Shown piece after piece: positions 1 through 64,000 of a DNA stretch of 64,000 bases. The stretch is from NCBI RefSeq assembly GCF_000744785.1, contig NZ_JQMO01000003.1, positions 1,550,001-1,614,000 of the forward strand. Reading direction: 5' to 3'. Position numbers and translations under genes: made by a program. Source of the DNA: Kitasatospora azatica KCTC 9699. GTDB taxonomy: Bacteria > Actinomycetota > Actinomycetes > Streptomycetales > Streptomycetaceae. Each line of letters starts with the position of its first letter. Position 1 is the stretch's first letter. The notes beneath the pieces were generated by a model. It did no database searches. It was not told the DNA's origin and was given only the letters and a program-made list of their open reading frames with translations.

Positions 1-1484
1 CGGGCCTCGTAGACCACCTCGTACACCGCCTTGTCGATCTCCAGGGCACGCAGCAGCTCCGGGCAGCTCGCCGGATCGGTGCCGCCGGCCGCCGTGTAGC
101 CGGCGCAGTAGGCGGTCCGGTTGCGGGCCGCCCAGCCCGCCGCCAGATGGGCCAGCTGCGGATCCGGCTCGGCGCCGGCCAGCAGGTGGGCCGCCGCATA
201 GTCGAAGGAGCGCAGCATCGCCGCCACGTCCCGCAGGGCCGGCTGCGGCACCCGCCGCTCGGCCACCGACTTGGCCGGCTCGCCCTCGAAGTCCAGCAGC
301 ACCCAGCCGTGCGGGGTGCGCATCGCCTGGCCCAGGTGCAGGTCGCCGTGGATCCGCTGCACGGTGAGCCCGGTGAGGTGGTCGGCGGTCAGCTGCTGGA
401 AGGCGGCGTGCAGGGCCGGCCGGTACCGGCGCAGCGCCGGGACGGCCGCGGCGGCCACGTCGAGCCGCTCGGCCATCTGGGTGGCCAGCCGACTGACCTG
501 CTCGCGGTCCAGCCGGGCCACCGGCAGCGCTCGGGCCAGCACCCGGTGCACCTCGGCGGTGGCCCGGCCGAGCCGGTGCGCCTCCACCGCGAAGTTGCCG
601 GGGCTGGGGTCGCCCTTGAGTCGGGCCACCTGGTCCAACGCCAGCTCCCAGCCGTCCTCCGCATCCGGCAGGAAGCGTTGCAGCAGGCCCAGGGTGGCCG
701 GTTCGGCACCCACCAGCCGGCTCTCGAACCAGGCCGCCACCCGGGGGATCCGGGTGGAGCCGGCTCGGGAGAGCGCCAGCGAGAGCTCCAGGTCCGGGTT
801 GGTGCCGGGGCTGATCCGACGGAACAGCTTCAGGATGAACTGGGTGCCGTAGATCACCGAGGTGTTGGACTGCTCGGCGGTGCCGGCCCGGCCCAGCAGG
901 TCGCTCGGCAGGCCGGGACCAGGGGTGCGCCGGAAGGCCAGCGGACCGAACCGGTCGGCGGTGGCCAGGTGGCCGAGCAGCCGGCCGGTCAGCTCCGGGT
1001 CGTGCACCGCGTCGTAGAGCGCGGCGCCGTCGTACGGGCCGTGGGTGAGGCTGCCCAGCGAGGCCTCCGGGAGCAGCCCGGGCGGCGCCTCGGCGCGCAG
1101 GCCGAGCAGCAACTGGTACAGGTCGGCGCCGTCGCCGTGCTCCACTCGCAGCAGCAGGTGGACCATGGCCGGGTCGCCGGTCAGCAGCGGGGTCGCGGTG
1201 ACCGGGCGCAGCCCGGTGATCGCCTGCCCCTTGCCCGCGTACCAGCGCTGGCTGGGCAGCCAGTCCGCGATCAGCGGCAGGGCGGCCTCGACCAGGTCCC
1301 CGACCGCCAGCGACCCGCTGGTGCGGGGTCTGCCGGTGTGTCCCGCCGGCGGGTGCCCCCCGGCGCCGCGGCCGGCGCCGGCGGCACCGTGCGGCCCGCC
1401 GGGACTGCCTGGGCTGCCCGAGCCGCGCGGCGCGGTACCCGCGTCGCGGTGGGCGTGGGCTTGAGAACGGGAGATTTCCGACAT
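1..1484 (-). CDS. pep2: Maltokinase (Mak/Pep2), 3' end cut by window edge
   Basis: Phosphorylates maltose with ATP to maltose 1-phosphate, the donor for GlgE in the cytosolic TreS-Mak-GlgE route from trehalose to alpha-glucan. The ATG at 1484 opens a frame that stays open to the left edge (494 codons visible, no stop). The first ~45 residues are a Gly/Ala/Pro/His-rich low-complexity extension. The conserved body starts around VGDLVEAALPLIADWLPSQR and includes WYAGKG. The kinase-like catalytic motif IHGDLHLGQ (Asp about residue 381) is followed by VLLDFEGEP, as in aminoglycoside-phosphotransferase-fold maltokinases. The visible end, AVYEVVYEA, is the usual C-terminal part, so little is missing. 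It lies 217 bp downstream of treS on the same strand; glgB would be expected beyond the left edge. Kept separate from TreS here, unlike the TreS-Mak fusions of some bacteria. Confidence 0.93.
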   Translation of the reverse strand, partial: MSEISRSQAHAHRDAGTAPRGSGSPGSPGGPHGAAGAGRGAGGHPPAGHTGRPRTSGSLAVGDLVEAALPLIADWLPSQRWYAGKGQAITGLRPVTATPLLTGDPAMVHLLLRVEHGDGADLYQLLLGLRAEAPPGLLPEASLGSLTHGPYDGAALYDAVHDPELTGRLLGHLATADRFGPLAFRRTPGPGLPSDLLGRAGTAEQSNTSVIYGTQFILKLFRRISPGTNPDLELSLALSRAGSTRIPRVAAWFESRLVGAEPATLGLLQRFLPDAEDGWELALDQVARLKGDPSPGNFAVEAHRLGRATAEVHRVLARALPVARLDREQVSRLATQMAERLDVAAAAVPALRRYRPALHAAFQQLTADHLTGLTVQRIHGDLHLGQAMRTPHGWVLLDFEGEPAKSVAERRVPQPALRDVAAMLRSFDYAAAHLLAGAEPDPQLAHLAAGWAARNRTAYCAGYTAAGGTDPASCPELLRALEIDKAVYEVVYEA

Positions 1485-1700
1485 GACTCCCTTTCCCCGG
1501 AAGCGGGCTGACGGCCTGACGGATCTGGCCGGGCCCGCCAGTCTTCCGGATTTCGGCGGCGCTGCTGCGGCGGCACGCGAGGGACACTCGGGTGTCACGC
1601 CTGAGGGTGGGTACGCGTTGGGCTGTTCTCCGTACGTGGTGGCGCGCGGCCCGTCGGGGGCGCGCGAGCTGGCCCGCGCTCCCCCGAAACTGGTGGATCG

Positions 1701-5608
<3,908 letters not shown>

Positions 5609-6276
5609 GCCAAACTCCTGCCCGAGATCGGCGGCAGTCCCACGGGCGGATCGAGCACCGGGGAGTACCGGGAGGACTGCTGGGTGGGGGACTGACGAGC
5701 GACCGGAGCCTGCCCGTACCACCGTGCTCAAGAAACTGGCCTACTGCTGCCATTGCTGCCTGGCGACGCCCACGGTGGTCCGGAACTGCGAGACGGCGCG
5801 CGTCCCGGCGCGCGGCCTCGCGGCACGCCCTGAGGGCGATTCCGACCCACCCCGGAAACGATCCGGGCAGGGATAGGACACGCGGTAGCCCACCAGGGAG
5901 GACACCAGGTGAGCCGAGTGGGCTAACGGGGAGTCGGGAAAGGATTTCGAGCGCGGAGGACCGACCGCGCCGCACGGGGTACGCCACCCATGTCGACCCG
6001 CTGCGACAGCGGCCTGTGCCCATCCTCGCACTGATCGTGGCCGCTACCACTCGGTTCGCGGCCAGCGTGGTGGTGCGGGGGAGCAGACCAGCCATCAGCA
6101 TCCGCCTCTGCGGAGTACTTCTGCAAGCCCGGCGTGCGCTCCCGAGAAGGCGTGCGCCCCCTGCGCCCCCCATGTTGCGAACTGCGCCATCCGCGATCTC
6201 ATCAGTCGCCCGAATGGAGCCGTGTTACGAGAGTTGACGTCCCATCAGCCCCGTCGGCCGGTCTACGCTTCGGGCC
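5609..6276. other. glgE-glgP divergent intergenic region
   Basis: 668 bp separate the divergent glgE and glgP genes. No coding frame here has a convincing ribosome site or family resemblance. It must carry the control signals for both transcripts. Only the -10-like box before glgP is assigned; no convincing promoter pair for glgE was found. The sequence around 6150-6200 contains the related words cgtgcgctcccgagaagg and gcgtgcgcc and a TTGCGAACTGCG stretch, which could belong to an operator, but I see no clean palindrome. Confidence 0.5.
6264..6269 (+). promoter_or_regulatory. -10-like box of glgP, leaderless arrangement
   Basis: TACGCT (TAnnnT) ends 7 nt before the GTG start of glgP, and no Shine-Dalgarno sequence precedes that GTG. 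This predicts transcription starting at or next to the start codon. A TTGACG at 6234-6239 is 24 nt away, too far for a normal -35 partner. Confidence 0.45.
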
Positions 6277-8898
6277 GTGAAGGCCATCCGCAGATTCACC
6301 GTCCGCACCGTCCTGCCCGAGCGCCTCCAGTCGCTGCACGAACTCGCGCTCAACCTGCGCTGGTCCTGGCACCCGGAGACCAGGGAGCTGTTCCGCTCGG
6401 TCGACCCCGGAGTCTGGGAGGCCGTCGGCGAGGACCCGGTCCGGCTGCTCGGCGAGGTGCCGGCCCACCGGCTCGCCGCGCTGGCCGCCGACCGCCGCTT
6501 CCTGCGCCGGCTCGGCGACCTCACCGACGACCTCAACGACTACCTGAGCGCGCCGCGCTGGTACCAGGGCGCCCAGACGGTCGAGCCACTGCCCGCGGCG
6601 ATCGCCTACTTCTCCCCCGAGTACGGGATCGCCGCCGCGCTGCCGCAGTACTCCGGCGGCCTGGGCATCCTGGCCGGCGACCACCTCAAGGCCGCCAGCG
6701 ACCTCGGGGTGCCGCTGATCGGCGTCGGACTCTTCTACCGGCACGGCTACTTCCGCCAGTCGCTCACCCGCGACGGCTGGCAGCAGGAGCGCTACCCGCT
6801 GCTCGACCCCGACGAACTCGCGGTCTCGCTGCTGCGCGAGCCGGACGGCGAGCCCTGCCGGGTGGAGCTGGCCCTGCCGGCCGGCCGCCGCCTGGTCGCC
6901 CAGATCTGGAAGGCCCAGGTCGGGCGGGTCCCGCTGCTGCTGCTCGACTCCGACCTGGACGCCAACGCCGCCACCGAACGCGATGTCACCGACCGCCTCT
7001 ACGGCGGCGGCAGCGAGCACCGGCTGCTGCAGGAGATGCTGCTCGGCATCGGCGGCGTGCGGGCGGTGCGGACCTTCTGCCGACTCACCGGCCACGCCGA
7101 GCCCGAGGTCTTCCACACCAACGAGGGACACGCCGGCTTCCTCGGCATCGAGCGGATCCGGGAACTGGTCGCCCGGGGCTCGACCGACTTCGGTGCCGCC
7201 CTGGAAGCCGTCCGGGCCGGCACCCTGTTCACCACCCACACCCCGGTGCCGGCCGGCATCGACCGCTTCGAGGCGGACCTGGTGGCCCGTCACTTCAGCG
7301 GCGACGCGGCACTGCGCGGGGTCCCGGTCGACCAGGTGCTCGCGCTCGGCCTGGAGAGCTGGCCCGGTGGCGACCCCAAGCTGTTCAACATGGCCGCGAT
7401 GGGCCTGCGGCTGGCCCAGCGGGCCAACGGCGTCAGCACGCTGCACGGCGAGGTCAGCCGCGCCATGTTCGGCGCCCTGTGGCCCGGCTTCGACAGCGCC
7501 GAGGTGCCGATCACCTCGATCACCAACGGGGTGCACGCGCCCACCTGGATCGACCCGGCGGTGGTCCGGCTCGGCGCCGCCGAGATCGGCGCGGAGCGGG
7601 CCGAGGCCGCGATGTCGGTCGGCGCGGCCGAGCGGTGGAGCGGGGTCGAGCAGATCGGCGACGCGCGGATCTGGGAGGTCCGGCGGGAGCTGCGCGGCCA
7701 GCTGGTCGAGGAGGCCAGGCGGCGGCTGCGCGCCTCCTGGCGTCAGCGCGGGGCGGGGGACGCCGAACTCGGCTGGACCTCGGCCGTGCTCGACCCCGAT
7801 GTGCTGACCATCGGCTTCGCCCGCCGGGTCCCGTCCTACAAGCGGCTCACCCTGATGTTGCGCGACCAGGACCGGCTGCGCTCACTGCTGCTGCACCCGA
7901 CCCGTCCGGTGCAGATCGTGGTGGCCGGCAAGGCGCACCCGGCCGACGACGGCGGCAAGCGGCTGATCCAGCAGCTGGTCGCGTTCGCCGACGACCCGGC
8001 GGTGCGCCACCGGATCGTCTTCCTGCCGGACTACGACATGGCGATGGCCAAGCACCTCTACCCCGGCTGCGACGTCTGGCTGAACAACCCGCTGCGCCCG
8101 CTGGAGGCCTGCGGCACCTCGGGGATGAAGGCCGCGCTCAACGGCTGCCTCAACCTCTCGGTGCTGGACGGCTGGTGGGACGAGTGGTACGACGGCCGCA
8201 ACGGCTGGGCGATCCCCACCGCCGACGGCCCCGGTTTCGACGAGGACCAGCGCGACGACATCGAGGCGGCCGCGCTCTACGACCTGATCGAGCACCAGGT
8301 CGCGGCCCGTTACTACGAGCGCGGCCCGGACGGTCTGCCGCACCGGTGGATCGCGATGGTCCGGCACACCCTGGTCACCCTGGGCCCCAAGGTGCTGGCC
8401 GGGCGGATGGTCCGGGAGTACGTGGAGAAGCTCTACGCCCCGGCCGCGATCGCCCAGCGCGAGCTGTCCGACGGCGGCGCGAAGCAACTGGCCGAGTGGA
8501 AGGCCAAGGTCCGCGAGGCCTGGCGGGCGGTCCGGGTGGAGCACGTGGACGCGGCCGTCGCCGAGGCCGCCGAACTCGGCACCTCGCTCGCGCTGCGGGT
8601 GCAGGTGGCGCTGGGCAGCCTGACCGCGGAGGACGTCGAGGTGCAGGTGGTCTCCGGCGCGGTGGACGAGCGCGACCGGATCCGGGAGGCCGAACTCCTG
8701 GCGCTCAAGCCGGTCGGCGGTCCGGACCTGAACGGCTGTCAGCGCTACGAGGGCACCCTCGAACTCACCCGCACCGGCCCGTTCGGCTACACCGTCCGGG
8801 TGCTGCCCGCCCACCCGCTGCTGGCCTCGCCCGCCGAGCTGGGCCTGGTGGCACTGCCGGCCCCGTCGGCCGGGATGGACGCGGGGGTGCTGCGCTAG
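6277..8898 (+). CDS. glgP: Alpha-glucan (glycogen/maltodextrin) phosphorylase
   Basis: Phosphorolyses alpha-1,4-glucan to glucose 1-phosphate. 873 residues; belongs to the alpha-glucan phosphorylase type with an extra N-terminal domain (LNLRWSWHPETRELF), not the classic E. coli MalP type. Conserved parts include PEYGIAAALPQYSGGLGILAGDHLKAASDL near residue 110, shown here only as a landmark in segments (SGGLGILAGDHLK), VFHTNEGHAGF, ITNGVHAPTW and the pyridoxal-phosphate site GTSGMKAALNG (Lys about 618). The GTG start has no ribosome site but a -10-like box just upstream, so a leaderless mRNA is inferred. Divergent from glgE, so synthesis and breakdown of storage glucan share one intergenic region. 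Its stop is followed by a strong hairpin before the convergent minus-strand genes. Confidence 0.95.
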   Translation: MKAIRRFTVRTVLPERLQSLHELALNLRWSWHPETRELFRSVDPGVWEAVGEDPVRLLGEVPAHRLAALAADRRFLRRLGDLTDDLNDYLSAPRWYQGAQTVEPLPAAIAYFSPEYGIAAALPQYSGGLGILAGDHLKAASDLGVPLIGVGLFYRHGYFRQSLTRDGWQQERYPLLDPDELAVSLLREPDGEPCRVELALPAGRRLVAQIWKAQVGRVPLLLLDSDLDANAATERDVTDRLYGGGSEHRLLQEMLLGIGGVRAVRTFCRLTGHAEPEVFHTNEGHAGFLGIERIRELVARGSTDFGAALEAVRAGTLFTTHTPVPAGIDRFEADLVARHFSGDAALRGVPVDQVLALGLESWPGGDPKLFNMAAMGLRLAQRANGVSTLHGEVSRAMFGALWPGFDSAEVPITSITNGVHAPTWIDPAVVRLGAAEIGAERAEAAMSVGAAERWSGVEQIGDARIWEVRRELRGQLVEEARRRLRASWRQRGAGDAELGWTSAVLDPDVLTIGFARRVPSYKRLTLMLRDQDRLRSLLLHPTRPVQIVVAGKAHPADDGGKRLIQQLVAFADDPAVRHRIVFLPDYDMAMAKHLYPGCDVWLNNPLRPLEACGTSGMKAALNGCLNLSVLDGWWDEWYDGRNGWAIPTADGPGFDEDQRDDIEAAALYDLIEHQVAARYYERGPDGLPHRWIAMVRHTLVTLGPKVLAGRMVREYVEKLYAPAAIAQRELSDGGAKQLAEWKAKVREAWRAVRVEHVDAAVAEAAELGTSLALRVQVALGSLTAEDVEVQVVSGAVDERDRIREAELLALKPVGGPDLNGCQRYEGTLELTRTGPFGYTVRVLPAHPLLASPAELGLVALPAPSAGMDAGVLR

Positions 8899-8915
8899 CC
8901 CCGGCGCCGCTGACT

Positions 8916-8954
8916 GGTGCTCAGGAGGTCGGGTGGGTCGACTTCCTGAGCACC
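8916..8954. terminator. Hairpin between convergent glgP and WXG-like gene
   Basis: A 16-bp stem (GGTGCTCAGGAGGTCG with CGACTTCCTGAGCACC, one G-T pair) closes a 7-nt loop. It sits between two convergent stop codons and could end transcription from both sides. There is no T-run on the plus strand. Confidence 0.7.
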
Positions 8955-8986
8955 TTCCGTCGGGTTGCCTTGGGCCGACTCGGTGC

Positions 8987-9727
8987 TTATGCGGCCGGGT
9001 TGACCGCGACCGGCCAGTGGCCGCCGGGGAAGGCTGCCTTGTCCACGGCCAGCCCGTGCAGGGTGCCCATCTGCGTCGCCTGCGCGGTCAGCAGCGCGGA
9101 GAGGGCGCCGACAGCGGTGAGGATCACCGTGGTGTTGACCCCCAGCTCCTCCAGCAGGGCGAGGAACCCCGCCCAGGAGAAGACCCCGCTGGCGAGCGCC
9201 GCGATGGAGGCCATCACCACCAGGAAGAACTTCGCGGCCACGGCGGCCAGCGCGAGGTAGAAGATCAGCCCCGCCCCAGCACAGAGGTAGAGCGAGGTGG
9301 AGGTCTTGTCGGCGATGGTGGCGATCGAGGTCGCTGCGGTGGCCTGCGGCGCCAACTGCTTGGTGTACGCGGTGGCCGCGGGGCCCTGCCACTCGCCGGT
9401 CGAGCCGAGTACGTTCGGCTGGATCTCGCCGGCAACCCCGGAGGCCTGGCCTCGGATGCTCTCCCACTCGTACCCGTGGATGAACATGTAGATCGGCGCG
9501 GCGGCGCCCTCGACCAGGTCCTTGAGCGTGTTCAGGATCTGGGTGCCCATCTCGATGATCTGCTTGCCGAACCAGATGATCGCCTCGGCGATCGGGTCCG
9601 GGATCCACCAGTGGTCGGCGGCGGACTGGGCCTTGGCCGGAACGGTTTGCAGATGGTCCGAGATCGAGCCCATCTTGGCGGAGAGCTGGTCCAGGGTGGC
9701 CTGGTACTGGGCCATGGTGAAGGCCAT
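8987..9727 (-). CDS. WXG-motif protein with C-terminal membrane segments (type VII secretion-associated)
   Basis: 246 residues. Residues 1-110 are predicted mostly helical and contain amphipathic stretches. A WxG motif, EWQGPAATAY, lies at residues 112-121, as in the turn of WXG100/ESX proteins. Two or three hydrophobic segments follow (about 147-188 and 198-216), so the C-terminal half is membrane-embedded. Canonical WXG100 proteins are ~100 residues and soluble, so this resembles a WXG hairpin fused to a membrane anchor. GAGAGGA lies 8 nt before the ATG at 9727. Last gene of a four-gene minus-strand cluster with an EspC-like protein and a YbaB-like protein. Specific function unknown. The type VII link rests on the motif and neighbours only. 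Confidence 0.72.
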   Translation of the reverse strand: MAFTMAQYQATLDQLSAKMGSISDHLQTVPAKAQSAADHWWIPDPIAEAIIWFGKQIIEMGTQILNTLKDLVEGAAAPIYMFIHGYEWESIRGQASGVAGEIQPNVLGSTGEWQGPAATAYTKQLAPQATAATSIATIADKTSTSLYLCAGAGLIFYLALAAVAAKFFLVVMASIAALASGVFSWAGFLALLEELGVNTTVILTAVGALSALLTAQATQMGTLHGLAVDKAAFPGGHWPVAVNPAA

Positions 9728-9753
9728 GGATCGGGTCCTCTCTGGTCAGCGGG

Positions 9754-10065
9754 TCAGCGGGTCAGGTTGGAGAGCACGGCGCCCTGCTGCTGCTCCTGGG
9801 CCTGGTAGCGGTCGGCGACCGTGCGCAGTCCGGTGGCGACGCCCGCCATCGCCGTCTGCCCCTCCTTGGCCCGGTCGATCACTTGGGTGACCACCGCGTC
9901 GTAGGCGTCGACCAGGAGTTGGAACACTCCCGCCTGGAGTCGGTCCATCTGTAGGGGCGGGGTGGCGGCGGCGATGGCGGCCATGGTGGCGGACTGCTGG
10001 TCCCACAGGTCGGCCTCGTTGCGCAGGGTCTGGATGGTGACCTGGTAGCCGTGGGCGTCAGTCAT
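9754..10065 (-). CDS. EspC-like type VII secretion target protein
   Basis: 103 residues, almost all helical, no membrane segment. The pattern LRNEADLWDQQSATMAAI, then LQAGVFQLLVDAYDAVV, then GLRTVADRY matches my memory of the actinobacterial ESX-1 EspC-like/T7SS-target family, in which a WD or WxG-like turn is followed by a second helix with FxxLVDAY. The ATG at 10065 overlaps the stop of the upstream YbaB-like gene as ATGA, so it is translationally coupled. The WXG/transmembrane gene follows after 26 nt. Proposed role: partner or substrate of a type VII secretion system encoded elsewhere, since no EccC-type ATPase, EccB, EccD or mycosin gene is visible here. Confidence 0.7.
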   Translation of the reverse strand: MTDAHGYQVTIQTLRNEADLWDQQSATMAAIAAATPPLQMDRLQAGVFQLLVDAYDAVVTQVIDRAKEGQTAMAGVATGLRTVADRYQAQEQQQGAVLSNLTR

Positions 10066-10859
10066 GAGAGCCGCCGATCGGTGAGGGAGTCAGCAAGCTT
10101 CTGGGGATCGGACAGCAGGGCCAGCGCCTCGTTCAGCAGTCCGTCCAGTCCGCCACCGGTCTGGGCGGCGGCGCGCGCCCGCTCGTCGGCTCGACGCAGC
10201 TCGGCCGCGGCCTCGCGCAGCGCCTCGCGCAGCGCGGAGTTGAGGCTGTCGGTGCTCTGTCGGGCAGCCCAGTCCCTGTCCACCTCGCAGCCGGTCAGCC
10301 CGGCCGCAGCGAGCTCCAGCCGCAACCGGCCGTCGGCCGCCGTGCCGTGGCCGGTCAGCGGAGCCGGCAGGGTGCTGCGGGAGGCCGCGGCGAGGATGTC
10401 CTCAGCGAGTGCTTCCGGTGGGCGCGGGGCTACCTGGGGGGCGGAGTCGGAGGCGGCACCGGGGTGGGAGGGCTGCTCGGCGGCGTGGGCCGAGGTGCCG
10501 TAGCCCGGCTGTGCGACCCGGTCTGCCAGCCAGGAGCTGCCGCCGAGGCTCTGCATCCAGACCTCGGCCCGTTTCACGGAGGCAGCCCGCGCGGCGTCGA
10601 GCACCGCCGGCCCGAGCTCGGCCGCCGAGACCCGGCGCTGCCACCCCGGTGCGACCGACACCGACTGCGGCAGGTTGTCCGGCCCGAGCACCACGGTGAC
10701 CGCTCCTGCGGCGTCGTGCCCCTCGGCGCGGGCGGGGGTGGCGGCGCGGGCTTCGGCGAGGACGGCGTTGAACTGTCCGAGTCTGGCGGTCATCTCGTGC
10801 AGACGTTGCTGCAGATCCGGTTGCGGACTCGAGTCGGGAAACTGGTACGGGTCGGTCAC
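10062..10859 (-). CDS. YbaB/EbfC-family protein with two YbaB-like repeats
   Basis: 265 residues. An N-terminal coiled region (PDLQQRLHEMTARLGQFNAV) leads into a YbaB-like core (GAVTVVLGPDNLPQSVSVAP followed by a helix about residues 70-95). A second core of the same shape lies near residues 160-220 (DGRLRLELAAAGLTGCEVD followed by LNSALREALREAAAELRRA). YbaB/EbfC proteins bind DNA or the nucleoid, and in actinobacteria they are frequently found next to ESX-type small proteins. The GTG start at 10859 has AAGGGGGA 6 nt upstream. The stop overlaps the next start (ATGA). Whether it binds DNA or serves as a chaperone for the neighbouring secretion-type proteins cannot be told from sequence. Confidence 0.68.
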   Translation of the reverse strand: MTDPYQFPDSSPQPDLQQRLHEMTARLGQFNAVLAEARAATPARAEGHDAAGAVTVVLGPDNLPQSVSVAPGWQRRVSAAELGPAVLDAARAASVKRAEVWMQSLGGSSWLADRVAQPGYGTSAHAAEQPSHPGAASDSAPQVAPRPPEALAEDILAAASRSTLPAPLTGHGTAADGRLRLELAAAGLTGCEVDRDWAARQSTDSLNSALREALREAAAELRRADERARAAAQTGGGLDGLLNEALALLSDPQKLADSLTDRRLS

Positions 10860-10899
10860 TCGTGATCCCCCTTGATGTTCACGGTGATTGCCTGGATGT

Positions 10900-11310
10900 T
10901 CAATTTGGCTGTGAAGTCTTGCGGGAGAGCAGGGCGCCGCAGAGTGCCACTGTCGGCCACGCGCTCAGCAGGATCATGAAGCCCACCCCCGATGCCCTGG
11001 AGTCACCGGCGCCGAACTGGGCGAAGCCGAGTGCGAGGAGGCCGACGGCGAGCGCGCCGAGAACCGCGCCGACAGCCCTGCGCACTCGGCGCAGGGTGGG
11101 CGCCATGGCGACCGCGGTGGCGGCGGCGACGCCGATGATGGCGCCGATCAGCAGACCGGGCGCCGGGTAGGCAGGCGGTCGGACCTCGCCGGACATGTGG
11201 GCTGCGGTGAGCCGGATCATCAGCGAAGTGCCCAGCGCGACCTCGGCCATCAGGCCGAAGGTCAGCAGCATGCCCCGGCTGACGGGTTTCGACTTCTTAC
11301 TCACAGTCAC
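10900..11310 (-). CDS. Small four-helix membrane protein of unknown function
   Basis: 136 residues: a basic N-terminus (VSKKSKPVSRG) and about four hydrophobic segments (13-35, 50-70, 79-102, 108-128), hence an inner-membrane protein. I do not recognise a family. The GTG at 11310 is taken as start; the GTG two codons later is about equally likely. It heads the type VII-like cluster, 40 nt upstream of the YbaB-like gene, so it is likely co-transcribed. An AT-rich stretch at about 11365-11395 (TATATT on the minus strand) upstream is a plausible promoter region. Confidence 0.6.
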   Translation of the reverse strand: MTVSKKSKPVSRGMLLTFGLMAEVALGTSLMIRLTAAHMSGEVRPPAYPAPGLLIGAIIGVAAATAVAMAPTLRRVRRAVGAVLGALAVGLLALGFAQFGAGDSRASGVGFMILLSAWPTVALCGALLSRKTSQPN

Positions 11311-11442
11311 CTATCGGGTCGACGGACACTGACATGGTGAAGGATGGGGCTGGTAAAGCTGGATCAATATAGCGTCAGCTCACAATCGCTCGACCCAATT
11401 TGAGGATCAGCTGAGGGTTTGGAGGCAGCGGGACCGCCACCG

Positions 11443-13245
11443 TCAGACCAGGCTCTCCCGCCAGGCCTGGTGCAGGCCGGCGAAGCGCCCTTCGCCCGCG
11501 ATCAGTTCGGCCGGGGTGCCGTCCTCGACGATCCGGCCCTGGTCCATCACCAGCACCCGGTCGGCGATCTCCACCGTGCTCAGCCGGTGCGCGATGATCA
11601 CTGCGGTGCGTCCGGCCAGGACCGTGCGCATCGCCTGCTGGACCGCCTGCTCGCCGGGGACGTCCAGCGAACTGGTCGCCTCGTCCAGCAGCAGCACCGC
11701 CGGGTCGGCGAGCAACGCCCGGGCGAAGGCGACGAGTTGGCGCTGACCGGCGGAGATCCGGCCGCCGCGCTTGCGCACGTCGGTGTCGTAGCCGTCGGGC
11801 AGCGCGGCGATGAACTCGTGCGCGCCGATCGCCTTGGCGGCGGCCTCGATCTCGTCCCGGGTGGCCTCCGGGCGGCCGACCGCGATGTTCTCGGCGACCG
11901 TGCCGGAGAAGAGGAAGGACTCCTGGGTCACCATCACCACACCGCGCCGCAGTTCGGCCGCGGCCAGGGTGCGCAGGTCGACGCCGTCCAGCGTGATGCT
12001 GCCCGAGGTCGGGTCGTAGAACCGGGCCAGCAGCTTGGCCAGGGTGGACTTGCCCGCGCCGGTGGCGCCGACCACGGCGGTGGTGCTGCCGGCCGGCAGT
12101 GTGAGGTCGAAGACCGGCAGCACCTCGCGGCCGGTGCGGTAGGCGAACCGCACCTGGTGGAAGGCGACTTCGCGGCCGGTGGCGGTGGTGGCCGGCAGCG
12201 CCACCGGGGCGGCGGGCTCGGCCACCGAAGGCTCGTGGGCGAGCAGGCCGGAGATCTTCTCCAGGGCGGCCGCGGCCGCCTGGTAGCTGTTCAGGAACAT
12301 CGCCAACTGGTCGATCGGGTCGTACAGCCGGCGCAGGTAGAGCACGAAGCCGGTGAGCACGCCCAGTTCCAGGCTGCCGTCGGTGACCAGGTAGGCACCG
12401 GCCAGCACCACCAGGGTGATCCAGACGTTGGCGGTGGCCCGCGAGGAGGCGACGTAACGGGCCATCTCCAGCAGCCCGTTGGCGCTGGACCGGGTGTACT
12501 CCCGGTTGGCCTCGGCGAAGACCGCGAGGTTGGCGTCCTCGCGGCGGAAGGCCTGGACCGGGCGGATGCCGTTCATGGTCTCGGTGAAGCGGACGATCAC
12601 CGAGGCCACGGCGGTGCGGCCGGTGCGGTAGACCCGGGTGCTGCGGCGGCGGAACATCCGCACCAGCAGGTACATCGGCAGCACCGAGGTGAGCGCGAGC
12701 AGGCCGAGCCGCCAGTCCATCACCAGCAGGATGACGGCGATGTAGCAGACCGACAGGAAGACCGAGAGCAGCTCCTGCAGGCCCTCGTTGAGCAGTTCGC
12801 GCAGCGCGTCCACGTCGCTGGTGGCCCGGGAGATGATCCGGCCCGAGGTGTAGCGCTCGTGGAAGTCCAGGCCGAGCCGCTGGGCGTGCCGGAAGATCCG
12901 GGTCCGCAGCTCGAGCAGGATGTCCTGGTTGAGCAGACCGGAGAGCCGGATGAAGGCGCGCTGCAGCAGCGTGCCGGCCAGTGCGCAGCCCAGGTAGGCG
13001 GCGATCACGGCGACCAGCGGGCCGCTGTCGTGCCGGCGCAGCGCCGGGATGCCCCGGTCGATGGCGAGCGCCACCAGCAGCGGCCCGGACTGCAGGGCCG
13101 CCTGCTGGAGCAGGATCATCAGGGTGGCCACCACCACCCGCCGCCGGTGCGGGGCGAGCAGCGAGCGCAGCAGCGCGGCGGGGGCGCCGGGCGGGACGGG
13201 GATCTCCTCGTCCTCCACCGCCACGGGTTCGAGAACGGTGGTCAT
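11443..13245 (-). CDS. ABC exporter half-transporter, catalytic-Glu subunit
   Basis: 600 residues: a type IV exporter membrane domain (about residues 30-310, six helices) followed by a nucleotide-binding domain. Walker A is VGATGAGKST, Walker B VLLLDEATSSLD with the catalytic Glu, and the H-loop is IIAHRLST. The signature is ISAGQ instead of LSGGQ. Its partner upstream has the reverse pattern, which is how heterodimeric exporters split one active and one degenerate ATP site. The ATG at 13245 overlaps the partner stop (ATGA). Substrate unknown; this family includes lipid, drug and peptide exporters. Last gene of the glgX-ABC-ABC transcript. Confidence 0.93.
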   Translation of the reverse strand: MTTVLEPVAVEDEEIPVPPGAPAALLRSLLAPHRRRVVVATLMILLQQAALQSGPLLVALAIDRGIPALRRHDSGPLVAVIAAYLGCALAGTLLQRAFIRLSGLLNQDILLELRTRIFRHAQRLGLDFHERYTSGRIISRATSDVDALRELLNEGLQELLSVFLSVCYIAVILLVMDWRLGLLALTSVLPMYLLVRMFRRRSTRVYRTGRTAVASVIVRFTETMNGIRPVQAFRREDANLAVFAEANREYTRSSANGLLEMARYVASSRATANVWITLVVLAGAYLVTDGSLELGVLTGFVLYLRRLYDPIDQLAMFLNSYQAAAAALEKISGLLAHEPSVAEPAAPVALPATTATGREVAFHQVRFAYRTGREVLPVFDLTLPAGSTTAVVGATGAGKSTLAKLLARFYDPTSGSITLDGVDLRTLAAAELRRGVVMVTQESFLFSGTVAENIAVGRPEATRDEIEAAAKAIGAHEFIAALPDGYDTDVRKRGGRISAGQRQLVAFARALLADPAVLLLDEATSSLDVPGEQAVQQAMRTVLAGRTAVIIAHRLSTVEIADRVLVMDQGRIVEDGTPAELIAGEGRFAGLHQAWRESLV

Positions 13246-15068
13246 CGGGTCACACTCTCTTCCATCGCACCGCTCATCAGTTCCCGGTACTGCGGGCAGC
13301 TCTCCAGCAGTTCCGCGTGGGTGCCGACCGCGAGCACCACGCCGTCGGCCAGCACCGCCACCCGGTCGGCGAGCAGCACGGTGCTCGGGCGGTGGGCCAC
13401 CACCAGGGCGGTGGTGCCGCTCAGCACCTGGCGCAGCGCGGCCTCGACCAGCGCCTCGGTGTGCACGTCCAGGGCCGAGAGCGGGTCGTCCAGGACCAGG
13501 AAGTCGGGGTCGCCGACCACCGCGCGGGCCAGCGCCAGGCGCTGGCGCTGGCCGCCGGACAGGCTCTGGCCCTGCTCGCCGACCTCGGTGTCCACGCCCT
13601 GCGGCAGCTGGTGGACGAAGTCGGCCTGGGCGGTGGCCAGCGCCCGGTCCAGCGCCTGCGCCGAGGCGCCGGGGGCGCCCATCAGCACGTTCTCGCGCAC
13701 CGAGGCGGAGAAGAGGATCGGGTCCTCGAAGGCCACCGCGACCCGGCGGCGCAGCTCGGGCAGCGGGAGGTGCTGGATGTCCTGGCCGTCCAGCGTGATG
13801 GAGCCGCCGGTGGCGTCGTACAGCCGGGGCAGCAGGGTGGTCAGCGTGGTCTTGCCGCTGCCGGTCGCGCCGACCAGGGCCATCGTCTCGCCGCGCCGGA
13901 TGTGCAGGTCGATGCCGCGCAGCAGGTCGGGGCTGTCCGCGGGGGCGTCGGGGTAGCGGAACCGGACGTCGGTGAAGCGGATGCCGTCGCCGTTCGGGGC
14001 GGCCGGGGTGGTGCTGGGGGCCGGCTCCTCCGGGGTGTCCATCACGTCGAAGAAGCGGTCGGCGGCGGTGCTCGCCTCGTTGCTGTAGGCGAGCAGCCAG
14101 CCCATCGACTCGACCGGCCAGCGCAGGGCCAGCGCGGTGGACAGGAAGGCCACCAGGGTGCCGGCGCTCAGCTCGTCGTGCGCGACCAGGACGGCGCCCA
14201 GTGCCAGTGCGGAGCCCAGCGCCAGTTCGGGCAGGCCGACGATCAGCGCCCACAGGTCGGCGAGCATCCAGGTCTTGCGCAGTTCGGTGTCGCGCAGCCG
14301 GTCGGCCCGTTCGCGGAAGTGCCGGGCCATGGTGCGCTGGCGGCCGAAGGACTTGAGGATCCGGATGCCGAGCACCGACTCCTCCAGCACCGTGGCCAGG
14401 TCGCCGTTCTGGTCCTGGGCGGTGCGCGAGGCGGCCGAGTAGCCCTTCTCGAAGTGCGTGCAGAGCATGATCAGCGGGACCGTGGGCAGCAGCGCGATCA
14501 GGCCGAGCCGCCAGTCCAGCAGCAGCATCAGCACGCTGCCGGAGAGGAACATCAAGGAGTTGACGATCAGGAAGACCAGCGGGAAGGCCAGGAAGAGCCG
14601 CAGGGTGTACATGTCCGAGGTGGCCCGGGAGAGCAGCTGTCCGGACGGCCAGCGGTCATGGAAGGAGACCGGCAGCCGTTGCAGCTTGGCGTACAGGTCG
14701 TCGCGCATCGCGGCCTCGACCCGGGCCAGCGGACGGGCGATCAGCAGCCGGCGCAGCCCGAACAGGCCGGCCTCGGCCAGACCCAGCACCAGCAGCAGCG
14801 CCACCAGCGGCCAGAGCCGGTGCAGGTCGTGGTGGGCGATCGGCCCGTCCACGATCCGGCCCAGCACCAGCGGCACCAGCAGCACCGCCCCGGAGGCCAG
14901 CAGGGCAGCGGTCACCGACCCGGCCAGGAACCACCGGATCGGGTGGGCGTAGGTCCTGAGCCTGAGCAGCGAGCGCACCGTGGACCTGGTGGGTTCGGCG
15001 GTGGGCGGCGGAAGCGGGGGTGCAGCGTTCTCGGCCATCTCGGCGAGGGTAGGCGCCGGGTCGGACAT
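13242..15068 (-). CDS. ABC exporter half-transporter, degenerate Walker B subunit
   Basis: 608 residues with six membrane helices and a C-terminal ATPase domain. Walker A is VGATGSGKTT and the signature LSGGQRQRLALARA is canonical. Walker B reads LVLDDPLSALD, with Asp where the catalytic Glu should be, and the H-loop His is kept (VVAHRPST). It therefore supplies the good signature to the partner's good Walker B, giving one competent composite site. The ATG at 15068 starts 3 nt after the glgX stop, and the stop overlaps the second ABC gene. Why an exporter is coupled to a glycogen-debranching gene is not evident. Confidence 0.93.
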   Translation of the reverse strand: MSDPAPTLAEMAENAAPPLPPPTAEPTRSTVRSLLRLRTYAHPIRWFLAGSVTAALLASGAVLLVPLVLGRIVDGPIAHHDLHRLWPLVALLLVLGLAEAGLFGLRRLLIARPLARVEAAMRDDLYAKLQRLPVSFHDRWPSGQLLSRATSDMYTLRLFLAFPLVFLIVNSLMFLSGSVLMLLLDWRLGLIALLPTVPLIMLCTHFEKGYSAASRTAQDQNGDLATVLEESVLGIRILKSFGRQRTMARHFRERADRLRDTELRKTWMLADLWALIVGLPELALGSALALGAVLVAHDELSAGTLVAFLSTALALRWPVESMGWLLAYSNEASTAADRFFDVMDTPEEPAPSTTPAAPNGDGIRFTDVRFRYPDAPADSPDLLRGIDLHIRRGETMALVGATGSGKTTLTTLLPRLYDATGGSITLDGQDIQHLPLPELRRRVAVAFEDPILFSASVRENVLMGAPGASAQALDRALATAQADFVHQLPQGVDTEVGEQGQSLSGGQRQRLALARAVVGDPDFLVLDDPLSALDVHTEALVEAALRQVLSGTTALVVAHRPSTVLLADRVAVLADGVVLAVGTHAELLESCPQYRELMSGAMEESVTR

Positions 15069-15071
15069 TTC

Positions 15072-17270
<2,199 letters not shown>

Positions 17271-17506
17271 ACCCGCACCCTCCGAAGGAGCCTGGTCTGT
17301 TACGGGCTGATGTCCGTTGAGTGGAATCGTTCCCTCGTGTTCCAGGGGGAATCCGATTGTTGAAGGCTGGACCGGATCTGCAGGGCATTCACTGCTCGGC
17401 CACTCCCCTCCCGCCGAAGATTCACTCAGACGGCCCAGTTATCCTTGCGCTCGCGCGGGCCCTGTGCGGGGCCCGACCAGGGAACGAACGGGAGGGGAGC
17501 CGCCCA

Positions 17507-18781
17507 GTGGAGCCGGTTCAGGCGGCGAAGGCCGCGAGAGGCAGCAGGACGATCCGGATCGGGGCCCGTCGCGCCGCCGTCGCGCTCTTGACGGGCGGTG
17601 TGCTGGTGCTGGCCGCCGCCTGCGGGCCGGACGACAGCTCCAAGGCCGGCGGATCCAGCGACGCCTCGGCCGGCAGCGGGGGCTCCGCCGCCTCACCGGC
17701 CGCTCCGGCCTCGCCGAAGCTCTCGGCGGCCGTGGTCAGCGTCGACCCCAAGGACGGCTCGCAGGACGTGCCGCCCAGCGGCGCGGTCAAGGTCTCGGTG
17801 GCCAACGGCAAGCTGACCCAGGTCGCGGTGGCCGACAAGGACGGCAACCCGGTGCAGGGCACGCTGGCGGCGGACGGCTCCTCCTGGACGCCGTCCGGCA
17901 CCCTGGCGGTCGGCATGCTCTACAAGGTGAACGCCCAGGCGGTGGACGCGACCGGGCTGCAGTCCGCGCTGGACAGCACCTTCACCACGCTGACCCCGGC
18001 GAAGACGGTCTCCTCCAACGACAACATCTCGACCGGCGCCAGCTATGGGGTCGGGATGATCGTCTCGGTGAACTTCAACAAGGACATCGTCAAGAAGGAC
18101 GACGTCGTCAAGGGCATCACCTTCGAGGCCTCCGACGGCACCCAGGTGAAGGGCCACTGGTTCAGCAGCCGCCGGCTGGACTTCCGTCCGCAGCAGTACT
18201 GGAAGCCGCTCACCAAGGTGACCATCCACTACAAGCTGAAGAGCGTCGAGGTGGCGCCGGGCGTCTACGGCGGCTCGGACCGCGACGAGTCCTTCACCAT
18301 CGGCCGCTCGCAGGTCTCCACCGCGGACGCCGCCACCCACGAGATGACGGTCACCCGCGACGGCAAGGCCGTGCAGACGATACCGATCACCGCCGGCAAC
18401 GACGACAACCCGTCCTGGAACGGGACCATGGTGATCGAGGGCAAGGAGAAGGTGACCCGGATGAACTCCGCCACCGTCTCCAACATCGTCGGCTCCGAGT
18501 ACGACGTGCCGGACGTGCCGCACGCGATGCGGCTGACCGACACCGGCACCTACGTGCACGGCAACTACTGGAGCAACGCCTTCGGCAGCTCCAACGCCAG
18601 CCACGGCTGCATCAGCATGCAGGACACCAACACCAAGGGCGGCGACGACAGTTCGACGGCCGGCAAGTTCTTCAACTCCTCGATGATCGGCGACGTGGTG
18701 ATCATCAAGAACTCCAAGGGCAAGACGGTCAGCGGCAGCAACGGGCTGAGCGGCTGGACCGTGCCGTGGACCACCTGGTGA
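17507..18781 (+). CDS. L,D-transpeptidase lipoprotein (paralogue 1)
   Basis: Makes 3-3 peptidoglycan cross-links outside the membrane. 424 residues: a basic N-terminus, a lipid-attachment box (VLVLAAAC), a Ser/Gly/Ala linker, Ig-like domains (about 75-250) and a C-terminal YkuD domain with HGNYWSNAFGSSNASHGC (catalytic His, Ser, His and Cys). The end LSGWTVPWTTW is also kept in the neighbour. The GTG at 17507 is chosen because GGGGAG lies 7 nt upstream. A longer in-frame opening from 17321 lacks a ribosome site. Followed by a strong terminator and then a paralogue in the same direction. Duplication with part of the sequence kept identical at DNA level is noted separately. Confidence 0.94.
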   Translation: MEPVQAAKAARGSRTIRIGARRAAVALLTGGVLVLAAACGPDDSSKAGGSSDASAGSGGSAASPAAPASPKLSAAVVSVDPKDGSQDVPPSGAVKVSVANGKLTQVAVADKDGNPVQGTLAADGSSWTPSGTLAVGMLYKVNAQAVDATGLQSALDSTFTTLTPAKTVSSNDNISTGASYGVGMIVSVNFNKDIVKKDDVVKGITFEASDGTQVKGHWFSSRRLDFRPQQYWKPLTKVTIHYKLKSVEVAPGVYGGSDRDESFTIGRSQVSTADAATHEMTVTRDGKAVQTIPITAGNDDNPSWNGTMVIEGKEKVTRMNSATVSNIVGSEYDVPDVPHAMRLTDTGTYVHGNYWSNAFGSSNASHGCISMQDTNTKGGDDSSTAGKFFNSSMIGDVVIIKNSKGKTVSGSNGLSGWTVPWTTW

Positions 18782-18810
18782 CCAGTTCGTAGCAGTTCGG
18801 CGGCAACCTG

Positions 18811-18851
18811 CGGCCCGTGCCAAGGCGTTCTTGGTACGGGCCGAGTCTTTT
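18811..18851 (+). terminator. Terminator after first L,D-transpeptidase
   Basis: A 14-bp stem (CGGCCCGTGCCAAG with CTTGGTACGGGCCG, one G-T pair) and a 5-nt loop, followed by AGTCTTTTC. It separates the two transpeptidase paralogues, so the second gene needs its own promoter. Confidence 0.8.
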
Positions 18852-18905
18852 CATCAGGGCTTTTCATCAGTTGGTGTAACAATCGGGTGAATCGTCCGTT
18901 CGGCG

Positions 18906-18933
18906 GGAACCGGCGGCCGGCTCGCCGCGTGTG
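18906..18933 (+). promoter_or_regulatory. Candidate sigma-E-type (ECF) promoter of second L,D-transpeptidase
   Basis: GGAACC, 16 nt spacer, then CGTGTG. This resembles the ECF sigma-E promoter pattern of Streptomyces (GGAAC with CGTnT about 16-17 nt later). It lies 35 nt before the ATG, in front of a cell-wall cross-linking gene, the kind of target sigma-E controls. The motif is short and the region GC-rich, so chance is possible. Confidence 0.4.
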
Positions 18934-18968
18934 TAGGCAGTACCGGACTGAGCAAGGGGAGTAGAGGA

Positions 18969-20201
18969 ATGCGCTCGATACGCGTGGGGGCGGCTTTGGC
19001 GGTCGGGACCACCCTGCTGCTGGCGACGGCGTGCGGTGGCGGCGGCACGCCGAACGCGAGCGGATCGGCCACACCGGGCGCGACGGCCGGCAGCGGGGGC
19101 AGCGGCTCGGCCGCACCGCCCAGCTCGGCCGCACCGAAGACCTCGGCGGCCGTGGTGGACATCGAGCCCAAGGACGGCACCCAGGACGCCGCGCCGAACG
19201 CCCTCAAGGTGGGGGTGACCAGCGGCAAGCTGACCCAGGTCGCGGTCACCGACAAGAGCGGCGCGGCCGTGCCGGGCAGCATCGCCCCGGACGGGCTGAG
19301 CTGGGTCCCGGCGAACGGCCTCTCGGTGGCCAGCTCCTACCAGGTCAACGCCCAGGCCACCGACGCCAACGGGGTCTCCACCACCGCCACCAGCAGCTTC
19401 AGCACGCTGACCCCCAGCCAGACCTCGCGCAGCTCGGACAACGTGGTGACCGGCTCCACCTACGGGGTCGGCATGATCGTCTCGTTCGACTTCCACATGC
19501 AGATCCAGAACACCAAGGCCGTCGAGAAGGCGATCACCTTCGAGACCCCCGACAACACCCAGGTCAAGGGCCACTGGATGGGCAACGGGCGGCTCGACCT
19601 GCGCCCGGAGAACTTCTGGAAGTCCGGCACCACGGTCAAGGTGCACATCCGGCTGAAGAGCGTCGAGGTGGCGCCGGGCGTCTACGGCGGCTCGGACCGC
19701 GACGAGTCCTTCACCATCGGGGACTCCAGGATCAGCACGGTGGACGCGGCCGCGCACACCATGACCGTGCAGAAGAACGGCCAGACGGTCGAGACCATCC
19801 CGATCAGCTCCGGCTCCAGCGAGCACCCGACCTACAACGGGACCATGGTGATCGAGGCTCGGGAGGACACCGCCCACATGACCTCTGCCTCGGTGCCCGG
19901 CCTCAAGCCCGGCGAGTACGACCTGCAGGTGCCGCACTCGCTGCGGCTGACCGACACCGGCACCTACGTGCACGGCAACAACTGGTCCTCGCACGACACC
20001 TTCGGCTCGGAGAACGTCAGCCACGGCTGCGTCGGCCTGGAGGACGCACCCGGCGACGCCGGCGGCACCGACACCCCCGCGGCCAAGTTCTACGCCACCG
20101 CACAGGTGGGAGATGTCGTGAAGGTCGTCAACTCCAAGGGCGCGACCGTGGCGGCCGACAACGGCCTGAGCGGCTGGAACATGCCCTGGAGCACCTGGTA
20201 G
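18969..20201 (+). CDS. L,D-transpeptidase lipoprotein (paralogue 2)
   Basis: 410 residues with the same build as its upstream neighbour: signal sequence with lipobox (TTLLLATAC), Gly/Ser/Ala linker, Ig-like domains and a YkuD catalytic domain with HGNNWSSHDTFGSENVSHGC. Extracytoplasmic, membrane-anchored, acting on peptidoglycan stem peptides. GAGGA directly precedes the ATG at 18969, and GGGGAG lies a few bases further up, so a single clear start exists. Both catalytic motifs are intact in both copies, so this is not a pseudogene. It sits behind a terminator and a candidate sigma-E-type promoter, suggesting independent regulation from the first copy. Confidence 0.95.
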   Translation: MRSIRVGAALAVGTTLLLATACGGGGTPNASGSATPGATAGSGGSGSAAPPSSAAPKTSAAVVDIEPKDGTQDAAPNALKVGVTSGKLTQVAVTDKSGAAVPGSIAPDGLSWVPANGLSVASSYQVNAQATDANGVSTTATSSFSTLTPSQTSRSSDNVVTGSTYGVGMIVSFDFHMQIQNTKAVEKAITFETPDNTQVKGHWMGNGRLDLRPENFWKSGTTVKVHIRLKSVEVAPGVYGGSDRDESFTIGDSRISTVDAAAHTMTVQKNGQTVETIPISSGSSEHPTYNGTMVIEAREDTAHMTSASVPGLKPGEYDLQVPHSLRLTDTGTYVHGNNWSSHDTFGSENVSHGCVGLEDAPGDAGGTDTPAAKFYATAQVGDVVKVVNSKGATVAADNGLSGWNMPWSTW

Positions 20202-20284
20202 GGCAACACCGGGCACACCGGTCATATGCCAATCGAATAGTGATCGTTTCGTCATTGTCCGTACATGGGCCGCTGCGAACCGCA

Positions 20285-20839
20285 ATGATGGTGCGCATGG
20301 CGGGATGGGGCGAAGTTGATCAGTCATCACATCTCGGGCGCGGCCTGGCCGCTGACGGTCCCTCAGGGGAGGGGCGGTCGGCCCTGGCCGCCCTGGAACG
20401 ACTCTCCCCGTGGGAGCTGGAGCGGGTCGTGCTGCCCCGGCTGCGGGACCCCGCGGGCACCGAGGAGGTCCGCCTGCCCTCGCGCGGCGAGTCGGGCCCA
20501 CTGGCCCGCCGACTGGTGCTCTCGGTGCTCCGCACCTGGGGCCTGAACAACCTGCTCGAAGTCGGCGAGTTACTCACCGCCGAGCTGGTGGCCAACGCCG
20601 TGCGCCACACCGGCGGCCGCACCATCGGCCTCAAGCTGCTGCGCCGCCCCGGCTGGCTGCGGATCGAGGTGCGCGACTCCTCCCGCTCGCTGCCCTGCCT
20701 GATCGTGGCCGAGCCCGGCGCCGAGTACGGCAACGGCCTGGTCGTGGTCAACACCCTCGCCGACCGCTGGGGCGCCGACCTGCTGCCCCGCGGCAAGGGC
20801 GTCTGGTTCGAGCTGAAGGTCCGCGAACGAGTCGCCTGA
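20285..20839 (+). CDS. ATP-binding protein, RsbW-like anti-sigma/serine-kinase type, with a TTA codon
   Basis: 184 residues. The C-terminal two-thirds form a GHKL-type ATPase fold: GELLTAELVANAVRHTGG (N box), LRIEVRDSSRSLP (G1-like), YGNGLVVVNTLADRWG (G2). Streptomycetes have many stand-alone proteins of this kind, acting as anti-sigma factors/kinases or unassigned regulators. Codon 96 (20570-20572, in EVGEL) is TTA, read by the bldA tRNA in Streptomyces, so translation should depend on bldA and developmental stage. The start is uncertain: ATG 20285, 20288 and 20297 are all in frame and none has a clear ribosome site. No partner anti-anti-sigma gene is adjacent. Ends at a bidirectional terminator facing sdaA. 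Confidence 0.85.
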   Translation: MMVRMAGWGEVDQSSHLGRGLAADGPSGEGRSALAALERLSPWELERVVLPRLRDPAGTEEVRLPSRGESGPLARRLVLSVLRTWGLNNLLEVGELLTAELVANAVRHTGGRTIGLKLLRRPGWLRIEVRDSSRSLPCLIVAEPGAEYGNGLVVVNTLADRWGADLLPRGKGVWFELKVRERVA

Positions 20840-20870
20840 ACCCCTCGCCTGAACCCCTCGCCCCGAACGC

Positions 20871-20903
20871 CGAAGGGCCCCCGCACACGGCGGAGGCCCT
20901 TCG
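20871..20903. terminator. Bidirectional terminator between ATP-binding protein gene and sdaA
   Basis: CGAAGGGCC pairs with GGCCCTTCG around a 15-nt GC-rich loop, midway between the convergent stop codons. Confidence 0.7.
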
Positions 20904-20926
20904 TACCGTTCATCCGATCCGGTGGT

Positions 20927-22294
20927 TCAGCACTCGATGACGTTGACGGCGAGGCCGCCGCGGCTGGTCTCCTTGTACTTGACCTTCATGTCGGCGCCGG
21001 TCTCCTTCATGGTCTTGATCGCCTTGTCGAGGGAGACGTGGTGGCGGCCGTCGCCGCGCAGGGCCATCCGGGCGGCGGTGACGGCCTTGACGGAGGCCAT
21101 GCCGTTGCGTTCGATGCAGGGGATCTGGACCAGGCCGCCGACCGGGTCGCAGGTGAGGCCGAGGTTGTGCTCGATGCCGATCTCGGCGGCGTTCTCGACC
21201 TGTTCGGGGGACCCGCCGAGGACCTCGGCCAGGCCGCCGGCGGCCATCGAGCAGGCGGAGCCGACCTCGCCCTGGCAGCCGACCTCGGCGCCGGAGATGG
21301 AGGCGTTCTCCTTGAAGAGCATGCCGATCGCGCCGGCCGCGAGCAGGAAGCGGACGATGCCGTCCTCGTCGGCGCCGGGGATGAAGTTCTGGAAGTAGTG
21401 CAGGACGGCCGGGATGATGCCGGCCGCGCCGTTGGTCGGGGCGGTGACCACGCGCTGGCCGGAGGCGTTCTCCTCGTTGACGGCCATCGCGTACAGGGTC
21501 ACCCACTCCATGGCGTTGGCCGGCCCTATGCCCTCGGCGCGCAGCGCGCGGGCACCGGAGGCGGCCCGGCGGCGGACCTTCAGGCCGCCCGGCAGGATGC
21601 CCTCGCGGGTCATGCCGGCGCTGACGCACTCCTTCATCACGGCCCAGATCTCCAGCAGGCCGGCCCGGATCTCCTCCTCGGTGCGCCAGGCCTTCTCGTT
21701 CTCCAGCATCAGGCCGGAGATCGACAGGCCGGTCTCCCGGGTGTGGCGCAGCAGTTCCTCGCCGGTGCGGAAGGGGTAGCGCAGCTGGGTGTCGTCGGGG
21801 ACCACCCGGTCCGCGCCGATCGCGTCCTCGTCGACCACGAAGCCGCCGCCGACCGAGTAGTAGGTCTTCTCCAGCAGCGGGGTGCCGGCCGCGTCGTGGG
21901 CGACCAGGGTCATCCCGTTGGCGTGGTACGGCAGCGAGCGGCGGCGGTGCAGCACCAGCTGCAGGTCGGGGTCGAAGCCGATCCGGTGGGTGCCGAGCAG
22001 CGAGAGCTGCTTGCTCTCCTTGATCCGCTCGACGTCCAGGTCGGCCTTGGCGACGTCCACCGTGCGCGGCGAGTTGCCCTCCAGTCCGAGCAGCACCGCC
22101 TTGGGGGTGCCGTGGCCGTGCCCGGTCGCCCCGAGCGAGCCGAACAGCTCGGCCTTGACGGAAGCGACCTGGTCGAGCAGCCCCTCCGAGCGCAGTCGGC
22201 GGGCGAACATCCGGGCGGCCCGCATCGGGCCGACGGTGTGCGAACTGGAGGGGCCGATGCCGATGGAGAAGAGGTCGAAGACGCTGATGGCCAC
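20927..22294 (-). CDS. sdaA: L-serine ammonia-lyase (single-chain, Fe-S)
   Basis: Deaminates L-serine to pyruvate and ammonia. 455 residues, with the beta-type domain ([21 protein letters not shown], given here as landmark [16 protein letters not shown]) followed by the alpha domain in one chain. Cluster-binding cysteines are plausible in [19 protein letters not shown] and [17 protein letters not shown]; the C-terminal Cys (VNVIEC) matches the family's active-site tail. The GTG at 22294 has AAGGA 8 nt upstream. 147 bp downstream of glyA on the same strand, so serine made from glycine by GlyA can be drained here. It could be transcribed with gcvT-gcvH-glyA under the glycine riboswitch, though a promoter in the 147-bp gap cannot be excluded. 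Confidence 0.95.
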
Positions 22295-22440
22295 GGGGGA
22301 CGTCCTTGTCTGGTCTCGTGGACCGAAAGGTAAGGAGAGACACGGCGCGGGGCACCGGCTCACGTTCCAGTGTGCGCGGTGCCCCGGTGGATCGGGCCTG
22401 GTCGACGGGGGTGACGTCGACCACGGGCCCGAGGTGGAGG

Positions 22441-23709
22441 CTAGAGCTCCGGGTAGAGCGGGTACTTCTCGGCGAGGGCGGTGACCCGGGCCTTGAGGGC
22501 GGTGGCCTTGGCCTCGTCGAAGGAGGGCAGCAGGGCCTCGGCGATGATGTCCGCGACCTCGCGGAAGTCCTCGGCCTGGAAGCCGCGGGTGGCCAGCGCC
22601 GGGGTGCCGATCCGCAGGCCGGAGGTGACCATCGGCGGGCGCGGGTCGTTCGGGACGGCGTTGCGGTTGACCGTGATGCCGACCTCGTGCAGCCGGTCCT
22701 CGGCCTGCTGGCCGTCCAGCTCGCTGTGCCGCAGGTCGACCAGGACCAGGTGCACGTCGGTGCCACCGGACAGCACCGAGACACCGGCGGCCTTGGCGTC
22801 CTCCTGCAGCAGGCGCGCGGCGAGGATCTTGGCGCCCTCGAGGGTGCGCTCCTGGCGCTCCTTGAACTCCGGGGAGGCCGCGACCTTGAAGGCCACCGCC
22901 TTGCCGGCGATCACGTGCTCCAGCGGGCCGCCCTGCTGGCCGGGGAAGACCGCGGAGTTGATCTTCTTGGCCCACTCGGCCTTGGAGAGGATCACGCCAC
23001 CGCGCGGGCCGCCCAGGGTCTTGTGGGTGGTGGTGGTGACCACGTCCGCGTAGGGGACCGGGGACGGGTGCAGACCGGCCGCGACCAGACCGGCGAAGTG
23101 CGCCATGTCGACCATCAGCAGGGCACCGACCTCGTCGGCGATCCGGCGGAACTCGGCGAAGTCGAGCTGGCGCGGGTAGGCGGACCAGCCGGCGATGATC
23201 AGCTTGGGCTGGTGCTCCTTGGCGAGGCGCTCGACCTCCTCCATGTCCACCAGGTTGGTCTGCTCGTCCACGTGGTAGGCCACCACGTTGTAGAGCTTGC
23301 CGGAGAAGTTGATCTTCATGCCGTGGGTCAGGTGACCGCCGTGGGCCAGATTCAGGCCCAGGATGGTGTCGCCCGGCTGGATCAGCGCGAACATCGCGGC
23401 GGCGTTGGCCTGGGCACCGGAGTGCGGCTGCACGTTGGCGGCCTCGGCGCCGAACAGCGCCTTGATCCGGTCGATCGCGATCTGCTCGACCACGTCGACG
23501 TGCTCGCAACCGCCGTAGTAGCGGCGGCCGGGGTAGCCCTCGGCGTACTTGTTGGTCAGCACCGAGCCCTGGGCTTCCATGACCGCCACCGGGGCGAAGT
23601 TCTCGGAAGCGATCATCTCGAGGGTGGACTGCTGACGGTGCAGCTCGGCGTCGACCGCGGCGGCGATCTCCGGGTCGAGAGCGTGCAGGGACTGGTTGAG
23701 AACAGTCAT
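22441..23709 (-). CDS. glyA: Serine hydroxymethyltransferase
   Basis: PLP enzyme converting serine plus tetrahydrofolate to glycine plus methylene-tetrahydrofolate. 422 residues, normal size. Motifs: [12 protein letters not shown] near the N-terminus, [15 protein letters not shown], and the PLP lysine in [36 protein letters not shown] is also typical. Lies 77 nt after gcvH in the same direction, forming a one-carbon/serine unit with the glycine cleavage genes. Confidence 0.97.
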
Positions 23710-23786
23710 GGTGGCGTCTTCCCGTGGGGCGGGGCGGGTGGACCAGTGGGGGCGGCCGCCGCGCTGCGACCGCCCCGTCGGATGAG

Positions 23787-24167
23787 TCAGCCGGCGGTGA
23801 AGGCGGTGTACTCGTCGGCGCTCAGCAGGTCCCCGGGGGTGTCGGTGACCTTGAGCTTGAACAGCCAGCCACCCTCGAAGGCGGCCGAGTTGACCAGGGC
23901 GGGCTCGTCGACGACGTCCTGGTTGACCTCGACGACCTCGCCGGTGGCCGGCGAGTACAGGTCGCTGACCGACTTGGTGGACTCGAGCTCGCCACAGGTC
24001 TCGCCGGCGGTGACGGTGTCACCGACGGACGGCAGGTCCACGTAGACGATGTCGCCGAGGGCGCCGGCGGCGTGCTCGGTGATGCCGACCGTGGAGACCC
24101 CGTCAGCGTCGGCGGCGGTCAGCCACTCGTGCTCCTTGCTGTACTGCAGGTTCTGGGGGTTGCTCAT
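23787..24167 (-). CDS. gcvH: Glycine cleavage system H protein
   Basis: Lipoyl carrier that shuttles the aminomethyl group between the P and T proteins. 126 residues. YSKEHEWL opens the domain, and the lipoylated Lys lies in [15 protein letters not shown]. The ATG at 24167 (MSNPQNLQ) has GGAG 9 nt upstream; an ATG five codons earlier lies within that ribosome site and is less likely. 77 nt after gcvT. No gcvP gene lies in the window. Confidence 0.96.
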
Positions 24168-24244
24168 GGGTTCATTCTCCATTACATGGAAGCGGGTATG
24201 CCGAAGTGGTCCGCTGAACGGACAGGCAACAGAAGGTCAGATTC

Positions 24245-25363
24245 TCAGCGGGCGCGCTTGTAGAACGGGAGCGCCACGACCTCGACCGGCTCGTGCTTGC
24301 CACGCACGTCCACCGCGACGGCGGTGCCGGGGGCCGCGTGCGCGGCGTCCACGTAGGCGATGGCGATCGGCTTGCCGAGGGTGGGGGAGGGGGCACCCGA
24401 GGTGATCCGGCCGATCACGGCGCCGTCGGCGTCGACCACGGCGTACTCGGCGCGCGGCACCCGCTTGCCGTCGGAGACCAGGCCGACCAGCTTGCGCGGC
24501 GGGTTGGCCTCGGCCTGCGCGGCCGCCGCCTCCAGCGCCTTGCGGCCGACGAACTCGCCGCCGTTGGTGGTCTTGTCGAACCGGACCACCCGGCCCAGGC
24601 CCGCGTCGAACGGGGTCAGCGAGGTGTCCAGCTCGTGGCCGTACAGCGGCATGCCGGCCTCCAGGCGCAGCGTGTCGCGGCAGGACAGACCGGCCGGCAC
24701 CAGGCCGTGCGGGGCGCCGACCTCGGTCAGCGCCTGCCACAGGTGCTCGGCGTCGGCGGGGGCGCAGAAGATCTCGAAGCCGTCCTCGCCGGTGTAGCCG
24801 GTGCGGGCCAGCCAGACCTGCTTGTCCGCGACGGTGGCGGGCAGCAGCGCGTAGTACTTCAGGCCGGGCAGGTCGGCGTCGGTGACCGAGGAGAGGATCG
24901 CGTTGGCCTCGGGGCCCTGGACGGCGATCAGCGCGTAGGCGTCGCGGTCGTCGCGGACCACGGCGTCGAAGCCGGCCGCGCGCTCGACCAGCGCGTCCAG
25001 CACCACCTGGGCGTTGGAGGCGTTGGCGACCACCATGTACTCGTCCTCGGCGGTCCGGTAGACGATCAGGTCGTCCAGGATCCCGCCGTCCTCGCGACAG
25101 ATCATCGTGTAGCGGGCGCGCAGCACGCCGAGCGCGGAGATGAAGCCGACCAGCGCGTGGTCCAGCAGCTCGCCGGCCTGCGGGCCGGAGACGGTGATCT
25201 CGCCCATGTGCGAGAGGTCGAAGAGACCGGCCTTGGTGCGGACGGCGAGGTGCTCCTCGCGCTCGCTGCCGTAGCGCAGCGGCATGTCCCAGCCGGCGAA
25301 GTCGGTCATGGTCGCGCCCAGGGCACGGTGCAGCGCGTCGAGCGCGGTCAGGCGGGGGGACAT
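24245..25363 (-). CDS. gcvT: Glycine cleavage system T protein (aminomethyltransferase)
   Basis: Transfers the methylene group from aminomethyl-lipoyl-H protein to tetrahydrofolate, releasing ammonia. 372 residues from the ATG at 25363, which has GGGAG 7 nt upstream. An in-frame ATG at 25393 would add ten residues, but its nearest purine-rich site is 14 nt away. Typical segments are TMTDFAGWDMPLRYGS, GLFDLSHMGEI, LARTGYTGEDGFEIF and AGLSCRDTLRLEAGMPLYGHE. First gene behind the tandem glycine riboswitch; followed by gcvH, glyA and sdaA. Confidence 0.97.
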   Translation of the reverse strand: MSPRLTALDALHRALGATMTDFAGWDMPLRYGSEREEHLAVRTKAGLFDLSHMGEITVSGPQAGELLDHALVGFISALGVLRARYTMICREDGGILDDLIVYRTAEDEYMVVANASNAQVVLDALVERAAGFDAVVRDDRDAYALIAVQGPEANAILSSVTDADLPGLKYYALLPATVADKQVWLARTGYTGEDGFEIFCAPADAEHLWQALTEVGAPHGLVPAGLSCRDTLRLEAGMPLYGHELDTSLTPFDAGLGRVVRFDKTTNGGEFVGRKALEAAAAQAEANPPRKLVGLVSDGKRVPRAEYAVVDADGAVIGRITSGAPSPTLGKPIAIAYVDAAHAAPGTAVAVDVRGKHEPVEVVALPFYKRAR

Positions 25364-25404
25364 GGAGGGACTCCCGGTCGTGGATGTGGACATGCGGGGG
25401 TGGA

Positions 25405-25612
25405 GTCTCCCCGTCTGTCGTCACAACCTGAGAGCTTCACCGCACCAAGAATGGCGTGGCTTGCACCGTGGGTGGGCGCACGGCACGGCCGTGTTCCACT
25501 TTCCAGATTCGCCTCGCCCACACGGTAGGGGTGCCTGAGAGATTCCGGGGAGGACTTGCTCCTTCGGCGCCGGTCCGTGCCGAGTGGCACCTCCGGACTC
25601 TCCCGCGCGGGT
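25405..25612 (-). promoter_or_regulatory. Tandem glycine riboswitch in gcvT leader
   Basis: On the minus strand the 5' aptamer reads GCGGGAGAGTCC, then GCGCCGAAGGAGCAAG, then GAATCTCTCAGGCAC, matching the glycine aptamer core (GGAGAG, CCGAAGGRGCAA, ACTCTCAGGC). About 95 nt further downstream a second unit reads ATCTGGAAAG, then CACGGTGCAAGCC, then GAAGCTCTCAGGT and GACAGACGGGGAG. This second unit is more diverged in its central joining region. The second aptamer ends ~40 nt before the gcvT start. Expected role: glycine binding turns on gcvT-gcvH-glyA(-sdaA). Confidence 0.9.
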
Positions 25613-25692
25613 TCGAGCGGCCAGTATGAAATTTCGCGTGCGGGCACATCATGGCATGCCGGTCCGCCCGACGGGAGGGGGGTCGGGCTCGG

Positions 25693-25698
25693 TAGGCT
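25693..25698 (+). promoter_or_regulatory. -10-like box of sseB, leaderless arrangement
   Basis: TAGGCT ends 6 nt before the GTG start, with no ribosome site in between. Confidence 0.45.
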
Positions 25699-25704
25699 CT
25701 GCTC

Positions 25705-26463
25705 GTGCAGATTCAGGGTGGCGGCTGGCCCGCGAACGAGTTGGAGCAGGTGCTCACCGCCGCGCTCGGCGATCCCGGCGCCACCCCACGGGTGATCGAG
25801 GTGCTGGCCCGCAGTCAGGTGTGGATCCCGCTGCCGGTCGGCGCCGACCCCAGCGGGCAGGGCCTGGACCTGCCGACCCTCGAGCTGGCCGGCGCCCCGT
25901 ACGTGCCGGTCTTCTCCTCCGAGGAGCAGTTCCTGAAGCACGCCCCCGGCCTGTCCTGCGCGGTGGCCCCGGTCTGGGAGTTCGCCCGCGGCCTGCCGCT
26001 GGGGGTCGGGATCGCGGTCAACCCCGAGGCCCCGGTGGGCCTTCCGGTGCCGCCGGAGGGCGTCGGCGAGCTGCGCCGCGGCCCGCAGGGCGACCGCTGG
26101 GGCACCGAGCCCGGCGCGCCGCCGGCCGAGGGCGCCCGAGTCGCGCTGCGTGAGCCGGAGCCCGCCGAGGAGCCGGTCGCCTTCCTGGAGGCGGTGCGCG
26201 CCGAGCTGGCCGTGCTGCCCGGTGTGCTGACCGCCCGTCGGGCGCTGGCCTCGGTGGAGGGCGAGCCGACGGTGCTCTTCGTGGGCGTCCAACTGGATCC
26301 GGCGGCGCCCGCCGACCCGGTGGAGGCCAACGCCGCGCTGGGCCGGGCACTGGGTGTCGCACCGCTGCCCGGCGGCGTGCACATCGTGCTGCTGGACCTG
26401 GCGGCCGACCCGGTGGTGGACTGGATGCTGCACCAGGTCCGGCCGTTCTACGAGCGGGGCTGA
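25705..26463 (+). CDS. sseB: Enhanced serine sensitivity protein SseB
   Basis: 252 residues with the SseB arrangement: an N-terminal domain (LEQVLTAALGD, SQVWIPLPVGAD, VPVFSSEEQFLKHAP) and a C-terminal domain beginning around residue 155 (VAFLEAVRAELAVLPGVLTAR). E. coli SseB overexpression makes cells serine-sensitive; the biochemical role is unknown. Its position divergent from the gcvT-gcvH-glyA-sdaA cluster supports a link to serine/glycine metabolism. The GTG start at 25705 has no ribosome site but a -10-like TAGGCT 6 nt upstream, so leaderless translation is inferred. Cytosolic, no signal or membrane segment. Confidence 0.88.
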   Translation: MQIQGGGWPANELEQVLTAALGDPGATPRVIEVLARSQVWIPLPVGADPSGQGLDLPTLELAGAPYVPVFSSEEQFLKHAPGLSCAVAPVWEFARGLPLGVGIAVNPEAPVGLPVPPEGVGELRRGPQGDRWGTEPGAPPAEGARVALREPEPAEEPVAFLEAVRAELAVLPGVLTARRALASVEGEPTVLFVGVQLDPAAPADPVEANAALGRALGVAPLPGGVHIVLLDLAADPVVDWMLHQVRPFYERG

Positions 26464-26508
26464 CCGGGCGATGGGCGAGATGGGCGAGTCGAGAGAGGGG
26501 CGGGTGCG

Positions 26509-27363
26509 GTGACAACGGGAGCGGCAGGCGGCGGGCCCGGACCGTGGGGACCTGCCCCGGGGACCCCTGATCACGAGTGGAAGCAGCCCGGAATCCTGGA
26601 ACGCGCCTTGCAGCAGGTCGTCCCGGAGCGTTGGGACGCCTACGAGCACCTGCTGCGCACCCTCGCCGAGGGGCGGGTCTGGATGCTGCTGTGGCACGGT
26701 ACGCCCGGCAGTCCGGACGCGCAGTACGGGAACATGGACATCGGCGGGCACGGCTACGCGCCGGCCGCCACCTCGCCGGAGCAACTGGCCGCCAGTGGCT
26801 GGACCAGGGCCCACGAGGTGATCTCCGGGCGGGAGATCGCCGCCACCCTCTACCGCACCCGCTGGGGCCTGTGGCTCAACCCGCACGCCCCGGGCGGCGG
26901 AGTCGGCGTGCCCTGGGCCGACCTGCGCCGGGTGGCGGCCGGTCTGGAGCGGCTGCCGGCCGGCCCGCTGCAGCTGAGTGATCCGCAACTGCCGGGCACC
27001 GAGCAGTTCTTCGGGTTGCTGCAGCACCAGGCGCCGTCGGTGCGTCCGGTGCGGGCGTTGCGCCGGGCCTGGGTGCGGCCGGTCGTGGGCGAAGCCTATC
27101 TGGCCATCGGCCTCGAGCTCTACGACACTTCGCCGCCGGCGGTGGAAGCGGTGCGCGCGCTGATGCAGCGGGCGATCTCGCAGGCCCCGCCCGGGCTGGC
27201 CGTCTCCACGGTGGCGATGAGTGACGAGTTCGACCCGGTGGCGCTGTGGATGCGCGCCAACTCCCGGCCGTTCTACCACCGCGAGGCCACCCCCACGCCG
27301 CACCCGACCGGCTACGGCTACCCCCAGCAGGGCTGGCCGCAGCAGCCTTGGCCCGGTCGCTGA
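26509..27363 (+). CDS. SseB-related protein (SseB-type domains, Gly/Pro tails)
   Basis: 284 residues. It shares with its upstream neighbour the N-terminal layout LERALQQVVPERWDAYEHLL, VWMLLWHG, GYAPAATSPEQL and a C-terminal RPVRALRRAWVRPVV and VALWMRANSRPFY block that parallels the neighbour's VVDWMLHQVRPFY. So it is probably a diverged tandem duplicate. Gly/Pro-rich N-terminus (~20 residues) and a Tyr/Gln/Pro-rich tail (GYGYPQQGWPQQPWPGR) look disordered. The GTG start at 26509 has GAGAGGGG about 8 nt upstream. 45 nt after sseB, hence likely co-transcribed. Molecular function unknown. Confidence 0.78.
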   Translation: MTTGAAGGGPGPWGPAPGTPDHEWKQPGILERALQQVVPERWDAYEHLLRTLAEGRVWMLLWHGTPGSPDAQYGNMDIGGHGYAPAATSPEQLAASGWTRAHEVISGREIAATLYRTRWGLWLNPHAPGGGVGVPWADLRRVAAGLERLPAGPLQLSDPQLPGTEQFFGLLQHQAPSVRPVRALRRAWVRPVVGEAYLAIGLELYDTSPPAVEAVRALMQRAISQAPPGLAVSTVAMSDEFDPVALWMRANSRPFYHREATPTPHPTGYGYPQQGWPQQPWPGR

Positions 27364-27601
27364 CCGGGAGACTGACACATCGTCGGTTTAGCGATCTCGG
27401 ATATCGGTAGATCACAGTCGGGCATCTTTCATCAGTGGGGGCTGGCGCGGGGCTGTAGTGAACGTGAAGAGTTCTGCGCACCGCACCAGCCGAGCAGCCG
27501 GGGCGGCATGACACACAGGCTCTGACCAGGACCTGACCAGTCATGCCTGTCCGCGGGCCGCCTTGGGCCGACCATCGTCGGCGAGGGGACGCCACCTGCC
27601 C

Positions 27602-28600
27602 ATGACCACACCCATCGACACCACCGCACCCGCTCCGGGCGACCCCGGAGCCGCCACTTCCGGCGTGCCGCAGAGCCGGATCGAAGGCCGCTCACTCGGC
27701 CGGATCGCCTGGACGCGCTTCAAGCGCGACAAGGCGGCCGTAGCCGGCGGCATCGTGGTGATCCTGCTGGTGCTGCTGGCCGTGCTGGCCAAGCCACTCG
27801 AGGCGGTCTTCGGGCTGGACCCGAACGCGCCGAACCCGGATCTGCTGGACGCCAACCTCGGTGGTCTGCCGCTGGGTTCGTTCGGCGGCATGAGCGGCAG
27901 CCACCCACTGGGCGTCGACCCGCTGCAGGGCCGCGACGTGCTCGCCCGGATCGTCGAGGGCTCCTGGGTCTCGCTGCTGGTCGCCTTCGGCGCCACCGTG
28001 CTCTCCAACACCATCGGCACCGTGCTCGGCGTGATCGCCGGCTACTACGGCGGCTGGGTGGACGCGGCGATCAGCCGGGTGATGGACACCTTCCTGGCCT
28101 TCCCGCTGCTGCTGTTCGCGATCTCCATCTCGGCCTCGCTGCAGGCCGGCGCCTTCGGCCTGCACGGTCTGCCGCTGCACATCGGTGTGCTGATCTTCGT
28201 CATCGGCTTCTTCAACTGGCCCTACATGGGCCGGATCGTGCGCGGCCAGACGCTCTCGCTGCGGGAGCGCGAGTTCGTCTTCGCGGCCCGCTCGCTGGGC
28301 GCACGCGGCCCGTTCATCCTGTTCAAGGAACTGCTGCCGAACCTGGTCGGTCCGATCCTGGTCTACTCGACCCTGCTGATCCCGACCAACATCCTCTTCG
28401 AGGCGGCGCTCAGCTTCCTCGGCGTCGGTGTCCAGGCCCCGCAGGCCTCCTGGGGCGGCATGATGAACGACGCGATCAACTACTACCAGGTGGATCCCGC
28501 CTACCTGGTGGTCCCGGGCCTGGCGATCTTCGTCACCGTGCTCGCCTTCAACCTGCTCGGCGACGGGTTGCGCGACGCGCTCGACCCGCGCAGCAACTGA
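27602..28600 (+). CDS. Peptide ABC transporter permease (DppC/OppC type)
   Basis: 332 residues. A cytosolic N-terminus with RIAWTRFKRDKAA precedes a first helix, a periplasmic loop (HPLGVDPLQGRDVLARIVEG) and five more helices. The ATPase-coupling loop (EAA-like) reads EFVFAARSLGARGPFILFKELLPNL. This is the C-type permease with the OppC N-terminal domain. The ATG at 27602 is used because it precedes the conserved start; a TTG further up is possible. GAGGGG lies 13 nt upstream, so the ribosome site is weak. The 238 bp before it contain GATCTCGGATATCGGTAGATC-type symmetry near 27393-27413 that could be an operator. First gene of a five-gene importer operon. Confidence 0.92.
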   Translation: MTTPIDTTAPAPGDPGAATSGVPQSRIEGRSLGRIAWTRFKRDKAAVAGGIVVILLVLLAVLAKPLEAVFGLDPNAPNPDLLDANLGGLPLGSFGGMSGSHPLGVDPLQGRDVLARIVEGSWVSLLVAFGATVLSNTIGTVLGVIAGYYGGWVDAAISRVMDTFLAFPLLLFAISISASLQAGAFGLHGLPLHIGVLIFVIGFFNWPYMGRIVRGQTLSLREREFVFAARSLGARGPFILFKELLPNLVGPILVYSTLLIPTNILFEAALSFLGVGVQAPQASWGGMMNDAINYYQVDPAYLVVPGLAIFVTVLAFNLLGDGLRDALDPRSN

Positions 28601-28675
28601 CTTACCCCCACGCGCAGTCACTGCGTCCACCTGTCACACCCGCCCACCATCCGTTTTAAAGGGGTTGATCCTGCA

Positions 28676-30454
28676 ATGCGCCGATCTCGTACCCTCGCCC
28701 TGGCCGCGGCGGTCGCTACCGCCGCGCTGGTGGTGAGCGGCTGCTCAAGCAGCGGCAAGGGGTCCGCCAGCCCGTCGGGCGGCTCCTCCGGCGGCTCCGC
28801 CGCCACCGGTGCCGACGCCGCGACCAAGGGCATCGTGAACGTCTCGGACCACAAGGGCGGCACGGTCACCTATGAGATGAAGGGCACCCCGGACTCACTG
28901 GACCCGGGCAACACCTACTACTCGTACATCTACAACTTCTCGCGGCTGTACGCGCGTCCGCTCACCACCTTCCAGCCCGGCGCGGGCAAGGACGGCAACA
29001 AGCTGGTCCCGGACCTGGCCTCGGGCATGGGCCAGGTCAGCGCCGACGGTCTGACCTGGACCTACCACCTGCGCGCCGGCCTGAAGTACGACGACGGCAC
29101 CGCGATCAGCTCCAAGGACGTCAAGTACGCGGTGGAGCGCTCCAACTTCGCTCCCAAGGTCAACTCCAACGGCCCGACGTACTTCAACGAGCTGCTGGTC
29201 GACAACGCGACCCCGTACGCGGGTCCGTACGACGACAAGAGCCCCGACGGCCTGAAGTCGATCGAGACCCCGGACGACACCACCGTGGTCTTCCACCTGA
29301 AGCACCCGTTCGCGGACTTCGACTACCTGGTGAGCGCCCCGCAGACGGCCCCGGTCCCGCAGCCCAAGGACGACGGCGCCGGCTACGTGAAGCACATCGT
29401 CTCCAGCGGCTCCTACAAGTTCCAGTCCTACGAGGACGGCAAGGGCGCCACCCTGGTGCCCAACACCAGCTGGGACGCGAGCACCGACCCGCTGCGCAAG
29501 CAGCTGGCGGACAAGATCGTGCTCAAGATGAACATCGACCAGGCCACCATCGACCAGGACCTGATCGCCGGTAACGCCCAGGTCGACCTGGTCGGCGGCG
29601 GCGTCGACCCGCAGACCCAGGCGAAGATCCTGACCGACCCCAAGCTGAAGGCGAAGACCGACAACGCCTACGGCGGCCGGCTGGTCTACATGGCGATCAA
29701 CAGCCACCAGGCGCCGTTCGACAACGTGGACTGCCGCAAGGCCGTCCAGCTCGCGATCGACAAGGTCGCGGTGCAGACCGCCGAGGGCGGCCCGATCCGC
29801 GGTCAGATCGCCTCCACGGTGCTGCCCCCGGACATCCCGGGCCAGGTGGCCTTCGACACCTACGCCACCCCCGGTCAGAAGGGTGACGCGGCCAAGGCCA
29901 AGGACGCCCTGAAGGCCTGTGGCCACGCGGACGGCTTCAAGACCGTCCTCACCGCCCGCACCGAGCGCAAGGCCGAGGTGGCCGCGGCCACCGCGATCCA
30001 GAGCCAGCTGAAGGCGATCGGCATCGACGCCGAGATCCAGCAGTTCCCGCAGGGCAAGTACTTCTCCGACTACGCGGGTGTGCCGAACTTCATCAACTCC
30101 AAGGGCGTCGGCCTGATGATGATGCAGTGGGGCGCCGACTGGCCGACCGGCTACGGCTTCCTGCAGCAGATCGTCGACGGTCGGGCGATCAAGGACTCCG
30201 GCAACAGCAACCTGTCGCAGCTCAACGACCCGGCGGTCAACAAGCTGATCGACGACGCCGCGACCAACACCGACCAGGGCGCCCGAGAGAAGGACTACGC
30301 GCAGATCGACAAGCTGGTCATGGACGACGCGGTGATCGTGCCGCTGACCGACTTCAAGGTCTTCCTGTACCGCTCGGACAGCGCCACCAACCTGGCCTCC
30401 ACCCCGGCCTTCAGCGGCGAGTACGACTACCTCAACATCGGCACCAACAAGTAA
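28676..30454 (+). CDS. Peptide ABC transporter substrate-binding lipoprotein (family 5)
   Basis: 592 residues. The signal peptide ends in the lipobox LVVSGCSSS, then a Gly/Ser linker, then an SBP_bac_5 (OppA/DppA-like) fold: LDPGNTYYSYIYNFSRLYARPL near the start (landmark LDPGNTYYS), GLTWTYHLRAGLKYDDGT, VKYAVERSNF, and FLQQIVDGRAIKDSGNSNLS late. It captures oligopeptides outside the cell and delivers them to the permease pair. AAAGGGG lies 11 nt before the ATG. Sits second in the operon, 75 bp after the C-type permease and followed by a large hairpin before the B-type permease. Relatives in Streptomyces include BldK-like importers, but the ligand here is unknown. Confidence 0.93.
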   Translation: MRRSRTLALAAAVATAALVVSGCSSSGKGSASPSGGSSGGSAATGADAATKGIVNVSDHKGGTVTYEMKGTPDSLDPGNTYYSYIYNFSRLYARPLTTFQPGAGKDGNKLVPDLASGMGQVSADGLTWTYHLRAGLKYDDGTAISSKDVKYAVERSNFAPKVNSNGPTYFNELLVDNATPYAGPYDDKSPDGLKSIETPDDTTVVFHLKHPFADFDYLVSAPQTAPVPQPKDDGAGYVKHIVSSGSYKFQSYEDGKGATLVPNTSWDASTDPLRKQLADKIVLKMNIDQATIDQDLIAGNAQVDLVGGGVDPQTQAKILTDPKLKAKTDNAYGGRLVYMAINSHQAPFDNVDCRKAVQLAIDKVAVQTAEGGPIRGQIASTVLPPDIPGQVAFDTYATPGQKGDAAKAKDALKACGHADGFKTVLTARTERKAEVAAATAIQSQLKAIGIDAEIQQFPQGKYFSDYAGVPNFINSKGVGLMMMQWGADWPTGYGFLQQIVDGRAIKDSGNSNLSQLNDPAVNKLIDDAATNTDQGAREKDYAQIDKLVMDDAVIVPLTDFKVFLYRSDSATNLASTPAFSGEYDYLNIGTNK

Positions 30455-30497
30455 GAGCCTGGCTCACCATCCCTGAAGGCAGGTGAAGGCGAGCGGA

Positions 30498-30568
30498 GCC
30501 CGCCCCCGTCCGTGATTGTCCTCGCTGGGACGAATGTCCCAGCAGGACGGTCCGGACGGGGGCGGGGC
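30498..30568 (+). repeat. Nested perfect hairpins between binding-protein and permease genes
   Basis: Outer stem: CCGCCCCCGTCCG (30500-30512) with CGGACGGGGGCGG (30553-30565), 13 bp perfect. Inner stem: GTCCTcGCTGGGAC (30518-30531) with GTCCCAGCAGGAC, 13 bp with one bulged base and a GAAT loop. Such a structure is expected to protect the upstream binding-protein mRNA from 3' decay or cause partial termination, raising its level above that of the permeases. It contains no T-run. Confidence 0.8.
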
Positions 30569-30587
30569 ACCCGGAAGCCGTACAACT

Positions 30588-31598
30588 GTGTTGGCCTACA
30601 TCATCCGCAGGACGTTCGCGGCCCTGGTACTGCTGCTGGTCGTCAGCGCGGTCACCTTCGGCATCTTCTTCCTGCTCCCCCGCCTGGCGGGCGAGACCAC
30701 CGACCAGCTCGCCGCCCAGTACATCGGTAAGAACCCCTCGCCAGAGGCGATGGAGGCGATCAAGAAGAACCTCGGCTTCGACCAGCCGCTGTACGTCCAG
30801 TTCGGACGGTTCATCAAGCAGCTGTTCGTCGGTGCGCAGTACAAGTTCGGCCCGGACGCGACCACGTGCCACGTGCCCTGCTTCGGCTACTCCTTCAAGA
30901 ACCACCTGGAGGTCTGGCCGGAGATCAGCAGCCGGCTCCCGGTCACCTTCTCGCTGGCGCTCGGTGCCGCGGTGCTCTGGCTGCTCTCGGGCGTCGCCAC
31001 CGGCGTGATCTCGGCGCTGCGGCCCAGGTCGATCTTCGACCGGGTCTCGATGGGCGTCGCGCTGGCCGGTGTCTCGCTGCCGATCTTCTTCACCGGTGCG
31101 CTGCTGCTCTTCCTGTTCAGCTACCAGTGGCCGATCTTCGACAACCTGCACTACGTCAACTTCACGGACGACCCGTTGAGTTGGGCCAGAAACCTGATCC
31201 TGCCCTGGGTCGCGCTGACCTTCCTCTACTCCGCGCTCTACGCCCGGCTCACCCGGGCCGGGATGCTGGAGACGATGAACGAGGACTACATCCGCACCGC
31301 CCGGGCCAAGGGCCTGATGGAGCGCAAGGTGGTGGTCCGGCACGGGCTGCGGGCCGCGCTGACCCCGATCCTCACCATCTTCGGCATGGACCTGGGCCTG
31401 CTGCTGGGTGGCGCGGTGATCACCGAGCAGGTCTTCTCGCTGCAGGGCGTCGGCTTCTTCGCGGTCAAGGCGATCGACGACAACGACCTGCCCAAGATCC
31501 TCGGCGTGACCCTGGTCGCCGCCTTCTTCATCGTCATCTGCAACCTGCTGGTTGACCTCCTGTACGCCGCCGTCGACCCCCGGGTGAGGCTGTCATGA
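30588..31598 (+). CDS. Peptide ABC transporter permease (DppB/OppB type)
   Basis: 336 residues from the GTG at 30588, which gives the family-typical N-terminus MLAYIIRRTF directly before the first helix. Six membrane helices; a long extracytoplasmic loop follows helix 1 (residues ~28-110, with two cysteines in TTCHVPCFGYS). The coupling loop is NEDYIRTARAKGLMERKVVVRHGLRAAL. An upstream in-frame ATG at 30534 falls in the loop of the nested hairpin and adds residues without family support. The stop overlaps the next gene's start (ATGA). Pairs with the C-type permease encoded first in the operon. Confidence 0.92.
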   Translation: MLAYIIRRTFAALVLLLVVSAVTFGIFFLLPRLAGETTDQLAAQYIGKNPSPEAMEAIKKNLGFDQPLYVQFGRFIKQLFVGAQYKFGPDATTCHVPCFGYSFKNHLEVWPEISSRLPVTFSLALGAAVLWLLSGVATGVISALRPRSIFDRVSMGVALAGVSLPIFFTGALLLFLFSYQWPIFDNLHYVNFTDDPLSWARNLILPWVALTFLYSALYARLTRAGMLETMNEDYIRTARAKGLMERKVVVRHGLRAALTPILTIFGMDLGLLLGGAVITEQVFSLQGVGFFAVKAIDDNDLPKILGVTLVAAFFIVICNLLVDLLYAAVDPRVRLS

Positions 31599-32641
31599 CC
31601 CCCTCGGACACGCCGTCCGGCAGCGCGTTCCTCTCGGTGCGCGACCTGCGGATCCACTTCGACACCGACGACGGCCTGGTGAAGTCCGTCGACGGGGTCA
31701 GCTTCGACCTCGAGCCCGGGCGCACCCTGGGCATCGTCGGCGAGTCCGGCTCCGGCAAGTCCGTCACCTCGCTCGGCATCATGGGCCTGCACAACACCAA
31801 GCGGGCCCGGATCAGCGGCGAGATCTGGCTGGACGGCGAGGAACTGGTGGCCGCCGAGCCCGACCGGGTGCGCCAACTGCGCGGCCGCTCGATGGCGATG
31901 ATCTTCCAGGACCCGCTGACCGCGATGCACCCGTACTACACGGTCGGGCAGCAGATCATCGAGGCCTACCTGGTGCACCACCCGAAGGCCAGCAAGCGGG
32001 ACGCCCGCAAGCGCGCCATCGAGATGCTCGACCGGGTCGGCATCCCGCAGCCGGACCAGCGGGTGGACGCCTACCCGCACCAGTTCTCCGGCGGCATGCG
32101 CCAGCGCGCGATGATCGCCATGGCGCTGGTCAACGACCCCTCGCTGCTGATCGCCGACGAGCCGACCACCGCGCTGGACGTCACCGTCCAGGCGCAGATC
32201 CTGGACCTGATCCGGGACCTGCAGCAGGAGTTCGGCTCGGCCGTCATCATCATCACCCACGACCTGGGCGTGGTGGCCGAGTTGGCCGACGACATCCTGG
32301 TGATGTACGGCGGGCGGTGTGTCGAGCGCGGCCCGGCCGCGACTCTCTTCGACGCCCCCGAACACCCCTACACCTGGGGCCTGCTGGGCTCGATGCCGCG
32401 ACTGGACCGGGAGTTGCAGGACCGACTGGTCCCGGTCAAGGGCACCCCGCCCAGCCTGATCAACGTGCCCAGCGGCTGCGCCTTCCACCCGCGCTGCCCG
32501 TACGCCGAGCAGACCGGCGGACGCTCGTCCACCGAGCGGCCGGTGCTGGCCGAGGCCGCGCCCGGGCACTTCGCCGCGTGCCATCTGCCGGCCGCCGACC
32601 GGCACCGGATCTTCGCCGACGAGATCGCCCCGCGGCTGTGA
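31595..32641 (+). CDS. Peptide ABC transporter ATPase (DppD/OppD type)
   Basis: 348 residues: Walker [11 protein letters not shown]-loop [12 protein letters not shown], signature [15 protein letters not shown], Walker [14 protein letters not shown]-loop IITHDLG. C-terminal oligopeptide-transporter extension with Cys residues ([15 protein letters not shown]), which in relatives can bind an Fe-S cluster. Starts inside the permease stop (ATGA overlap at 31595-31598), so translation is coupled. Partner of the following ATPase. Confidence 0.95.
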
Positions 32642-32663
32642 AATCCCTGGAGAACAAGGCATC

Positions 32664-33731
32664 ATGACGGACCTTCAGAAGACGGACATCCCCGCCCCGG
32701 CGCCCTCCCCGGAGCGTGAGCCGCTGCTGCGGGTCACCGACCTGCAGCGGCACTTCCCGCTCCGCTCGGGCCTGCTGCGCCGCAGCAGCAGCGCGGTGCG
32801 GGCGGTGGACGGGATCTCCTTCTCGGTGCTGCCCGGTGAGACCCTCGGCGTGGTCGGCGAGTCCGGCTGCGGCAAGTCCACGATGGGCCGCCTGGTCACC
32901 CGGCTCGACGAACCCACCGGTGGCACCGTGGAGTTCGAGGGCCGGGACATCACCCACCTGAGCACCGGCGCGATGCGGCCGCTGCGCAAGGACATCCAGA
33001 TCATCTTCCAGGACCCGTACTCCTCGCTGAACCCCCGGCACACCGTGGGCACCATCGTCGGCGCCCCGTTCCGGCTGCAGAAGGTGGCCACCGAGCACGG
33101 GGTCAAGCGCGCGGTCCAGGACCTGTTGGAGCTGTGCGGGCTCAACCCCGAGCACTACAACCGCTACCCGCACGAGTTCTCCGGCGGGCAGCGGCAACGC
33201 ATCGGCATCGCACGGGCGCTGGCGCTCAAGCCGAAGATGGTGGTGGCCGACGAGCCGGTCTCGGCGCTCGACGTGTCGATCCAGGCCCAGGTGGTCAACC
33301 TGCTGGACGACCTGCAGCGCGAACTCGGCCTGACCTACCTGATCATCGCGCACGACCTCTCGGTGGTGCGGCACGTCTCGGACCGGGTGGCGGTGATGTA
33401 CCTCGGCAAGATCGTGGAGATCGCCGACCGCGAGTCGCTGTACGCCCGTCCCGCGCACCCGTACACCACCGCGCTGCTCTCCGCCGTGCCGGTGCCCGAC
33501 CCGCGGCGCAAGGAGCGGCGGGAGCGGATCCTGCTCACCGGAGACGTGCCCTCGCCGATCAACCCGCCGAGCGGCTGCCGCTTCCGCACCCGGTGCTGGA
33601 AGGCCCAGGACATCTGCGCGAGCGAGGAGCCGCCGCTGGTGGCGCTGCGCGCGGGGCACCAGGCCGCCTGTCACTTCCCGGAGAACCAGGACCAGCCGCA
33701 GGACCAGCCGCAGGACCAGGCCCAGGCGTAG
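32664..33731 (+). CDS. Peptide ABC transporter ATPase (DppF/OppF type)
   Basis: 355 residues: Walker A GESGCGKST, Q-loop IIFQDPYSSLNP, signature FSGGQRQRIGIARAL, Walker B MVVADEPVSALD, H-loop IIAHDLS, and the C-terminal extension with NPPSGCRFRTRC. The last 17 residues are a QDQP repeat (ENQDQPQDQPQDQAQA), a low-complexity tail absent from typical family members. 22 nt after the DppD-type gene. Last gene of the importer operon; convergent with a membrane-protein gene only 3 nt away. Confidence 0.95.
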   Translation: MTDLQKTDIPAPAPSPEREPLLRVTDLQRHFPLRSGLLRRSSSAVRAVDGISFSVLPGETLGVVGESGCGKSTMGRLVTRLDEPTGGTVEFEGRDITHLSTGAMRPLRKDIQIIFQDPYSSLNPRHTVGTIVGAPFRLQKVATEHGVKRAVQDLLELCGLNPEHYNRYPHEFSGGQRQRIGIARALALKPKMVVADEPVSALDVSIQAQVVNLLDDLQRELGLTYLIIAHDLSVVRHVSDRVAVMYLGKIVEIADRESLYARPAHPYTTALLSAVPVPDPRRKERRERILLTGDVPSPINPPSGCRFRTRCWKAQDICASEEPPLVALRAGHQAACHFPENQDQPQDQPQDQAQA

Positions 33732-33734
33732 TGC

Positions 33735-34424
33735 CTACCGGCCGGTGCGCTGTGCGCGCCGGCCGGAGAGCCAGACGATTCGCTCGAACCCGGCGGTCGC
33801 CACGACCAGCCCCGCGACCCCGAGGTCCGTCCCGTCGAGGTCCGTGTCGGCGGACATCGGACCGAGCCAGCCCGACGGGTCGACCAGCACCTCCTTGGTC
33901 TCGCCGAGGTCCTCCTTCCCGTAGCAGTCCTCCGAGCCGATGTTGGGGTGCTTCAGCGGCTTGCCGTCGGTGCGCCGCAGGTCGCAGCTGTAGACCGGCC
34001 CGTGCTTGCCCTTGCTGGTGTGCACGGCGGTGACCACCACCTCGGTCCGGACGCCCTGACGGCTCATCAGCTCGGCCTTGAAGAGCGGCAGCGGGATCGC
34101 CAGCACGGCGATCCCGAGGACCATCGCGCCCGCGAACAGCCAGCCGCTCTGGGCGAGCAGCAGCACGGACGTCAGGGCGATGATCAGCACCAGCACGTCC
34201 AGGAAGAAGGCGGCGCCGCCGTAGTCCGGGTTGCCGGCCAGCACCCCGAGCCCGATCAGCAGCACCGGGGCCAGTGCGGTGATCCAGGTCCAGCGGCGGA
34301 TCGCCCGGGCCGAGAGCGGCGGAAGCTTCTTGGACCGCCGGGGCTTGGCGGTCCGGAGCCCGCGGTGCTCCGGGTTCAGCGGCCGCTTCGACTTCTTGTT
34401 CGGGTGCTTCTGGGACACCGGCAC
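33735..34424 (-). CDS. Membrane protein of unknown function
   Basis: 229 residues. A very basic N-terminal stretch (KHPNKKSKRPL, KPRRSKKLPPLS) precedes hydrophobic segments at about 47-63, 72-92 and 95-115. A soluble extracytoplasmic-looking domain (VRTEVVVTAVHTSKGKHGPVYSCDLRR, given as landmark TEVVVTAVHTSKGKHG) carries two cysteines (SCDLRR and EDCYGKED) that could form a disulfide. A last hydrophobic helix lies near 199-215. I do not recognise a family beyond general resemblance to actinobacterial small membrane proteins with this beta-rich domain. Convergent with the dppF-type gene; divergent from the TRIC gene with 81 bp between. Confidence 0.75.
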   Translation of the reverse strand: MPVSQKHPNKKSKRPLNPEHRGLRTAKPRRSKKLPPLSARAIRRWTWITALAPVLLIGLGVLAGNPDYGGAAFFLDVLVLIIALTSVLLLAQSGWLFAGAMVLGIAVLAIPLPLFKAELMSRQGVRTEVVVTAVHTSKGKHGPVYSCDLRRTDGKPLKHPNIGSEDCYGKEDLGETKEVLVDPSGWLGPMSADTDLDGTDLGVAGLVVATAGFERIVWLSGRRAQRTGR

Positions 34425-34505
34425 AGTGTGGCGGGCCGGACCGCCACGCGGAACCCCGGGGGCTGCGGTTTCGGCGCCGGACTACGGCCGGGAGACACTG
34501 GCCCG

Positions 34506-35165
34506 GTGACCTCGCAGATTTTCTCCCCGGACGTGCAACAGCCCCTGGACGTGATCGGCATCTTCGTCTTCGGCCTGTCCGGGGGCCTGCTCGCGGTGCG
34601 CAAGAACATGGACATCTTCGGCATCTGCGTGCTGGCCGAGGCCACCGCGCTGGGCGGGGGAGTGGTGCGCGACCTGCTGATCGGGGCCACCCCGCCGGTC
34701 GCCTTCACCAACCTCGGCTACTTCCTGGCGCCGCTGCTGGCCGGGCTGGTGGTGTTCTTCCTGCACCCCGAGGTGGAGCGGATCAACCGCAGCGTGCAGA
34801 CCCTGGACGCGCTCGGGCTCGGCCTGTTCTGCGTCACCGGCACCGCCAAGGCGCACGACTACGGCCTCGGCTCGGTCGCCTCGGTCGCGCTCGGCATGCT
34901 GACCGCCGCCGGCGGCGGCGTGATCCGCGATGTGCTGGCCAACGAGACGGTCTCACTGCTGCGCTGGGACCGGGAGATCTACGCGGTGCCCGCGCTGGTC
35001 GGGGCCACCATGGTGGCGCTGCTGATCGCCGCGAACCACCTGACCTCGCTGACCGCCACCACCGCCGCGATGACCGCCTTCGGACTGCGGATGCTGGCGC
35101 TCAAATATGGCTGGCGCGCACCGCGTGCTTGGCACCGCAACGGTTCTCGCACCAGCGAGGAGTAG
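34506..35165 (+). CDS. TRIC-type cation channel family protein (UPF0126)
   Basis: 219 residues, seven hydrophobic helices in two repeats with the family motifs GLSGGLLAVRKNMDIFGI, GGGVVRDLLIG and, in the second half, GTAKAHDYGL and AAGGGVIRDVLANE. Prokaryotic relatives are trimeric potassium-permeable channels. Located in the cytoplasmic membrane. The GTG at 34506 fits the conserved start; the nearest ribosome-site candidate GGGAG is 12 nt away. Its last 65 bp overlap the end of the convergent IclR-type gene on the other strand. Confidence 0.9.
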   Translation: MTSQIFSPDVQQPLDVIGIFVFGLSGGLLAVRKNMDIFGICVLAEATALGGGVVRDLLIGATPPVAFTNLGYFLAPLLAGLVVFFLHPEVERINRSVQTLDALGLGLFCVTGTAKAHDYGLGSVASVALGMLTAAGGGVIRDVLANETVSLLRWDREIYAVPALVGATMVALLIAANHLTSLTATTAAMTAFGLRMLALKYGWRAPRAWHRNGSRTSEE

Positions 35166-35922
35166 GCGAGCCGCCGTAGGCCAGCGAGATCGCCTCGACC
35201 GTGCAGAGCAGCTCGGGCAGCAGCCGGTTCAGCTCGCCCACCGGCGCCACCGCCGTCGGCACCGAGATCGAGCAGGCCGCGATCGCCTTGCCGTCGATGC
35301 CCTTGATCGGGGCGGCCAGACAGTTCACCGTCTCCTGGTACTCGGCCTGGTCCAGCGCCCAGCCCTGCCGGCCGACCGCGAGCAGCTCGGTGCGCAGCTC
35401 CTCGGCCGAGCGCACCCCGCGCGGGGCGCGGGTCGGGAACTCCAGGCCCTCCAGCGCCACGGCGAGCTGATCCTCCGCCAGATCCGCCAGCAGCACCCGA
35501 CCCGCCGCGGTGGCGGCGGCCGGCGCCCGGCGGCCGATCCGCGAGGCCGGGCCGAGCCAGCTGTCCCCGGGGGCCGGATAGCGGCTCTCCACCTTGTCCA
35601 CGTACAGCACCTCGTCGCCCTCCAGCACCGCCAGGTGCACGGTGTGGCCGTAGCGCTCGCTCAGCGAGGCCAGATAGGGGGCCGAGACCTGACGGACGTC
35701 GATGCCCTCCAGGGCGGTGTGGGCGAGCGACAGCAGCCGGCCGCCGAGGCGGTAGCGGTGGTCGGACTGGCGGTGCACGAAGCCGTGCTCCTCCAGGGTG
35801 CGCAGCAGGCGCAGTGCGGTGGACTTGTGCACACCGATCGTGTTGGCCGCCTGCTCCAGCGAGGCGGGGCCGTCGCCCAGCGAGGTCAGGATGGTCAGCG
35901 CCCGGTCGACGGTCTGCGACAT
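35101..35922 (-). CDS. IclR-family transcriptional regulator
   Basis: 273 residues. The N-terminal winged helix (VDRALTILTSLGDGPASLEQAANTIGVHKSTALRLLRTLEEHGFV, landmark GVHKSTALRLLRTLEEHGF) is followed by the IclR effector domain (GHTVHLAVLEGDEVLYVDKVES, AGRVLLADL, CLAAPIKGIDGKAIAACSIS). GGGGAGG lies 8 nt before the ATG at 35922. The usual family end (AISLAYGG) is followed by ~25 extra residues with two Cys that run antisense into the TRIC gene, as if an earlier stop was lost. Regulated target unknown; divergent from the cysteine desulfurase gene with 134 bp between, so autoregulation or control of that gene is possible. Confidence 0.93.
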   Translation of the reverse strand: MSQTVDRALTILTSLGDGPASLEQAANTIGVHKSTALRLLRTLEEHGFVHRQSDHRYRLGGRLLSLAHTALEGIDVRQVSAPYLASLSERYGHTVHLAVLEGDEVLYVDKVESRYPAPGDSWLGPASRIGRRAPAAATAAGRVLLADLAEDQLAVALEGLEFPTRAPRGVRSAEELRTELLAVGRQGWALDQAEYQETVNCLAAPIKGIDGKAIAACSISVPTAVAPVGELNRLLPELLCTVEAISLAYGGSPTPRWCENRCGAKHAVRASHI

Positions 35923-36041
35923 CGGCCGCACCTCCCCTGCTGTGCCGCCCGCCCGGCGGTTTGGCAGGAGGCTAACCCCGCGTTGCAGCCCGTGCAATGG
36001 CCAAATTGTGACTTGGGGACAGGGCAGTGGGGCGCGGCGCC

Positions 36042-36047
36042 TACACT
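36042..36047 (+). promoter_or_regulatory. -10-like box of cysteine desulfurase gene
   Basis: TACACT, 9 nt before the ATG; leader predicted at most a few nucleotides. No matching -35 at 16-18 nt. Confidence 0.4.
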
Positions 36048-36056
36048 GGTGCAGCC

Positions 36057-37226
36057 ATGCCATACCTCGACCATGCGGCCACCACCCCGATGCTCCCCGA
36101 GGCGATCGCCGCGATGACGGCGCACCTCGGCGTCACCGGCAACGCCTCCTCCCTGCACGCGGCCGGCCGTCGGGCCCGCCGGGTGATCGAGGAGTCCCGC
36201 GAATCGCTGGCCGCCGCGCTGGGCGCGCGGCCGAGCGAGATCGTCTTCACCGGCGGCGGCACCGAGTCGGACAACCTGGCGGTCAAGGGCCTGTACTGGG
36301 CGCGGCGGGACGCCGACCCGGCGCGGGTCCGGGTGCTGTGCAGCCCGGTGGAGCACCACGCGGTGCTGGACGCCGTGCACTGGCTGGCCGAACACGAGGG
36401 CGCGCAGGTCGAGTACCTGCCGGTGGACCACTACGGGCGGGTGCACCCCGACGCGCTGCGGGCCGCGATCGAGGCTGACCCGGCGTCAGTCGCGCTGGTC
36501 ACCGTGATGTGGGCCAACAACGAGATCGGCACCCTCCAGCCGGTGGTCGAACTCGCGGCGGTGGCCAAGGAGTTCGGCATCCCGATGCATGCCGACGCGG
36601 TGCAGGCGCTGGGCCAGGTGCCGGTCTCCTTCGCCGACTCCGGCCTGGACGCGCTGACCGTCACCGGGCACAAGATCGGCGGACCGTACGGGGTCGGCGC
36701 ACTGCTGCTCTCCCGGGCCGCGGCACCGGTGCCGCTGCTGCACGGCGGCGGCCAGGAGCGGGACGTCCGCTCCGGCACGCTCGACGTGCCCGCCGCCGCC
36801 GGCTTCGCCGCGGCCGCCGCGCTCGCCGTGGAGCGGCACGCCGAGCACGCCGCCGCGGTCGGCGCGCTGCGTGACGACCTGATCGCGCGGGTGCGCGCGG
36901 CGGTGCCGGACGCGGTGCTGAACGGCGACCCCGACGAGGCCGGCCGACTGCCCGCCAACGCGCACTTCTCCTTCCCCGGCTGCGAGGGCGATGCGCTGCT
37001 GATGCTGCTGGACGCCGCCGGGATCGAGGTCTCCACCGGTTCGGCCTGCTCGGCGGGGGTGCCGCAGCCCAGCCACGTACTGCTGGCGATCGGCGCCGAT
37101 CCGCTGCTGGCCCGCTCCTCGCTGCGGTTCTCGCTCGGGCACACCTCCAGCAAGGCCGACGTGGACGCGCTGGCCGAGGCGATCGGCCCGGTGGTGGCGC
37201 GGGCCCGCAACGCCGGGCAGCGCTGA
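36057..37226 (+). CDS. Cysteine desulfurase (NifS/IscS family)
   Basis: 389 residues. PLP enzyme that releases sulfur from cysteine as an enzyme persulfide. [10 protein letters not shown] at the N-terminus, [10 protein letters not shown] (PLP-stacking His), [10 protein letters not shown], the PLP Lys in [14 protein letters not shown], and the persulfide Cys in [17 protein letters not shown]. Its direct neighbour is mnmA, so the sulfur is most likely destined for tRNA 2-thiouridine; Fe-S assembly is also possible. No iscU or sufU is adjacent. No ribosome site precedes the ATG at 36057. Confidence 0.94.
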
Positions 37227-37402
37227 GCTGTGCTTTCCCCCGCTCGCCTCCGGGCGCTCGTACCCGCTGCCAACGCTCTCCCCCAGCCTGGCGGCCGGGA
37301 GGTGCCCCCACCCTCCGGCGCTCCCTCGTTCCTCGGTCGCTAGTCGCTCGTCCCTTTCGGCAGCGGCGCGCCCTTCGGCTCGGGGGGAGGCAGGGCATTG
37401 CG

Positions 37403-37408
37403 TACCCT
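37403..37408 (+). promoter_or_regulatory. -10-like box of mnmA
   Basis: TACCCT, 9 nt before the ATG of mnmA; a G-run (GGGGGG) 3 nt before the ATG lies in the would-be leader. The rest of the 191-bp gap after the desulfurase gene is GC-rich with no gene. Confidence 0.35.
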
Positions 37409-37417
37409 GGGGGGACT

Positions 37418-38602
37418 ATGACTGAGTTCCCTGGTGCCCCGACCGGCCGGTCCGCCGGCTCCCGTCTGCGTGTGCTCGCCGCGATGTCCGGCGGGGTCGA
37501 TTCCGCCGTCGCTGCGGCGCGGGCGGTCGAAGCCGGGCACGAGGTGACCGGCGTGCACCTGGCGCTCTCCTCCAACCCGCAGTCCTTCCGTACCGGCGCG
37601 CGCGGCTGCTGCACCCTGGAGGACTCCCGGGACGCCCGCCGGGCCGCCGACGTGATCGGCATCCCGTTCTACGTCTGGGACCTGGCCGAGCGGTTCCGCG
37701 AGGACGTGATCGACGACTTCGTCGCCGAGTACGCGGCCGGCCGCACCCCCAACCCCTGCCTGCGCTGCAACGAGAAGATCAAGTTCGCCGCGCTGCTGGA
37801 CAAGGCGCTGGCCCTGGGCTTCGACGCGGTCTGTACCGGGCACTACGCCCGGATCGTGGAACTGCCCGGCGGCGGCCGCGAGTTGCACCGGGCCGTGGAC
37901 GCCGCCAAGGACCAGTCCTACGTGCTGGGCGTGCTGGACGCCGAGCAGCTCGCGCACTCGCTCTTCCCGCTCGGCGACACCACCAAGGAGCAGATCCGCC
38001 TCGAAGCCGAGCGGCGCGACCTCGCGGTGGCCAAGAAGCCGGACAGCCACGACATCTGCTTCATCGCCGACGGCGACACCCAGGGCTTCCTGGCCCGCCA
38101 CCTGGGCACCGCGCCCGGCGACATCCTGGACACCGACGGCACCAAGGTCGGCGAGCACGACGGCGCGTACGGCTTCACCATCGGCCAGCGCAAGGGCCTG
38201 CGGATCGGCCGCCCGGCCGCTGACGGCAAGCCGCGCTACGTGCTGGACATCTCGCCGGTGAACAACACGGTGACGGTCGGCCCGGCGGCCGGCCTGGACG
38301 TGCTCGCGCTCACCGCGATCAAGCCCCGCTGGTGCGGTACCGCGCCCGCCGGGGAGGGCCGGTACACCGCCCAGCTGCGGGCGCACGGCGAGGAGGTGCC
38401 GGTGACCGCCTCGCTGCTGGACGGCGAGCTGCGGGTCCGGCTGGACCAGCCGGCCCGGGGCATCGCGCCAGGCCAGGCCGTGGTGCTCTACGACGGCACC
38501 CGGGTGGTCGGCTCGGCCACCATCGCGGAAACGGAGCGGCGGGCCGTGGAAACGGAGCAGCGGGCCGTGGAAACCGAGCGGCGGGCCGTGGCGGAGATCT
38601 GA
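37418..38602 (+). CDS. mnmA: tRNA-specific 2-thiouridylase MnmA
   Basis: Thiolates U34 of Lys, Glu and Gln tRNAs using ATP and persulfide sulfur. 394 residues: PP-loop [13 protein letters not shown], first catalytic Cys in [12 protein letters not shown], second Cys in [13 protein letters not shown], and the C-terminal beta-barrel ([11 protein letters not shown]). Slightly longer than the usual ~360 because the N-terminus has ~15 extra residues and the C-terminus carries three copies of the heptad ETE(R/Q)RAV. Functionally paired with the cysteine desulfurase just upstream. Confidence 0.96.
38528..38590 (+). repeat. Three 21-bp direct repeats at the 3' end of mnmA
   Basis: Units at 38528-38548, 38549-38569 and 38570-38590 differ by one base each from the consensus GAAACGGAGCGGCGGGCCGTG. 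Length 21 keeps the frame and encodes ETERRAV-type heptads. Confidence 0.9.
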
Positions 38603-38618
38603 TAAGCCTCTTCCCACT

Positions 38619-39152
38619 ATGAACATCACGGTCTTCTGCTCCGCGTACTCGCTCGACGAGCGCTACACCGCCCCCGCCGCCGAGTTCGCCCGGCTGCTCG
38701 GCGCGGGCGGCCACACCCTCGTCTGGGGCGGTTCCGACGCCGGCCTGATGGGCCTGCTGGCGGACGAGGTAAAGGCGGCCGGCGGCAAGCTGGTCGGCGT
38801 ACTGGTCGACATGCTCGCGCACAAGGGCTACGAGGGCGCGGACGAGCTGGTGATGACCCGCGACCTGGCCGAGCGCAAGGCCCTGCTGCTGGCCCGGGCG
38901 GACGCCATCGTGGTGCTGGTCGGCGGCCTCGGCACGCTGGACGAGATCACCGAGGTGCTCGAGCTCAAGAAGCACAACCTGCACGGCAAGCCGGTGGTCG
39001 TGCTGGACACCGACGGCTTCTACGACGGCCTGCGCGCCCAGCTGGCGCGGATGGACGCCGAGGGCTTCCTGCCGCGCCCGCTCGCCGAGCTGATCGCCTT
39101 CGCCGACACCCCCGCCGAGGTCTTCGCCCACCTCGCCGCCGCCTCCTCCTGA
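38619..39152 (+). CDS. LOG-family (TIGR00730) Rossmann-fold protein
   Basis: 177 residues with the family's GGSDAGLMG, MTRDLAERKALLL and GGLGTLDEITEVL motifs. The last corresponds to PGGxGTxxE; here the first Pro position is Val (LVGGLGT). Members hydrolyse nucleoside 5'-monophosphates such as cytokinin ribotides, or lysine-decarboxylase-annotated relatives of uncertain function. Cytosolic. Starts 16 nt after the mnmA stop without a clear ribosome site, so probably coupled to mnmA. Confidence 0.9.
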   Translation: MNITVFCSAYSLDERYTAPAAEFARLLGAGGHTLVWGGSDAGLMGLLADEVKAAGGKLVGVLVDMLAHKGYEGADELVMTRDLAERKALLLARADAIVVLVGGLGTLDEITEVLELKKHNLHGKPVVVLDTDGFYDGLRAQLARMDAEGFLPRPLAELIAFADTPAEVFAHLAAASS

Positions 39153-39165
39153 CAGGATCTCAGCC

Positions 39166-39855
39166 ATGGCTACCCATCTGATCACCGGCGCCGGTTCCGG
39201 CATCGGCGCCGTCGTCGCGCAGCGCCTCGTCGACCGCGGCGACGAGCTGTGGCTGCTCGCCCGCAACGCCAAGCGCGCCGCCGAACTGCGCGAGCGCTTC
39301 CCCACCGCGCAGACCCTGGTGGGCGACCTGGGCGACCCGGCCAAGCTCTCCTGGGCGCTCGGGCACCAGAGCCCGCCGGTCGAGCTGGACTCGCTGCTGC
39401 ACATCGCCGGCATGGTCGAGCTGGGCCCGATCGGCGACACCCCGGTCAAGGTCTGGAACGAGACCCTGGCGATCAACCTGGTCGCCCCGGCCGAGCTGAC
39501 CCGCCTGCTGCTGCCCCAGCTGCGGATGTCCCGCGGCCACGTGGTCTTCGTCAACTCCGGCGCCGGCCTGACCGCCCACGCCGAGTGGGGCTCCTACGCG
39601 GCCAGCAAGTTCGGCCTGCGGGCGCTGGCGGACTCGCTGCGCGCCGAGGAGCACGCCGCCGGTGTCCGGGTCACCACCGTCTACCCCGGCCGGACCGCGA
39701 CGCCCATGCAGCAGAAGGTGCACCAGCAGGAGGGCAAGGCCTACGAGGCCGAGCGCTGGATCGCGCCGGAGTCGGTGGCGACCGCCGTACTGACCGCGCT
39801 CGACCTGCCCCGTGACGCGGAGATCACCGACATCACCGTCCGCCCGGGAGGGTAA
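39166..39855 (+). CDS. Short-chain dehydrogenase/reductase
   Basis: 229 residues, classical SDR: nucleotide-binding HLITGAGSGIGAVVAQRL, NxAG-like HIAGMVELG, catalytic Ser in VFVNSGAGL and YxxxK as YAASKFG. YPGRTATPM follows the active site. Substrate not predictable. 13 nt after the LOG gene, likely the same transcript. Confidence 0.93.
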   Translation: MATHLITGAGSGIGAVVAQRLVDRGDELWLLARNAKRAAELRERFPTAQTLVGDLGDPAKLSWALGHQSPPVELDSLLHIAGMVELGPIGDTPVKVWNETLAINLVAPAELTRLLLPQLRMSRGHVVFVNSGAGLTAHAEWGSYAASKFGLRALADSLRAEEHAAGVRVTTVYPGRTATPMQQKVHQQEGKAYEAERWIAPESVATAVLTALDLPRDAEITDITVRPGG

Positions 39856-39904
39856 GGCCAGCGGGCCTTCCCACGGGCCCCCGTGCGCTGTCGGTCTCGC
39901 CCGT

Positions 39905-39910
39905 TACCGT
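39905..39910 (+). promoter_or_regulatory. -10-like box, leaderless arrangement
   Basis: TACCGT ends 6 nt before the GTG at 39917; no ribosome site. Confidence 0.4.
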
Positions 39911-39916
39911 GTGCCG

Positions 39917-40654
39917 GTGCACAGGACTGACGACGTGGTGATCCACTTTGCCGACGGCCCGCGGCTGCTCCGGCCGGAGCGCGACGAGCTGACGTACGCG
40001 GTCGAGGAACGGGTGACGGCGCAGGCCCCCTGGCTGTGCCTGGTGCGTGGCGGGCCGGACAGCGAGTTGTACGCCCAGGCGTACTGCCACGGCCCGGACC
40101 AGTGGCAGTTGGAGCACCGCCACGGGTCCTCGGGGGAGCACTACCAGGCGGTGGAGAACGTGACCTGGTCGGTGACCGAGCAGGTCCTCTGGGGCTGGAT
40201 CGCGGCCGAGCCGGGCTGGCGCGACCAGGTCGCCTGGCGGAGGCTGGACTTCCCGGCCCGGCAGGTGCCGGTCGCCTACGAGCCGCACGCCCGCACGCGG
40301 TGGATCGGCAGTCACGCCGGCGGCCAGTTCTTCGGCGATGTCGCCGATGCAGCGGACGCGGCGGGCGACCTGGCGCTGCTGCACCTGTTCGACTCGGCGG
40401 GGAACCATCTCGCGACCGAGTTCCGCCCGGCCGCCGACTGGGACGACGCGGAGCGCGAACTGTCCGGGCTGCTGGGCGGCTTGAGCGAGGTGGTGTACGG
40501 CGCGATCCGGATCCGGCCGTTCGCGGTCGAGGCGCACGGGGTGAGGTGGGGGCTGATCGACGAGACGGCGGAGCGCGACGGCATGGAGCACTACGAGCTG
40601 GTGCCGCAGCAGCTCGGTTTCGGGGAGCCGTTCGACGGCTTCTACTCCACCTGA
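39917..40654 (+). CDS. Hypothetical protein
   Basis: 245 residues, soluble, no recognised domain. Aromatic-rich and acidic: DDVVIHFADGPRLLRP, HGPDQWQLEHRHGSSGEHYQ, WSVTEQVLWGWIAAEP. The segment ELTYAVEERVTAQAPWLCLVRGG followed by QWQLEHRHG suggests an immunity-like or SMI1-like fold to me only loosely, so I do not assign it. The GTG at 39917 is chosen because of the -10-like box upstream; a GTG two codons earlier is in frame. A 159-bp gap follows before the MetE-like gene. Confidence 0.6.
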   Translation: MHRTDDVVIHFADGPRLLRPERDELTYAVEERVTAQAPWLCLVRGGPDSELYAQAYCHGPDQWQLEHRHGSSGEHYQAVENVTWSVTEQVLWGWIAAEPGWRDQVAWRRLDFPARQVPVAYEPHARTRWIGSHAGGQFFGDVADAADAAGDLALLHLFDSAGNHLATEFRPAADWDDAERELSGLLGGLSEVVYGAIRIRPFAVEAHGVRWGLIDETAERDGMEHYELVPQQLGFGEPFDGFYST

Positions 40655-40800
40655 CGGCCCGCCCGAACGTGCCGTGGCAGGCGGCATCGGGCGGGCGGCA
40701 TCAGTGGCGGTCCAACTGCCTGCCGGACCACGGGCTGACGGCTCGGGCGATCAACTCCCTGAACCAGGCGGCGGCGAGGTCGGCCCCCTTGATGCTCCCG

Positions 40801-40806
40801 TAGGCT
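40801..40806 (+). promoter_or_regulatory. -10-like box of MetE-like gene, leaderless arrangement
   Basis: TAGGCT, identical to the box before sseB, ends 7 nt before the GTG at 40814. Confidence 0.45.
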
Positions 40807-40813
40807 GCCGAGC

Positions 40814-44151
<3,338 letters not shown>

Positions 44152-44493
44152 CGTGTCCCTCTTGTTATCGTGCTGATGCGCCGTCAGCAGGGTGGTGGGC
44201 GCGTAAAGGGGGCATCGTGTCAGTGTGCGGCGCCGGATCCGTGCTGGCGTGCTCCCGGATGACCGAAAGTCCGCCCTCGCTGTGAGGGCGGACTTACCCT
44301 GGAGCGCAACAGTGTGTCAGCAGGAGTGGGGGGCACCGGCCAGTGAGATCCGCGGGGGCCGGCGCCGACAGGGGCGCTTCCCGGCTGAGACCGACTGGCA
44401 CTTCATCAGAAGGGCCAGGGCCGACCGTTCTTCGGGTCGGCTCCAAGCCGCGATGCGGCCTGGCGGGGGCGGGCCTGACGGAGGACAGGGCGT
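44152..44493. other. Intergenic region between ligA and GGDEF-EAL gene
   Basis: 342 bp. Holds the hairpin at 44267-44295 and GC-rich sequence without a convincing gene; some short frames lack ribosome sites. The promoter of the downstream c-di-GMP gene should be in the second half, but I cannot identify it. Confidence 0.5.
44267..44295 (+). terminator. Hairpin downstream of ligA
   Basis: AAGTCCGCCCTC and GAGGGCGGACTT form a perfect 12-bp stem with a 5-nt loop. No T-run, as is usual for Streptomyces terminators. Confidence 0.75.
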
Positions 44494-46275
44494 ATGGATC
44501 GTACGACCGGCGGCGCGCCGACACGCCCGCCGCAGGGGGTGGCGGGTGCGGTCCTGCTGCTCGGTGTGCTGCTGGCCGGAGCCGCACCGCTGATCCCGCT
44601 TGCGGTCCTGGTCAGCCGGCACGAGCCCGAGCTGCTGCCGCTCTTCGCGGTCCCGCTGGCCGTCCTGGTGGCGGCCTGGCGGATCGCCCGCGACCGCGCC
44701 AGGGACCAGCTGACCGATCCGCTGACCGGTCTGCCGAACCGTCATGCCCTGCTGCTGGCGGCCCAGGAGGCGATCGCCGAGCACGAGGCCGAGGACGGGT
44801 ACGCCGTCGGTCTGATCCTGCTCGACCTCGATCGGTTCCGTTCACTCAATGACACGCTCGGTCATGCGGCCGGTGACCGCTTACTCGTGCACATCGGGCG
44901 GCGACTGCACCGGGTGCTGCGCGGCGGATCGCACGACGGCCGGGAGAACCCCGGCGAGCCGGCCGGCCCGCTGCTCCCGGTCGCGCCCCTGGCACCGGTC
45001 GGCCCGCTGGCCCCGTTCGGCGCCGCCGAGCGCCGCCGGGAGACCGAGGACCTGCTCGCCGGCCTGCCCCCGGCCGCCGAGGCCGGCCGCCGCGCGGTGG
45101 TGGCCCGGATGGGCGGCGACGAGTTCGCGGTGCTGCTCCCCGGCGTCGGCTGCCCCGACACCCTGGAACGACTGGCCCGGGCGCTGATCGCGGAACTCGC
45201 CGCGCCGATCCGGCTCGACGGCCTGCTGCTGGTGCTGGAGGCCACCGCCGGCGTCTGCGTCTACCCGCAGCACGCGGGCGACGCAGAATCGTTGTTGCGC
45301 AGGGCCGACGTCGCGATGGGCCACGCCCAGCGCGCGCGCACCGGCGTCGAGCAGTACGACCACTCCCAGGACGCCGACACGCCCTACCGGATCGGCCTGC
45401 TCGGCGACCTGCGCCGGGCCCTGGAGACCGGCGAGGTGCAGCTGCACTACCAGCCCAAGGTGGCCTTCGACGGCCGGGTGGTGGGCCTGGAGGCGCTGCT
45501 GCGCTGGGAACGGCCCGGGCGCGGCAAGGTCTCGCCGGACGAGTTCGTCGGCCTGGCCGAGTCCAGCGGCCTGATGCCCCGGCTCACCGACTACGTGCTG
45601 GAGGCCGCGATCGGCCAGCTGGCCGCCTGGCGGGCGCAGGGCCTGCAGGTCCAGGTCGCGGTCAACGTCTCGCCGCGCGACGTGCTCAACCCCGGCTTCG
45701 CCCAGCGGGTGGCCGGCCATCTGGAGCGCCATCAGGTCCCGGCGCAGGCCCTGCAACTGGAGATCACCGAGCGGCTGCTGCTGGACGACTCCCGGCTGGC
45801 CGCCGACACCCTGGCCGAACTGCGCGGGCACGGCGTCGGCATGTCCCTCGACGACTTCGGCACCGGCCACTCCTCGCTGGTGCGGCTGCGCAGCCTGCCG
45901 GTCGGCGAGCTCAAGATCGACCGCTCCTTCGTCTCCCGGATGGTCGCCGACCACCACGACGCGGCGGTGGTCCGCTGCTCGGTGGAGCTCGCGCACTCGC
46001 TCGGCCTGACCGTGGTCGCCGAGGGCGTCGAGGACGACGAGACCTGGGAGCGCCTGCACGGCCTGGGGGTGGACGCCGTCCAGGGCTGGCTGGTCTCCGC
46101 CGCGCTGCCGGCCGACCAGGCCACCGCCTGGCTCCGGGTGCACCGCACCGGACCGCCCTCCGCCGAGCGGCTCGCCCCACTGGAGCGCTGGACCGGGCAG
46201 GCCGAACTCCCGTACCCCACCTTGCCCCGCCAGCCCCTCACCCCACCCACCGAGGCCCCCACGACCCCTCAGTAA
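44494..46275 (+). CDS. rmdB: GGDEF-EAL c-di-GMP protein, RmdB-like, with a TTA codon
   Basis: 593 residues: two membrane helices (about 17-40 and 47-64), GGDEF domain (LTDPLTGLPNRHALL; GGDEF at 207-211) and EAL domain. The EAL residues look complete: EALLRWE (333), NVSPRD (Asn 391), LEITERLL (Glu 423), SLDDFGTGHSSL (Asp 453/454), LKIDRSF and AEGVED, so phosphodiesterase activity is expected. The GGDEF is intact, but there is no RxxD I-site 5 residues before it, and a ~55-residue Pro-rich insert (145-200) interrupts the domain. Position between ligA and gatC matches S. coelicolor rmdB, a phosphodiesterase controlling differentiation. Codon 130 (44881-44883) is TTA, implying bldA-dependent translation. 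Confidence 0.9.
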   Translation: MDRTTGGAPTRPPQGVAGAVLLLGVLLAGAAPLIPLAVLVSRHEPELLPLFAVPLAVLVAAWRIARDRARDQLTDPLTGLPNRHALLLAAQEAIAEHEAEDGYAVGLILLDLDRFRSLNDTLGHAAGDRLLVHIGRRLHRVLRGGSHDGRENPGEPAGPLLPVAPLAPVGPLAPFGAAERRRETEDLLAGLPPAAEAGRRAVVARMGGDEFAVLLPGVGCPDTLERLARALIAELAAPIRLDGLLLVLEATAGVCVYPQHAGDAESLLRRADVAMGHAQRARTGVEQYDHSQDADTPYRIGLLGDLRRALETGEVQLHYQPKVAFDGRVVGLEALLRWERPGRGKVSPDEFVGLAESSGLMPRLTDYVLEAAIGQLAAWRAQGLQVQVAVNVSPRDVLNPGFAQRVAGHLERHQVPAQALQLEITERLLLDDSRLAADTLAELRGHGVGMSLDDFGTGHSSLVRLRSLPVGELKIDRSFVSRMVADHHDAAVVRCSVELAHSLGLTVVAEGVEDDETWERLHGLGVDAVQGWLVSAALPADQATAWLRVHRTGPPSAERLAPLERWTGQAELPYPTLPRQPLTPPTEAPTTPQ

Positions 46276-46403
46276 CACGGGTGGCACGCCGGGCCCCCTA
46301 GGATGGGCGGTAAAGACATAGAGAACGGATCGCCCGCCGTGCGCGCTGCGCGCGGTGTCGCGGCGGTGTCGTACTCACCCAGAACTCAGATGAGGATCGC
46401 TGC

Positions 46404-46700
46404 ATGCCTGGCATCACGCGCGAGGAGGTCGCCCACCTCGCCCGGCTGTCGCGTCTGGAGTTGCAGGCGGAGGAGCTGGACCACTTCGCCGAGCAGCTGG
46501 ACGTGATCATCGGCGCGGTCGCCCGCGTTTCCGAGGTCGCCGGACAGGACGTCCCGCCGACCTCCCACCCGCTGCCGCTGACCAACGTCATGCGCGCGGA
46601 CGAGGTGCGGCCCTCGCTCACCCCCGAGCAGGCGCTGGCCGGTGCCCCGGCCGCCGAGGAGCAGCGTTTCCGGGTTCCGCAGATCCTGGGGGAGGACTAA
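46404..46700 (+). CDS. gatC: Asp-tRNA(Asn)/Glu-tRNA(Gln) amidotransferase subunit C
   Basis: 98 residues, wraps the GatA-GatB interface of the transamidating complex. [17 protein letters not shown] and the end [16 protein letters not shown] match the family. GAGGA lies 7 nt before the ATG. 5 nt before gatA, same transcript. A TAGGAT at 46299 may be the operon's -10 but lacks a good partner. Confidence 0.96.
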
Positions 46701-46705
46701 CACCC

Positions 46706-48199
46706 ATGACCGACCTCATCAAGTTCACCGCCGCCGAGACCGCCGCCGCCATCGCGAGCGGCAAGGTCAGCGCGGTCGAGGTGACCCAGGCCCACCTGGA
46801 CCGGATCGACGCCGTCGACAAGAAGGTCAACGCCTTCCTGCACGTGGACACCGAGGGCGCGCTGGGCGCGGCCCGCGCGGTGGACGCCAAGCGCGCCGCC
46901 GGCGAGGAGCTCGGCCCGCTGGCCGGCGTCCCGCTGGCGCTCAAGGACGTCTTCACCACCAAGGGCATCCCGACCACCTGCGGTTCCAAGATCCTCGAGG
47001 GCTGGATCCCGCCGTACGACGCCACCCTGACGACCCGTCTGAAGGACGCGGGCGTGGTCATCCTCGGCAAGACCAACATGGACGAGTTCGCGATGGGCTC
47101 CTCCACCGAGAACTCCGCCTACGGCGCCACCGGCAACCCCTGGGACCTGTCCCGGATCCCCGGCGGCTCCGGCGGCGGCTCGGCGGCCGCGCTGGCCGCC
47201 TTCGAGGCCCCGCTGGCGATCGGCACCGACACCGGCGGCTCGATCCGCCAGCCCGGCGCCGTCACCGGCACGGTCGGCGTCAAGCCCACCTACGGCTCGG
47301 TCTCCCGCTACGGCCTGGTCGCCTTCTCCTCCTCGCTGGACCAGGGCGGCCCGTGCGCGCGCACCGTGCTGGACGCGGCGCTGCTGCACGAGGCGATCGC
47401 CGGCCACGACCCGCTGGACTCCACCTCGATCGACGCCCCGGTCCCGGCCGTGGTCGCCGCCGCCAAGCTGCGCGACGTGCGCGGCATGCGGATCGGCGTG
47501 GTCAAGGAGTTCGCCGGCGAGGGCTACCAGGCCGGCGTGATGCAGCGGTTCAACGAGAGCGTGGAGCTGCTGCGCGAGCTCGGCGCCGAGGTGGTCGAGG
47601 TCTCCTGCCCGTCCTTCGACCTCGCGCTGCCCGCCTACTACCTGATCGCGCCCAGCGAGGCCTCCTCCAACCTGGCCCGCTTCGACGCGATGCGCTACGG
47701 CCTGCGGGTCGGCGACAACGGCAACCGCTCGGCCGAGGAGGTCACCGCGCTGACCCGCGAGGCCGGCTTCGGCCCCGAGGTCAAGCGCCGGATCATCCTG
47801 GGCACCTACGCCCTCTCCTCCGGCTACTACGACGCCTACTACGGCTCGGCCCAGAAGGTCCGCACGCTGATCTCGCGCGACTTCGACGCCGCTTTCGCCG
47901 GTGTCGACGTGCTGATCTCGCCGACCACCCCGACCACCGCCTTCCCGATCGGCGAGCGCGCCGACGACCCGATGGCGATGTACCTGGCCGACCTGTGCAC
48001 GATTCCGTCGAACCTGGCGGGCAACGCGGCCATGTCGCTGCCCTGCGGCCTGGCGCCGGAGGACAATCTCCCGGTCGGCCTGCAGATCATCGCTCCCGCG
48101 ATGGCGGACGACCGCCTGTACCGCGTGGGCGGCGCCGTCGAGGCCGCACTCAACGACAAGTGGGGGCACCCCCTGCTCGAGGAGGCACCGGCACTGTGA
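46706..48199 (+). CDS. gatA: Asp/Glu-tRNA amidotransferase subunit A
   Basis: 497 residues, amidase-signature family. It releases ammonia from glutamine for the tRNA-bound Glu/Asp. The Ser-cisSer-Lys triad is visible: Lys in [11 protein letters not shown], Ser in [11 protein letters not shown] and in [12 protein letters not shown]. The stop overlaps the GTG of the next small gene. Confidence 0.97.
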
Positions 48200-48453
48200 G
48201 CAAGATCGAGAAGGCCAAGGCCAGTTCTTCAATCAAAGGGTGGAAGCACAGCAAGCCCGGCCTGTGGCTGTCCATCGGCACCAGCGCCTTCGGTGTGCTG
48301 AGCATCGTCAAGGACGTCAAGAAGGCCCGCACCGAGCAGGACACCCTGCTCCTCGCCAACGCCGTGGTCGGCGCCCTGGCCCTGGTCACCGGCACCGCCC
48401 TGCTCGTCCGCGAGCTGCGCCAGCTGACCAGCGACGACGTGCTGGCGGGCTGA
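48196..48453 (+). CDS. Small membrane-associated protein between gatA and gatB
   Basis: 85 residues. A basic N-terminal third ([21 protein letters not shown]) precedes two weak hydrophobic segments ([16 protein letters not shown] and [21 protein letters not shown]) split by [11 protein letters not shown]. The GTG start overlaps the gatA stop (GTGA), so translation is coupled. I recall an orthologue at the same place in S. coelicolor, with no known function. Its insertion between two subunits of one enzyme is the only clue. Confidence 0.75.
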
Positions 48454-48463
48454 CGCCCCCTCG

Positions 48464-48496
48464 GGTCCGGCCCCCGGTGAACCGCGGGGCCGGGCC
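48464..48496 (+). repeat. Intercistronic hairpin before gatB
   Basis: GGTCCGGCCCC pairs with GGGGCCGGGCC (11 bp, one wobble) around an 11-nt loop; a T5 run follows about 15 nt later. May act as a weak terminator or processing site between the small gene and gatB. Confidence 0.5.
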
Positions 48497-48530
48497 GGTA
48501 CCTCCAAGACTTTTTAGTGAAGGGGACGCT

Positions 48531-50033
48531 GTGAGCGTCATGAACCTGGTCTCCTACGACGACGCACTCGCCTCCTACGACCCGGTGATGGGCCTGGAGG
48601 TCCATGTCGAACTGGGTACCAAGACGAAGATGTTCTGCGGCTGCTCGACCGAGCTGGGTGCCGAGCCGAACAGCCAGGTCTGCCCGACCTGCCTGGGGCT
48701 GCCGGGCTCGCTGCCGGTGGTCAACGCGGTCGGCGTGGAGTCGGCGATCCGGATCGGGCTGGCGCTGAACTGCGAGATCGCCGAGTGGTGCCGGTTCGCC
48801 CGGAAGAACTACTTCTACCCGGACATGCCGAAGAACTTCCAGACCTCGCAGTACGACGAGCCGATCGCCTACAACGGCTACCTCGACGTGCAGCTGGAGG
48901 ACGGCTCGACCTTCCGCGTGGAGATCGAGCGCGCCCACATGGAGGAGGACACCGGCAAGTCCAGCCACGTCGGCGGGGCCACCGGCCGGATCCACGGCGC
49001 CACCCACTCGCTGCTCGACTACAACCGGGCCGGCATCCCGCTGATCGAGATCGTCACCAAGCCGATCGAGGGCGCCGGCGAGCGCGCGCCCGAGGTGGCC
49101 AAGGCGTACGTGGCCGAGCTGCGCGAGCTGATCCGGGCGCTGGGCGTCTCCGAGGCCCGGATGGACAAGGGCCAGATGCGCTGCGACGTCAACCTGTCGC
49201 TGCGCCCGCACGGCCGCGAGACCTTCGGCACCCGCAGCGAGACCAAGAACGTCAACTCGCTGCGCAGCGTGGAGCGGGCCGCCCGGTTCGAGATCCAGCG
49301 GCACGCCACCGTGCTGGGCGACGGCGGCACCATCGTCCAGGAGACCCGGCACTTCCACGAGGAGGACGGCACCACCACTTCGGGCCGGATCAAGGACAAC
49401 GCGGAGGACTACCGCTACTTCCCCGAGCCCGACCTGGTCCCGATCGCCCCGGCCCGCGACTGGGTCGAGGAGCTGCGGGCCTCGCTGCCCGAGCTGCCCC
49501 GGGTGCGCCGGGCCCGGCTGCAGGCCGAGTGGGGCCTGTCCGACAAGGACATGCAGTCGGTGCTCAACGCGGGCGCGGTGGAGCCGATCCTGGAGACCAT
49601 CGCGGCCGGTGCCCCGGCCGACCAGGCCCGCAAGTGGTGGCTGGGCGAGCTGGCCCGCCGGGCCAACGAGACCGGCACCGACCTGGCCGAGCAGCCGATC
49701 ACCCCGGCCCAGGTGGCCCGGGTCTGCGCGCTGGTCGCCGAGGGCAAGCTCAACGACAAGCTGGCCCGCCAGGTGATCGAGGGCGTGCTGGCCGGCGAGG
49801 GCGAGCCGGACGAGGTGGTCGCCAAGCGCGGCCTGGCCGTGGTCTCCGACGACTCCGCGCTCGGCGCGGCCGTCGACCAGGCGATCGCCGACAACCCGGA
49901 CGTCGCCGCCAAGATCCGCGACGGCAAGGTGCAGGCGGTCGGCGCGCTGGTCGGCGCGGTCATGAAGACCACCCGCGGCCAGGCCGACGCGGCCCGGGTG
50001 AAGGACCTCATCCTGGAGAAGCTGGGCGCCTAA
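48531..50033 (+). CDS. gatB: Asp/Glu-tRNA amidotransferase subunit B
   Basis: 500 residues. Binds the misacylated tRNA and ATP and performs the amide transfer. [19 protein letters not shown] and [15 protein letters not shown] carry the zinc ligands, [21 protein letters not shown] the kinase region, and the C-terminal YqeY/helical tail ends [11 protein letters not shown]. The GTG at 48531 has AAGGGG 5 nt upstream; an ATG three codons later is an alternative. Completes gatCAB. Confidence 0.97.
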
Positions 50034-50048
50034 GCACCTGTCAGTACC

Positions 50049-50085
50049 GAGGCCACCCCTCCTTAGGGGTGGCCTCAGTGCTTTT
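50049..50085 (+). terminator. Rho-independent terminator after gatB
   Basis: A 12-bp perfect stem GAGGCCACCCCT / AGGGGTGGCCTC with a 4-nt loop, then a short T-run (CTTTT). Ends the gatCAB transcript. Confidence 0.92.
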
Positions 50086-50221
50086 CCGGCCCTTTCGGCC
50101 CCCGCCTAAGGACCTGACCCCGCGCAAGATCCGGCATGCTGCCGATGCCCCGCACCCCCCTGGGAGAGGAATCTCTAGGTATCGGGAAACCAGCCCGAGC
50201 AGAACCCAGAGGGGAACCGAA

Positions 50222-50422
50222 GTGATCGAGTACGAGATCTACCGTCAGCGCAACGCCGAGCTGCGGGCCGCCGCCGCGCACGAGCGACTGGCCGACGAGG
50301 CCCGCCGGGCCAACCGCGCCGCCCGCGGCCAGGACGGCACCGTCGCCGCCCGGATCGGCCGGTTCACGGCCGGTCTGCGCCGCACCCCGGCGCACACCAC
50401 CCGCGCCGCAGCTGAATGCTGA
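50222..50422 (+). CDS. Small basic protein of unknown function
   Basis: 66 residues: IEYEIYRQRNAELRAAAAHE then RLADEARRANRAARG, then a basic tail (RIGRFTAGLRRTPAHTTRAA). Highly helical with heptad-like Ala/Arg, and charged. GAGGGG lies 7 nt before the GTG, GC3 bias is strong, and the gene sits between its own two terminators (after gatB and at 50481-50514), which supports a real, separately transcribed gene. No family recognised. Confidence 0.72.
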   Translation: MIEYEIYRQRNAELRAAAAHERLADEARRANRAARGQDGTVAARIGRFTAGLRRTPAHTTRAAAEC

Positions 50423-50480
50423 CAGCGGGGGGCGGTTCCGGTGCCACGAGGGGAGCACCGGAACCGCGCACCGAGCACAC

Positions 50481-50514
50481 GGAGGGGAGGGACGCCGACG
50501 GCGCCCTCCCCTCC
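50481..50514 (+). terminator. Strong hairpin after small basic-protein gene
   Basis: GGAGGGGAGGG pairs perfectly with CCCTCCCCTCC (11 bp) and the 12-nt loop contains a further GCC/GGC pairing. No T-run. Confidence 0.75.
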
Positions 50515-50589
50515 GGCCTGCGGGCGGTTCGTCCACAGCTTGGGATAACCCGTGGGCCGTTGTCGGCGCGCTATGGCATGCTCGGCGCC

Positions 50590-53500
50590 GTGGAGCAGAT
50601 GTCGGTCAGTCCCGTCTTCGTCGGCCGTGGCAACGAGCTCGCAGCGCTCACCGCCGCGCTGCGCCGTGCGGCCGGCGGTGCCCCACAGGCACTGCTGATC
50701 GGCGGCGAGGCGGGGGTTGGCAAGACCCGGCTGCTGGAGGAGTTCCTCTGCGCCGCCGAGCAGGGCGGCACCGGCACCGTCACCATGCTCGGCAACTGCC
50801 TCGAGGTGGGCGCCGAGGGCCTGCCGTACGCCCCGCTGGTCACCGCGCTGCGCCGACTGCACCGCCGGATCGGCCCCGAGCTGGAGCGCGCCGCCGACGG
50901 CCTCGAGGGCCACCTGTCCCGCCTGCTGCCCGAGTTCGGCGAGGCCGACACCGAGCCCAACGACGAGTACGGCCGGGCCCGGCTGTTCGAGCAGATCGCC
51001 CTGCTCTTCGAACGGCTGGCCGCCGAGCACCCGTTGGTGCTGGCGATCGAGGACCTGCACTGGTCCGACCGCTCCACCCGCGAACTGCTCGGGTACCTGA
51101 TCGCCACCCTGCACCGGTCCCGGGTGCTGATCGTGGCCACCTACCGCACCGACGACCTGCACCGCCGCCACCCGCTGCGCCCGTTCCTGGCCGAGCTGGA
51201 GCGCCAACGCACCGTGCAGCGCCTGGAGCTGAACCGTTTCGGCCGCCAGGAGGTGGCCGCCCAACTGGCCGGCATCCTGCGCACCGAGGCCCCCGACCAC
51301 CAGTTGGTCGAGCGGATCCACCGCCGCTCCGAGGGCAACCCGTTCTTCGTCGAGGAGTTGGCCTGCTCCTACACCGGCGGCTGCGCGGTGGGGATGAGCG
51401 AGACGCTGCGCGACATCCTGCTGGTCCGGGTCGAGGCGCTGCCCGAGGCCACCCAACGGGTGGTCAGGATCGCCGCCGAGGGCGGCTCCCGGATCGAGCA
51501 CGAGCTGCTGGCCGCCGTGCTGGACGGTCCGGAGGACGAACTGCTCGACGCGCTGCGCACCGCCGTCGGCGCCAACATCCTGCAGCCCGACAAGGACGGC
51601 GAGGGCTACCGGTTCCGGCACGCGCTGGTCCGCGAGGCGGTCTCCGACGACCTGCTGCCCGGCGAGCGGACCAGGATCAACCGCCGCTTCGCCACCGTGC
51701 TGGCGGCCGAACCCGGCCTGGTCCACTGCGACGAGGGCCCGGCCCGACTGGCCAACTACTGGTACCACGCGCACGATCCGGCCCGGGCCCTGCCCACCGC
51801 GCTGGACGCCGCCCGGGCCGCCCGGCGGCGCAACGCCTTCGCCGAGCAGCTCAGCCTGCTGGAGCGGGCCATCGAACTGTGGGACGAGGTCTCGGAGGAG
51901 ACCCAGAAGGCCACCCTGCGCCCGCCGGACTGGGCCGAGACCTACCCGCCGTGCTGCTGCGCCCCGGGCACCTGCGAGCCGGAGTGCGACCAGCTGCAAC
52001 TGGTGGACGTGCTGGCCGAGGCGGTGGTCGCGGCCCGCCGGGCCGGCGACCGGGACCGCGGCCTGAGCCTGGCCAAGCGGGCCCTGAAGCAGGTGGACGA
52101 GACCGAGAACCCGCTGCGCGCCGCCTGGTTCCGGATGAACCGGGCCAAGATGCTCGGCCACCTCAACCGCGCCGGCGGCGACGAGGAGTTGGCGCACGCC
52201 CGGCGCCTGGTCGAGGGCCGCGCGCCGTCCGCCGTGCAGGCCGACGTCTTCTCGCTGGCAGCCGGTCAGGCGATGCTGCACGGCGCGACCGAGGCGGACC
52301 TGGTGACGGCCGAGCGCGCGGTGGCGATCGCCCGCGAGGTCGGCGCGACCAGCGTCGAGCTGCACGCGCTGATGACCCTCGGCTCGCTGTACACCGAGTT
52401 CGGCGACCCGGAGCGCGGCATCGCCCTGCTGCGCCAGGCGATCGAGGGCGCCCGCCGGCACGCCGTGCCGGACCTGCTGACCCGCGGCCTGAACAACCTG
52501 GCCAGCCTCTTCGGCCACCTGGGCCGCGCCGAGGAGGCCGTGACGCTGGCCCGCGAGGGCCTGGCGGTGGCCGGCCGGCTCGGCCTGCTGCGCAACACCG
52601 GCGCGATCCTGGCCGGCAACCTGGCCGAGTGCCTGCTGCTGGTCGGCCGCCCGGCCGAGGCCGCCGAGGCGCTGGCCGCCTGGAAGGAGGACAGCCGGGC
52701 CGAGGCCTACGACCCCTTCCTGCACCGGCTGCGCGGCGAACTCGCCCTGGTGAACGGCGATCTGACGGCGGCCCGGGAGCACCTGGGCCGCTCCGAGGTG
52801 AGCTTCGACCGGGACCAGCCGCAGCATGCGGTGCCCCGGGCCCGGCTGGAGATCGACCTGGCCGGGCGCACCGGCCGGCCGCTGGAGGCCAGATCGGTGC
52901 TCCTCGCGGTGCTGGACAGCCCGATCACCACCCGGGAGAGCCTGCTGCTGCCGCTGCTGGCCCGGGCCGCCGGGGTGGAGGCCGACTCCCGGGGCCTGCC
53001 CGCCGCCGACCAGGACCGCCCCGCCGTACTGGACCGGATCGCGGCGGAACTGGCCGAGCAGCGCCCGGTGGTGCCGCTGCACCAGGGGTGGGCGCGGCTG
53101 GCCGAGGCCGAACTGGCCCGAGCCGCCGGCGTCGACACCGCGGCGCACTGGGCCGCCGCGATCGAGCCGCTGCGCGCCACCGGTCTGCCCTACCCGCTGG
53201 TGCTCGCGCTGCTCGGCGCGGGCGGCGCGGCCGCGGCCGCCGGCGACCGCGAGCGGGCCGGTGAACTGCTCCGCGAGGCGGCCGAACTGGCCGCCCGTCG
53301 CGGCGATACCGGGCTCGGCCGGGAGATCGCCCGGCTGGCCGACCGGGCCGGGGTGGCCCGGGCCCTGGCGGCCACCGAGGGGGCGCGGGAGGGGGCGCGC
53401 GCGGATCGGTCCGAGCCGGGTGGCGCCTCCGCCTTCCATCTGACCCCCCGCGAGACCGACGTGCTGCGGCTGCTGGCGGAGGGCCGGACGAACCGTCAGA

Positions 53501-53661
53501 TCGCCGAGGAGCTCTTCATCTCGCCCAAGACGGCCAGCGTGCACGTCTCCAACATCCTGGCCAAGCTGGAGGTGTCCGGCCGTGGTGAGGCGGCGGCGCT
53601 GGCCCACCGGCTGCGGCTCTTCCCGGAAGGCCGCACACCGGTTGCGGTCGGCGGCGCGTAG
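50590..53661 (+). CDS. Large LuxR-family (LAL-type) transcriptional regulator
   Basis: 1023 residues: an N-terminal AAA/STAND ATPase (Walker A GGEAGVGKT at 38-46; Walker B LVLAIEDLHWSD), a long TPR-like helical middle and a C-terminal LuxR DNA-binding domain (LTPRETDVLRLLAEGRTNRQ, then IAEELFISPKTASVHVSNIL). Such proteins sense ligands through the middle and act as pathway activators. Unusual: five cysteines within 12 residues (455, 456, 457, 462, 466; PPCCCAPGTCEPEC). The GTG at 50590 is favoured because a CATGCT box ends 7 nt upstream. ATG 50578 and ATG 50599 are alternatives. No cluster is adjacent, so its targets are unknown. Confidence 0.9.
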   Translation: MEQMSVSPVFVGRGNELAALTAALRRAAGGAPQALLIGGEAGVGKTRLLEEFLCAAEQGGTGTVTMLGNCLEVGAEGLPYAPLVTALRRLHRRIGPELERAADGLEGHLSRLLPEFGEADTEPNDEYGRARLFEQIALLFERLAAEHPLVLAIEDLHWSDRSTRELLGYLIATLHRSRVLIVATYRTDDLHRRHPLRPFLAELERQRTVQRLELNRFGRQEVAAQLAGILRTEAPDHQLVERIHRRSEGNPFFVEELACSYTGGCAVGMSETLRDILLVRVEALPEATQRVVRIAAEGGSRIEHELLAAVLDGPEDELLDALRTAVGANILQPDKDGEGYRFRHALVREAVSDDLLPGERTRINRRFATVLAAEPGLVHCDEGPARLANYWYHAHDPARALPTALDAARAARRRNAFAEQLSLLERAIELWDEVSEETQKATLRPPDWAETYPPCCCAPGTCEPECDQLQLVDVLAEAVVAARRAGDRDRGLSLAKRALKQVDETENPLRAAWFRMNRAKMLGHLNRAGGDEELAHARRLVEGRAPSAVQADVFSLAAGQAMLHGATEADLVTAERAVAIAREVGATSVELHALMTLGSLYTEFGDPERGIALLRQAIEGARRHAVPDLLTRGLNNLASLFGHLGRAEEAVTLAREGLAVAGRLGLLRNTGAILAGNLAECLLLVGRPAEAAEALAAWKEDSRAEAYDPFLHRLRGELALVNGDLTAAREHLGRSEVSFDRDQPQHAVPRARLEIDLAGRTGRPLEARSVLLAVLDSPITTRESLLLPLLARAAGVEADSRGLPAADQDRPAVLDRIAAELAEQRPVVPLHQGWARLAEAELARAAGVDTAAHWAAAIEPLRATGLPYPLVLALLGAGGAAAAAGDRERAGELLREAAELAARRGDTGLGREIARLADRAGVARALAATEGAREGARADRSEPGGASAFHLTPRETDVLRLLAEGRTNRQIAEELFISPKTASVHVSNILAKLEVSGRGEAAALAHRLRLFPEGRTPVAVGGA

Positions 53662-53766
53662 TCCGGCGCACGGACGCACGCGCCCCGGCGCGCGTGCACC
53701 CGCGCGTGCGCTACGGCCAACCAGGCCGATCTGGTCGAAACGGGTGCGGATCCCTACTCTCTGACC

Positions 53767-53781
53767 ATTACTCTAAGTTGA
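53767..53781. promoter_or_regulatory. BldD-like box upstream of GGDEF-EAL gene
   Basis: ATTACTCTAAGTTGA matches 7 of 9 fixed positions of the BldD consensus nTnACnC(A/T)GnGTnAn as I remember it; ACTC and GAGT flank the centre as an inverted repeat. About 70 bp before the start codon of a c-di-GMP gene. A TAGGGT at 53813-53818 downstream could be the -10. Confidence 0.3.
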
Positions 53782-53848
53782 GTGCACGTGTCATTGAGTG
53801 ACCGAACTGGTGTAGGGTCCCGGCTGGGAACAGAGGGGGAGGTGCCGG

Positions 53849-56800
53849 GTGGACCCCAAGCCTGAGGCCGCGCCCGGCGCGGTCGCGGCTGACACCGCAT
53901 CGCCGTCCGCCGCCGCATCGCCGTCCGTGGCCAGGCAGTTGACCGCTGCCAGACCGCTGCCCGACTGCTCGCAGCCGTCCGACTGCCCGCAGCCGGTCGA
54001 CCTCGCGGCGCGGCCGCCGGTGCTGTCCGGTCGACTGCCCGCCCTGGCGATCGCGCTGCTCTGCCTCGGCTATGCGCTGGGCGCCGCCACCGGCTGGGGT
54101 TCGCGCCCGCTGGCCCTCTTCATGGGCGATTTCGGCCTGGCCGGTGCGGCCCTGGCGGCCGCCCTCTCCTGCCTGGTGCACGGCTGCACGGTGCCCGGCC
54201 CGGCCCGCCCCGCCTGGCTGCTCTTCGGCCTCTCCTCGGCCGCCGTCGCGCTCGGCAACGGCGCCTGGGGCTGGTACGAGGTGGTGCTGCGGACCAGCGT
54301 CCCGCCGGACTCGGTGGCCGACTACGCCTTCCTCGCGTTCGCCCCGCTGGCCGTGATCGGCCTGCTGGTACTGGCCCAGCGCCCACGCGGCGCGGCCGGC
54401 TGGCTCTGCCTGCTGCTGGACGGCTGGATGGTGGCCGGCTCGCTCTTCACCCTGGGCTGGAGCCTGGCGCTCGGCCACGCCGCCGAGGGCGAGGTCGGCG
54501 ACCCGCTGCGGCTCGCCCTCGGCCTGGCCTACCCGGTGCTGGACATCCTGATGGTCTCCCTGGTGGTCGGCCTGCGGTTCCGCGGCCGGGACGGCAACCG
54601 GGCCGCCGTGCACACCGCGATGCTGGGCCTCGCGGTCACCGTGGTCTGCGACGCGCTCTTCACCTCGCCCGCGCTGCGCGACAGTTACCACTCCGGCGAG
54701 ATCCTGGACGCCGGCTGGTTCTGCGGCAGCCTGCTGCTGGCCTGTGCCCCCTGGTCGGCCCGCTGGCGCCGGGGTCGCCCGAGCCGCGAGCACCCCTCGG
54801 CCGGCGGCATCCCGCGCCGCCGGGTGGCCTCCACCTTCAGCGCGCTCACCCCGTACGCCGCCGCCTCGGTCTGCACCGCGGGCATCCTCTACAACGCCCT
54901 CGGAGGCCGTCCGATGGACCGGGTGGTGATTGTGGTCGCCTGCACGGTGGGGCTGGCGCTGATCGTCCGTCAGGGCATCATGCTGCTCGACAACCTGTCG
55001 CTGGCCCAGGAACTGGCGCAGAAGGAGGCGCACTTCCGCTCGCTGGTGCAGGGATCGAGCGACGTCATCATGATCACCGGCGCCGACGGGGTGCTCTCCT
55101 ACGTCTCCCCGGCCGCCCTGGGCGTCTACAGCCGGGACCCGGAGGAGCTGGTCGGCAGCCGACTGCTGGACCTGGTGCACCCGCAGGACGCCGACCGGGT
55201 AATCGGCGAGGTCCGCCGGTTCCTGGCCCGCACCCAGCGGCTGGCCCGCCAGCTCAGCCCGGGCTCGCACCGCGGCTCGGCCCGCAGCGGCGAGCCCAGT
55301 GCCCGGGTGGAGTGCCGGATCAGGGCCGGCGGCGGCGAGTGGCTGCACGTCGAGTCCACCGTCAACCGGTACCGCGACGGGCTGATCCTGAACAGCCGGG
55401 ACGTCACCGAACGAGTCCGACTGCAGGCCCAGTTGCAGCACAACGCGTTCCACGACCCGCTCACCGACCTGCCCAACCGGGCGCTGTTCGCCAAGCGGCT
55501 CAAGGCGGCGCTCGGCGGCCGCGGCGCCGGCCCCGACGGGGACGGCCCGCGCGAGCACCCCTACCCGGACGGCGCCACGGTGGCCGTGCTCTTCCTGGAC
55601 CTGGACGGCTTCAAGGCGGTCAACGACACCGCGGGCCACCAGGTGGGTGACCAGCTGCTGGTGCAGGCGGCTCGCCGGCTGCAGGCCACGGTGCGTTCCG
55701 GCGACACCGTCGCCCGGTTCGGTGGCGACGAGTTCGCGGTGCTGGTCAGCGGCCCGCTCGGCCGGCTGCGGGTGCAGGAGCTGGCCGAGCGGCTGCGGCA
55801 CGCGCTCTCCGAGCCGTACTGGATCGGCGGCGCCGAACTGGGCGTGGCCGCCAGCATCGGCATCGCCTTCGGCCCGTGCGACACCCGGCAGAGCGACGCG
55901 CGGCAGAGCGACACCCGACAGAGCGACGCGCGGCAGAGCGGCACCGGGCATGGCGGCACCGGGCCGGGCAGCTCGGAGGCCCCGGCCACCGAGCCCGGCG
56001 CCCTGGCCGACGAGCTGATGCGCGACGCCGACCTCGCGATGTACCGGGCCAAGTCGGAGGGCAAGGGTCGGGTGGTGCTCTACACCCCCGCGATGCGGCT
56101 CGACGTCGACCGTCGCCGGGAGCTGGACGAGCGGCTGCGGGTGGCGGTCCGCGAGGGCGGGTTCGCGCTGCTGCACCAGCCGGTGGTCGACCTGCGCACC
56201 GGCGCGGTCACCGGTCTGGAGGCGCTCGCCCGCTGGCGCTCGGCGCAGGGACTGCTGCTCACCCCGGCGGAGTTCCTGCGCGGCGCCGAGCAGGGCGACG
56301 CGGCCACCCGGTTCGCCCGCTGGCTGCTCCAGCAGGCGGTCGCCCAGGCCGCGGTCCGTGGCGTCGGCGACGGCCCCGGGCCCGCGCGCACCGGCCCGGG
56401 CGCCGTCCCGGTCTCGGTACGGCTGACCGCCGAGCGGCTCTGCGCGCCGGGCGTGTACGAGACCATCGCGGCCGCCCTGCGGGACCACGGGCTGCCCCCC
56501 GGGCGGCTGGTGATCGAGCTGGCCCGGATGGGCCCGGACAGCACCGCCGACGAGCTGGGCCGCCGTCTGGCCGCGCTGCGCCGCCTCGGGGTGGGCACCG
56601 CGCTGGCCGGTTTCGGGGCCGGTGGCGGCTCGCTCGGCACCCTCGCGCAGTTGCCCTTCGACTGCCTCAAGCTGGACCGCTCGCTGGTGCAGGAGGTGGC
56701 CGAGTCGCCGCGCTGCCGGGCGCTCGCGGGCCATGCCCTGCGGCTGGCCCGGGAGCTGGGTCTGGTCACCGCCGCCGAGGGGGTGGACCAGCAGCGCCAG

Positions 56801-57031
56801 GTCTCGGTGCTCCAGGAGCTGGGCTGCCGGCACGGGCAGGGCCTGGCCTTCGCCCAGCCGCTGGACGAGTTCCGGCTGCGCCGGGCGCTGGCCCGTAGGC
56901 TCTACCCGTTGCCCCGGCCGCTGGGCACGGTCTCGGCCCGGCGGGCCTACCTGTCGGCGGCGGACACCCGATCGGGTGGCAGGCCGTCCATTCTGGGTCC
57001 GCATGGCGAGACGGCCGTCCCACCTGCTTGA
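53849..57031 (+). CDS. Membrane PAS-GGDEF-EAL protein with degenerate EAL (probable diguanylate cyclase)
   Basis: 1060 residues: an Ala/Pro-rich cytosolic lead, ~9-10 membrane helices (65-375), a PAS domain (about 395-465; VQGSSDVIMITGADGVLSYV), a GGDEF domain with FGGDEFAVLV (625-629) and I-site RSGD at 616-619, then an EAL domain (EALARWR at 791). The EAL is decayed: NVS is SVR, the E of the second motif is lost (VIELARMG), and DDFGTG is AGFGAG, so catalysis is unlikely and it should be a product-inhibited cyclase. Residues 678-697 are four (D(T/A)RQS) repeats inside the GGDEF domain. GGGGGAGG lies 6 nt before the GTG. Resembles the Streptomyces CdgF-type proteins; name not certain. Confidence 0.9.
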   Translation: MDPKPEAAPGAVAADTASPSAAASPSVARQLTAARPLPDCSQPSDCPQPVDLAARPPVLSGRLPALAIALLCLGYALGAATGWGSRPLALFMGDFGLAGAALAAALSCLVHGCTVPGPARPAWLLFGLSSAAVALGNGAWGWYEVVLRTSVPPDSVADYAFLAFAPLAVIGLLVLAQRPRGAAGWLCLLLDGWMVAGSLFTLGWSLALGHAAEGEVGDPLRLALGLAYPVLDILMVSLVVGLRFRGRDGNRAAVHTAMLGLAVTVVCDALFTSPALRDSYHSGEILDAGWFCGSLLLACAPWSARWRRGRPSREHPSAGGIPRRRVASTFSALTPYAAASVCTAGILYNALGGRPMDRVVIVVACTVGLALIVRQGIMLLDNLSLAQELAQKEAHFRSLVQGSSDVIMITGADGVLSYVSPAALGVYSRDPEELVGSRLLDLVHPQDADRVIGEVRRFLARTQRLARQLSPGSHRGSARSGEPSARVECRIRAGGGEWLHVESTVNRYRDGLILNSRDVTERVRLQAQLQHNAFHDPLTDLPNRALFAKRLKAALGGRGAGPDGDGPREHPYPDGATVAVLFLDLDGFKAVNDTAGHQVGDQLLVQAARRLQATVRSGDTVARFGGDEFAVLVSGPLGRLRVQELAERLRHALSEPYWIGGAELGVAASIGIAFGPCDTRQSDARQSDTRQSDARQSGTGHGGTGPGSSEAPATEPGALADELMRDADLAMYRAKSEGKGRVVLYTPAMRLDVDRRRELDERLRVAVREGGFALLHQPVVDLRTGAVTGLEALARWRSAQGLLLTPAEFLRGAEQGDAATRFARWLLQQAVAQAAVRGVGDGPGPARTGPGAVPVSVRLTAERLCAPGVYETIAAALRDHGLPPGRLVIELARMGPDSTADELGRRLAALRRLGVGTALAGFGAGGGSLGTLAQLPFDCLKLDRSLVQEVAESPRCRALAGHALRLARELGLVTAAEGVDQQRQVSVLQELGCRHGQGLAFAQPLDEFRLRRALARRLYPLPRPLGTVSARRAYLSAADTRSGGRPSILGPHGETAVPPA
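55880..55939 (+). repeat. Four 15-bp direct repeats within the GGDEF coding region
   Basis: Units GACACCCGGCAGAGC and GACGCGCGGCAGAGC alternate (15 nt each, last two near-identical to the first two), encoding DTRQS/DARQS. The run lies between the FGP strand and DELMRDADLAMYRAK of the GGDEF domain. Confidence 0.9.
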
Positions 57032-57064
57032 CATCCATCCTCGCTGAGGAGGAAGGTCGGTGCC

Positions 57065-57106
57065 ATGCGCACCCGAATTCTCGTACTTGGCGGGCGCGTC
57101 GGCTGA
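57065..57106 (+). CDS. ilv leader peptide
   Basis: A 13-residue ORF, MRTRILVLGGRVG, with AGGAGGAAGG ending 8 nt before its ATG, followed within ~40 nt by an attenuator-type terminator and then ilvB. Five of 13 residues are Ile, Leu or Val (I, L, V, L in a row, then V), as expected for a leader sensing branched-chain aminoacyl-tRNA levels. Its own last codons (57093-57102) are perfectly complementary to 57136-57145. Actinobacterial ilvB operons are known to have such leaders. Confidence 0.82.
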   Translation: MRTRILVLGGRVG

Positions 57107-57146
57107 GCGGGCCACGTTGCCCGACTCGATAGAGACCGACGCGCCA

Positions 57147-57179
57147 CCCCTCGCATGCCCTGGGCACGAGGGGTTTTTT
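57147..57179 (+). terminator. ilvB attenuator terminator
   Basis: CCCCTCG and CGAGGGG with inner TGCCC/GGGCA pairing, then T6. The only classical intrinsic terminator with a long T-run among those seen here, placed ~100 nt before ilvB, so transcription must read through to express the operon. Control by ribosome stalling on the leader peptide is inferred. Confidence 0.9.
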
Positions 57180-57276
57180 GTTGCACTCGCACCGTCGCGA
57201 CACCGTTGTACCGCCCGCCCGTTTCCCCTGAAAATAGGAGGAAACGGACAGCCGCCCGGCGAAAGAAGACAGGCAG

Positions 57277-59130
57277 ATGACTGAGCACACGGCATCCCCC
57301 CGCCGCGGGGAGCACCCGGCCGCCCCGTCCCAAGACACTCCCGTTGTGGTCGAGACGATGACCGGAGCGCAGTCGCTCATTCGCTCGCTCGAGGCCGTAG
57401 GCGCGGAGACGATCTTCGGTATCCCGGGCGGCGCGATCCTGCCGGCGTACGACCCGCTGATGGACTCCACCAAGGTCCGACACATCCTGGTCCGGCACGA
57501 GCAGGGCGCCGGCCACGCGGCCACCGGCTACGCGCAGGCCACCGGCAAGGTCGGCGTCTGCATGGCCACCTCGGGCCCGGGCGCGACCAACCTGGTCACC
57601 CCGATCGCCGACGCCTTCATGGACTCGGTCCCGATGGTCGCGATCACCGGCCAGGTCGCCTCCAAGGCGATCGGCACCGACGCCTTCCAGGAAGCCGACA
57701 TCTGCGGCATCACGATGCCGATCACCAAGCACAACTTCCTGGTCACCGACCCCGCCGAGATCCCCCGGGTGATCGCCGAGGCCTTCCACATCGCCGCCAC
57801 CGGCCGCCCCGGCCCGGTGCTGGTCGACATCGCCAAGGACGCCCTGCAGGCCACCACCACCTTCCGCTGGCCGGTGGACACCTCGCTGCCCGGCTACCGC
57901 CCGGTGACCAAGCCGCACGCCAAGCAGATCCGCGAGGCCGCCAAGCTGCTGGTCGGCGCCAAGAGGCCGGTGCTCTACGTCGGTGGCGGAGTGATCAAGG
58001 CGAACGCCACCGCGGAGCTGCGGATCCTGGCCGAGCTGACCGGCGCGCCGGTGGTCACCACCCTGATGGCCCTGGGCGCCTTCCCGGACAGCCACCCGCA
58101 GCACCTGGGCATGCCCGGCATGCACGGCAGCGTCCCGGCGGTCACCGCGCTGCAGAAGTCCGACCTGCTCTTCACCCTCGGCGCCCGCTTCGACGACCGG
58201 GTCACCGGCAAGCTGGACGGCTTCGCGCCGTACGCCAAGGTGGTCCACGCGGACATCGACCCGGCCGAGATCGGCAAGAACCGCCCCGCCGACGTGCCGA
58301 TCGTGGGTGACGCCCGCGAGGTGCTGGCCGACCTGATCGTGGCCGTCCAGGCCGAGCACGAGGCCGGTCGCAAGGGCGACTACTCCGACTGGTGGGTCAA
58401 GCTCAACGAATGGAAGAAGACCTACCCGCTGGGCTACGAGCCGGCCCCCGCAGGTGAGTTGTCGCCGCAGCAGGTGATCGAGCGGCTCGGCCAGCTGGTC
58501 GGCTCGGACGCGATCTACGCCGCGGGCGTCGGCCAGCACCAGATGTGGGCCTCGCAGTTCATCAACTACGAGAAGCCGGCCACCTGGCTGAACTCCGGTG
58601 GCGCGGGCACCATGGGCTACGCGGTGCCGGCCGCGATGGGCGCCAAGGCGGGCCGGCCGGAGGCCGTGGTCTGGGCGATCGACGGCGACGGCTGCTTCCA
58701 GATGACCAATCAGGAACTGGTCACCTGCGCGCTGAACAACATCCCGATCAAGGTCGCGGTGATCAACAACGGTTCGCTGGGCATGGTCCGCCAGTGGCAG
58801 ACGCTCTTCTACAACCAGCGGTACTCCAGCACCGTGCTGCACTCCGGTCCCGACCACGACGGCATCGCGCCGCCCCCGCAGGGCACCCGGATCCCCGACT
58901 TCGTGCTGCTCTCCGAGGCGATGGGCTGTGTCGGCCTGCGCTGCGAGCGGCCGGAGGACCTGGACGCGGTGATCAAGCAGGCGATGGAGATCAACGACCG
59001 CCCGGTGGTGATCGACTTCATCGTCCACCAGGACGCCATGGTCTGGCCGATGGTCGCGGCCGGCACCAGCAACGACGAGATCCTGTTCGCCCGGGGCATT
59101 CGCCCCGACTTCGGCGACGACCTCGACTGA
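57277..59130 (+). CDS. ilvB: Acetolactate synthase large subunit
   Basis: Thiamine-diphosphate enzyme for the first common step of valine, leucine and isoleucine synthesis. 617 residues: [35 protein letters not shown] (catalytic Glu), the central FAD-binding region, and [19 protein letters not shown] (ThDP motif). The first ~25 residues are variable. AAGACAGG is close to the ATG. Regulated by the leader/attenuator just upstream. Confidence 0.97.
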
Positions 59131-59159
59131 CAGCCCCTCAGGAACGGGAAATCCGACTT

Positions 59160-59684
59160 ATGTCCAAGCACACCCTCTCCGTCCTGGTCGAGAACAAGCC
59201 CGGCGTGCTCGCCCGCATCGCCGCGCTGTTCTCCCGTCGGGGCTTCAACATCGACTCCCTCGCCGTCGGCCCGACCGAGCACCCGGACATCTCCCGGATG
59301 ACCATCGTGGTCAACGTCGAGGACCTGCCCCTGGAGCAGGTCACCAAGCAGCTCAACAAGCTGATCAACGTGATAAAGATCGTCGAGCTCGACCAGTCCG
59401 CTGCGATCCAGCGGGAACTGGTCCTGGTCAAGGTCCGGGCCGACAACGAGACCCGGTCCCAGATCGTCGAGATCGTGCAGCTCTTCCGCGCCAAGACCGT
59501 GGACGTGTCGCCGGAGGCCGTGACCATCGAGGCGACCGGCAGCTCGGACAAGCTCGAGGCGATGCTGCGGATGCTGGAGCCGTACGGCATCAAGGAACTG
59601 GTGCAGTCCGGTCTGGTGGCGATCGGGCGTGGCGCCCGCTCGATCACCGACCGCTCGCTGCGGGCGCTCGACCGAAGCGCCTAG
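59160..59684 (+). CDS. ilvN: Acetolactate synthase small (regulatory) subunit
   Basis: 174 residues: N-terminal ACT domain (LSVLVENKPGVLARIAALFSRRGFN, landmark NKPGVLARIAALFSRRG) for valine feedback and a C-terminal ACT-like domain ending LVAIGRGARSI. Starts 29 nt after ilvB with GGAACGGGAA upstream; forms the holoenzyme with IlvB. Confidence 0.97.
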   Translation: MSKHTLSVLVENKPGVLARIAALFSRRGFNIDSLAVGPTEHPDISRMTIVVNVEDLPLEQVTKQLNKLINVIKIVELDQSAAIQRELVLVKVRADNETRSQIVEIVQLFRAKTVDVSPEAVTIEATGSSDKLEAMLRMLEPYGIKELVQSGLVAIGRGARSITDRSLRALDRSA

Positions 59685-60836
<1,152 letters not shown>

Positions 60837-60857
60837 TCGCCCAGGTCAGCCGCGGCG

Positions 60858-60889
60858 GGGGGCAGGTCCGGAGACCCGGGCCTGCCCCC
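60858..60889 (+). terminator. Terminator after ilvC
   Basis: GGGGGCAGG pairs with CCTGCCCCC across a GC-rich loop. No T-run. Confidence 0.75.
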
Positions 60890-61110
60890 GCTGTACAACC
60901 CGTCTGGTCCCGTCCGGGTGATTTCGCCCTTCGGGCACAGGTAACTCCCCTGCACGTCGATACACTTCCGAGTGCGCGTCAGGCCCACAGCGTCGTGCGT
61001 CTACTTACGCGGCATGCCACCATCCCCCACGCCCGCCGGCCTCCTGCGCCGGCCACGCCACCCACGTGCCCGTGGAGCGGGGGAGTACCGGACAGTAAGG
61101 ACAAACTGTC

Positions 61111-62712
61111 GTGAGCAACGTGACATCCAAGACCGCCGTGGTTCTGATCGCCGAAGAGCTGTCTCCCGCCACCGTGGACGCGCTGGGGCCGGACTTCGAG
61201 ATCCGGCACTGCGACGGCGCCGACCGCACCGAGCTGCTGACCGCCATCGCCGACGTGGACGCCATCCTGATCCGCTCGGCCACCCGGATCGACTCCGAGG
61301 CGCTGGCCGCGGCCAAGAAACTCAAGGTGGTCGCCCGGGCCGGTGTCGGCCTGGACAACGTGGACGTCGCCGCCGCCACCAAGGCCGGCGTGATGGTCGT
61401 CAACGCGCCGACCTCCAACATCGTCACCGCCGCCGAGCTCGCCTGCGGCCTGCTGATCTCGGTCGCTCGCAACATCGCGCCCGCCAACGCCGCGCTCAAG
61501 CAGGGCGAGTGGAAGCGCAACAAGTACACCGGGGTCGAGCTCTCCGAGAAGACCCTCGGCGTGGTCGGCCTGGGCCGGATCGGCGTGCTGGTCGCCCAGC
61601 GGATGTCCGCCTTCGGCATGAAGATCGTCGCCTACGACCCCTACATCCAGGCGGCCCGCGCGGCCCAGATGGGCGTCAAGCTGCTCTCCCTGGACGAGCT
61701 GCTCGAGGTCGCCGACTTCATCACCGTGCACCTGCCCAAGACCCCCGAGACGATCGGTCTGATCGGCGACGAGGCGCTGCACAAGGTCAAGCCCAGCGTG
61801 CGGATCGTCAACGCCGCGCGCGGCGGGATCGTCGACGAGGCGGCCCTGGCCAGCGCCCTCAAGGAGGGCCGGGTGGCCGGCGCCGGCCTGGACGTCTACG
61901 CCAAGGAGCCGTGCACCGACTCGCCGCTGTTCACCTTCGACAACGTGGTGGCCACCCCGCACCTGGGCGCCTCCACCGACGAGGCGCAGGAGAAGGCCGG
62001 CATCGCGGTCGCCAAGTCGGTCCGGCTCGCGCTGGCCGGCGAGCTGGTACCGGACGCGGTCAACGTGCAGGGCGGCGTGATCGCCGAGGACGTCCGTCCG
62101 GGCCTGCCGCTGGCCGAGAAGCTCGGCCGGATCTTCACCGCGCTGGCCGGCGAGGTGGCCGTCCGGCTCGATGTCGAGGTCCGCGGCGAGATCACCCAGC
62201 ACGACGTCAAGGTGCTCGAACTCTCCGCGCTCAAGGGCGTCTTCGAGGACGTGGTGGCGGAGACCGTGTCCTACGTCAACGCCCCGCTGTTCGCCCAGGA
62301 GCGCGGCGTCGAGGTGCGGCTGACCACCAGCAGCGAGAGCCCCGAGCACCGCAACGTGATCACCGTGCGCGGCACCCTGGCCAACGGCGGCGAGATCGCC
62401 ATCTCCGGCACCCTCTCCGGCCCGAAGCAGCAGCAGAAGATCGTCGGCGTGGACGCCTTCGACGTGGACGTGGCGCTCACCGACCACATGGCCTTCTTCA
62501 AGTACGAGGACCGCCCCGGCGTGGTCGGCACCCTCGGCCGGATCCTCGGCGACGCGGGCATCAACATCGCCGGCATGCAGGTGGCCCGGGACGGCGAGAC
62601 CAAGGACGCGCTGGCCTCGATCACGGTCGACACCGAGATCCCGCAGGAGGTGCTGGCCGAGATCGCCGCCGAGATCGGCGCCAAGTTCGCCCGTTCGGTG
62701 GACCTCGGCTGA
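61111..62712 (+). CDS. serA: D-3-phosphoglycerate dehydrogenase
   Basis: First step of serine synthesis. 533 residues, the long type: substrate/NAD domains (LGVVGLGRIGVLVAQRM; VRIVNAARGGIVDEAAL; catalytic His in VVATPHLGASTDEAQEKAG), an intervening ASB domain and a C-terminal ACT domain (DRPGVVGTLGRILGDAGINI) for serine feedback. GTG start with AAGGA 9 nt upstream. The 274-bp gap before it contains TACACT at 60961-60966 as a possible -10. Ends at a strong terminator. Confidence 0.97.
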   Translation: MSNVTSKTAVVLIAEELSPATVDALGPDFEIRHCDGADRTELLTAIADVDAILIRSATRIDSEALAAAKKLKVVARAGVGLDNVDVAAATKAGVMVVNAPTSNIVTAAELACGLLISVARNIAPANAALKQGEWKRNKYTGVELSEKTLGVVGLGRIGVLVAQRMSAFGMKIVAYDPYIQAARAAQMGVKLLSLDELLEVADFITVHLPKTPETIGLIGDEALHKVKPSVRIVNAARGGIVDEAALASALKEGRVAGAGLDVYAKEPCTDSPLFTFDNVVATPHLGASTDEAQEKAGIAVAKSVRLALAGELVPDAVNVQGGVIAEDVRPGLPLAEKLGRIFTALAGEVAVRLDVEVRGEITQHDVKVLELSALKGVFEDVVAETVSYVNAPLFAQERGVEVRLTTSSESPEHRNVITVRGTLANGGEIAISGTLSGPKQQQKIVGVDAFDVDVALTDHMAFFKYEDRPGVVGTLGRILGDAGINIAGMQVARDGETKDALASITVDTEIPQEVLAEIAAEIGAKFARSVDLG

Positions 62713-62728
62713 CGCATCGTCGGCTTCC

Positions 62729-62764
62729 GGGGGCTCGGACCGCTGGTCGGTCCGGGCCCCCTTT
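62729..62764 (+). terminator. Terminator after serA
   Basis: GGGGGC-TCGGACCG pairs with CGGTCCG-GGCCCCC around a short CTGGT-type loop, then TTT. Confidence 0.88.
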
Positions 62765-62784
62765 GCTGTGTCCGGGTGAGGCTC

Positions 62785-62821
62785 GTCTCAGATACTAGGA
62801 AATCCAACTAAATCTAGAGAC
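62785..62821. other. AT-rich inverted repeat downstream of serA, unassigned
   Basis: 37 bp with GTCTCAGAT at the left and ATCTAGAGAC at the right (one bulged A) enclosing ACTAGGAAATCCAACTA. Markedly AT-rich in otherwise GC-rich DNA. Could be an operator or promoter (GATACT at 62791-62796) of the following small gene. I do not recognise it. Confidence 0.5.
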
Positions 62822-63008
62822 AGTCGCTCGGCGCGGGCGTACCGTGAAATGGCACCCGGTGACCCCGTGTCCTGGACCCCACCAGAACGTCCGACACGAG
62901 CGGGCCGTGTGTGCACGTACGCACCGTGGCGGGCGATCCCCGCCAGGCGTACCACCCTCCTCCCTCATCCGACGCCGCCTCGGCGTCTCCTGACTCAAGG
63001 AGCCCGGT

Positions 63009-63173
63009 ATGCCCCCCACCGCAAACCTGCTCGCCCGTGACCACTCCGCCGCGGCCCCCGCCGCCCCGGCCCGCCGTCGGCGCCGCCGCAGCGAGCCGCA
63101 TCCCTCCGATGCCGCCGCCGCCCTCCAGCGCGCGCTCGACCGCCGCGACAACGGCGGCGAGACCGGCCACTGA
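63009..63173 (+). CDS. Small Arg/Ala-rich protein, unknown function
   Basis: 54 residues: MPPTANLLARDHSAAAPA, then ARRRRRRSEP, then AAAALQRALDRRDNGGETGH. AAGGAG lies 6 nt before the ATG, an excellent ribosome site, and codon usage is GC3-rich, so it is likely translated. I remember similarly sized peptides near serA in other Streptomyces, without known function. Cytosolic; the Arg6 run suggests nucleic acid or membrane contact. The upstream 188 bp carry an AT-rich inverted repeat. Confidence 0.72.
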   Translation: MPPTANLLARDHSAAAPAAPARRRRRRSEPHPSDAAAALQRALDRRDNGGETGH

Positions 63174-63284
63174 GACGGCCCGGCAGTCGGGGGCGGTCTG
63201 ACGTTCAGCGCTCCGGTTAGGCCATTGGCCTGACGCTTCGTCAATTCTCGGGCGCGCCTCCCGAACAGGCCCGATTCTGGGGAG

Positions 63285-64000
63285 GTGCGTACCCGATCCT
63301 CCTTCGTCCTGATCCGGCTCGGCCTGGTGCTGGCGCTGCTGGCGGCCGCCCCCGCGGCCTCGGCGGCGGCCCGCGCCCAGGGACCGGCCGAGCGGCAGTC
63401 CGTGCTGCTCGAACTCGACACCGAACCCGCCGCCCCCGCCTGGCACCGCGCCGCCGAGGGCGCCCGGCGCGAGCAGCGCTCGGCGGCCGAGACCAGACGC
63501 GCGGCCGCCGAGGCCGGGCGCACCCAGCGGCAGCGGGCCGCCAGCGCGCTGGATCAGCTCGGCCACGTCCTCGGCCGGGACGCCCGGGTGCTCTACCGCA
63601 CCCAGACCCTGCTCACCGGCCTGGCGGTGGACCTCCCCGCGGCCCGGCTGCCGTTGCTGCGCGCGCTGCCCGGGGTGCGGGCGGTGCATCCGATCACGCT
63701 CAAGCAGCCGTCCAACGGGCACTCGGTGCCGCTCACCGGCGCGCCCGCGGTCTGGGACGGGCCGCCCGCCGTTGCGGGCAGCACCGGTGAGGGCGTGACG
63801 ATCGGGATCATCGACAGCGGCATCGACTACACCCACGCCGACTTCGGCGGCCCCGGCACCGAGGCCGCCTACCGCGCGGTCGACGGCACCCGGCCCGCCC
63901 CCGCCGCGCTCTTCCCCAACGCCAAGGTGGTCGGCGGGGCGGACCTGGTCGGCGACGACTACAACCCCGAGCCGGGCGCCCCGAACCACCAGCCCGTCCC
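63285..64000 (+). CDS. Subtilisin-like (S8) serine protease, 3' part beyond window
   Basis: At least 238 residues, still open at the right edge. Signal peptide (RLGLVLALLAAAPAASAAARA) followed by an I9-type inhibitor/propeptide (about 40-140; SVLLELDTEPAAP, AVDLPAARLPLLRALPGVRAV) and the start of the peptidase domain with catalytic Asp in VTIGIIDSGIDYTHADFGG (about residue 182). His and Ser motifs lie beyond the window. The GTG at 63285 is chosen because it gives the complete signal peptide; the purine-rich GGGGAG lies directly against it, so the initiation site is uncertain. Secreted, self-processing protease expected. Confidence 0.9.
   Translation, partial: MRTRSSFVLIRLGLVLALLAAAPAASAAARAQGPAERQSVLLELDTEPAAPAWHRAAEGARREQRSAAETRRAAAEAGRTQRQRAASALDQLGHVLGRDARVLYRTQTLLTGLAVDLPAARLPLLRALPGVRAVHPITLKQPSNGHSVPLTGAPAVWDGPPAVAGSTGEGVTIGIIDSGIDYTHADFGGPGTEAAYRAVDGTRPAPAALFPNAKVVGGADLVGDDYNPEPGAPNHQPV

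What the first reader, a model, noticed from the sequence alone, without database searches (positions are those of the whole stretch)
8987..11310. Orphan type VII-secretion-like module with a WXG-transmembrane fusion and a double YbaB protein
Seen: four minus-strand genes, two overlapping (ATGA), encoding a 136-residue membrane protein, a 265-residue protein with two YbaB-like cores, a 103-residue EspC-like protein and a 246-residue protein in which a WxG motif (EWQGPAATAY) precedes two or three membrane segments. Known: YbaB proteins and EspC/WXG100 proteins often cluster in actinobacteria. Inference: a small unit that sends or anchors a WXG-like protein in the membrane, possibly a toxin or pore whose YbaB and EspC partners act as chaperones. 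No EccC ATPase or nuclease toxin domain is visible.
Basis: partly seen in the sequence, partly recalled or inferred. Interest (0 to 1): 0.6.

Follow-up and report, generated by a model that had tools for sequence, protein, structure and literature searches.

The report
Type VII secretion cassette, membrane cargo
Four small genes in a soil actinomycete form a transferable cassette that most likely hands a membrane-inserting protein to a type VII secretion machine encoded elsewhere in the genome, using the same three-gene kit that relatives use to export large antibacterial toxins.

Summary
In detail: four minus-strand genes of 136, 265, 103 and 246 codons, exact coordinates, with the ATGA overlap. 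The order YbaB, EspC-like, WXG is kept in 31 independent loci from several actinomycete families. The EspC-like partner carries a C-terminal YxxxD/E export signal in 33/33 sequences, and the hairpin protein carries WxG in 30/30. This is the split signal of type VII (ESX) substrate pairs. The same trio stands before 1,469-1,718-aa WXG proteins (Rhs toxins in the two checked) in relatives and before giant WXG proteins in two ESX loci of this genome, which has three EccD copies. One relative carries the trio inside a complete ESX locus. Tandem YbaB goes with the small hydrophobic cargo (27/31) and not with giant cargo (0/5). The cassette is a clean ~2.5-kb insertion: a close relative has the empty site, another species a different ESX substrate pair there. 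Best reading: a mobile ESX substrate cassette whose YbaB chaperone and EspC partner export a membrane-inserting hairpin protein, possibly an antibacterial effector with the 4-TM protein as immunity. Substrate status is well supported; toxicity and immunity are inferred. Closest known: mycobacterial EspE-EspF-EspH/EspL.

The parts
8958..11442 (.). accessory insertion holding the whole four-gene unit, absent from the nearest relative
   Evidence: blastn of L137 against the window stops at 8957 and resumes at 11443, both sides about 90% identical; empty site with an 86-bp gap in L137
10900..11310 (-). 136-aa membrane protein with four predicted membrane segments; candidate immunity protein or membrane partner
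   Evidence: homologues first in the cassette across two actinomycete families (window-L117 E 7e-6)
10062..10859 (-). 265-aa tandem YbaB protein, proposed dedicated chaperone
10470..10826 (-). YbaB core 1 (residues about 12-130)
10083..10469 (-). YbaB core 2 (residues about 131-259)
9754..10065 (-). 103-aa EspC-like helical protein, proposed signal-bearing secretion partner
   Evidence: Pfam EspC matched by 10/12 orthologues, best 8.1e-7; solved ESAT-6-like proteins matched
9793..9807 (-). YQAQE, the YxxxD/E export signal of the EspC-like protein (residues 87-91)
   Evidence: 33/33 homologues, 13% in shuffled sequences
8987..9727 (-). 246-aa WXG protein with C-terminal hydrophobic hairpin, proposed cargo
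9383..9391 (-). WxG motif (residues 113-115) of the cargo
   Evidence: W113 invariant; WxG or WxD in 30/30
9074..9280 (-). hydrophobic hairpin (residues about 150-218)
   Evidence: family-mean hydropathy above 1 from about residue 150 to 210
9011..9031 (-). C-terminal FPGGHWP motif (residues 233-239)
   Evidence: WP invariant in 30 sequences, FPxxGxWP-type motif in all 12 nearest orthologues
8916..8954 (.). inverted repeat (15-base arms) at the glgP end of the insertion, shared with the empty site; likely terminator
   Evidence: read from sequence printed; the T-run terminator scan finds none

Best explanation
The four genes are an accessory, transferable substrate cassette for the ESX (type VIIa) secretion systems encoded elsewhere in the same genome. 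The WXG protein (cargo) pairs through its helical half with the EspC-like protein. WxG on one partner and YxxxE on the other form the split signal read by EccC. The tandem YbaB protein is a dedicated chaperone that stabilises the pair and probably shields the cargo's hydrophobic hairpin in the cytoplasm. After export the C-terminal hairpin inserts into a membrane. The most likely use is antagonism of neighbouring bacteria by membrane disturbance, with the small 4-TM protein protecting the producer. Shown by sequence comparison: the gene unit, the split signal, the tandem YbaB, the sharing of the trio with Rhs and giant WXG proteins, the insertion. Inferred: export, chaperoning, membrane insertion outside. 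Conjecture: toxicity and immunity. Rough odds: ESX substrate cassette with YbaB chaperone 0.85; membrane-acting effector given that 0.55; 4-TM protein as immunity 0.4.
For: Trio order is kept in all close orthologues. YxxxD/E in 33/33 EspC-like partners (13% in shuffles); WxG or WxD in 30/30 cargo proteins, which lack YxxxD/E in 27/30. Pfam leads: EspC for 10/12 partners, WXG100 and EspA_EspE each for 8/12 cargo proteins, YbaB for 21/23. Trio embedded in an ESX locus with EccC, EccD, a WXG100 pair and two subtilases. The same YbaB-EspC pair stands before 1,469-1,718-aa WXG proteins; of these L130 and L132 were checked and are Rhs proteins, L132 with a deaminase toxin domain. In two ESX loci of this genome a YbaB gene and a ~100-aa gene stand before giant WXG proteins. 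Three EccD genes in this genome. Tandem YbaB with hairpin cargo 27/31, with giant cargo 0/5. A small protein with two or more hydrophobic segments (one in L038) adjoins 25/31 hairpin loci, against 5% of background genes. Patchy presence (11 loci in 10 of 298 family genomes), empty site, and a different EspC-WXG pair at the same site in another species. Mycobacterial YbaB-like EspH, EspD and EspL are needed to stabilise or secrete EspE/EspF and EspA/EspC (PMC6107294, PMC6319747).
Against: The hydrophobic half of the cargo is more conserved (50.7% mean identity) than its trafficking half (42.7%) in 14 loci, unlike a diversifying toxin domain. No conserved glycine zipper and no recognised toxin domain. 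The 4-TM gene lies upstream, not next to the cargo, and is missing or replaced in some loci. All 29 genomes tested in a second family have EccD whether or not they carry the cassette, so co-occurrence with the machine is uninformative. No structure model could be made.
Confidence: 0.5

Rival explanations
1. A non-toxic ESX accessory substrate, working like EspE-EspF or EspA-EspC: the exported hairpin protein inserts in the producer's own envelope and helps the secretion of other substrates or envelope function; the 4-TM protein is its membrane partner.
For: The hydrophobic half is the best conserved part and shows no diversification; the trio can lie beside a subtilase (mycosin-like) gene inside an ESX locus; EspA_EspE weak match; the 4-TM family accompanies orthologues over two families.
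Against: Patchy presence, clean insertion and a site shared with another ESX substrate pair suit an accessory effector better than a machine part; some genomes carry the cassette or its relatives twice (L030; L071 and L072).
Confidence: 0.32
2. The WXG protein is not exported but stays in the producer's cytoplasmic membrane, with EspC-like and YbaB proteins as cytoplasmic regulators; YbaB acts on DNA.
For: The YbaB family is named for DNA binding; the cargo has two hydrophobic segments that could insert from inside.
Against: Invariant export signal on the partner and use of the same pair before Rhs proteins; EspL was shown not to act on espE/espF/espH transcription (PMC6319747), and EspH binds EspE (PMC6107294).
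Confidence: 0.12
3. A decaying remnant or a chance cluster of unrelated small genes.
For: Slightly lower third-position GC in the YbaB and TM genes (0.86 and 0.85 against 0.96-0.97 in the neighbours); no Pfam cut-off reached.
Against: Intact frames, conserved motifs and order across families.
Confidence: 0.02

Closest known systems
Mycobacterial ESX-1 EspE-EspF with EspH/EspL, and EspA-EspC with EspD (PMC6107294, PMC6319747)
   Same: A substrate pair with an EspC-type partner, a split WxG + YxxxD/E signal as described for EspA/EspC, and a YbaB-like protein needed for stability or secretion of the pair.
   Different: Here YbaB is a tandem, the cargo is 246 aa with a C-terminal hydrophobic hairpin, a 4-TM gene is added, and the unit is a small insertion away from any ESX locus in a non-mycobacterial actinomycete. 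Pfam matches to EspA_EspE and EspC are below cut-off for the window proteins.
WXG-Rhs polymorphic toxins of actinobacteria (Zhang et al. 2012, PMC3482391)
   Same: Related WXG trafficking half; the same YbaB-EspC pair stands before the toxin-like gene in L130, L132 and L134.
   Different: No Rhs repeats and no enzyme domain; the C-terminal part is a hydrophobic hairpin and YbaB is doubled.
LXG toxins with Lap1/Lap2 targeting factors (type VIIb, PMC9600955)
   Same: Effector paired with small helical partners, one carrying an FxxxD signal likened to YxxxD/E.
   Different: Firmicute system; LXG rather than WXG; no YbaB in the passages read.
TspA-TsaI and EsxX-ExiABCD, membrane-depolarising type VIIb toxins (PMC7456083, PMC12744356)
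   Same: Secreted helical protein with a membrane-active C-terminus, polytopic membrane immunity proteins, and for EsxX a soluble alpha/beta pair that holds the hydrophobic segment in the cytoplasm.
   Different: No sequence relation shown; no conserved glycine zipper here; toxicity and immunity untested here.

Membership tests
ESX (type VIIa) substrate pair | WxG motif on one helical partner | tested here: met
   WxG or WxD in 30/30
ESX (type VIIa) substrate pair | C-terminal YxxxD/E on the other partner | tested here: met
   33/33, shuffled 13%
ESX (type VIIa) substrate pair | helix-turn-helix fold and heterodimer | not testable with these tools
ESX (type VIIa) substrate pair | EccC-dependent export | not testable with these tools
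   needs an experiment; EccD present three times in the genome, EccC in one of those loci
Pfam T7SS_ESX_EspC | score above curated cut-off | tested here: not met
   window protein 18.0 bits against 23.5; best orthologue 8.1e-7
Pfam EspA_EspE | score above curated cut-off | tested here: not met
   17.8 bits against 27
YbaB fold family | YbaB core, score above cut-off | tested here: inconclusive
   window protein 20.1 bits against 25.5; orthologues to 3.4e-19; both halves of the family profile match solved YbaB
Glycine-zipper membrane toxins (TelE, EsxX) | conserved glycine zipper in the C-terminal part | tested here: not met
   strict pattern in 12/30, at non-corresponding places
Polymorphic toxin with immunity protein | diversifying C-terminal domain | tested here: not met
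   C half 50.7% against N half 42.7% mean identity
Polymorphic toxin with immunity protein | adjacent neutralising protein | not testable with these tools
   small membrane-protein gene adjoins 25/31 hairpin loci; function needs an experiment

The most novel reading that the evidence does not exclude
A family of actinobacterial type VIIa effectors that attack membranes, in which a duplicated YbaB acts as an intramolecular pair that holds the hydrophobic hairpin harmless in the producer's cytoplasm and delivers it to EccC, and a 4-TM protein gives immunity in the membrane. YbaB-EspC-WXG would then be a general loading kit of ESX effectors outside mycobacteria, with YbaB copy number tuned to the cargo.
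Probability: 0.33. Interest if true: 0.75.

Novelty: new variant of a known kind. Interest (0 to 1): 0.55.

Why it matters
It ties the YbaB-like chaperones known from mycobacterial ESX-1 to a widespread three-gene kit that also precedes Rhs toxins, and so offers non-pathogenic models for how type VIIa substrates are chaperoned and chosen. It suggests what ESX systems do in Streptomyces-like bacteria, and that YbaB proteins can be substrate chaperones for hydrophobic cargo. No paper in the held open-licence library pairs YbaB with polymorphic toxins.

Tried and rejected
Curated family look-ups of the four proteins alone gave nothing above cut-off. EccD co-occurrence was uninformative. PDB profile search of the cargo gave mainly designed helical bundles and weak ESAT-6-like hits, so it was not used. 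A glycine zipper was looked for and not found. No consensus promoter or T-run terminator was found. The weak hits of the cargo to ~500-aa proteins in L021-L027 (L040 and L041 lie beside a subtilase-like gene and an EspC-like gene) share only the WXG half and are not orthologues. Set aside: YbaB as a DNA-binding regulator, chance clustering.

Full report
Observation. None reaches a Pfam or NCBIfam cut-off alone; weak leads were WXG100, EspA_EspE and DUF6507 for the 246-aa protein, EspC for the 103-aa protein and YbaB for the 265-aa protein.

Relatives. A search of 298 genomes of the same family found, the window included, cargo loci in 10 genomes (G153 and G078 hold two each, those of G078 identical), and one genome-contig hit lies in Crossiella. 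In all of them YbaB, EspC-like and WXG genes follow each other in the same order. A class-wide search and a search of the family of G526 (its member G759 matches the Crossiella record, contig length 203,433 in both) added more. Altogether 31 independent hairpin loci were read. A small membrane-protein gene is first in the unit in 16 loci; most of these proteins are linked by homology, the window protein to L031, L030b and L117, and from L117 to others in the second family. Nine other loci have a small protein with hydrophobic segments directly downstream instead. Background frequency of small genes with two or more hydrophobic segments is 16 of 318.

Secretion signal. In 33 EspC-like proteins the column Y87 is invariant and the column four residues on is always E or D; shuffled sequences show such a motif in the last 35 residues in 13%. 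The cargo has WxG (or WxD) in 30 of 30 and lacks YxxxD/E in 27. This is the split signal described for EsxA/EsxB and EspA/EspC (PMC6319747); PE proteins carry the same YxxxD/E (PMC6107294). As a profile, the EspC-like alignment matches ESAT-6-like solved structures weakly.

Tandem YbaB. The YbaB profile hits solved YbaB structures in both halves, and the halves are homologous to each other. Two separate cores are found in 27 of 31 hairpin loci; in five trios with giant cargo (L130, L132, L134, L079, L080) only one is found. The models came from the hairpin set, which biases against distant cores, but the 146-aa proteins are too short for two. If loci were independent the chance of 0/5 would be about 3e-4 (hypergeometric, worked by hand); they are not fully independent.

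Link to the machine. In G132 the trio lies inside an ESX locus with an FtsK/SpoIIIE ATPase (EccC), EccD, a WXG100 pair and two subtilases; an adjoining EccB-like gene was recognised by sequence only. A subtilase-like gene also precedes the trio in G019 (by sequence). The window genome has three EccD genes, none in the window. In two of its ESX loci a YbaB gene and a ~100-aa gene precede giant WXG100_2 proteins; the ~100-aa genes had no Pfam match. In other genomes a YbaB and an EspC-like gene precede 1,469- to 1,718-aa proteins; L130 and L132 are Rhs proteins, L132 ending in a deaminase toxin domain. L133, another Rhs protein with a deaminase domain, had no recognisable YbaB or EspC partner upstream, nor had L131 and L135, so the kit is not universal.

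Mobility. In G149, whose glgP is 94% identical, glgP is followed at once by the ABC transporter gene; alignment breaks at window base 8957 and resumes at 11443. Of 30 genomes read at this site two hold the cassette, the window genome and G153. In G171 the same interval holds an EspC-like gene (Pfam EspC 3e-4, YTNGE near its end) and a 754-aa WXG protein. So the site takes different ESX substrate genes.

Mechanism. YbaB-like EspH binds EspE and is needed for EspE/EspF secretion; EspL stabilises EspE, EspF and EspH; EspD stabilises EspA/EspC (PMC6107294, PMC6319747). By this parallel the tandem YbaB is a chaperone. The firmicute toxins TspA and EsxX show that type VII cargo with membrane-active C-termini can depolarise membranes, with polytopic membrane immunity proteins and, for EsxX, a soluble alpha/beta pair that binds the hydrophobic segment inside the cell (PMC7456083, PMC12744356). 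The tandem YbaB and the 4-TM protein could play these two parts; this is analogy, not shown. Against a toxin stands the high conservation of the hydrophobic half (50.7% against 42.7%) and the lack of a glycine zipper. An EspE-like accessory role remains a serious rival.

Limits. Membrane segments rest on hydropathy only. Gene starts outside the window were chosen by simple rules. Rhs evidence rests on few loci. Literature searches covered open-licence papers only.

Noticed in passing
window 8898-11445; L137, L166: The interval between glgP and an ABC transporter gene is empty in one close relative, holds the cassette in two genomes and a different EspC-WXG substrate pair in a third: a small integration hotspot.
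   Followed up: partly
L079 11833-19001 and L080 1-4458 (own genome): Two ESX loci of the same genome carry YbaB, a ~100-aa gene and a giant WXG100_2 protein (over 2,100 and 1,200 aa); their C-terminal domains were not identified.
   Followed up: partly
L030 4585-13489: G153 carries two divergent copies of the cassette in tandem, separated by a TetR-like gene and a multi-spanning transporter-like gene, with a DUF5753 helix-turn-helix regulator nearby.
   Followed up: partly
L030 6026-6235 and L166 6148-6351: Similar 67-69-aa proteins without Pfam match occur near ESX substrate genes at the same chromosomal site in two species.
   Followed up: no
L131, L133, L135: Giant proteins with a related WXG half (L133 is an Rhs protein ending in an SsdA-type deaminase domain) have no recognisable YbaB-EspC pair upstream, so delivery kits differ among such proteins.
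   Followed up: partly
L031 and L039 (G078): The same cassette region appears on two contigs in opposite orientation in a genome with 10% estimated contamination; likely duplication in assembly.
   Followed up: no
window 3401-17270: Alpha-glucan genes (GlgE-, GlgP- and GlgX-like by sequence) and two ABC transporter genes surround the cassette.
   Followed up: no
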